Source of the DNA: an uncultured Oligoflexia bacterium
Lineage (GTDB): Bacteria; Bdellovibrionota; Bacteriovoracia; Bacteriovoracales; Bacteriovoracaceae
Direction: 5' to 3'
Length of the DNA: 32,107 nt
NCBI GenBank assembly: GCA_937898585.1
Contig: CALDHR010000291.1
Location: 1 to 32,107, forward strand
Shown: piece by piece, positions 1-32,107 of the stretch
How the letters are laid out: every line of letters begins with the position of its first letter
Numbering within the stretch: the first letter of the stretch is position 1
Position numbers and translations under genes: made by a program
The notes under the pieces: generated by a model
The model's input: only the letters and a program-made list of their open reading frames with translations
Database searches by the model: none
Told to the model about the DNA's origin: nothing

Positions 1-1
1 T

Positions 2-160
2 CCTAAAAAAGGGATGATGATTTTTGTAGAAGATCTTTGCATTAAAATTGAAAAAGTTGAAGAGCAAGAAATTAAACGCGTTCAACTTACAGATATGAAA
101 AAGCGTCATTCTCCTCACCATTCTTCTTCCTCCAATGAGGGAGAGGGTTCAAATCACTAA
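2..160 (+). CDS. C-terminal end of an unidentified protein (5' truncated by window edge)
   Basis: An open frame enters from the window's left edge and stops at TAA 158-160, giving the last 52 residues of a protein. The visible part begins with a hydrophobic strand-like piece (GMMIFVEDLCIKIEKVEE) and ends with a polar His/Ser/Glu/Gly-rich tail that looks disordered. I do not recognise the family. The next gene starts 78 bp downstream on the same strand, after a weak GGAG/CTCC inverted repeat that has no T-run and is not a convincing terminator. Confidence 0.6.
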   Translation, partial: PKKGMMIFVEDLCIKIEKVEEQEIKRVQLTDMKKRHSPHHSSSSNEGEGSNH

Positions 161-238
161 GAGCATTTGCACAACATCATTGACGGAGTTTAAAGCTCCT
201 ATTAATCTTGAATAAAATGTTTTACTCGGGGGAATCCA

Positions 239-1318
239 ATGATTTTCGAGCATCTTGATAAATATGGTCATGAAGAGCTACTCTTCTATGCTGATCCTAG
301 CTGCAACCTTAAGGCCATTGTGGCCATTCACGATACTACTCTTGGCCCTGCGCTGGGAGGAACTCGTTTTTGGACTTATGAGAAAGAGGAAGATGCCATT
401 ACAGATGCTCTTCGTTTGGCGCGTGGGATGACTTATAAGGCCTCTTTGGCCGGACTTCATTTAGGTGGTGGTAAGGCCGTTATCCTCAATGGCCCCAATG
501 TCAAAAAGAGTGAGCAGTTTTTTCGTTCCTATGGCCGTTTTATTCATTCTTTGGGCGGGCGCTATATTACAGCAGAAGACGTGAATACTTGTGTGCAGGA
601 TATTGATTATATTGCTTGTGAGACGAAATATGTGGCCGGTCGCCCCACAGAGTTAGGTGGTGCCGGAAATCCTGCTCCTTATACGGCCCTTGGTGTTTTT
701 CGCGGTATTGAGGCAAGCTGTATGAAAGTCTATGGGAGTCGCAGTGTTGCCGGTAAAACAGTGGCCTTGCAGGGCACTGGACAGGTGGGGACATTTTTAG
801 CAGAACTTTTAGAGCGTGGAGGTGCGCAGCTGATTTTTACGGAAATCAACGACGAGCATGCTCAGCGTTTTAAAGAAAAGTTTCCGCGTGCTCAGTTTGT
901 GTCACCTGATAAAATTCTGGGAGTTCAGTGTGATATTTTCGCTCCTTGTGCTCTTGGAGCTATTCTTGATGAAAAAAGTATTCCTCAAATCAAAGCGCGT
1001 ATTATTGCTGGAGCGGCCAATAATCAACTAAAAGAACAGCAGCATGGCGATCTTCTGACAAAACGTGGAATATTATATGCTCCCGATTATCTTATTAATG
1101 CTGGTGGGCTGATTTCTGTTTCTCTTGAGGCGACAGGTTGGAGTGACGAATTGACGCGCAAGAAAGTAGAGATGATTTATACGCAGTCTCTTAATATTTT
1201 TGACTTGGCCCAAAAGAGGGAGATTTCGACGGCAAAGGCCGCGGATATTTTGGCCGAGGAGAGGATTCGGGGGATGAGAGAGGCGCGAACTGTTTCTCTG
1301 AAGCGGTGGTGGAGCTAA
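239..1318 (+). CDS. Leucine/valine dehydrogenase family (Glu/Leu/Phe/Val dehydrogenase)
   Basis: This is an NAD-dependent amino-acid dehydrogenase that reversibly deaminates branched-chain amino acids to 2-oxo acids in the cytosol. The 359-residue length is typical of leucine dehydrogenases. The substrate-binding and catalytic lysines are visible at K67 (GMTYKASL) and K79 (GGGKAVI). The conserved acidic residue is at about D114 (TAEDVNT), and the Rossmann motif GTGQVG lies at 179-184. The start is well supported by a GGGGGA Shine-Dalgarno just upstream. It converges on the minus-strand glycosyltransferase, with one base between the stop codons. The family could equally be named valine dehydrogenase; exact substrate preference cannot be read from sequence. 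It probably serves amino-acid catabolism or branched fatty-acid precursor supply. Confidence 0.9.
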   Translation: MIFEHLDKYGHEELLFYADPSCNLKAIVAIHDTTLGPALGGTRFWTYEKEEDAITDALRLARGMTYKASLAGLHLGGGKAVILNGPNVKKSEQFFRSYGRFIHSLGGRYITAEDVNTCVQDIDYIACETKYVAGRPTELGGAGNPAPYTALGVFRGIEASCMKVYGSRSVAGKTVALQGTGQVGTFLAELLERGGAQLIFTEINDEHAQRFKEKFPRAQFVSPDKILGVQCDIFAPCALGAILDEKSIPQIKARIIAGAANNQLKEQQHGDLLTKRGILYAPDYLINAGGLISVSLEATGWSDELTRKKVEMIYTQSLNIFDLAQKREISTAKAADILAEERIRGMREARTVSLKRWWS

Positions 1319-1319
1319 C

Positions 1320-2204
1320 TTAATGGCCTTTATAGTTTTTATATTCGCCTAGACGGTGAGAAGTTAATTTCTCGATGGAATCGAGGAGGATACTCTTTAT
1401 ATCTTCTGGGCGAAAAATCATTTTTTCCTTTAAGATATTTCGCGAAGAGTGATGTTCTTTAATCCAATGTTTCATAACGTCAGGGTGAGTTTCTTTGAAA
1501 GGGCGTGTTCCCCAAATATGCTCATAGTTAAAAATTACTTTTTTATCGCTAGCGCCGTAAAACTTATTCATGGCCGCAATTTTTTTCTGCATAATTTCTT
1601 CATTTCTCGCCCAGCCATAGTGAAAAATGCGCGCTTTTGTCTCTAAGATGGAGAGTTTTTCGTTATTTTGGTGGCGAAATCCCTGAGCATCGCGATAGGA
1701 GCGGATATTCCTACCGTTGCGAATGAGGCGAATTTCCTTGCGGTAAACATCGCGCCCATAGCGAATGACAGAGGGCGAACTGTAAAAATGAACAAAATCA
1801 TAGAGCAATCCATCGGCCTGAGAATCATCACGAAGCTGCCGAACTCCTTTTTCAATGAGAGGATAGTCATCTTCATGGAGGACTTCGTCGGCCTGAATAT
1901 AGTGACAAAAAGGATGCTGGCATTTATCAAGGGCCAAATTTGTCTGCTGAGCGAGAACCTCTCCTCTTTGTGTCATGGTTTGATCCCACTGAGAGGTCAT
2001 AAAAATAACTTTTGTGTTGGAAGAAAAGTGATCTAGCAAAAACTGAAATGTCCCGTCATCTTTTTTGCTATTAAGGTCATCAAAACCAATATTGACAATC
2101 ACTTCATCACAGAGAGGAAGAAGGCTTTTTATGCTTTCCACAACAGGATAGCCCAAAGAGAGAAGATTCTTACCAAAAGTAAATCCAGAAATTTTATGCT
2201 TCAT
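1320..2204 (-). CDS. Glycosyltransferase, GT2-like
   Basis: The 294-residue protein has a GT-A-like beginning: an early hydrophobic strand, a CDEVIVNIGFDD segment resembling the nucleotide-binding strand, and an acidic QADEVLHEDD motif where a DXD-type metal site would be expected. The C-terminal half is rich in basic and aromatic residues. There is no membrane segment, so it probably acts at the cytoplasmic face. A GGAAGAAAG ribosome site precedes the ATG. It is divergent from the GT9 gene at 2255, with only 50 bp between the two starts, suggesting a shared promoter region. It is probably an LPS or exopolysaccharide enzyme given its neighbours. The sugar donor and acceptor are unknown. Confidence 0.75.
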   Translation of the reverse strand: MKHKISGFTFGKNLLSLGYPVVESIKSLLPLCDEVIVNIGFDDLNSKKDDGTFQFLLDHFSSNTKVIFMTSQWDQTMTQRGEVLAQQTNLALDKCQHPFCHYIQADEVLHEDDYPLIEKGVRQLRDDSQADGLLYDFVHFYSSPSVIRYGRDVYRKEIRLIRNGRNIRSYRDAQGFRHQNNEKLSILETKARIFHYGWARNEEIMQKKIAAMNKFYGASDKKVIFNYEHIWGTRPFKETHPDVMKHWIKEHHSSRNILKEKMIFRPEDIKSILLDSIEKLTSHRLGEYKNYKGH

Positions 2205-2254
2205 AATTCTTTCTTCCTTTTGCCCTTTCTATAAACTTATGCTTTTCTTTCTTC

Positions 2255-3244
2255 ATGAAAATTTTATGCGTTAAAAATAGGGCCATGGGAGATTCTCTTA
2301 TCACCTTGAGTGCCCTCGCGAAACTCAAGAGAATCATTCCCTCGCTTCAGCTTGATTATCTGATTCCTAGCTGGATTAAGCCTCTCTATAACCATTTAGC
2401 AGGTCCCTACGACAATATCTATCCTTTAAAAAAAGGAGTGGAAGGATTTTTGGCCGTATCGCAATTGCTGCTCAATAATCATTATGATTTTGTCCTCGAA
2501 TTTAATCAGTCAGGCTCTACGGGAAAATGGTTTTCTTTGTTGCAGCAATTGGGTGTCACTCAATACCGCTATCACAATCATCATAAGAAGAAAGGCAACT
2601 ATGTGACGGCCCAAGGGCAAGTGATGAGTGCTATCCAAAGAGATATGAGTTTAGTGGAAAGCTTTTTACAAAAAGAGCTAAGCATAAGAGCGATAGAAGA
2701 AAGTCTTCCATTTGAAGTGCTTTCTTTAAAGTCAGCACCATTAAAGAAGAAAAGAATTTTATTGGGTCTTGCGGCCTCGCGTTTGACAAAAGTCTACCCC
2801 CTTCCTTTAGCAAAAGAGTTGGCCGAAAAAATGCATCATGAGTGGCCCGAGATGATGATTTCAGTTCCTTTGTCTTTATCTGTGCAAGATAGAAAAATTG
2901 CTTCAGTAGTAAAGAGCTGGAATTATCCATGGTGCCAAGTGGAAAATGTTCCCCTAGAAGATCTTCCATTGTTAGTTGCAGAATCTCTTTTTTATGTGGG
3001 AAGCGATACGGGAATTAAACATTTATCCGTGAGTTTAGGCGTAAAGACATTTACTTTCTTTGGCCCCGAAGATCCTTTCGAGTGGCATCCTTATGATAAA
3101 AAAGATCATCCTTACTTTTTTGTAGAAGAGCTAGCTTGCCGAACTCAAAAGGCCCATTATTGTGCGCTGGATGTTTGCGAATCGATGATTTGCTTGAGCT
3201 CTTTTTCACCTGAAGAAGTAATAAAAAAGCTTAAAGAGGTTTAA
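2255..3244 (+). CDS. GT9 family glycosyltransferase (ADP-heptose:LPS heptosyltransferase-like)
   Basis: The protein starts with MKILCVKNRAMGDSLITLSAL, the GT9 opening with the conserved Gly-Asp and Leu pattern. Near the C-terminus it carries YVGSDTGIKHLSVSLGVKTF followed by FFGPEDPFEWHPY, the family's nucleotide-binding DTG..H and FGP.DP..W.P motifs. At 329 residues it has the normal length. Family members add heptose or related sugars to the LPS inner core at the inner face of the plasma membrane. The start has no purine-rich Shine-Dalgarno; a TATAAA-like box lies about 20 bp upstream, so a very short leader is possible. Its 3' end overlaps the convergent ugd by 14 bp. Specificity beyond GT9 is not determinable here. 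Confidence 0.85.
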   Translation: MKILCVKNRAMGDSLITLSALAKLKRIIPSLQLDYLIPSWIKPLYNHLAGPYDNIYPLKKGVEGFLAVSQLLLNNHYDFVLEFNQSGSTGKWFSLLQQLGVTQYRYHNHHKKKGNYVTAQGQVMSAIQRDMSLVESFLQKELSIRAIEESLPFEVLSLKSAPLKKKRILLGLAASRLTKVYPLPLAKELAEKMHHEWPEMMISVPLSLSVQDRKIASVVKSWNYPWCQVENVPLEDLPLLVAESLFYVGSDTGIKHLSVSLGVKTFTFFGPEDPFEWHPYDKKDHPYFFVEELACRTQKAHYCALDVCESMICLSSFSPEEVIKKLKEV

Positions 3245-4556
3245 TATGTTTTCCTAGGGCATAGTAATGCATCTGAGCGTCTTGAACTTTTTTTGTTGTA
3301 AAAAGGTTGCGGCCATCGATAACCACCTGATCTTTCATAATTTTATTTAAAAGATCAAAGTCTACAGATTTAAATTCAGACCAATCTGTTATTACCATTA
3401 AAGCATCGCAATTTTTGGCGCACTCATATTTGTCACTAAAAGATTTAATATTCTCGCGGCGTGGATGTGTTTTTAAAATTTCTGTAAAATTTTCCATGGC
3501 CACAGGGTCAAAGAAATGAATTAAGCAATTTTCATCTAAGAGGGCCATGGCCAAATCAATGGCACTTGATTCGCGCACATCGTCGGTATTTGGTTTAAAG
3601 GCCACTCCCCAAAAGGCCACCGCTTTGCCTTCGATATCACCCTTGAAGTGATTCTTGAATTTTTGAAATAAAACAATTTTTTGTTCTTGGTTTACCTGCT
3701 CCGCCGCTTCAATAACTTTAAGGCGTAAATCCCTTTGGCGTGCTGTGGCCATAAGGGCCTTAACATCTTTAGGAAAACAACTTCCACCGTAACCAGGACC
3801 TGGGTAGAGAAAATGAGGACCAATGCGTTTATCAGAAGTAATGCCTTTTCTTACTTCTTCAATATCGGCCTGTGTTTCATCGCAAAGGCGAGCAATTTCG
3901 TTGATAAAAGAAATTTTAGTGGCCAAAAAGCAGTTGGCCGCATATTTCGTCATCTCGGCAGAGACGTTAGACATTTTGAGAATAGGATTTCCTTGGCGAA
4001 CAAGAGGAGCATAGAGCTCTTCCATCACGCTATAGGCCTCTTCAGATTCATGACCAATAACAACGCGATCTGGGCGCATAAAGTCATCTACCGCTGTTCC
4101 CTCTTTGAGAAATTCAGGATTATTGACGACATGGAGAGGAACTTGAGCGTGCTCTGCAAGAAAGGCCCGTACTTTTTCTGCCGTTCCAACAGGAACAGTG
4201 GATTTAATGACAAGAAGCGAATCGGCGGCGAGGTGGGGGAGCGATGATTCAATGGCCGAAAAAAGATAGCTTAAATCGGCCTCACCCGAAGGAGTTGAAG
4301 GTGTTCCCACCGCCAGAAAAACAACTTTTGTACTGGAGAGCGATGCGTAATCGCTGGTAAAGTGCAGTCGTTGATTGCGGAGGTTGCGTTCAAGAAGCTC
4401 TTTGAGCCCTGCTTCATAAATGGTAGGAGTACCATCAGAGAGTTTTTTGACTTTTGTCTCGTCGATATCAAGGCATATAACTTCGTGCCCAATTTCTGCA
4501 AAACAAGTTCCCGAGACAAGGCCTACATAACCTGTTCCAATGACGCCTACTTTCAT
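3231..4556 (-). CDS. ugd: UDP-glucose 6-dehydrogenase
   Basis: The enzyme oxidises UDP-glucose to UDP-glucuronate with 2 NAD+, feeding acidic polysaccharide or LPS synthesis. All hallmarks are present: N-terminal dinucleotide motif GTGYVG (residues 7-12), FLAVGTPS near 80-87, STVPVGT near 119-125, the KYAANCF helix with K204 and N208, and the catalytic cysteine C260 in PGPGYGGSCFPKD. The C-terminal UDP-binding domain has FWGVAFKPNTDDVRES. The length of 441 residues is standard. The start overlaps a spurious upstream extension of the divergent GT2 gene at 4657. Related UDP-ManNAc or GDP-mannose dehydrogenases share the fold, but the Cys-loop and length fit Ugd best. Confidence 0.93.
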   Translation of the reverse strand: MKVGVIGTGYVGLVSGTCFAEIGHEVICLDIDETKVKKLSDGTPTIYEAGLKELLERNLRNQRLHFTSDYASLSSTKVVFLAVGTPSTPSGEADLSYLFSAIESSLPHLAADSLLVIKSTVPVGTAEKVRAFLAEHAQVPLHVVNNPEFLKEGTAVDDFMRPDRVVIGHESEEAYSVMEELYAPLVRQGNPILKMSNVSAEMTKYAANCFLATKISFINEIARLCDETQADIEEVRKGITSDKRIGPHFLYPGPGYGGSCFPKDVKALMATARQRDLRLKVIEAAEQVNQEQKIVLFQKFKNHFKGDIEGKAVAFWGVAFKPNTDDVRESSAIDLAMALLDENCLIHFFDPVAMENFTEILKTHPRRENIKSFSDKYECAKNCDALMVITDWSEFKSVDFDLLNKIMKDQVVIDGRNLFTTKKVQDAQMHYYALGKHIKPL

Positions 4557-4656
4557 TTATTATACCCCTAAAAGAAATTTCATTGATGTTGTTTTCTACT
4601 CCCCTAATTCCCACAGGGATAGTATTAAAGCTATATTTTTTCTCAAGGAAAGCGCT

Positions 4657-5442
4657 TTGTCTAAGAAAATTTCGGCCACGATTATTACCCTCAATGAGGA
4701 AGAGCATCTTTTAGAGGCCATTGAGTCTCTTTTGCCCTATGTGGATGAGGTTGTGGTGGTGGATTCGCACTCCACCGACCAGACGGCCAGTATTTGCCAA
4801 TCATTGGCCTCTAAGGGAGTGGTTTTTGCGGAGCGCAAATTTGAGGGGCACGGAGATCAGAAAAATTATGCGGCCTCCCTTTGTTCTCATGATTGGATTT
4901 TCAACCTTGATGCTGATGAACGACTGACTCCTGAGCTTGGGGCCTTTCTCAAAGGAGAGTTTCAAGAAATAAAAGAAGAGAAGACTCTTTTTAGCTTTAA
5001 GCGGCTCAATTTTTTTGCGCAAAAACCCATTTGGCACGGTGGCTGGGATCCTGATTGGAAAAAAAGACTCTATCATCGCAGGTATTATTGCTGGAGTACA
5101 CCTGCAGTACATGAAGATCTTGTGAAAATAAATGGGAAAGGCGAAGAAGAAAAAAAAATCCCCCATCATCTATGGCATTACACCTTTGATAACGTAGAAC
5201 AACAAGTTCAGCGCAATAGTTATTACGCTAAGCTAGGGGCCCGTCAATTACTCCAAAAAAGAAGAGGGATAAAACCTTCTTTCTTTCTTGTTGTGGTGCG
5301 GCCTTTAATAAAATTTTTGGAATGCTATGTTTGGAAAAAAGGTTTCTTGGACGGACAAATTGGTTTTATGATAGCAATAAACGCCGCTTATTCTCTTTTT
5401 TTAAAATACCTCTATGCTCACCAAGGAAGAGTTGATTCATGA
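4657..5442 (+). CDS. GT2 glycosyltransferase, WaaE/KdtX-like (LPS core)
   Basis: The reading frame is open back to 4540, but that would overlap ugd. The TTG at 4657 has an AAGGAAAG ribosome site a few bases upstream and gives a protein beginning at the GT-A domain, so I choose it (261 aa). The motifs are those of the WaaE/LgtF group: ISATIITLNEEEHLLEAI at the start, VDEVVVVDSHSTDQT, then FNLDADERLTPEL with the DAD metal site, and the W..GGW.PD..KRLYHR segment. Such proteins transfer glucose-like sugars to the inner core of LPS. A hydrophobic patch near the C-terminus may bind the membrane. It overlaps the following flippase-like gene by 4 bp (ATGA), implying translational coupling. Confidence 0.85.
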   Translation: MSKKISATIITLNEEEHLLEAIESLLPYVDEVVVVDSHSTDQTASICQSLASKGVVFAERKFEGHGDQKNYAASLCSHDWIFNLDADERLTPELGAFLKGEFQEIKEEKTLFSFKRLNFFAQKPIWHGGWDPDWKKRLYHRRYYCWSTPAVHEDLVKINGKGEEEKKIPHHLWHYTFDNVEQQVQRNSYYAKLGARQLLQKRRGIKPSFFLVVVRPLIKFLECYVWKKGFLDGQIGFMIAINAAYSLFLKYLYAHQGRVDS

Positions 5443-6440
5443 AAATACTTTTTTTAAAAATTGCTATTGCGACGGGTCTTATTTATTACGTCGCTTCATC
5501 GGGCAAAATCGACATGGGGCTATTGGCCCGTTCTTTTGAGCATCCGGTACTCTGGGTTGTTGCCATCAGTATTCTGGTGGGAAATATTATCTTTACCGCC
5601 TATCGCTGGAAGATGATTTTGGAAAATGATAATCACAAGAAACGCTATCCTCTTCTTTCTATTACGCGCTTTACTTGGATAGGCGCTTTATTTAGCTCTA
5701 TTTTGCCGGGAGTGGTGAGCGGCGATCTCATTAAAATTTTATATATGAGACAGCTAGATAGAAATTTGAGCAAAACAAAGCTCGTGACATCCATTCTTTT
5801 AGATCGAATTTTGGGACTTGTCGGGCTTCTTATTTTATTAGGAATCTCTCTTGTCCTCAATCGCGAGCAATTTATGAATGGAGGAGAAGATTTGCGAGAG
5901 CTTTTCTTTTTTGATCTTATTTTATTTGCAGGGGCCTTGTGTTTTATTGCCACTCTTTTTCTGCCGCGCAAACTTCAACACTTTCTTTCTGATGTGGTAA
6001 AAAAAATGCCTCTTCTCGGTAAGAAAATTAGTGAAGTTCTTGAAGTTGTCTTTAGTTTAGGAAAAAAGAAGAGCTTTCTTTTTTCTCTTGTGGGCGTGAG
6101 CATGATTGCTCAAGTTCTCAGCATTTTCTCTTTTTATCTTCTCTCGAGTAATTTTTATGAATACGCCGAAGGGGCCGTCTCCAAGATGAGCTTCTTAGAA
6201 AATCTTTCTATTATTCCTGTAGGGCTTATTTCTATTGCTATTCCCATTACACCATCCGGTCTAGGTGTTGGGCATGCCATGTTTGATAAACTTTTTACCT
6301 ACTTTGGCGTAACCAATGGTGCTTCCCTTTTTAACCTCTATTTCCTGGCCTTTGTGATTATTAATTTACTTGGACTTATTCCTTACTTGACCTCACCTAA
6401 GAAGGTGGATACGACGCAGGCATTAGAAGACTCTTTTTAA
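5439..6440 (+). CDS. Flippase-like membrane protein (lysylphosphatidylglycerol synthase TM-domain family, UPF0104)
   Basis: This polytopic inner-membrane protein of 333 residues has about seven to eight hydrophobic segments. It carries family-type signatures: FTAYRWKMIL after the second helix, IGALFSSILPGVVSGDLIKI, and near the end IPITPSGLGVGHAMF. This family, which includes the membrane part of MprF, AglD-like proteins and many unlinked members beside glycosyltransferases, is thought to translocate or modify lipid-linked substrates. The GT2 partner upstream overlaps it by 4 bp, so the two are likely co-translated and act on the same lipid-linked glycan. No soluble transferase domain is fused. 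The specific substrate is unknown. Confidence 0.8.
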   Translation: MKILFLKIAIATGLIYYVASSGKIDMGLLARSFEHPVLWVVAISILVGNIIFTAYRWKMILENDNHKKRYPLLSITRFTWIGALFSSILPGVVSGDLIKILYMRQLDRNLSKTKLVTSILLDRILGLVGLLILLGISLVLNREQFMNGGEDLRELFFFDLILFAGALCFIATLFLPRKLQHFLSDVVKKMPLLGKKISEVLEVVFSLGKKKSFLFSLVGVSMIAQVLSIFSFYLLSSNFYEYAEGAVSKMSFLENLSIIPVGLISIAIPITPSGLGVGHAMFDKLFTYFGVTNGASLFNLYFLAFVIINLLGLIPYLTSPKKVDTTQALEDSF

Positions 6441-6461
6441 TTTTTTGCTGAGGAATTTTTG

Positions 6462-6854
6462 ATGAAATCATTTGTTGTCACTTTATTTTTGCTTCTTTCC
6501 TCTGTCCTATTTGCTAGTCATAAAAAAGAGAGTCGCTCTATTCTCTTGGAGTATGGAATGAGTTGTAGAACATCATCAGGAGCGATTATTCAGATTGATC
6601 CTGTAGGGCGTGGATATGAAATGAGTATTGATTATGAGGGGAGAATCTATGAATCCATTTTTTTTTCTTACAAGAGAAGTTCACGCAATCCTCATAAGTA
6701 TTATTTTAAGACAGATGAATTGTTAAAAATGAAGCTTGTTGAGAATAAAAATGGGGGCGGCATTTTAACTTTGGGTGAAAACAATATAAAGCTACTCAAA
6801 CGTGTAGGGTTTGATTTAAGAGATAGTGAAGTGTTTTGTGATTCCTATGAATAA
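6462..6854 (+). CDS. Small secreted protein of unknown function
   Basis: The protein has 130 residues. The ATG at 6462 is preceded by GAGGAA with 6 bases of spacing and is preferred over the TTG three bases earlier. A signal peptide is clear: a Lys, then a Leu/Phe-rich core, and a small-residue cleavage site near LFASH. The mature part is short, beta-rich and charged, with two cysteines (in GMSCRTS and EVFCDSYE) that could form a disulfide. I recognise no domain. It follows the flippase-like gene by 21 bp and may be the last member of that operon; its stop lies 5 bp from the convergent amidohydrolase gene. Confidence 0.65.
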   Translation: MKSFVVTLFLLLSSVLFASHKKESRSILLEYGMSCRTSSGAIIQIDPVGRGYEMSIDYEGRIYESIFFSYKRSSRNPHKYYFKTDELLKMKLVENKNGGGILTLGENNIKLLKRVGFDLRDSEVFCDSYE

Positions 6855-6859
6855 AAAGA

Positions 6860-7696
6860 TCATGACATTTGGCGATTAAGAGTGAGTCTTTTTCGAGCAA
6901 GATTTAATTTCTCCACTTCAAGTTCAGCAAAAAAAATCCCTTCCCCTTCTTTAGCATCGAGAATAATTTCTCCCCATGGATCGACAATAAGAGAATGGCC
7001 AAAACTCTCTTGTGTTTCAGAATGCTTGCCCCATTGATTAGCGGCCACAACAAAGGCCTGATTTTCAATGGCCCGAGCGCGTACAAGTGTGTGCCAATGG
7101 GCCTGACCTGTAGGGCGAGTAAAGGCCGAAGCAATGGTGATGAGATCTATTTTTTTTGCTTGAAAGAGGCGATAGAGTTCAGGAAAGCGCAAGTCAAAAC
7201 AGATACTTGCTCCTATATTCCAAGATTCAAATTCATAAGTGACAACGTTATTTCCCGCAGCGTAAGTTAGCGTTTCATCGATAATTTTTTTTTCGCCAAA
7301 ACTCTCTTTTTCTAGCTCAACTTTAAAGAGATGGATTTTGTCATAGAAGCTTATGAGCTGGCCGTTTGCATGGAAGTTAAGGTTGCGGTTTTTTACTTTT
7401 TGTTCTTGCTGATTTTGAGAATAGGCCACAGAGCCGCCTAAGAGAGCGACATTAAAATCCTGCGCCAATTGTTGAATTTTTTTATAATGCTCATTTCCCT
7501 CTCTTACAAGATAAGGGGTGGCCGTGAGTCCATTAGAGTAAGAATAAAAACATTCAGGCAAAAAAAGAGCTGTCGGATTTCTCTGTTTTATTTCTTCTTT
7601 TGCGTTGTTTAAGAGGGAATAAATTTTTTCTAAGTTTTCAGCGGGATCAAGTTTACTTGTAAGCTGAATAAGGGCCACCGAGAGATTCTTCTTCAT
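6860..7696 (-). CDS. Carbon-nitrogen hydrolase, Nit1/deaminated-glutathione amidase-like
   Basis: This member of the nitrilase superfamily shows the full Glu-Lys-Cys catalytic triad: E48 in LFLPECF, K120 in YDKIHLF, and C166 in GASICFDLRFPELYR. The YDKIHLF segment followed by a long ES...T..AG loop resembles the Nit1/Nit2 branch, whose members hydrolyse deaminated glutathione or alpha-keto acid amides. It is cytosolic, and 278 residues is the normal length. It lies 24 bp downstream of trpS on the same strand and is probably cotranscribed with it. Substrate assignment within the superfamily is tentative. Confidence 0.85.
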   Translation of the reverse strand: MKKNLSVALIQLTSKLDPAENLEKIYSLLNNAKEEIKQRNPTALFLPECFYSYSNGLTATPYLVREGNEHYKKIQQLAQDFNVALLGGSVAYSQNQQEQKVKNRNLNFHANGQLISFYDKIHLFKVELEKESFGEKKIIDETLTYAAGNNVVTYEFESWNIGASICFDLRFPELYRLFQAKKIDLITIASAFTRPTGQAHWHTLVRARAIENQAFVVAANQWGKHSETQESFGHSLIVDPWGEIILDAKEGEGIFFAELEVEKLNLARKRLTLNRQMS

Positions 7697-7720
7697 AGAT
7701 AACCTTATTTTCTTTTTTTG

Positions 7721-8731
7721 CTAGGGAAGTAAGTTGAGGGATTTTTTCACTTCACCAAGAGTATGTTGGGCCAAACTTTGTGCTTTTTTCGCGCCGATAT
7801 TTAAAATATTTATAAGCTCCCCTTTATCATTGAGATACTCTTCTACTTTTGTTCGAAGAGGGGCAAGGCAGCTAATAATAACCTCTCCGCAGCTCTCTTT
7901 GACTTTTCCATATTGAATCCCTACATACTGATGATGTACTTCTTCAAGAGCGCGATTTGTGAGGGCCGCTTCAATGGAAAAAAGATTTTTAAGTCCAGCT
8001 GATATTTTTTCATAGTGAGGCGTTACTTCAGTTCCAGAATCTGTGACAGCACTTTTGACTTTTTTCATAATTTGCTTATCTGTATCAACAAGAAAGAGAG
8101 ATCCTTTGGGATTTTCTGCCGATTTGCTCATTTTACTTTCAGGATTTTGTAAGTCCATTACGCGTGCACCTAACTTAGGGTAGAATCCGTCTGGGATAGT
8201 AAAAACATCTTTTTTCTTTAGGGTATTAAAGCGCAAGGCCAAGTCGCGGGTGAGTTCAATGTGCTGTCTTTGATCATCACCAACGGGCACAAGATTTGTT
8301 TGGTAGGCAAGAATATCGGCGGCCATGAGAACAGGGTAGCAAAAAAGGCCCGCCTTGGCATTTTCACCACTGTCGCCTGTTTTACTTTTAAATTGAGTCA
8401 TACGGGAGAGTTCACCCATGGAGGCAATGGTGGTGAGGATCCAAGAGAGTTCCGTGTGTTCTTTGACATGAGATTGAACAAAAAGAGTGGAAAGCTTAGC
8501 ATCAATTCCCGAGGCCAAATAAGTGGCCGCCGTTAAGAGCGTGTTTTCTAAAAGAGATTCCTGGGCCTTAATGGCCGTTAAAGAATGCAAATCCACAATA
8601 CAAAAAAGTGAATCATAGTCGTGCTGTAAAAGAGACCAGTTTTTGAGGGCCCCCAAATAATTACCTAAAGTTAAGTTATTGGTGGGCTGAATACCGGAAA
8701 AAATTCTTTTTTTATGTGTCTTTTCTTTCAT
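7721..8731 (-). CDS. trpS: Tryptophanyl-tRNA synthetase
   Basis: This class I aminoacyl-tRNA synthetase charges tRNA-Trp. The HIGH-equivalent is the TLGNYLGAL segment at residues 21-29 after SGIQPTNNL. The KMSKS loop sits at 200-204 (PESKMSKSAENP). Other TrpS signatures are visible: CIVDLHSLT near 44-52, FVQSHVKEHTELSW, and PVGDDQRQHIELTRDLA. The length of 336 residues matches bacterial TrpS. The next gene on this strand, the Nit-type hydrolase, follows after 24 bp. The start is divergent from the secreted-protein gene at 8797, and any upstream extension of that gene would overlap trpS. Confidence 0.96.
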   Translation of the reverse strand: MKEKTHKKRIFSGIQPTNNLTLGNYLGALKNWSLLQHDYDSLFCIVDLHSLTAIKAQESLLENTLLTAATYLASGIDAKLSTLFVQSHVKEHTELSWILTTIASMGELSRMTQFKSKTGDSGENAKAGLFCYPVLMAADILAYQTNLVPVGDDQRQHIELTRDLALRFNTLKKKDVFTIPDGFYPKLGARVMDLQNPESKMSKSAENPKGSLFLVDTDKQIMKKVKSAVTDSGTEVTPHYEKISAGLKNLFSIEAALTNRALEEVHHQYVGIQYGKVKESCGEVIISCLAPLRTKVEEYLNDKGELINILNIGAKKAQSLAQHTLGEVKKSLNLLP

Positions 8732-8796
8732 TCTTTGTTTTTAGCGCATTTTCTGCTAAGGGGCTACTGGACTTTTATGGAAAGGATTGTTTTCTG

Positions 8797-9384
8797 ATGA
8801 AAAAATATCTCCCTCTTTGTTTGCTCTTTTTGCTGGGCCTTCCTCTTTTGGGGCAAGGAGGCGATTATTTAAAAGTAAGATTTTTAGATACTCCCAAGAA
8901 AGGGAAATCTCTTAAAATACCCGTCTCCCTTTTGAACTCCCCCCCAAAAAGAAATTACTTTACAACTTATTTAGAGACAAATGTCGGAGAAAAGGGAGAA
9001 GAGGGAGAAAAAGAAAAAAGAATCAAGCTAGATTTTATGGGAGAGAACATAAAGGATTTAATTCTTATTTATTTGACCGTCCCTCGAGAGAGTTTTCTGA
9101 GAATTTTGCATTTAAGGTCAGTGAAACAAGAAAATCCTTTAACAGAGGAAGATTTTCTTGTTTTGAAAGTATTATGGAATTTTCTTTTTGTTGATGAATT
9201 ACAAGAGTATTCAGTTTACTTCGAATTAAGACAAAGACAATTGATAAACTTGCCTGAAGATAATTCGCGCTGTCCCTTTTGTCCGCGAACTCCCTCGGAT
9301 ATGAGTGATCATTTTTGGGATCATCCTGAATGCTATGTCAAAATAGGAGACTGGAAATTTATTTCTTTAGATTATCATGAATGA
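8797..9384 (+). CDS. Secreted protein with a C-terminal Cys/His cluster, function unknown
   Basis: The frame is open to 8716 but that would run inside trpS. The ATG at 8797 has a GGAAAGGA ribosome site and starts exactly at a signal peptide (MKKYLPLCLLFLLGLPLLG), so I choose it, giving 195 aa. The mature region is rich in Lys and Glu. Near residues 160-180 it has CPFC, then a DHFWDHPEC segment, giving a CxxC-(n)-H-(n)-HxxC arrangement that could bind a metal or form disulfides in the periplasm. No known family is recognised. It overlaps the convergent DUF1338 gene by 10 bp at the 3' end. Confidence 0.65.
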   Translation: MKKYLPLCLLFLLGLPLLGQGGDYLKVRFLDTPKKGKSLKIPVSLLNSPPKRNYFTTYLETNVGEKGEEGEKEKRIKLDFMGENIKDLILIYLTVPRESFLRILHLRSVKQENPLTEEDFLVLKVLWNFLFVDELQEYSVYFELRQRQLINLPEDNSRCPFCPRTPSDMSDHFWDHPECYVKIGDWKFISLDYHE

Positions 9385-10181
9385 TTTGTGCTTTCGAAAA
9401 TCTTGTCGGCCGAAGCGGCAATAAATCCTTGATAGAGTTCACCTGTCTCCGCATTGGGATAGCGCCGAGCAAATTCATAGTAGCATGAAGGAATTTGGTG
9501 GATACCATCTTCAAAGTGAACATCTACTTTTTCGGCCATAATAGATGATTGTTCCAAAAGTTCGAGAGGTGTTCCTTTTATTTCCCCTCCATTGCTGTTG
9601 AGCTTATAAGAATTTTCTTTAAGAAGTTCATTAACGCTTTGAATAGAAGGATAGTTTTTGAGCAGATTCACAAGAACGGTAAAGTGATTGACACAAAATC
9701 CATAAGTATAAAACCATGCTGCATATTCACTCACGGCATACATCTTTTCATAGAGAGCATGTGTTGCTGGCCAAGTTCGTCCCGCTAAATTGATATCATG
9801 ATGGTTGTTTCTTTTTTCCATAAAGCAGTCAATGGATTCAGTGAGTTCTTTTTGAATAAAGTCAGGCATTTCATGCATGATAAGTTCACTAATAAAAACT
9901 TTGGGATGGTTTTTGCTTTTATCCTTATGTTCATAGTGGAAGGCCTGAAGTTTTTTTTCTTTAAAGAGATAATGCTCTTTTTGCTCATAACCAAGCTCAA
10001 GAAACGGTTTTGCCAAGACATCAATACTGACGCGTGGGTCATTACACGTGCGCAGTGCGATATGGTCATTAACAACTTTTTCACCCTTGAGAGTGAAAAG
10101 ATCAAAGATTTTTTGAGCAGTAGGGGCGATGGTAATATAATGTTTCCAAAGTTCATGAAAGTACTCTTCAACGTTTGCCAT
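9375..10181 (-). CDS. DUF1338 protein (2-oxoadipate dioxygenase/decarboxylase-like)
   Basis: The protein has the family pattern: an N-terminal FHELWKHYITIAPTAQ segment, VVNDHIALRT, the KVFISEL motif, a WPATHALYE helix, GFCVNHFTVLVN, and CYYEFARRYP near the end. The three expected Fe(II) ligands of this vicinal-oxygen-chelate-like fold are visible at about H40, H166 and E236. Characterised homologues (HglS) convert 2-oxoadipate to D-2-hydroxyglutarate in lysine catabolism. At 268 residues this is a shorter version than the characterised enzymes, so the substrate may differ. It stands alone, with no other lysine-catabolic gene in the window. A TTCTCC (GGAGAA on the coding strand) ribosome site lies just before the start. 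Confidence 0.82.
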   Translation of the reverse strand: MANVEEYFHELWKHYITIAPTAQKIFDLFTLKGEKVVNDHIALRTCNDPRVSIDVLAKPFLELGYEQKEHYLFKEKKLQAFHYEHKDKSKNHPKVFISELIMHEMPDFIQKELTESIDCFMEKRNNHHDINLAGRTWPATHALYEKMYAVSEYAAWFYTYGFCVNHFTVLVNLLKNYPSIQSVNELLKENSYKLNSNGGEIKGTPLELLEQSSIMAEKVDVHFEDGIHQIPSCYYEFARRYPNAETGELYQGFIAASADKIFESTNHS

Positions 10182-10318
10182 AAGTTCTCCTTGTCGTGTT
10201 TTTAACAGTTATCAGAGAATAAACAAAAGGAAAATGATAAAAAATAGAATTTGAATATTTGAAAAGGTGATTTTTTTTTTGCAAAATAAGAGACTAATAA
10301 AAAAATTGCAGAGAATAT

Positions 10319-12274
10319 ATGATTCATCATTTTGTAGTAAAGCGCGTTATTTCCTCTGTGGCCTCTCTGCCTTCTGAAATTAAGACAATGGTAGTTTTTG
10401 TCTATGATTTACTGGGAGCGGCCTTTTGCTTTTACTTGGCCCTAGTGCTTCGTCATGGTGATTTTCATCTTCTTCATCAAAATAAATCTCATGAATTTAT
10501 GCTTTCACTTTTTTTGGCCGTTTTTATTCAAGGAGTTGTTTTTTATACTTTTGGTCTCTATCGGGGAATTTGGCGCTACTCTAGTACGCCTGATCTCTTG
10601 CGCCTTATCAAAGGAGTCTCTGTTGCTGAAGTGGCCACCGTTCTTGTTTTATTCTTTTTTAACAGAATTGAATTTTTTCCTCGCACAACTTTTCTTATTA
10701 ATTGGCCTCTTCTGGTTATTTTTCTAGGAGGCGGTCGTCTTTTTTATCGACTCTTAAGAGATCAGTACAATCGTCCGCCCCAAGATGTTATTCGCACTGC
10801 GATCTGGGGAACAGGATCTGTGGGAGAACAACTTTTTCGTGAGACGAGAAAGAATCATCAGTTGAAAATGCAGGTGGTGATTTATTTTGAAAGTGATAAA
10901 AAAATGCAAGGAAAGACTTTGCATGGCGTGAGTATTGTTAGCCCTAACATTAAAGAGTTTGGTTTTTACCTTCTTAAATACCAACTTCAGCGGATTATTT
11001 TGGCCGAAAGTGAATTCAATCAAGAAATTCTTCCTGAAGTGACTCGGATTTGCAGTGAGCACGGTGTGCAGTTAAAGATTACTCCTCACTTTATGTCTCT
11101 TATGCGCGATAAGGAAACCATTTATCAGATTCGCGATATTGCGCCCGAGGATTTGCTGAAGAGAAAAATGGTGACACTGGATAATCGGGCCCTTGGAGAG
11201 CTTATTTTCAAAAAAGTTGTTTTTATTTCAGGGGCAGGTGGGTTTATCGGAAAAGAAATCTGTTTGCAGCTTTCTCGCTACAAACCAAGTAAAATGATTT
11301 TTTATGATCTCTGTGAATTTAATCTCTATGAATTAGACCAAGTTTTTAGAAAAATGAAAGAGAAGATCTCTTATGATCTTATTGTAGGTGATGTGAGAGA
11401 TCGTGAGAAACTCGATATTTTATTTTCCTCTCATCGTCCAGAACTTATTTTTCATGCCGCGGCCCTTAAGCATGTTCCCCTAATGGAGTTAAATATTGCT
11501 GAGGCCGTTAAAACAAATGTGAGAGGAACTTATGTTTTAGGGCAGTTGGCCCAAAAATATAAAGTGGAAAAATTTGTGCTTATCTCTTCTGATAAGGCCA
11601 TTAATCCCAGTAGTGTAATGGGTACCACAAAACGCATGGCCGAGATGGTTTGCCAGCACTTTCAAGAAGTCAATAAAGATTCTCCCACTCAGTTTATCAC
11701 TGTTCGTTTTGGCAATGTTTTTGGCAGTACGGGCAGCGTTATTCCTCTTTTTAAAAAGCAAATTAAAGAAGGAGGCCCCTTAACTGTCACTCATCCGGAA
11801 ATGAAGCGCTTTTTTATGGATATCTCAGAAGCAACGCAGCTAGTTTTACAGGCGGCCGCTATTGGGAGCAAAGGTGAAGTTCTTGTTTTAGAAATGGGCC
11901 CAGCAATAAAAATATTAGATTTAGCAAAACAGATGATTAATCTTGCTGGCCTGACAGTAGGTAAAGATATTGATATTGAATTTATTAATTTGCGAGCAGG
12001 GGAAAAATTAGAAGAGGAACTTTTTTCAAAAGAGGAAAAACTTCTTCCCACAGCTCATCCCATGGTGCACGTTGCTCAAGTGAAAAAAAATAGCAGCGGA
12101 GTTCATGAAATGATGATGAAGATTTTTGATGCTGCGCGAACAGAAGATGACGTCTTGGTGAGAGAATTAATGGCCACTTTGGTGCCAGAATATTCACCTG
12201 ATGAGACAGAAAGTTCTCGATTAGAACAATCATCCTCTCATGGAGAGAAAATTTTTGAGGAGCTCGTGGTATGA
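10319..12274 (+). CDS. FlaA1/CapD/WbpM-type nucleoside-diphosphate-sugar 4,6-dehydratase
   Basis: This inner-membrane-anchored SDR has 651 residues. Four hydrophobic helices fall within about 25-145. Two nucleotide-binding domains follow, with GTGSVG at about 164-169 and GAGGFIG at 305-311. The active-site region SSDKAINPSSVMGTTKR has Met434 and Lys438, an MxxxK in place of the usual YxxxK. That is the signature of UDP-GlcNAc C4,C6-dehydratases (WbpM, PglF, CapD). It makes UDP-4-keto-6-deoxyhexoses for O-antigen, capsule or glycoprotein sugars. It is the first gene of the operon; its stop overlaps the cysD start by 4 bp (ATGA). The tail after residue 600 is acidic and polar. Confidence 0.92.
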   Translation: MIHHFVVKRVISSVASLPSEIKTMVVFVYDLLGAAFCFYLALVLRHGDFHLLHQNKSHEFMLSLFLAVFIQGVVFYTFGLYRGIWRYSSTPDLLRLIKGVSVAEVATVLVLFFFNRIEFFPRTTFLINWPLLVIFLGGGRLFYRLLRDQYNRPPQDVIRTAIWGTGSVGEQLFRETRKNHQLKMQVVIYFESDKKMQGKTLHGVSIVSPNIKEFGFYLLKYQLQRIILAESEFNQEILPEVTRICSEHGVQLKITPHFMSLMRDKETIYQIRDIAPEDLLKRKMVTLDNRALGELIFKKVVFISGAGGFIGKEICLQLSRYKPSKMIFYDLCEFNLYELDQVFRKMKEKISYDLIVGDVRDREKLDILFSSHRPELIFHAAALKHVPLMELNIAEAVKTNVRGTYVLGQLAQKYKVEKFVLISSDKAINPSSVMGTTKRMAEMVCQHFQEVNKDSPTQFITVRFGNVFGSTGSVIPLFKKQIKEGGPLTVTHPEMKRFFMDISEATQLVLQAAAIGSKGEVLVLEMGPAIKILDLAKQMINLAGLTVGKDIDIEFINLRAGEKLEEELFSKEEKLLPTAHPMVHVAQVKKNSSGVHEMMMKIFDAARTEDDVLVRELMATLVPEYSPDETESSRLEQSSSHGEKIFEELVV

Positions 12275-13176
12275 GTCAATATCAGTTAAATCATCTTAAA
12301 CAATTAGAAGCAGAGGCCATCTATATTATCAGAGAGGCCCTTTCTCTTTTTGAGCGGCCAGTCTTACTTTTTTCAGGTGGAAAAGATTCCATCACTCTCT
12401 TTCATCTTTTAAAGAAAAGTTACTATCCCCAAAAAATAGGGATTCCTCTTCTTCATGTTGATACGGGACACAATTTTCAAGAAACTATTTCTTTTCGCGA
12501 CACATTTGTGCAAAAAGAGGGCGTGAAATTGATGGTGGCCAGTGTCGAAGAAAGTATTGATAAAGGTGATGTTGTCGAAGAAAAAGGGGTGGGGGCCTCA
12601 CGAAATTTTTTGCAGTCAGCAACGCTGATGAAAAGTATTGAAGAGAATCAGTTTGATTGCCTTTTTGGTGGTGCCAGACGCGACGAAGAAAAGGCCCGTG
12701 CCAAAGAGAGATTCTTCTCTCATCGCAATGAATTTGGTGAATGGGACCCTAAAAATCAACGGCCAGAACTCTTTGGTCTACAAAATGGTCATTTGAGACG
12801 AGGAGAGCATTTTAGAGTTTTTCCTTTGAGTAATTGGACAGAGCTGGATGTTTGGCAATATATTTTAGAAGAAAAGATAGATCTTCCCTCTTTATACTTT
12901 GCTCATGAAAGGCGTGTCTTTGAGCGACAGAAAACCATTTATGCCTATGAGAATTATGTTCAACTCTCTCCTGAAGAAGAAATCACCATTAAGAATATTC
13001 GCTTTAGAACTATTGGGGATGTTACGTGTACAGGTGCCGTTGAATCCACTGCTGATAGCGTTGAAAAAGTTATTGAGGAAATTAAGATGGCAAAAGTGAC
13101 AGAGCGTGGAACGCGTATGGATGATCAGCGCTCTGAGACGGCCATGGAAGATCGAAAAAAACAGGGATATTTTTAA
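12271..13176 (+). CDS. cysD: Sulfate adenylyltransferase subunit 2 (ATP sulfurylase small subunit)
   Basis: CysD adenylates sulfate to adenosine 5'-phosphosulfate (APS) as a heterodimer with the GTPase CysN. The PP-loop SGGKDS is at 35-40 (LLFSGGKDSITLFHLL). The CysD-specific GGARRDEEKARAKERFFS and a WDPKNQRPELF-type segment follow, then FPLSNWTELDVWQYI and the C-terminal RFRTIGDVTCTGAVES. The length of 301 residues is normal. The ATG overlaps the dehydratase stop by 4 bp, and the TAATG junction gives a 1-bp overlap with cysN. That layout implies strictly coupled translation. The position inside a glycan operon suggests PAPS supply for sulfotransfer rather than cysteine synthesis. Confidence 0.96.
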   Translation: MSQYQLNHLKQLEAEAIYIIREALSLFERPVLLFSGGKDSITLFHLLKKSYYPQKIGIPLLHVDTGHNFQETISFRDTFVQKEGVKLMVASVEESIDKGDVVEEKGVGASRNFLQSATLMKSIEENQFDCLFGGARRDEEKARAKERFFSHRNEFGEWDPKNQRPELFGLQNGHLRRGEHFRVFPLSNWTELDVWQYILEEKIDLPSLYFAHERRVFERQKTIYAYENYVQLSPEEEITIKNIRFRTIGDVTCTGAVESTADSVEKVIEEIKMAKVTERGTRMDDQRSETAMEDRKKQGYF

Positions 13177-14447
13177 TGATTGAAAAAGATATGCTTCGCT
13201 TTTGCACTGTTGGATCAGTGGATGATGGAAAGAGCACTCTCATTGGTCGTCTTTTGTATGACACAAATTCACTTTGTGATGACCAAGTTGAGATGCTTCA
13301 AAAGGTGAGTAAAAAAAGAGGGCAAGATTTTATCGATTTTTCTCTTCTCACTGATGGCCTGAAGGCCGAGAGAGAGCAAGGAATTACTATCGATGTGGCC
13401 TATCGCTATTTTTCTACAGAAAAGAGAAAATTTATTATTGCCGATTGTCCCGGCCATGTTCAGTACACGCGCAATATGATTACAGGCTCTTCTTCATCGC
13501 AGCTAGTTTTACTTCTTGTTGATGCGCGCAAAGGTGTCTTAGAGCAAACAAGACGTCATTTGTTTCTTTCGTCTCTTTTGGGAATTAAGCATCTCGTCAT
13601 CTGTATCAATAAAATGGATATGGTGAATTATGATGAGAGAGTTTTTCACAATGCCATCAATGAAGTAAAACAATTTCTCGTGCGTATGGATATTCACGAT
13701 GTACACTTTATTCCTCTCTCGGCCCTTAAGGGAGAAAATATTGTCAAAAAGTCAGAGAATTTTTCTTGGTACGAAGGACCGACTCTTTTGTATTTACTAG
13801 AAAATATTCATGTGATGGCCGATGGCAATTTTATCGACGGCCGTTTTCCTGTGCAAATGGTGATTCGTCCTATGCGAGAGGAGTTTCACGATTTCAGAGG
13901 TCTTGCTGGCCGTGTGGAAAGTGGTGTTTTTCGTCCAGGGGATGAAGTGATGGTCCTTCCTCTTGGTCTTGAGACAAAAGTAAAATCTATTACCACAATG
14001 GATGGTGAACAGACAGAGGCCTTTTATCCACAATCAGTATGCCTCACTCTTGATGATGAATACGACGTGAGTCGAGGTGACATGGTGGTGAAAAAAAATA
14101 ACCGCCCCGAAGTCTCGCAAGACTTAGATGTCATGCTCTGTTTTATGGGAAATCAAGAACTGGATACAAAAAAGCGCTATTTAGTGAAGCAGACAACCAG
14201 AGAAGTGAAGGCCTATATTCGAGAAGTTATCTACAAAATTGACATTAATACTCTTCGCAAAGTAAATGAAGGGGCCCTTCGGATTGTGGCCAATGATATT
14301 GCACGCGTAAAAATGCGTTTATCGGCGCCTCTTTTTTTTGATGACTTTAAAAAAAATCGCAATACAGGTGTTGTTATTTTGATGGATGAAGTGAGTAATG
14401 AAACAATTGCAACGGGTATCATTGATCACCGCGAGCTCTCATCGTGA
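13176..14447 (+). CDS. cysN: Sulfate adenylyltransferase subunit 1 (GTPase subunit)
   Basis: This translation-factor-like GTPase activates CysD. G1 is GSVDDGKST (13-21), the switch region is REQGITIDVAYRYF, G3 is DCPGH (90-94), and G4 is NKMD (145-148). Beta-barrel domains follow to residue 423. It ends without the fused APS-kinase domain seen in CysNC/NodQ proteins; the kinase is encoded separately by the next gene. The start shares one base with the cysD stop, and its TGA overlaps the GTG of cysC (GTGA). EF-Tu-like relatives are excluded by the GSVDDGKST motif and by the cysD neighbour. Confidence 0.95.
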   Translation: MIEKDMLRFCTVGSVDDGKSTLIGRLLYDTNSLCDDQVEMLQKVSKKRGQDFIDFSLLTDGLKAEREQGITIDVAYRYFSTEKRKFIIADCPGHVQYTRNMITGSSSSQLVLLLVDARKGVLEQTRRHLFLSSLLGIKHLVICINKMDMVNYDERVFHNAINEVKQFLVRMDIHDVHFIPLSALKGENIVKKSENFSWYEGPTLLYLLENIHVMADGNFIDGRFPVQMVIRPMREEFHDFRGLAGRVESGVFRPGDEVMVLPLGLETKVKSITTMDGEQTEAFYPQSVCLTLDDEYDVSRGDMVVKKNNRPEVSQDLDVMLCFMGNQELDTKKRYLVKQTTREVKAYIREVIYKIDINTLRKVNEGALRIVANDIARVKMRLSAPLFFDDFKKNRNTGVVILMDEVSNETIATGIIDHRELSS

Positions 14448-15073
14448 AAGAAAATATTCATCAGCACAATTTTTCTCTCAAAAGAGAAGACTTTCTCAAA
14501 AAAAATAAAATGGAGAAAGAGGAGAGAATTTTGTGGTTCTTTGGCCCTTCAGGAGCAGGAAAGTCCACTCTCGCCAATGAAGTTCAGCGTCGCTATTTTA
14601 AAGAAGATAGACCACTAAAAATTCTTGATGGAGATGATCTTCGCTCAGGACTCTGTTCTGATTTAGGTTTTAGTATCGAAGAGCGAAGTGAGAATATGAG
14701 ACGTGCGGCAGAAGTAGCAAAGCTTTTTCATGAAATGGCGTTAGGCCCTCTTTGTTGCTTTGTAACACCTTTAAAAATTCATCGCGATATTGTGCGCTCT
14801 ATACTTAAAGAGAGAGTTCTCTTTTTTTATATTGCGGCGACACTAGAAGATTGCTTTGAGCGAGATCCTAAACAGCTCTATGCTCGGGCCAAAAATAATG
14901 AAATAAAAGATTTCACATCTCTAAGCTCTCCTTTTGAAGAACCTAACTTAGAAGAAGAGAGTGATTGCTATAAAATTGATACGAGTAAGAAAAATATCTC
15001 TTCTTGTGTAGAGGAAGTTTTTTCTCTTTTAAGGAGTACACTTATTCATGATAAAACACAATCAACGCTTTGA
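14444..15073 (+). CDS. cysC: Adenylylsulfate (APS) kinase
   Basis: CysC phosphorylates APS at the 3' position to give PAPS, the universal sulfate donor. The P-loop GPSGAGKST is at 34-42. LDGDDLRSGLCSDLGFS and ERSENMRRAAEVAKLF match the APS-binding region. ERDPKQLYARAKNNEIKDF is the family's lid segment, followed by the S.FEEP motif. The usual ISPYR-type stretch reads VTPLKIHRD here, a modest deviation. There is an N-terminal extension of about 25 charged residues before the kinase fold. The start is GTG overlapping the cysN stop by 4 bp. The 3' end overlaps cysQ by 26 bp. Confidence 0.92.
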   Translation: MKENIHQHNFSLKREDFLKKNKMEKEERILWFFGPSGAGKSTLANEVQRRYFKEDRPLKILDGDDLRSGLCSDLGFSIEERSENMRRAAEVAKLFHEMALGPLCCFVTPLKIHRDIVRSILKERVLFFYIAATLEDCFERDPKQLYARAKNNEIKDFTSLSSPFEEPNLEEESDCYKIDTSKKNISSCVEEVFSLLRSTLIHDKTQSTL

Positions 15074-15797
15074 TGCTTTTTTTTCACGCATTAAACAAAA
15101 AACACTAGATGAGCTTCTCGTTATTTCAAAAGATAAAAACTTAGATATAAAAAAGAAAGAAGATAAAACATTTGTCACGATTGTAGATTTGGCCATCTCT
15201 CATCTTGTGAAAAAAGAAATCGCAAATTTTGATTCTTCCATGTTTTTTCACAGTGAAGAAGATCAGCTCTCCGAGCTTCAATTTCCCTGTGCTATTTTAG
15301 ATCCCATCGATGGGACAAAAGAATTTGTCCAAGGACCAGCAGAGTGTGTTCTCTCTTTGGCCATCGTCTATTCACCTCGTTTTGATGATCCACGCAACCA
15401 GGCGTTTATTTTTAATCCTCTAACAGGATTTGAAATGCGCAGTAGCTCTTCTTTTATTTTTCATTATGAACTTAATCACAAAATAGAAAAAAAAGAAAAA
15501 ATGAAAAAGAATCCCTCTATTATGGTCTCACGCAGTGAATGGAAAAAAGGTCTCTTTAATGGAGAGAGAAAAAGAGAAGATCTTCAAGTAATGCCTCGAG
15601 GGAGTATTGCGTTTAAGCTGGCCCTTTTAGCGGCCGGAGGATGTGATAAAATTATTTCTAAAAAACCAAAAAATATTTGGGATATCTGCGCAGGAACTAT
15701 TTTGTGTTATCAGCGAGGAATTTATTTTTATCAAAATGGTAAAAAAAATGCGATAATTGATAATAAAATTTATAACAATGATTTAGTTTGGGAGTAG
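15048..15797 (+). CDS. cysQ: 3'(2'),5'-bisphosphate nucleotidase (PAP phosphatase)
   Basis: CysQ hydrolyses PAP, the inhibitory product of sulfotransferases, to AMP, and can also turn over PAPS. It belongs to the inositol-monophosphatase fold. The metal-binding motifs are HSEED (residues 68-72) and LDPIDGTKEF (84-93), and the C-terminal WDICAG motif is present. With 249 residues it is near the usual size. The start at 15048 lies within cysC and is supported by AAGGAG 11 bases upstream. Its presence in the same operon as cysDNC indicates that PAP is actually generated, that is, PAPS is consumed by sulfotransfer or reduction. Confidence 0.92.
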   Translation: MIKHNQRFDAFFSRIKQKTLDELLVISKDKNLDIKKKEDKTFVTIVDLAISHLVKKEIANFDSSMFFHSEEDQLSELQFPCAILDPIDGTKEFVQGPAECVLSLAIVYSPRFDDPRNQAFIFNPLTGFEMRSSSSFIFHYELNHKIEKKEKMKKNPSIMVSRSEWKKGLFNGERKREDLQVMPRGSIAFKLALLAAGGCDKIISKKPKNIWDICAGTILCYQRGIYFYQNGKKNAIIDNKIYNNDLVWE

Positions 15798-15802
15798 CGC
15801 AA

Positions 15803-17746
15803 GTGCAAATGCAAAATATGCAAAAAAAAACAGGCCAAGTTTGCGTTATTATCCCTGTCTATAATCATTTTAATTACACCAAACAGTGCCTTGAATCTCT
15901 TTTCTCTCATGAATCAAAATATACTTTTGATATTATCGTCATGGACGATTGTTCTACTGATGAGACAGAGAAAGAACTAAGTGTAAAAGACGGCATTCGT
16001 TATGTGCGTAACAAAGAAAATTTAGGTTTTTTAAAAAACTGCAATAAGGCGGCCAGGTTTAGTGAAAGTGAATTTCTCGTTTTTTTGAACAACGATACCA
16101 TCGTCAAAGAAAAGTGGCTTGATTCTTTAATTGATACTTTAAAAAGAGATTCTTCTGTCGGACTTGTAGGATCAAAGCTTATTTATCCTGATGGACGACT
16201 TCAGGAAGCAGGAGGAATTATTTTCTCCGATGGTCGGGCCTGGAACTATGGGCGTCTTTGTGATCCAAATGATCCTACTTTTAATTATACGAGAGAAGTT
16301 GATTATTGTTCAGGTGCCTCTATTGCCATTCGCCGTGATCTTTTTATGAACCTCGGTCTTTTTGATGAGCGTTATGCACCTGCTTATGCAGAAGACTCTG
16401 ATCTTTGTTTAAAAGTTAAAGAGGCCAAATTAAAAGTTGTTTATCAATGTGCTTCTGAAGTTATTCATTTTGAAGGAGTTAGTTCGGGAACAGATCTCTC
16501 TAAGGGAGTAAAATCCTACCAGACAATCAATGTAAAAAAGCTCTATGAAAAATGGTCTCATCAATTAAAAAACAATGGTCTTCCTGAGCATCATCCTCAT
16601 CTTTGTCGTGATAAAGGAGTAGAAAAAAGATTACTGCTTATTGATGCTGTTACCCCTAATGCTGCCATGGATTCAGGTTCAGTTAATACACTCAATTACA
16701 TTAAACTTTTTCAGGCCCATGGTTTTAAAGTCTCTTTTTATGCTTTTAATAAACCTTTTTACGTAGAAGAGCATACGGCCCATTTGCAACAAATGGGGGT
16801 GGAAGTTTTTTATCGTCCTTATTATCAAAACATCGAAGAAGTATTGGCCTTTGAAGGTTATGCTTATGATCAAATTTTACTTGTCCGGCACTATATCGCT
16901 TCTCAATGTTTGGCCCAAATTAAACTCTATGCTCCTCAAGCAAAAGTCTTGTTTCACAACAGCGACTTTCACTATCTTCGAGAACTTCGTCAGGCAAAAA
17001 TTTCAGAGAAACTCAGTGATTATATTTCGGCCGAATTGACAAAAAAATCAGAGTTTTCTGTCATGAGTTCAGTGGATGTCGTTATTGTTCATACTATTTT
17101 TGAAAAAGATCTCCTAAAAGAGATTTTTCCCGGCATCACGGTTGAAGTTTATCCTTGGACTATTGAAGTGGTGGAAAAAAAATCTTCCTTTGAAAAAAGA
17201 AAAGGAATTGTTTTCTTAGGAGGCTATGCTCATCCTCCTAATGTTGATGCTGTTATTTATTTTGCTAAAGAAATTCTTCCTCTTGTTATTGAAGAAAATC
17301 CTGAAATTGTTTTTTATGCTGTGGGATCAAAAGCACCAAAAGAGCTCTATCAATACGAAGGAGATAATTTAAAAATTATTGGCTTTGTGGAAAATTTGGA
17401 AGAGTGCTTTGAGCAGTTTCGCGTGGCCATTTCCCCTCTCCGTTACGGAGCAGGAATTAAAGGAAAAGTTGCCACCTATATGGCCAATGGACTTCCTTCT
17501 GTTATTACCCCTATTTCGGCCGAGGGGATGGGGCTTGTTCACGAAAAAGAAGTTCTCATTTCTTCTAATGAAAAAGATTTTGCTCGCGCTATCGCTCGTC
17601 TTTATGAAGATGAAGGATTGTGGAATACATTAGAAAAATCAGGAAAAGAATTTATTGATAATCATTATTCTTTTAGAATAGGAAAAGAAATCATTGGATC
17701 TGTTTTACAAAAATCAAAAGAAAGTGAGTTGAGAGTTTATGGATGA
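15803..17746 (+). CDS. Two-domain glycosyltransferase (GT2 + GT4-like)
   Basis: The frame is open from a TTG at 15788. GTG 15803 has GGGAG with 8 bases of spacing, so I prefer it (647 aa); ATG 15809 or 15818 are alternatives. The N-terminal GT2 domain has CVIIPVYNHFNYTKQCLESL, the IVMDDCSTDET strand, LNNDTIVKEKWLD with its acidic metal site, and an AEDSDLCLKVKEAKLKVVY segment. The C-terminal part (about residue 260 onward) is a GT-B domain with GGYAHPPNVDAVIYF, a GFVENLEECF segment and SPLRYGAGIKGKV typical of Glyco_trans_1_4. Such bifunctional enzymes add two sugars to surface glycans. The start overlaps or abuts cysQ, and the stop overlaps the next gene by 8 bp. Confidence 0.88.
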   Translation: MQMQNMQKKTGQVCVIIPVYNHFNYTKQCLESLFSHESKYTFDIIVMDDCSTDETEKELSVKDGIRYVRNKENLGFLKNCNKAARFSESEFLVFLNNDTIVKEKWLDSLIDTLKRDSSVGLVGSKLIYPDGRLQEAGGIIFSDGRAWNYGRLCDPNDPTFNYTREVDYCSGASIAIRRDLFMNLGLFDERYAPAYAEDSDLCLKVKEAKLKVVYQCASEVIHFEGVSSGTDLSKGVKSYQTINVKKLYEKWSHQLKNNGLPEHHPHLCRDKGVEKRLLLIDAVTPNAAMDSGSVNTLNYIKLFQAHGFKVSFYAFNKPFYVEEHTAHLQQMGVEVFYRPYYQNIEEVLAFEGYAYDQILLVRHYIASQCLAQIKLYAPQAKVLFHNSDFHYLRELRQAKISEKLSDYISAELTKKSEFSVMSSVDVVIVHTIFEKDLLKEIFPGITVEVYPWTIEVVEKKSSFEKRKGIVFLGGYAHPPNVDAVIYFAKEILPLVIEENPEIVFYAVGSKAPKELYQYEGDNLKIIGFVENLEECFEQFRVAISPLRYGAGIKGKVATYMANGLPSVITPISAEGMGLVHEKEVLISSNEKDFARAIARLYEDEGLWNTLEKSGKEFIDNHYSFRIGKEIIGSVLQKSKESELRVYG

Positions 17747-18161
17747 TAAAGAGAGAATTATTTATTTAGAAAACAAACTTCATAGCTATGAACTTTATAT
17801 GAGAAATTATATTGAAGAAAGACGTCATTCTCTTATGAAAAAAGGCCCAACCCCTTTAGATGTAAGAGCTGCTCTAGATGAACGAAGACAAAAAATAGGC
17901 GAAGGACCCAAAAGACATATTCTCATTCGTCTCTTAAAGAGAGTTTATAATAAAATAGGAATTTTTCAAAAAATTGATGCTTTTATTCAACAGCGAATCG
18001 CCTCGGCCATTTCTCTGGAAATGGAGAGAAGGCTTAATCACATGAAAGAAGAAATGCAGCTTTATCACAAGGGTGAAATGATTGATTTAAAAGGAGATAT
18101 CCAATCATGGATGGGAGGATATCTCCGTTATAAAGAAGATCAGTCAAAAATTATTCAGTAA
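17739..18161 (+). CDS. Small hypothetical protein coupled to the glycosyltransferase
   Basis: The 140-residue protein is highly charged and mostly helical. The first 30 residues (ERIIYLENKLHSYELYMRN) and residues 80-115 (ISLEMERRLNHMKEEMQLY) have heptad-like spacing and may form coiled coils. There is no signal peptide. A basic-hydrophobic stretch in the middle (HILIRLLKRVYNKIGIF) could lie on the membrane surface. The 8-bp overlap with the upstream glycosyltransferase implies co-translation. It could be a partner or membrane adaptor of the transferases, but this is inference. I recognise no family. It ends the operon 15 bp before the convergent SDR gene. Confidence 0.7.
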   Translation: MDDKERIIYLENKLHSYELYMRNYIEERRHSLMKKGPTPLDVRAALDERRQKIGEGPKRHILIRLLKRVYNKIGIFQKIDAFIQQRIASAISLEMERRLNHMKEEMQLYHKGEMIDLKGDIQSWMGGYLRYKEDQSKIIQ

Positions 18162-18175
18162 CCCGAATAAAAAAA

Positions 18176-19186
18176 TTATCGCGTTAAAAAATAGCGACCT
18201 TGCTTTACTCTCTCTCTCCAATAATTGAGAAGATCTTGCATCGTCTGCTCAAAAGAAATCTCCGGTTGCCATCCCGTATGTGATTTAAATTTTTCGAGAG
18301 AAGGAATTTGCAAGTCAGCGTCAATAGGGCGAATGCGATCGGGATCAACTTCAATAGTAATATTCTTGGCCGTTGAAATACTGATAAGATAATTGAGCAT
18401 CTCTTTAACAGTACAAGAATAATCACCACCAATATTGTAATACTCACCAGCAATAGGATTATGAGTCACCAGCATATAATAAGCACGCACAGCATCTCTA
18501 ACATCGGCCCAAGTTCGCATAGAATCAAGATTTCCCACTTTGATAACAGGAGGAATAAGATCCATTTCCATCATGGCAATTTGCTTGGCAAAAGTAGATT
18601 CTGCAAAAACATCTCCTCGCCGTGGTCCTGTATGAGTGAACATGCGCGTTGTCATAATAGTGAGTTGGTAGGCCTCAGCATAAAAACGGCCAATTAAATC
18701 TGTTCCTGTCTTTGAAATAGCATAAGGGGATGCAGGGTGAAAGGTCGTCTCTTCATCAATAGGAACTTTCTCTTTTGGTACACGGCCAAAAATTTCAGAT
18801 GATGAACAGTTGTGAATAATGGGATTTAATTTTGAACGGCGAACGGCCTCAAGAAGCTTACAAGTTCCAATAATATTGGTGTTGAGCGTATCAAAAGGAG
18901 CATCAAAGCTCGTTTTTGGATAACTCTGAGCGGCCAAGTGAAAAATATAATCTGGTCTTGACTCTTCAATGACATTGACAAGAGAAGCATAATCATTGAG
19001 GTCACCATAAAGGAATTTGAGTCGATCTTTTTTTTCTACGCGAGGAAGAAGATGCTCGACATTGTCAAGAGGACTCCTCCAACGACACATGCCAAAAACT
19101 TCCACATCTGTTTTTTCTAAAAGAAAATCAGCGAGATGTGATCCCACCATTCCTGTAATACCCGTAATAAGTGCTCGTTTTGTCAT
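18176..19186 (-). CDS. GDP-mannose 4,6-dehydratase-like SDR (nucleotide-sugar dehydratase/epimerase)
   Basis: The upstream TTG would add six residues, but ATG 19186 has GAAGGA at good spacing and overlaps the preceding gene's stop by 4 bp, so I use it (336 aa). The extended-SDR motifs are GITGMVGSHLADFLL at the N-terminus, LNDYASLVNVI, the SSSEIFG active-site strand, and the catalytic YxxxK as SPYAISK. GMD-type signatures RMFTHTGPRRGDVF and KVGNLDSMRTWADVRDAV are present. It likely produces a 4-keto-6-deoxy sugar nucleotide, or epimerises one. It works with the SDR directly upstream, whose reductase-like fold could complete a two-step 6-deoxysugar pathway (inference). Confidence 0.85.
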   Translation of the reverse strand: MTKRALITGITGMVGSHLADFLLEKTDVEVFGMCRWRSPLDNVEHLLPRVEKKDRLKFLYGDLNDYASLVNVIEESRPDYIFHLAAQSYPKTSFDAPFDTLNTNIIGTCKLLEAVRRSKLNPIIHNCSSSEIFGRVPKEKVPIDEETTFHPASPYAISKTGTDLIGRFYAEAYQLTIMTTRMFTHTGPRRGDVFAESTFAKQIAMMEMDLIPPVIKVGNLDSMRTWADVRDAVRAYYMLVTHNPIAGEYYNIGGDYSCTVKEMLNYLISISTAKNITIEVDPDRIRPIDADLQIPSLEKFKSHTGWQPEISFEQTMQDLLNYWRERVKQGRYFLTR

Positions 19187-20064
19187 AAATTTATTCCTTC
19201 GCAAAAAATATTATCGATCTTGCGGTTCGCTGTAACAGCTGCTGGATCCCGCTGAAGTAATTTTTTCATTCGCAAGTTACTGATAGAAATAATCTCTGGA
19301 CGATTAAAATAAAAACTCTCTGGTGGTCGCACAATAGAAAAACGAAAAGAGGAATTTTTCTTTTGAAAAGATTTGGCCAAATCTACTCGTGAGAGAAGAT
19401 CATCTCCTCCTACATTTATGATAGAAGGAATGCTTTTGGTCCAAGGTTGAGAGAGAACTTTTAGGAGAGAAAGAATATCGCTTAAGATAATGGCGTTGCG
19501 ATAATAAGGATGAAAAATTTCGGCCACTAGATTTTTTTTCAAACAGCTTTCAAGATAGCGTGTTGATTTATCACTATGATGGATAACTAAGGAGAGGCGT
19601 AGAATTTTCACGAGAGGATTTTGTGATACGGCAACTTCAACCTCTCTCTTCATTTTTGCATAATCACCTAGAGGAACACAGGCATCATCTTCATGAAAAA
19701 CCCTTTGGTTGTCTTCTTGAGCTTTCCCATAGACGGTATCTGAAGAAAAGAAAATGACTCGCCCGCCAAGTTTCGTTATTTTTTCAATAAAAGAGACAGG
19801 TCCTGTGACATTAATACGAAGACTTCTCGCGTAGTGCTGGTGGCATTCATCAGGGGATGAGATGGCCGCCGTTAAGATAATAAGATCATTTTTTTCTATC
19901 AGATGATAAGGAAAAGAGTCGATTTCTTGGAGGTTAAAAGGGATAATTCTTTCTTTTTGCGGGATAAGAGAAGAAGAAGTAAAAAAGTAATCAAGATTGT
20001 CTTTTTCTTCTTCATAGAGGGCGTTGGAAATAAGTCCCGTTCTTCCAATAACAAATGTCTTCAT
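19183..20064 (-). CDS. RmlD/Rmd-like SDR, probable nucleotide-sugar reductase or epimerase
   Basis: The 293-residue extended SDR is shorter than the epimerase average and resembles dTDP-4-dehydrorhamnose reductase or GDP-6-deoxy-mannose reductase. The N-terminal loop is VIGRTGLISNAL, in which the third glycine of the usual GxxGxxG is a serine. LTAAISSPDECHQH resembles the NAD(P)-contact strand, the active strand is FFSSDTVYG, and the YxxxK is DYAKMK. It overlaps the downstream GMD-like gene by 4 bp. The ribosome site is weak (AAGGA about 13 bases upstream). It is divergent from the sulfotransferase gene. The substrate is unknown. Confidence 0.75.
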   Translation of the reverse strand: MKTFVIGRTGLISNALYEEEKDNLDYFFTSSSLIPQKERIIPFNLQEIDSFPYHLIEKNDLIILTAAISSPDECHQHYARSLRINVTGPVSFIEKITKLGGRVIFFSSDTVYGKAQEDNQRVFHEDDACVPLGDYAKMKREVEVAVSQNPLVKILRLSLVIHHSDKSTRYLESCLKKNLVAEIFHPYYRNAIILSDILSLLKVLSQPWTKSIPSIINVGGDDLLSRVDLAKSFQKKNSSFRFSIVRPPESFYFNRPEIISISNLRMKKLLQRDPAAVTANRKIDNIFCEGINL

Positions 20065-20154
20065 AATAAGTAAGAGATCCTTTTCCTTTCAGTTTGCACC
20101 AGTTACAATGATTTGTGAATTTTTTCTTCTTTGGAAAAAAGGGATAGAGACGCC

Positions 20155-21066
20155 GTGGGGAGTATATCAAAAATTCTTTTAGTTCTTGGTCCTCATCGAT
20201 CGGGATCTTCTCTTACTTCTCATATGCTTGAGACCATGGATATTTTTCATGGACCCAAAGAGTTGTTGATGGGGAGTTCTAAAGAAAATGAAAAAGGTTA
20301 TTGGGAATATCTTCCTCTTGTTAAATTGCACGAAGAGATGTTGTCTTCTTTGGGGCGCTCCTGGCATAATCCTCCTAGAAATCTCTCTGAGGAAGATGTA
20401 GAAAATCTTCAATCTCTCTTTGGAATACGTGCAAAGCAGCTTGTCTTAGAGATGGATATTATGAGTGAAGGAAAAACCTGGTGCTTTAAAGATCCTCGCC
20501 TTGGAAGCTTTCTTCCTTTTTGGAAGAAAAATTTAGCAAATCGTGCTTGCTACGCTCTTGTCACTAACCGTCATCCTTTTGCTGTTGCCGCTTCCCTCTA
20601 TAAAAGAGAGCAGTTTCCTGCCGTTTTTTCTTACACTCTTCAAAAAAGAATACTCGCGTCTATTAATGATCATTTAGATTTTTTTCACAGCACTCATCAA
20701 ATTAACTATGAAGATTTTTTTACCAGGCCGGAAAAAGTTTTTGATAATGTTGTCTCTTTTTTACAAAAAAATGAACTCTCGACTCATTTTTCGCGAGATG
20801 TTTTTCTTCAAGAGGTACTAGATCCTTCTCTTATGCACCATGGATCTTTTCAGGAAGAAGAATTAGCGTCATTTGAGGCCGAAGAAGGAATTTTAGAGCT
20901 GGCATCAAAGTGGATTAATGAAAAAAAAGAAAATAAGCTTTTGAAGGCAAATTTGCGCAAAAGCAACCGAGAGCTGCGTCTTTCTCTTATTGCTCGTTAT
21001 AGTGAAAATAAGATCGAGAGCAAAAAGGAATTACTTCATGAAAAAAATTGCCATCCTTCAGTCTAA
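20155..21066 (+). CDS. PAPS-dependent sulfotransferase family protein
   Basis: The frame opens at TTG 20131, but GTG 20155 has a purine-rich AAGGGA upstream and starts close to the fold, so it is preferred; the TTG remains possible. The 5'-phosphosulfate-binding loop is LVLGPHRSGSSLTSHML. The 3'-phosphate-binding site is VTNRHPFAVAASLYKRE, with Arg and Ser spaced as in sulfotransferases. A CFKDPRLGSFLPFW segment lies between them. No signal peptide or membrane helix is seen, so it acts in the cytosol on a soluble or lipid-linked acceptor. The nearby cysDNC-cysQ genes supply PAPS and remove PAP, which strongly supports the call. It overlaps the WbqC gene by 29 bp. The acceptor is unknown. Confidence 0.82.
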   Translation: MGSISKILLVLGPHRSGSSLTSHMLETMDIFHGPKELLMGSSKENEKGYWEYLPLVKLHEEMLSSLGRSWHNPPRNLSEEDVENLQSLFGIRAKQLVLEMDIMSEGKTWCFKDPRLGSFLPFWKKNLANRACYALVTNRHPFAVAASLYKREQFPAVFSYTLQKRILASINDHLDFFHSTHQINYEDFFTRPEKVFDNVVSFLQKNELSTHFSRDVFLQEVLDPSLMHHGSFQEEELASFEAEEGILELASKWINEKKENKLLKANLRKSNRELRLSLIARYSENKIESKKELLHEKNCHPSV

Positions 21067-21787
21067 TTACATTCCCTGGAAAGGTCAGTTTGACCTCATC
21101 GATGCGGTTGATGAATTTATTTTATATGATGATATGCAGTATACTCGGCGCGATTGGCGCAACCGCAATTGCATTAAAACAGCGCAGGGTCTTTTGTGGC
21201 TTACCATTCCTGTTAAAGTAAAAGGAAAGTTTGATCAAAGAATTTGTGATGTGGAGATTGAAGAAAAGAGCTGGGCGAAGAAGCACTGGAGTAGTATTCG
21301 TCAGAACTATGCCAAGGCCGCCCATTTTAAACAATTTGAAGAGCAATTTGCTCACCTCTATGAGAAGGCCGCTACTTTGAATCGTCTGGTAGATGTAAAT
21401 AGTCTTTTTTTAAGGAGTATTTGCGATATTTTTGCCATTAAAACAAAAATAACTTCCTCTCTGGACTACGGAGAAACAGATCTCACTAAAACGGCCCGTC
21501 TTGTCTATCTTTGTCAAAAGGCACAGGCCAATTTCTATCTCTCTGGCCCTGCAGCAAAAGATTATATAATTCCCGAACTTTTTTGGAATCAAGGCATTGA
21601 GTTTGCTTATGCCAATTATGCTCATTATCCCGAATATAAGCAGCTTTATGGTGATTTTGCCCACAATGTCTCTGTTCTAGATCTTCTTTTTAATGTGGGA
21701 GAGGAGAGTCTAAAATTTCTCAAGGGACCAAAAAAAATAATAGGACCTATTGAATCGCAATTTAGTGGCATTCGGGCCGAAAATTGA
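21038..21787 (+). CDS. WbqC family protein
   Basis: The frame is open from 20990, but ATG 21038 with AAAAAGGAA before it gives the canonical WbqC start (249 aa): MKKIAILQSNYIPWKGQFDL, then DEFILYDDMQYTRRDWRNRN, and WLTIPVKVKGKF. Members lie in O-antigen and capsule clusters; a role in N-formylation or acyl modification of amino sugars has been suggested for related proteins, but the activity is not settled. It overlaps the sulfotransferase by 29 bp, so the two are co-translated and probably act on the same glycan. A long inverted repeat follows its stop. Confidence 0.88.
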   Translation: MKKIAILQSNYIPWKGQFDLIDAVDEFILYDDMQYTRRDWRNRNCIKTAQGLLWLTIPVKVKGKFDQRICDVEIEEKSWAKKHWSSIRQNYAKAAHFKQFEEQFAHLYEKAATLNRLVDVNSLFLRSICDIFAIKTKITSSLDYGETDLTKTARLVYLCQKAQANFYLSGPAAKDYIIPELFWNQGIEFAYANYAHYPEYKQLYGDFAHNVSVLDLLFNVGEESLKFLKGPKKIIGPIESQFSGIRAEN

Positions 21788-21825
21788 GTAGTAGTGAAAG
21801 GAGAAATCATTGACCTACTACTTAA
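21784..21825. repeat. 11-bp inverted repeat around the wbqC stop, upstream of lepB
   Basis: The arms are TTGAGTAGTAG (21784-21794) and CTACTACTTAA (21815-21825), which pair over 11 positions with one G-T wobble and a 20-base loop. The 8 core pairs are perfect. No T-run follows, so it is not a standard intrinsic terminator. It ends just before the translation start region of lepB and could be an operator, an mRNA hairpin or a processing site. Confidence 0.5.
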
Positions 21826-21846
21826 ATAATGCCTGAGGAGACATCC

Positions 21847-22560
21847 GTGATAAAATGGATCAAGGAATATCTAAAAAGAATGTGGAAGCAGCATAAAGGA
21901 CTTGTTTATGCCATCGTGGCCATGGTTCTCGTTCGCTTTAGCTTTGTCGACCACTATAGAGTTCCCACAGGCTCTATGATCCCCACCATCATGATTGGTG
22001 ATGATATTTTTGTCTATAAAATGGCCTATAACCTGCGTTTCCCCCTTACAGACTGGATTGTCTTTGAGGTTCAAAAACCTAAACGTGGGGATATTGTGGT
22101 TTTTAAAAACCCTAAAGACCCGTCTATTCTCTTTGTCAAAAGACTTATCGGTCTTCCTGGTGACAAGGTTAAAAGCATCAATGGCCTTTTGATGGTAAAT
22201 GGAGAGAGTTTACTAAAAGACAAAACAGTGGCCCCTGAAATTGAAGAAAAACTCACCTACTCTTATACCCCTTTCCACTTTCGCGAGCAGTATGGCGATT
22301 ACGAGTATACTGTCCAAAGACTTCCCGACCGCTTTCGCATGGAAAATAAAGAATTTGTTATTCCAGAGAATCACTACTTCTTTGTGGGAGATAACCGAGA
22401 TAATAGCGATGATAGCCGTTCTTGGGGAATGGTGCCTTACGAGCATATTAAGGGTAAGGCCATGAGGGTTTTTTATAATTTTACCATGGAAGATTGGACA
22501 CCCAGTTTTGCTTGGAGGCGTATCGCAAAATCTCTTTATGAATCTAAGCAGGGAGAGTAA
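21847..22560 (+). CDS. lepB: Signal peptidase I
   Basis: LepB cleaves signal peptides of exported proteins at the outer face of the inner membrane. An ATG exists at 21829 without a ribosome site; GTG 21847 has GAGGAG at 6 bases and is the likelier start (237 aa). One N-terminal membrane helix (LVYAIVAMVLVRFSFV) precedes the catalytic Ser in YRVPTGSMIPTI (S43 from the GTG). The general base Lys lies in LFVKRLIGLPGD (K98). Box E is FVGDNRDNSDDSRSWG. Only one clear N-terminal helix is seen, as in many non-enteric LepB proteins. It shares one base with the antiporter start (TAATG). Confidence 0.95.
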   Translation: MIKWIKEYLKRMWKQHKGLVYAIVAMVLVRFSFVDHYRVPTGSMIPTIMIGDDIFVYKMAYNLRFPLTDWIVFEVQKPKRGDIVVFKNPKDPSILFVKRLIGLPGDKVKSINGLLMVNGESLLKDKTVAPEIEEKLTYSYTPFHFREQYGDYEYTVQRLPDRFRMENKEFVIPENHYFFVGDNRDNSDDSRSWGMVPYEHIKGKAMRVFYNFTMEDWTPSFAWRRIAKSLYESKQGE

Positions 22561-23828
22561 TGGGACCTTTTGACGTTCTCACCATTTTACTGACTCTTTC
22601 AGGTATCTTTAGTTACCTCAATGATCGCTATATCAAAATGCCTATTACTATTGGAGTAACATTTATTGGTCTGGTGATGTCACTGGCCATCCTTATTCTG
22701 CAACATTTTACCGCAGTAGATTTTGGCCCGGCCCTTAAGCTTTTGACTCAGATTGATTTTGGGCGAACGGTTTTTTATGCTCTTCTTGGATTTTTGCTTT
22801 TCGCTGGCTCTCTTTCGATTGATGTCAAAGAGTTAAAAAAAGAGCGATGGGGTATCTTGCTTCTCTCAACAGTTTCTATTTTAATTACAACATTTCTCGT
22901 GGGAACACTCATCTTTTGGCTCTTTAAGTTAATGCAAGTGGAGCTGAGTTATTCCATGGCCATGGTATTTGGGGCCCTTATCTCGCCCACTGATCCAGTT
23001 GTTGTCTTAGGCGTCTTGCGCCGGAAGAAAGATGATGTCTCTGAGAAATTCTATTCTCTGATGGTGGGAGAATCTCTTTTTAATGATGCCATGTCTATTT
23101 TGATTTTTACCATCGCTCTTGGCATTGCTGAGTTTGATAAAAAATCTGTAGAGACAATGGAAACCTTTCATATGACAGTTGAAGTGTTAGTTCAGCATGT
23201 TTTTGGTGGTATCGCTTTGGGGATGGCCCTAGGAATTATAGGTGTTTATTTTTTGCGCAAAGTTGAGCGTGCTCACGTGCAAATTCTTATGACACTGGGC
23301 CTGGTGGCCTCGGGCTATGATCTCTCTCAACTCTTAGATGTCTCGTCGCCTTTGGCCGTTGTTATTATGGGGCTTATTGTTGGGTATTACTTTAGAAAAA
23401 GTCTTGAGCATGATGAAGAGAAAATTGCCGACCATCTTCTCTTTTCTTTCTGGGAAATTATTGACGAATTTTTAAATTCTTTTCTTTTTATTATGGTGGG
23501 TATTGAGATTTTATCTCTTCCGACAGATAGTTGGAAAGTTTTTCTTATGACACCCTTTACGATTGTGATTGTGTTATTTGGTCGCTTTGGTGGACTTTAT
23601 CCTCTTTTGAAATTTCTTCCTCCTTTTAAAGGTCTTGGAGTTGATAGTGGTAAAGTGATGACATGGGCGGGAATGAGAGGAGGGATCTCTCTTGCTCTGG
23701 CACTGCTCCTTCCCTCTGGAGAACAAGTGACTCATATTTTATTTCTTACTTACAATGTAGTTGTCTTTTCTATTCTCGTTCAAGGGCTTTCTATTAACCG
23801 CTTTATGAACAAATATCATCGGTTATAA
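22560..23828 (+). CDS. CPA1-family Na+/H+ antiporter (NhaP-like)
   Basis: The polytopic inner-membrane protein has 422 residues and about 12 hydrophobic segments. The family motifs are ALISPTDPVVVLGVL, GESLFNDAMSILIF with the ion-binding Asn-Asp pair, and TWAGMRGGISLALALLLPSG near the end. It exchanges protons for sodium or potassium for pH and ion homeostasis. There is no long cytosolic regulatory domain. It is translationally coupled to lepB by a 1-bp overlap. A weak, low-GC hairpin with T-rich sequence follows the stop. Confidence 0.92.
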   Translation: MGPFDVLTILLTLSGIFSYLNDRYIKMPITIGVTFIGLVMSLAILILQHFTAVDFGPALKLLTQIDFGRTVFYALLGFLLFAGSLSIDVKELKKERWGILLLSTVSILITTFLVGTLIFWLFKLMQVELSYSMAMVFGALISPTDPVVVLGVLRRKKDDVSEKFYSLMVGESLFNDAMSILIFTIALGIAEFDKKSVETMETFHMTVEVLVQHVFGGIALGMALGIIGVYFLRKVERAHVQILMTLGLVASGYDLSQLLDVSSPLAVVIMGLIVGYYFRKSLEHDEEKIADHLLFSFWEIIDEFLNSFLFIMVGIEILSLPTDSWKVFLMTPFTIVIVLFGRFGGLYPLLKFLPPFKGLGVDSGKVMTWAGMRGGISLALALLLPSGEQVTHILFLTYNVVVFSILVQGLSINRFMNKYHRL

Positions 23829-23934
23829 TTTTTTTCTTTTTGGAAAAAATTGCTGCTTTCTTTTATCTTTGTCTATTAGCTTCTTCTAACTTTTCTTTTG
23901 TCGATAAGGGTTTATCTTTAGAGGAGAGAGTATT

Positions 23935-25578
23935 ATGGAGGTAAAGAAACTGGCCTATTTGGGATCTGATAAGGCCTTTGAGCGAGAAGTTCGCAAGGTT
24001 TATGAGTCTGTATCCAATATGCATTTAATTGAGTTTAATTCTTTTTTTCTCACTAAAAACAGCTCTCTTCCCAATGTTTACTCTTCTCTTTTAGAATTCT
24101 TTCCTCGACTTATTTTTCTTGATTTCTCTGATAAAGAACTGGACCTTACTTATTTTTTTACTACCATTCAAAGTAATCATGATCTCAACAAATGTGTCAT
24201 TGTAGGCCTTTTAGGAGAATTTGATGAAGAGAAGGCGGCCTCTTATTTTTCTTCAGGCTGTCATTTGATTTACACAAAAGATAATGACCTCAAAATTATT
24301 TTAAATGATTCGTATTATTTAGCAGCTGGAGTAATGCTCCTCAGTGAAATATACGCCAAGGCCAAAATAAAAAAAGATCAAAAAACGTTTAGAAACCCTT
24401 CCTTTAAAGTTCTCTCAAAGCTTTCTTTTGTGGCCGATAAGGCCGTAGGAATTGAGACAGATCTCAATATTACACAAGAGCATATTGGTCTTTTGACATT
24501 TCAAAATGAATTATTAAAAAAATTAAAGATGAATAAGCTTAATAAAGTAAGTAAGTATTATGCCAATTCAACTTCGCATACGAGTTACGCTCATTATTTT
24601 TCGTTAGGTCTCAATGGAGAAGTGGCAGAGCAGTTTTTGCCCAATAAAAAAGAGTTAAAATTTTGGTTTGCCGATCAATTGACAGAAGATAAAGAAAAAT
24701 TTACTCAGGTTTTAATTATTGACCGGATGTTTAGTTACTATAAAAAAAATACAAATCTTTTGTTAGGAAAGAATTTTAAAATAGATACTGTCTCGCTTCT
24801 TGATAAAGATTGTAAATTACTTAAAGAGCTTCGTCCCAATATTATTGTAATGCAAATTTTCGAAGAGAGTGAAGACGATATTTTGCCAGAAGACAATGAT
24901 GAGGGTGTTGAAGGAGAAGAAAAAAAGAAACCCTCATCAGGGTCAGTTGTAGATATTATTCAAAATATTCTTATTCATGTTATTAATGATCTTGATTATG
25001 AACCAATTCTTTTACTTTTTAATTTCAATTATCCAACTATTAAATTTAAATATCCTTATGTGATTACGGATACTAAAAAAATTGATGAAGTAGATTTATC
25101 TGTTTTTATAAAAAGTTATCAAAAAAGCAAACAGTTTCAATCGAATTTCAAGCAAAAAAATTTTGATGGAGGAAAACTTGCCATCCTTCCAGGAAATATG
25201 CCTAGCTTAAAGTTATGGATAGATATGCCTATTGTCGTTTTTTCTTTAACAGAATGCGAAGTTATTTTTTATTGCGATCTTTTATTGGAAGCAAGAACTA
25301 TCGTTTATTTTAATCATCCTTATAATTTTTATGTGACAGTAAAACCTATTCGGACAGAAGTAAAAGGGTATGCTCCCGGTCATATTTTTAAAGGCATTAT
25401 CAATGCGGCGACGGATGAAGTGCGCAAGCGCTTTAGAACTATTGTCAACGAACTTGTTTTTACTCCCCTGCAAGAAAAAAAAGAGGGGGATAAAGCAATG
25501 CAAGATATGCTCAAAGAAAAATATCTCAAAGAGAAAAAAGACGATCTTTTGAAGAAAAAAATGAGTGAAGAAGATTAG
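23935..25578 (+). CDS. Protein with two degenerate receiver-like domains and a PilZ-like C-terminal domain
   Basis: The 547-residue soluble protein is preceded by a strong GAGGAG. Residues 1-130 look like a CheY-type receiver: LAYLGSDKAF at the acidic-pocket strand with only one acidic residue, FPRLIFLDFS with D63 at the phospho-acceptor position, and LIYTKDN with the conserved Lys. A second receiver-like strand set begins near 258 (VLIIDRMFSYY), but PNIIVMQIF has Gln where the phospho-Asp should be. An acidic, probably disordered insert (DDILPEDNDEGVEGEE) follows. Residues about 420-520 resemble a PilZ-like beta barrel (KLAILPGNMPSLKLWIDMPI), without clear RxxxR and DxSxxG c-di-GMP motifs. 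The tail is strongly charged and Lys-rich. The domain calls are by eye; the function is presumably signalling. Confidence 0.6.
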   Translation: MEVKKLAYLGSDKAFEREVRKVYESVSNMHLIEFNSFFLTKNSSLPNVYSSLLEFFPRLIFLDFSDKELDLTYFFTTIQSNHDLNKCVIVGLLGEFDEEKAASYFSSGCHLIYTKDNDLKIILNDSYYLAAGVMLLSEIYAKAKIKKDQKTFRNPSFKVLSKLSFVADKAVGIETDLNITQEHIGLLTFQNELLKKLKMNKLNKVSKYYANSTSHTSYAHYFSLGLNGEVAEQFLPNKKELKFWFADQLTEDKEKFTQVLIIDRMFSYYKKNTNLLLGKNFKIDTVSLLDKDCKLLKELRPNIIVMQIFEESEDDILPEDNDEGVEGEEKKKPSSGSVVDIIQNILIHVINDLDYEPILLLFNFNYPTIKFKYPYVITDTKKIDEVDLSVFIKSYQKSKQFQSNFKQKNFDGGKLAILPGNMPSLKLWIDMPIVVFSLTECEVIFYCDLLLEARTIVYFNHPYNFYVTVKPIRTEVKGYAPGHIFKGIINAATDEVRKRFRTIVNELVFTPLQEKKEGDKAMQDMLKEKYLKEKKDDLLKKKMSEED

Positions 25579-25829
25579 TTTCCTTTAAGGGTGCATCCTT
25601 CATTTGAGGAGCTGGGATCGAGCAAATTTTCTTCTGCAGATGCGGGAGAGCGAGCGGCCTTTTCTTCGAGTTCTAAAAGCTTTTTTTCCTGATCTTCTTT
25701 GCCATCACAATCTTCAGTTTCCTTGACTCCTTCAACTAAAGAAGTGGTGTGAGCGTCTTCATTTTTTGTCAGGCAGCTTTGAGAAAAGATGAGGGTGAAA
25801 ATCATGAAGAAAAATATTTTTTTTTGCAT
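25575..25829 (-). CDS. Small putative lipoprotein
   Basis: The 84-residue protein has a type II signal peptide: MQKK, then a Phe/Ile-rich core, and SQSC as the lipobox with Cys at about 19. The mature part is acidic and Glu/Lys-rich with two further cysteines, and is probably disordered. The ribosome site AAAGGA is 6 bases from the ATG. It overlaps the convergent receiver-like gene by 4 bp at the stop codons, and follows the SDR gene by 12 bp on the same strand. No family is recognised. Confidence 0.65.
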   Translation of the reverse strand: MQKKIFFFMIFTLIFSQSCLTKNEDAHTTSLVEGVKETEDCDGKEDQEKKLLELEEKAARSPASAEENLLDPSSSNEGCTLKGN

Positions 25830-25841
25830 AACATTCCTTTT

Positions 25842-26606
25842 TTAACGAGTCACTCCCATTTTTTCGGCCGCAGGTTTCATGAGTCGAAGATAAAGAGAGC
25901 GCGGTAGGATGGTCAGAATACCTACGATTATGGCCATTGGAAGAGGGAATGTATAGCGGGGAACTTTTTTTTCAATGGCCCGTGCAATTTTGAGGGCGGC
26001 CTTATCACTAGTCATGAGAAAAGGCATGGCGTGGCGATTTTTGCGCGTAAGAGGTGTATCGACAAAGCCTGGAAGGATGCAGGTGCAGCTGATGTTTTGT
26101 GAGGCCAGATCTAAGGAGAGAGACTCACAGAGAGTGATGAGAGCACTTTTTGAGGCGCTGTAGCCTGCAACGCGAGGAAGACCCATTCGTCCGGCCACAG
26201 AGGAGATGCTGACGAGTTGTGAGCTTGCTTGGTTAAGAAAGGGAATGGCCACTTCAAAGGTATTGAGGGTTCCATAGAAATTAATGTCCATGACTTCACG
26301 GACTTCATTAAAGTCGAGTTTTTTATTGCCTTTATTTTGAGAGACGCCAGCAGAAGCGATCACAAGATCAAGAGGACCATGCTGGGTGGTAAACTTGTTC
26401 ATTGATTCTTTCAAGGCCTCTTTATCGAGAACATTAACTTGGTCCGAAGTTAAGCGGGCACTCTCCTCTTGAGTGATTCCTTCGAGGGGGCGATTTTGGC
26501 GTGAGCAGACGGCCACTTGGTGACCTTGTTTGAGGTAGTGCCGAGTAAGGGCCGCACCAATTCCACTATTGCCGCCAGTGATATAAATTTTTTTCATTGT
26601 CTTCAT
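25842..26606 (-). CDS. Short-chain dehydrogenase/reductase
   Basis: This classical SDR of 254 residues has the cofactor loop TGGNSGIGAAL, an NADP-type basic patch CSRQNR, ASAGVSQNKG at the NNAG-equivalent position, the active-site Ser in SISSVAGRMG, and YxxxK as GYSASKSAL. The C-terminal 40 residues include a hydrophobic helix (PLPMAIIVGILTILP) typical of SDRs acting on lipid-like or ketosphinganine-like substrates, so membrane association is likely. A second ATG three codons in gives the start MKKIYITGG and is an equally plausible start. The substrate is unknown. Confidence 0.88.
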   Translation of the reverse strand: MKTMKKIYITGGNSGIGAALTRHYLKQGHQVAVCSRQNRPLEGITQEESARLTSDQVNVLDKEALKESMNKFTTQHGPLDLVIASAGVSQNKGNKKLDFNEVREVMDINFYGTLNTFEVAIPFLNQASSQLVSISSVAGRMGLPRVAGYSASKSALITLCESLSLDLASQNISCTCILPGFVDTPLTRKNRHAMPFLMTSDKAALKIARAIEKKVPRYTFPLPMAIIVGILTILPRSLYLRLMKPAAEKMGVTR

Positions 26607-26648
26607 GAGGGAGTTCTACTAAATTTTTGAGAAGATGTAGAGTTTTTC

Positions 26649-26678
26649 TTGACACAAAAAGAGAAATGGCATTAAGAT
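26649..26678 (+). promoter_or_regulatory. Sigma70-type promoter of tRNA-Asp
   Basis: A consensus -35 TTGACA (26649-26654) and a -10 TAAGAT (26673-26678) are separated by 18 bases. They are followed by the GC-rich discriminator GCGCGAGG, the kind seen in stringently controlled stable-RNA promoters. The expected transcript begins about 12 bases before the mature tRNA. Confidence 0.7.
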
Positions 26679-26697
26679 GCGCGAGGTTTTCACCTAC

Positions 26698-26774
26698 GGG
26701 GGTGTAGTTAAGTTGGTTATAACGTCTGCCTGTCACGCAGAAGGCCGCCGGTTCGAGTCCGGTCACTCCCGCCA
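26698..26774 (+). tRNA. tRNA-Asp (anticodon GUC)
   Basis: The 77-nt cloverleaf folds by eye. The acceptor stem is GGGGGTG with CACTCCC (one G-T pair). The D stem is GTTA/TAAC, the anticodon stem TCTGC/GCAGA, and the loop CTGTCAC with anticodon GTC at 26732-26734. The variable loop has 5 nt, and the T arm is GCCGG/CCGGT around TTCGAGT. The discriminator is G and the CCA end is encoded. All three stems are intact, so the gene is functional. It forms the left border of the AT-rich accessory patch. Confidence 0.97.
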
Positions 26775-26784
26775 TTCATTTGAA

Positions 26785-26877
26785 ACGCGAACCAGTAAAA
26801 ATACTCCTTCAATTTTCATTACTTAGACCACTCATTTTTTCGTCCAGATTTAACTCATAAAGCATTTACGCGAACCA
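26785..26877. repeat. 10-bp direct repeat ACGCGAACCA downstream of tRNA-Asp
   Basis: ACGCGAACCA occurs at 26785-26794 and again at 26868-26877, 83 bp apart, in otherwise AT-rich non-coding DNA between the tRNA and the DUF6973-like gene. No further copy was seen at the right side of the patch. It could be a remnant of a recombination or excision site, or chance. Confidence 0.4.
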
Positions 26878-26888
26878 AGGAAATCGTT

Positions 26889-27533
26889 TTATCCGAGATT
26901 ATCGCCATCAGAATTATTTGGTTTTGACCTTGGTGTTGGAATGCCGTGGATATTTGCGACACAATATCCAGAATATTGGCCCTGCTCGATTAGCTCAACA
27001 AATTCAGCTGAAGTCATGGTTGTTGATTTGGTGAGGTCAAAGAAAATTTCATTCCTACCTGTTTTACTTTGATGTAAAACAATAACAGCATTATTAATTT
27101 TAAGTGGTAGATGAGAGGTTGCGTATACTCTTGGATCTTTTAAATTTGTAATTAACTCACCATTTTCAAGTGCTATTTTTATTTTTAAAGCGAGTGTTCT
27201 TCTTGTTCTCGTTACTTTTCCATATTTTCTTCCAATAGCATTATTCCAATAATCCATGTTGTTGGACTCAACTCCCCCTCCTGTAGTATTCGAAGCACTT
27301 GTTAGTTCATTTAGCGATCCTAAAATATTTGCAACAATTGATCCATATTCTTGAGTGAATACACCACTAACATATGCATGCCTAAAAGCATCGATGTCGC
27401 TATCAGAAAATTCTTCAAAATCTTCGTTAAATTCTCCATTTGCTCTTCTTGGAAGTTTTCTAATATTTTTATTAAAAAACTCATAAGCTTCATTACATGC
27501 TTTCTTTTTAAGATCAAAAGGATCCCTGTTCAT
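26889..27533 (-). CDS. DUF6973-like protein, possible toxin or effector domain
   Basis: The frame extends to 27644, but ATG 27533 has AAAGG before it and overlaps the upstream membrane-protein stop by 4 bp, so I use it (214 aa). The central region has DIDAFRHAYVSGVFTQEYG (about 47-65), NELTSASN and DYWNNAIGRKYG (about 94-105). This D.FRHAY...(N)NE...D..NN..GR pattern matches what I recall of DUF6973 domains in polymorphic toxins and phage-related proteins. His52 and the paired Asn could be functional residues. There is no signal peptide with this start. GGCC words are rare here, unlike in the neighbouring core genes, suggesting acquisition. The biochemical activity is unknown. Confidence 0.6.
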   Translation of the reverse strand: MNRDPFDLKKKACNEAYEFFNKNIRKLPRRANGEFNEDFEEFSDSDIDAFRHAYVSGVFTQEYGSIVANILGSLNELTSASNTTGGGVESNNMDYWNNAIGRKYGKVTRTRRTLALKIKIALENGELITNLKDPRVYATSHLPLKINNAVIVLHQSKTGRNEIFFDLTKSTTMTSAEFVELIEQGQYSGYCVANIHGIPTPRSKPNNSDGDNLG

Positions 27534-27907
27534 TTGTTTTTTTCCTTTATTAAAATAAAACAACAAAACATACCCACCAATACAGGAAAAAATCGAAAAA
27601 GAGTATGGGTAAAATAAAGCAGCAAAGGAGAAATAAAAAAACATGGCAATATTAAAATAAAAATAGTTTTTTTATACTTAGCAGTTTTTTTATGAGCACA
27701 AAGGAGAATTCCAAAATTTGAAAAAAATGAAAGAAATGAATGCCAGATAAGGTTAGATAGCCTTGGTCCTTCATAAATGCGATGATAAACGAGTGTTAAA
27801 AGATAAAGATTATTTAAAAATAAAAATGAAGAAATGAGTACTAAGTTTTTAAAAATGTCAAATGAGTTATATTTTATGGTTGATTTTATTTTTGTAAGTG
27901 AGTTCAT
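27530..27907 (-). CDS. Small multi-pass membrane protein, partner of the DUF6973-like gene
   Basis: The longer frame starts at 27958, but ATG 27907 has AGGAG about 10 bases upstream and is preferred (125 aa). About four hydrophobic segments are visible: near LVLISSFLFLNNLYLL, FLSFFSNFGILL, FILILPCFFISPLLLY and FPVLVGMFCCFILI. The C-terminus is Lys-rich and so likely cytosolic. It overlaps the DUF6973-like start by 4 bp (ATGA), so the two are co-translated. Its coding sequence is very AT-rich. A membrane immunity or anchor function for its partner is possible but inferred from layout only. I recognise no family. Confidence 0.6.
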   Translation of the reverse strand: MNSLTKIKSTIKYNSFDIFKNLVLISSFLFLNNLYLLTLVYHRIYEGPRLSNLIWHSFLSFFSNFGILLCAHKKTAKYKKTIFILILPCFFISPLLLYFTHTLFRFFPVLVGMFCCFILIKEKNK

Positions 27908-28028
27908 TTGAGATTTTATCTCCTGATTTCTTAAATTAAATGATATGGGAGAGCACATTTAAAGTAGTTAACTGAATCAATCATTTTCAGTTTTATTTCT
28001 GGGTGATCTTTCCCCAATTGTTGTAAAT

Positions 28029-28882
28029 TTATGCAGTTAACTCAACTGCGTTATTTCTATTTATTTTATCGATAAACTCCCTGGGCGTTAACATGCCAAG
28101 AGAGCTGTGCGGTCTTTCATTATTGTATTAATCAATCCAATTCCCTGCTTTATATTTCATATCCATGATACTTTTAAAACAATAAACATTTAAAAACTCA
28201 TCTCTGACTTTTCCGTTAAAAGATTCAATAAAGGCATTATCTGTAGGCTTGCCTCGACGAGAAAATTTCAATTTAACATTATTTTCATAGGCCCATTTAT
28301 CTAATGCCATACAGATAAATTCAGGTCCATTGTCAACTGTAATGATCTGAGGATGACCATAAAAGGTACATATTTCTTCAAGCGTCTGAATAACTCTCTT
28401 TCCCGTTAGAGAATAATCAAATTCAATTCTTGGACAATAACGGCTGAAAACATCAATAATCGTTAGACCGCGAACTTTTCTTCCTGATGCTAATTCATCT
28501 GAGATGAAGTCCATTGACCAAATATCGTTAATGAATTTTGCTTTGATTTTTTGCTCTACCACCTCGCTTTTGTCTTTTTCTTCTTTTTTCCTTTTTTTAT
28601 TCCAAGCTTTAAAACCTTATAGTAAATCCTCTCACTCTTTTTGTGATTCACTTGAAAACCATCTCTTTTCAGCATCTCATAAATCCTTGGGTGGCCATAC
28701 CTAATGCGTTTTTCTGACCAAAATTTTATCCTTTCAATGAGCTGATGATCTTCCTTTTTCACTGAATGATAACGAAAACTTGAAAGCGGAAGAGTGGTCA
28801 CTCGACAAGCACGACTTTGTGAAATGTCATAATTTTTTAACAAAACCCTGGTCGCTTCCTTTTTTGCTTGGCAAGTCACCAC
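28029..28882 (-). pseudogene. IS3-family transposase OrfB, disrupted by a frameshift and an in-frame stop
   Basis: The N-terminal part (28556-28882, GTG start overlapping the orfA stop) has the HTH_21-type region with RACRVTTLP and RYGHPRIYEML. A frameshift in an A-rich run near 28560-28575 (GKKKKKTKARW then stop) moves the frame. The rest begins at VEQKIKAKF and has the DDE integrase core: NDIWSMDFISDEL, TVDNGPEF and a NAFIESFNGKVRDEF segment with the Glu. A TAA codon at 28128-28130 follows GNWID. Reading through gives the family C-terminus YNNERPHSSLGMLTPREF to a TAA at 28029. Two independent lesions mean it cannot make active transposase without suppression. Confidence 0.85.
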
Positions 28883-29142
28883 TTTCGGGAATTGAGATCC
28901 TTAAGCATCTGATTGTCCAAAGTTAAATCAGCAACTACTGTTTTAAGTCTTCGATTTTCTTCCTTAAGTCTTTTCATTTCACTTAGATCACTAACCTCCA
29001 TTCCTCCATATTTACTCTTCCAGTTATAAAGAGTTTGCTGGTGAACACCAATTTCTCGACAGATTATCTTCGGAGAAATACCGTCTTGCATTTTTTTTAA
29101 TGCACTGATGATTTGAGTTTCGGTAAATTTTGTTCTTTTCAT
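28876..29142 (-). CDS. IS3-family transposase OrfA (helix-turn-helix)
   Basis: Counting from ATG 29142, which has GGAG just upstream, the protein is 88 residues: MKRTKFTETQIISALKKMQ, the HTH region ICREIGVHQQTLYNWKSKYG, then a leucine-zipper-like coiled coil (MKRLKEENRRLKTVVADL). It ends at TGA overlapping the GTG of orfB by 7 bases. It is intact but, with OrfB broken, probably no longer supports transposition in cis. Confidence 0.85.
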   Translation of the reverse strand: MKRTKFTETQIISALKKMQDGISPKIICREIGVHQQTLYNWKSKYGGMEVSDLSEMKRLKEENRRLKTVVADLTLDNQMLKDLNSRKW

Positions 29143-29335
29143 ATCTACTCCATTTTTCTTAAATGACACAGCAGAGTTAATCAGGCAAGCTTCTTAAAAA
29201 ATTGGGGGAAGGTCACTCTTCTTTAATTCCTTTTTGATCTAAAAAAATCTCCTTGTTCTTGTTTAAAGACCCAGTTAGTTTGATAGTGGGTTTGTATAAA
29301 AAGAGAAAAAGCGTTGATCTTGTAGAGGAGCTACT

Positions 29336-30511
29336 TTGAGTAGATTAAAAGAAAAGAATTTTGATACTGTGATTATAGGAGCAGGGGCCGCTGGATTAAT
29401 GTGTGCAAGTGTTGCAGCAAGCTTAGGGAAGAGTGTTTGTATTCTTGAACATAACAAAGAAGCAGGCAGGAAAATTCTTATTTCCGGCGGTGGAAGGTGC
29501 AATTTTACAAATATAAATGGTAACTTTAACGACTATGTTTCTCAAAGAAAAAACTTTCATAAATATGTATTTTCCAATTATTCAGCGAATGAATTTGTCT
29601 CTTTGATTGAAAATTATAATGTGGAATATTTTGAAAAAAAACTAGGGCAGCTTTTTTGCAAAACATCGTCGAAAGAAATCGTTCGTGTTCTTTTATCTGA
29701 ATGTCAAAAAAATAAGGTTCAAATATTTTACGAGTTTAAAAACCTAAAGGTAGAAAAGAGAGAGAATGGAACATTTGTCATAGAAAATAATGAATATCAA
29801 ATATCTTCAGATAATTTAGTTGTAGCATCAGGAGGGCTTTCTATTGAAAAAATTGGAGCATCCAATATAGGATATAAAATTGCAGAGCAATTTGATCATC
29901 GTGTGACACCTCTTCGTCCGGCATTAGTCTCATTAAACTATGAAGGTCTCAGTGAACTTTCAGGGATTTCTCTTATTGCAAAAGTTAAAACAAAAAAAAA
30001 TGAAATTCTAGAAGATATCTTAATTACTCATAAAGGTTTTAGTGGGCCGGCAATTTTAAAAATAAGTTTATTTCTTGAAGAAAATTCTATTGTTAAAATT
30101 GACTTTCTTCCTGGGAAAAAGTGTGAAGATCTTTTTAAAAATAAATCTCTCTCGCTTAATAAAGTTTTAGGAGAAGATCTTCCAAAAAAGTTTATTCAAT
30201 ATTTCTGCCTTAAGCACGGAATAGATCCTAAGAAAAAATTGATTGAAATAGCAAAAAAGAAAATTAATTCCTTTATTCAAGATATCCACCACTTTCATTT
30301 TTCTCCTAATGGAACAGGAGGCTTTAATCGGGCCGAGGTGACTTTGGGAGGAGTGGAAACATCTCAGGTTGATTCGAGAACTCTTGAATCAAAAAACATT
30401 GCAGGACTTTATTTTATTGGAGAGGTTCTTGATGTTACAGGACAACTCGGAGGGCATAACTTCCAGTGGGCATGGGCCAGCGGATATGCCTGTGGTAATG
30501 CTATAAGATAG
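29336..30511 (+). CDS. HI0933/BaiN-family FAD-dependent oxidoreductase
   Basis: The TTG start at 29336 is supported by AGAGGAG 5 bases upstream. The 391-residue protein has the FAD dinucleotide motif IIGAGAAGLMCA at about 13-24. The family hallmark AGRKILISGGGRCNFTN sits at 43-59, and the C-terminal FAD-binding region has YFIGEVLDVTGQLGGHNFQW and ASGYACGNA. Members (YhiN, BaiN/RdsA, putative aminoacetone oxidases) are cytosolic flavoproteins of mostly unproven substrate. GGCC words are fewer than in the core genes to the left. It is monocistronic, with the structured RNA region directly downstream. Confidence 0.93.
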   Translation: MSRLKEKNFDTVIIGAGAAGLMCASVAASLGKSVCILEHNKEAGRKILISGGGRCNFTNINGNFNDYVSQRKNFHKYVFSNYSANEFVSLIENYNVEYFEKKLGQLFCKTSSKEIVRVLLSECQKNKVQIFYEFKNLKVEKRENGTFVIENNEYQISSDNLVVASGGLSIEKIGASNIGYKIAEQFDHRVTPLRPALVSLNYEGLSELSGISLIAKVKTKKNEILEDILITHKGFSGPAILKISLFLEENSIVKIDFLPGKKCEDLFKNKSLSLNKVLGEDLPKKFIQYFCLKHGIDPKKKLIEIAKKKINSFIQDIHHFHFSPNGTGGFNRAEVTLGGVETSQVDSRTLESKNIAGLYFIGEVLDVTGQLGGHNFQWAWASGYACGNAIR

Positions 30512-30530
30512 TTAAAATATAAAAAATGGT

Positions 30531-30722
30531 ACTAACAGACTAATCTGCTTCACACTTGTAGAAGATAAAGTCTGTTGAAACGTTTTCCTATATTAAGGTT
30601 TCAGGATCTTCTTTATCTCAAAGGGTGACCTCTCCCCAGAAAGATACGAAATCTAAGGCCTGAGAAGCAGCGTGACAATCCCTGATAAAAGGGATGTGGT
30701 AATCCGGAGGATAAAAAAGAGT
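30531..30722 (+). ncRNA. Candidate structured RNA with mutually exclusive helices
   Basis: No ORF covers this stretch. Perfect or near-perfect helices seen: AACAGACT (30534-30541) with AGTCTGTT (30569-30576); AGATAAAG (30563-30570) with CTTTATCT (30611-30618), continued by TTGAAAC (30575-30581) with GTTTCAG (30598-30604); CTGCTTC (30545-30551) with GAAGCAG downstream near 30664-30670; ATCCCT (30678-30683) with AGGGAT (30690-30695). The first helix shares bases with the second, so they exclude each other, as in riboswitch-type RNAs. It does not match riboswitches, 6S, SRP or RNase P RNA that I know. The orientation is inferred from the terminator that follows. Confidence 0.4.
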
Positions 30723-30753
30723 AAAAGAAGTTTCATATGAAACTTCTTTTTTT
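30723..30753 (+). terminator. Strong intrinsic terminator, 28-bp perfect palindrome
   Basis: AAAAGAAGTTTCAT followed immediately by ATGAAACTTCTTTT forms a perfect palindrome at 30723-30750, and the T-run continues to 30753 (7 T). It ends transcription from the flavoprotein gene or from the structured RNA upstream. Because the arms end in A4/T4 it may also work weakly from the other direction. Confidence 0.8.
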
Positions 30754-30828
30754 ATGCAGAGGTATAGAGCTTAATTTTTTTGAATCGACTTATTTTTATT
30801 TCTTAACAGAAATAGGACCTGTTTTATC

Positions 30829-31238
30829 CTAAGAAATAGGAAACATGCCCATTCTTTCCAAGAGAGTTGGGCGAGGAAAATTTTGAATAGTAAATTCAAC
30901 AGTGATATCTTTTTCATTGTTATCGAGAAGGTGATCAATATTAAAAAAAATAACCATGTCTTTCTAAATAAAGGCCTTTCCTCTTTTGATTTTATGGATA
31001 ACGAGGCATCTCCTTCTTCGGAGATGATTATATTCGTTCCTTTAACAGTTTTTTCATATGAGAGATGATGATCATGTCCGGCCCATATAAATTTAAATCG
31101 ACTAATAACTTTTCTTTCGTAGAAATCTTTAAACTCAGCTTGAGTATCTCCATGCCTCCCAGGGCCAACATGGAATGACAATTTGTTACTGTGATAATTA
31201 GAGAAAGAAAAATTATAAATTATTAAGTGAATAGGCAA
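30829..31238 (-). pseudogene. C-terminal remnant of a metallophosphoesterase, frameshifted
   Basis: The open part contains GPGRHGDTQAEFKDFYER, FIWAGHDHHLSYEK with the GHDHH metal-binding motif, and VKGTNIIISEEG, matching the last third of calcineurin-like phosphoesterases. After ERPLFRKTW the frame becomes nonsense, but one frame over it continues with a natural beta-strand-rich tail (DMVIFFNIDHLLDNNEKD) that ends FPRPTLLERMGMFPIS at a TAG at 30829. Loss of one A in an A-run near 30977 explains the shift. The N-terminal two thirds are missing; only about 100 bp separate it from the symporter. It is not functional. In-frame residues upstream of GPGRHGD are uncertain. Confidence 0.7.
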
Positions 31239-31338
31239 ATATAAAAATTCTTTTTTGATATCTCAGTATAATTTGCAATAACATAATTACTATGTTTGTT
31301 TACAAAGCTAATGTTTTTTAAAAAAAGGATTGTTTTTA

Positions 31339-32107
31339 ATGAATATAGTTGCTTTGAGTTTTTTAAGTTTTTTAGCTCTCTTTATACTCATTGGAGTTTC
31401 ATCGGTCCTTAAAAGCCAAAAAAATAATTCAGATTATCTTCTTGCAGGACACGGCATTGCACCATGGCTTGTTGCTCTCTCTGCTGTTGCAACAAACAAC
31501 TCTGGTTATATGTTTGTAGGTCTCATTGGATTTACTTACACAACAGGTCTTCAATCTGTCTGGATTATGTTTGGATGGATTCTAGGTGATTACGTCATTT
31601 CAAATTTTGTTCACCGAAAACTAAGAGAGAACACTGAAAAACAACACTTACTAAGTTTCGGTGGTGTTATGAGTAGATGGTACGGCGGAGAATTTCGTAA
31701 ACTTAGAAAAATTATTGGTCTTGTGACATTTATTTTTTTGGGAATTTATGCAGCCGCCCAGTTTAAAGCAGGATCAAAGGCCCTTCATGTTCTTTTTGAT
31801 TGGGATTATTCAACAGGAGCAATGATTGGTGCCGTGATTGTTTTTCTCTATTGTCTTTCAGGTGGAATTAGGGCCTCTATTTGGACTGATGCAGCTCAAT
31901 CATTTGTGATGATTATTTCCATGGGGCTTCTTTATTATTACGGTATTCAAGAAGTCGGAGGTATCTCAAATTTATTTTATAAACTTGATAATATTTCGCC
32001 AGGTTATTTAAGTTTAATGCCTACTAATCTTCAACTTGATAATTCTTTTGGAGTCTTTCTTTTTATTCTTATCTGTTTCATCCTCTTTAAAACGATCATT
32101 ATCGTCT
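31339..32107 (+). CDS. Sodium:solute symporter (PutP/SSS family), 3' truncated by window edge
   Basis: ATG 31339 has AAAGGA 9 bases upstream; 256 codons are visible before the window ends. It shows the SSS pattern: a first membrane helix, SDYLLAGHGIAPWLVALS, ATNNSGYMFVG in helix 2 at the Na+ site, TTGLQSVWIMFGW, a cytosolic loop, and SGGIRASIWTDAAQSFVMI. The closest group is proline/sodium symporters, but the substrate is not fixed by sequence. It follows the metallophosphoesterase remnant divergently, after about 100 AT-rich bases with no other feature. Confidence 0.88.
   Translation, partial: MNIVALSFLSFLALFILIGVSSVLKSQKNNSDYLLAGHGIAPWLVALSAVATNNSGYMFVGLIGFTYTTGLQSVWIMFGWILGDYVISNFVHRKLRENTEKQHLLSFGGVMSRWYGGEFRKLRKIIGLVTFIFLGIYAAAQFKAGSKALHVLFDWDYSTGAMIGAVIVFLYCLSGGIRASIWTDAAQSFVMIISMGLLYYYGIQEVGGISNLFYKLDNISPGYLSLMPTNLQLDNSFGVFLFILICFILFKTIIIV

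Follow-up and report, generated by a model that had tools for sequence, protein, structure and literature searches.

Why should genes for activated sulfate lie among genes for surface sugars? The question is raised by the window analysed here, a 32,107-nucleotide stretch of DNA from an uncultured Oligoflexia bacterium. A full sulfate-activating set is present in a surface-sugar cluster near a candidate sulfotransferase, in a lineage almost without sulfite reductases, and hence the coat sugars of this organism are most likely sulfated. The window is the whole of contig C291, part of a 2.25 Mb bin of 323 contigs that is 75.4% complete. There is thus nothing beyond the window ends, and at this level of completeness absences in the genome alone mean little; rpoB is missing from the bin.

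Table 1 Features of the PAPS and surface-glycan locus, in window coordinates.
Feature	Position	Strand	Family match
FlaA1/CapD-type membrane UDP-sugar 4,6-dehydratase, first in the overlapping run	10319-12274	+	PF02719 364 bits, PF13727 (CoA_binding_3) 33 bits
cysD, ATP sulfurylase small subunit	12271-13176	+	TIGR02039 402.5 bits, cut-off 396.6
cysN, ATP sulfurylase GTPase subunit	13176-14447	+	TIGR02034 532.5 bits, cut-off 336.1
cysC, APS kinase (PAPS-forming)	14444-15073	+	TIGR00455 151.2 bits, cut-off 138.7; PF01583 above cut-off
cysQ-like phosphatase	15048-15797	+	PF00459 69 bits, cut-off 27
Two-domain glycosyltransferase (GT2 + GT1), TTG start	15788-17746	+	PF00535 + PF13692
140-aa protein, last gene of the run	17739-18161	+	no Pfam or NCBIfam match
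GDP-mannose 4,6-dehydratase-like nucleotide-sugar enzyme	18176-19204	-	PF16363 267 bits
RmlD-like nucleotide-sugar reductase	19183-20064	-	PF04321 56 bits
PAPS-dependent sulfotransferase candidate; listed TTG start, exact start uncertain	20131-21066	+	PF13469 23.3 bits, cut-off 27
WbqC-like protein, further surface-glycan gene; start uncertain, overlaps the sulfotransferase 3' end	21035-21787	+	PF08889 242 bits

The genes from the FlaA1-type dehydratase to the 140-aa ORF form a run on one strand, with successive overlaps of 4 bp (FlaA1/cysD), 1 bp (cysD/cysN), 4 bp (cysN/cysC), 26 bp (cysC/cysQ-like), 10 bp (cysQ-like/glycosyltransferase) and 8 bp (glycosyltransferase/140-aa ORF). These six overlapping same-strand junctions suggest co-transcription of the entire run. 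The curated cut-offs, together with the overlaps with glycan genes, place the genes for both ATP sulfurylase and APS kinase inside a polysaccharide cluster. Coordinates and family matches confirm the arrangement given in a preliminary description of this DNA, with a cysD-cysN-cysC-cysQ run (1-26 bp overlaps) located between a FlaA1-type dehydratase and a two-domain glycosyltransferase. The same description reported that the window lacks cysH, cysI and cysJ, and none was found there. Promoter-like sites showed no excess over shuffled sequence.

CysD and CysN are respectively 47% and 48% identical to their E. coli K-12 counterparts, with the PP-loop of CysD (SGGKDS) and the GTPase motifs of CysN intact. 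CysC shares 36% identity with the E. coli K-12 enzyme, retains the P-loop and matches solved APS kinases (E 2e-29). The cysQ-like protein, at 27% identity to E. coli CysQ, conserves the metal motifs SEED, DPIDGT and WDICAG of the inositol-phosphatase superfamily. CysQ is its best NCBIfam model, yet the score of 55.6 falls below the equivalog cut-off of 228.8. The complete PAPS set proposed earlier thus holds for cysD, cysN and cysC, all of which pass curated cut-offs, but not at equivalog level for the phosphatase, which on its family and motifs probably clears PAP. A search of the bin for a second cysDN or cysH set returned one CysD/CysH-family match of any strength, the window cysD itself.

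The candidate sulfotransferase gene is located 4.3 kb past cysQ and 2.4 kb past the glycosyltransferase, rather than 3 kb away as originally stated. Two minus-strand genes (18176-20064) intervene, so that it lies outside the overlapping run. The protein does not reach the curated cut-off of PF13469 (Sulfotransfer_3). Both PAPS-site motifs attributed to it are present, the 5'-PSB loop GPHRSGSS at residues 20-27 and the 3'-PB motif RHPFAVAAS at residues 147-155. An alignment of seven sequences shows H22, R23, S24, K120-R123, R147 and S155 to be invariant. An AlphaFold model was obtained from an eight-sequence alignment (pLDDT 77.5, pTM 0.69), while a single-sequence run (pLDDT 41.6) was not used. 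Against the PDB, Foldseek gave five matches to the model at E<=0.001, every one of them a sulfotransferase. Two are polyketide-pathway domains, two are PAP-bound entries of human tyrosylprotein sulfotransferase 2, and the fifth is mycobacterial Stf1. The TM-scores are modest (0.39-0.44), and thus the predicted fold can be assigned but not its details.

No relative of the window sulfotransferase was detected in the 58 closest genomes, nor in a scan of genome contigs. Elsewhere in the phylum there is one relative (33%); its gene, in L132, immediately follows that of an ABC exporter ATPase. Most of the plasmid homologues (E to 7e-11) carry a sulfotransferase annotation, several homologues adjoin rhamnan-synthesis or glycosyltransferase genes, and those in L138, L139, L172 and L178 pass PF13469. 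In L143, 75 bp separate the end of an APS kinase gene (PF01583, 220 bits) from the start of the homologue, and this gene pair is an independent tie between this family and PAPS. A sulfotransferase gene in the polysaccharide cluster is therefore indicated by motifs, homologues and fold, despite the sub-threshold Pfam score. The preliminary description had named a lack of PAPS binding in this protein as evidence against its proposal; the two PAPS-site motifs, the Pfam-passing homologues, the APS-kinase-adjacent homologue and the predicted fold all point the other way. A second sulfotransferase is encoded in the same genome on contig C191 (PF13469, 87 bits), where it adjoins HddA/HddC-like genes (heptose kinase-like and guanylyltransferase-like, both below equivalog cut-offs).

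Related genomes provide a wider view of the link between APS kinases and sulfotransferases. A strong APS kinase is found in 13 of 59 such genomes, and PF13469 is reached at cut-off in seven, six of which also have an APS kinase. This co-occurrence corresponds to a Fisher p of 2.4e-4 with the discovery genome included and 9e-4 without it, in a test that ignores phylogeny. The genes are consecutive in G005 (sulfotransferase-cysD-cysN-cysC, sulfotransferase at cut-off), while in G003 a sulfotransferase at cut-off immediately precedes cysD. The cysC gene of G006 adjoins a sulfotransferase at cut-off in a locus that also has NeuB and NeuC, and a 6 kb stretch of L073, a record named uncultured Bacteriovoracaceae, holds cysQ, a pair of sulfotransferase genes, cysC and cysD (sulfotransferase at cut-off). 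In G028 a sulfotransferase at cut-off is ~8 kb from cysD, and in G026 and G046 a neighbour with a sulfotransferase-like motif misses Pfam. No neighbouring candidate was seen in G017 or in G044, the latter having cysC paired with a one-chain ATP sulfurylase. A phmmer census of mostly Bacteroidota cysD loci detected a sulfotransferase at 6 of 81, from which we draw no conclusion because phmmer misses divergent sulfotransferase families. Judged by the distribution of APS kinase genes, the potential for surface sulfation is patchy and not unique within the phylum.

Since CysDN and CysC are also the first steps of the assimilatory pathway in E. coli, and the genome is merely 75% complete, the window genes might belong to ordinary sulfate reduction, with cysH and a sulfite reductase encoded elsewhere and the placement among glycan genes due to chance. 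We consider this highly improbable. Sulfite reductase (PF03460) was found in none of the 59 related genomes, 45 of which are at least 90% complete (11 of 14 controls were positive), and the cysH model reached its cut-off in none of the 59, compared to 7 of 14 controls. Across the phylum, sulfite reductase was detected in 1 of 369 genomes and in none of the 235 of good quality. The single match, in G104, is an asrC-like protein with ferredoxin domains, and its gene adjoins others resembling the remaining subunits of anaerobic sulfite reductase, which we take to be asr genes. It was set aside as evidence for assimilation on account of these neighbours and of a bin of ~410 contigs. The co-occurrence of APS kinase with sulfotransferases likewise argues against an assimilatory role. 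The other finding named beforehand as contrary to sulfation, cysH, cysI or cysJ beyond the window, was not made either in the relatives or on the contig, which ends with the window. The sulfation reading thus survives a strong test posed by the reductive-branch absence in relatives. Together with the co-occurrence and the gene neighbourhoods, this absence suggests PAPS in this organism is most likely made for sulfation.

If so, which sulfotransferase is supplied, and what is the acceptor? It is rather unlikely that PAPS bypasses the window sulfotransferase altogether and feeds the C191 protein or an enzyme encoded in the quarter of the genome that the bin lacks. The C191 protein has the far higher PF13469 score and its own HddA/HddC-like neighbours, but the motifs and predicted fold are found in the window protein, whose gene shares a glycan region with the cys genes, and PAPS may serve both enzymes. 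Such an arrangement would itself be compatible with PAPS-based glycan sulfation. An unlikely alternative is that the acceptor is a lipid, protein or small molecule and the glycan genes are mere neighbours. The putative PAPS genes BT_0411-0415 of Bacteroides thetaiotaomicron adjoin the cholesterol-sulfating BT_0416 (PMC9417993), the window sulfotransferase gene stands apart from the cys run, and the fold matches of its product include tyrosylprotein and polyketide-pathway enzymes. The Bacteroides set resembles the window in having PAPS genes near a sulfotransferase, and a large group of Bacteroidota CysD proteins falls near that of the window in a CysD tree; the set differs in that cholesterol is its acceptor and in that glycan genes are not described as belonging to it (PMC9417993). 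In the window, by contrast, the cys run overlaps a glycan gene at each end; homologues of the sulfotransferase adjoin glycan genes, and the second sulfotransferase of the genome adjoins heptose-nucleotide genes. A surface glycan is hence the likeliest sulfation target, and may be LPS, capsule or exopolysaccharide.

We infer the following enzyme activities. CysDN would convert sulfate and ATP to APS, which CysC would phosphorylate to PAPS. The sulfotransferase encoded at 20131-21066, and possibly also the second one elsewhere in the genome, would pass the sulfuryl group to one of the sugars in the locus glycan, with the dehydratase and glycosyltransferases of the cys run making and assembling the acceptor. 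The CysQ-like phosphatase would remove PAP, which would inhibit the sulfotransferase. Taken as a whole, this reading of a PAPS supply module within a surface-glycan locus, a sulfotransferase acting on the glycan of that locus, and CysQ-like PAP clearing appears probable to us. The sulfated surface polysaccharide originally proposed is therefore supported as a prediction from sequence, with neither of the two contrary findings made.

A dedicated PAPS supply for a carbohydrate-acting sulfotransferase is known from NodPQ/NodH of rhizobia, where the NodH acceptor is a secreted lipochitooligosaccharide and NodQ is a CysN-CysC fusion. Closer parallels are the capsule clusters of two marine bacteria, Vibrio sp. 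KMM 8419 (PMC11641403) and Cobetia marina KMM 1449 (PMC11766843), both of which contain PAPS and sulfotransferase genes and specify capsules of solved, sulfated structure. This gene combination has been called a hallmark of sulfated polysaccharide synthesis (PMC11641403). As in the Vibrio strain, cysC, cysN, cysD and sulfotransferase genes lie inside a polysaccharide cluster; the Vibrio cys genes are, however, second copies beside another set, the cluster includes a Kps ABC exporter, and the phylum is different (PMC11641403). The Cobetia cluster has cysN/C, cysD, cysQ and sulfotransferase genes, with CysQ assigned to PAP clearing, but differs in its fused cysN-cysC, sulfate permease gene and Kps exporter, the latter two not seen in the window (PMC11766843). 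By analogy, the window fits the sulfated-capsule pattern of these two strains save for the exporter. No Wzx, Wzy, Wzm or Kps protein was found among the window proteins scanned, the contig stopping at both window ends, and no sulfate importer was identified in the window. An exporter or ligase gene is typical of such clusters but does not strictly define them. The lack of an identified importer or exporter counts against the whole reading, as do the position of the sulfotransferase outside the overlapping run, its want of relatives in the 58 closest genomes, its sub-cut-off Pfam score, the modest TM-scores and the cysQ score below the equivalog cut-off.

PAPS-supplied sulfated-capsule loci are already known; what is new here is that the genes occur in this lineage and apart from sulfate assimilation. 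To our knowledge, few bacteria have been found to make sulfated polysaccharides, and the sulfotransferases involved have received little characterisation. Where a lineage makes PAPS but has no reductive branch, cys genes can be tied to sulfation with unusual clarity, since loss of cysC would be expected to alter nothing but sulfation. Bdellovibrio and sulfotransferase are rarely mentioned together in the literature searched, and a sulfated envelope would thus probably be new to the group. We further speculate, while holding it quite unlikely, that a predatory Bdellovibrio-like lineage lacking sulfate reduction gained PAPS synthesis several times and kept it solely for surface sulfation, the charge serving recognition, self-protection or prey attachment.

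The origin of the window cysD was considered separately. A CysD scan of viral contigs gave no match. A tree built from 83 CysD proteins joins the window protein with those of G005, L073 and G046 (97/96), near a large Bacteroidota set. Within this analysis, the clade shared with L073, the record named for Bacteriovoracaceae, is the sole support for placing the organism in Bdellovibrionota, probably as kin of predatory Bdellovibrio-like bacteria. As the proteins were picked by closeness, the position near the Bacteroidota set suggests transfer of cysD from Bacteroidota and no more. The same tree separates the CysD proteins of G017 and G028, which are E. coli-like, from those of G003 and G026, which form a third type.

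Homologues of the window sulfotransferase are found on contigs classed as viral, including one that carries a homologue 75 bp downstream of an APS kinase gene. This pair lies at the contig's end, and the segment is probably the host flank of a prophage. Two of three short sulfotransferase-like proteins from viral-classed contigs pass PF13469 (Sulfotransfer_3). Among 50,697 phage records, a homologue was found solely in Pseudomonas phage Y4, whose record lacks annotation and is flagged UNVERIFIED.

The sulfotransferase motif block also occurs within two longer proteins, with different N-terminal regions; that of the 645-aa protein matches no Pfam family. In three relatives a DUF2061 domain is fused N-terminally to the APS kinase, a domain absent from the window CysC. 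An asrC-like sulfite reductase, adjoined by ferredoxin and flavin subunits, comes from one fragmented bin of the family (G104, contig C380), to which this contig is possibly foreign.

Within the window, a 140-aa ORF has no family match. An IS3-type transposase split across two ORFs may represent a broken or frameshifted insertion sequence.

Coordinates of the features (L-numbers, sequence records)
Feature	Location	Strand	Remarks
APS kinase gene and sulfotransferase homologue	L143:1-1973		IMG/VR contig end
Short sulfotransferase-like protein, same family	L172:3986-4561		viral-classed; passes PF13469
As above	L173:3971-4549		viral-classed
As above	L178:3986-4666		viral-classed; passes PF13469
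Sulfotransferase homologue	L141:3001-3621		Pseudomonas phage Y4, OQ572406.1; E 7e-11
Longer protein with motif block	L176:71-2008		645 aa
As above	L177:3113-5515		800 aa
APS kinase with N-terminal DUF2061 membrane domain (PF09834)	L039:8276-9052		
As above	L041:7913-8656		
As above	L046:8846-9574		
140-aa ORF	window 17739-18161		overlaps end of glycosyltransferase gene
IS3-type transposase, two overlapping ORFs	window 28128-28882	minus	HTH_21 and rve domains
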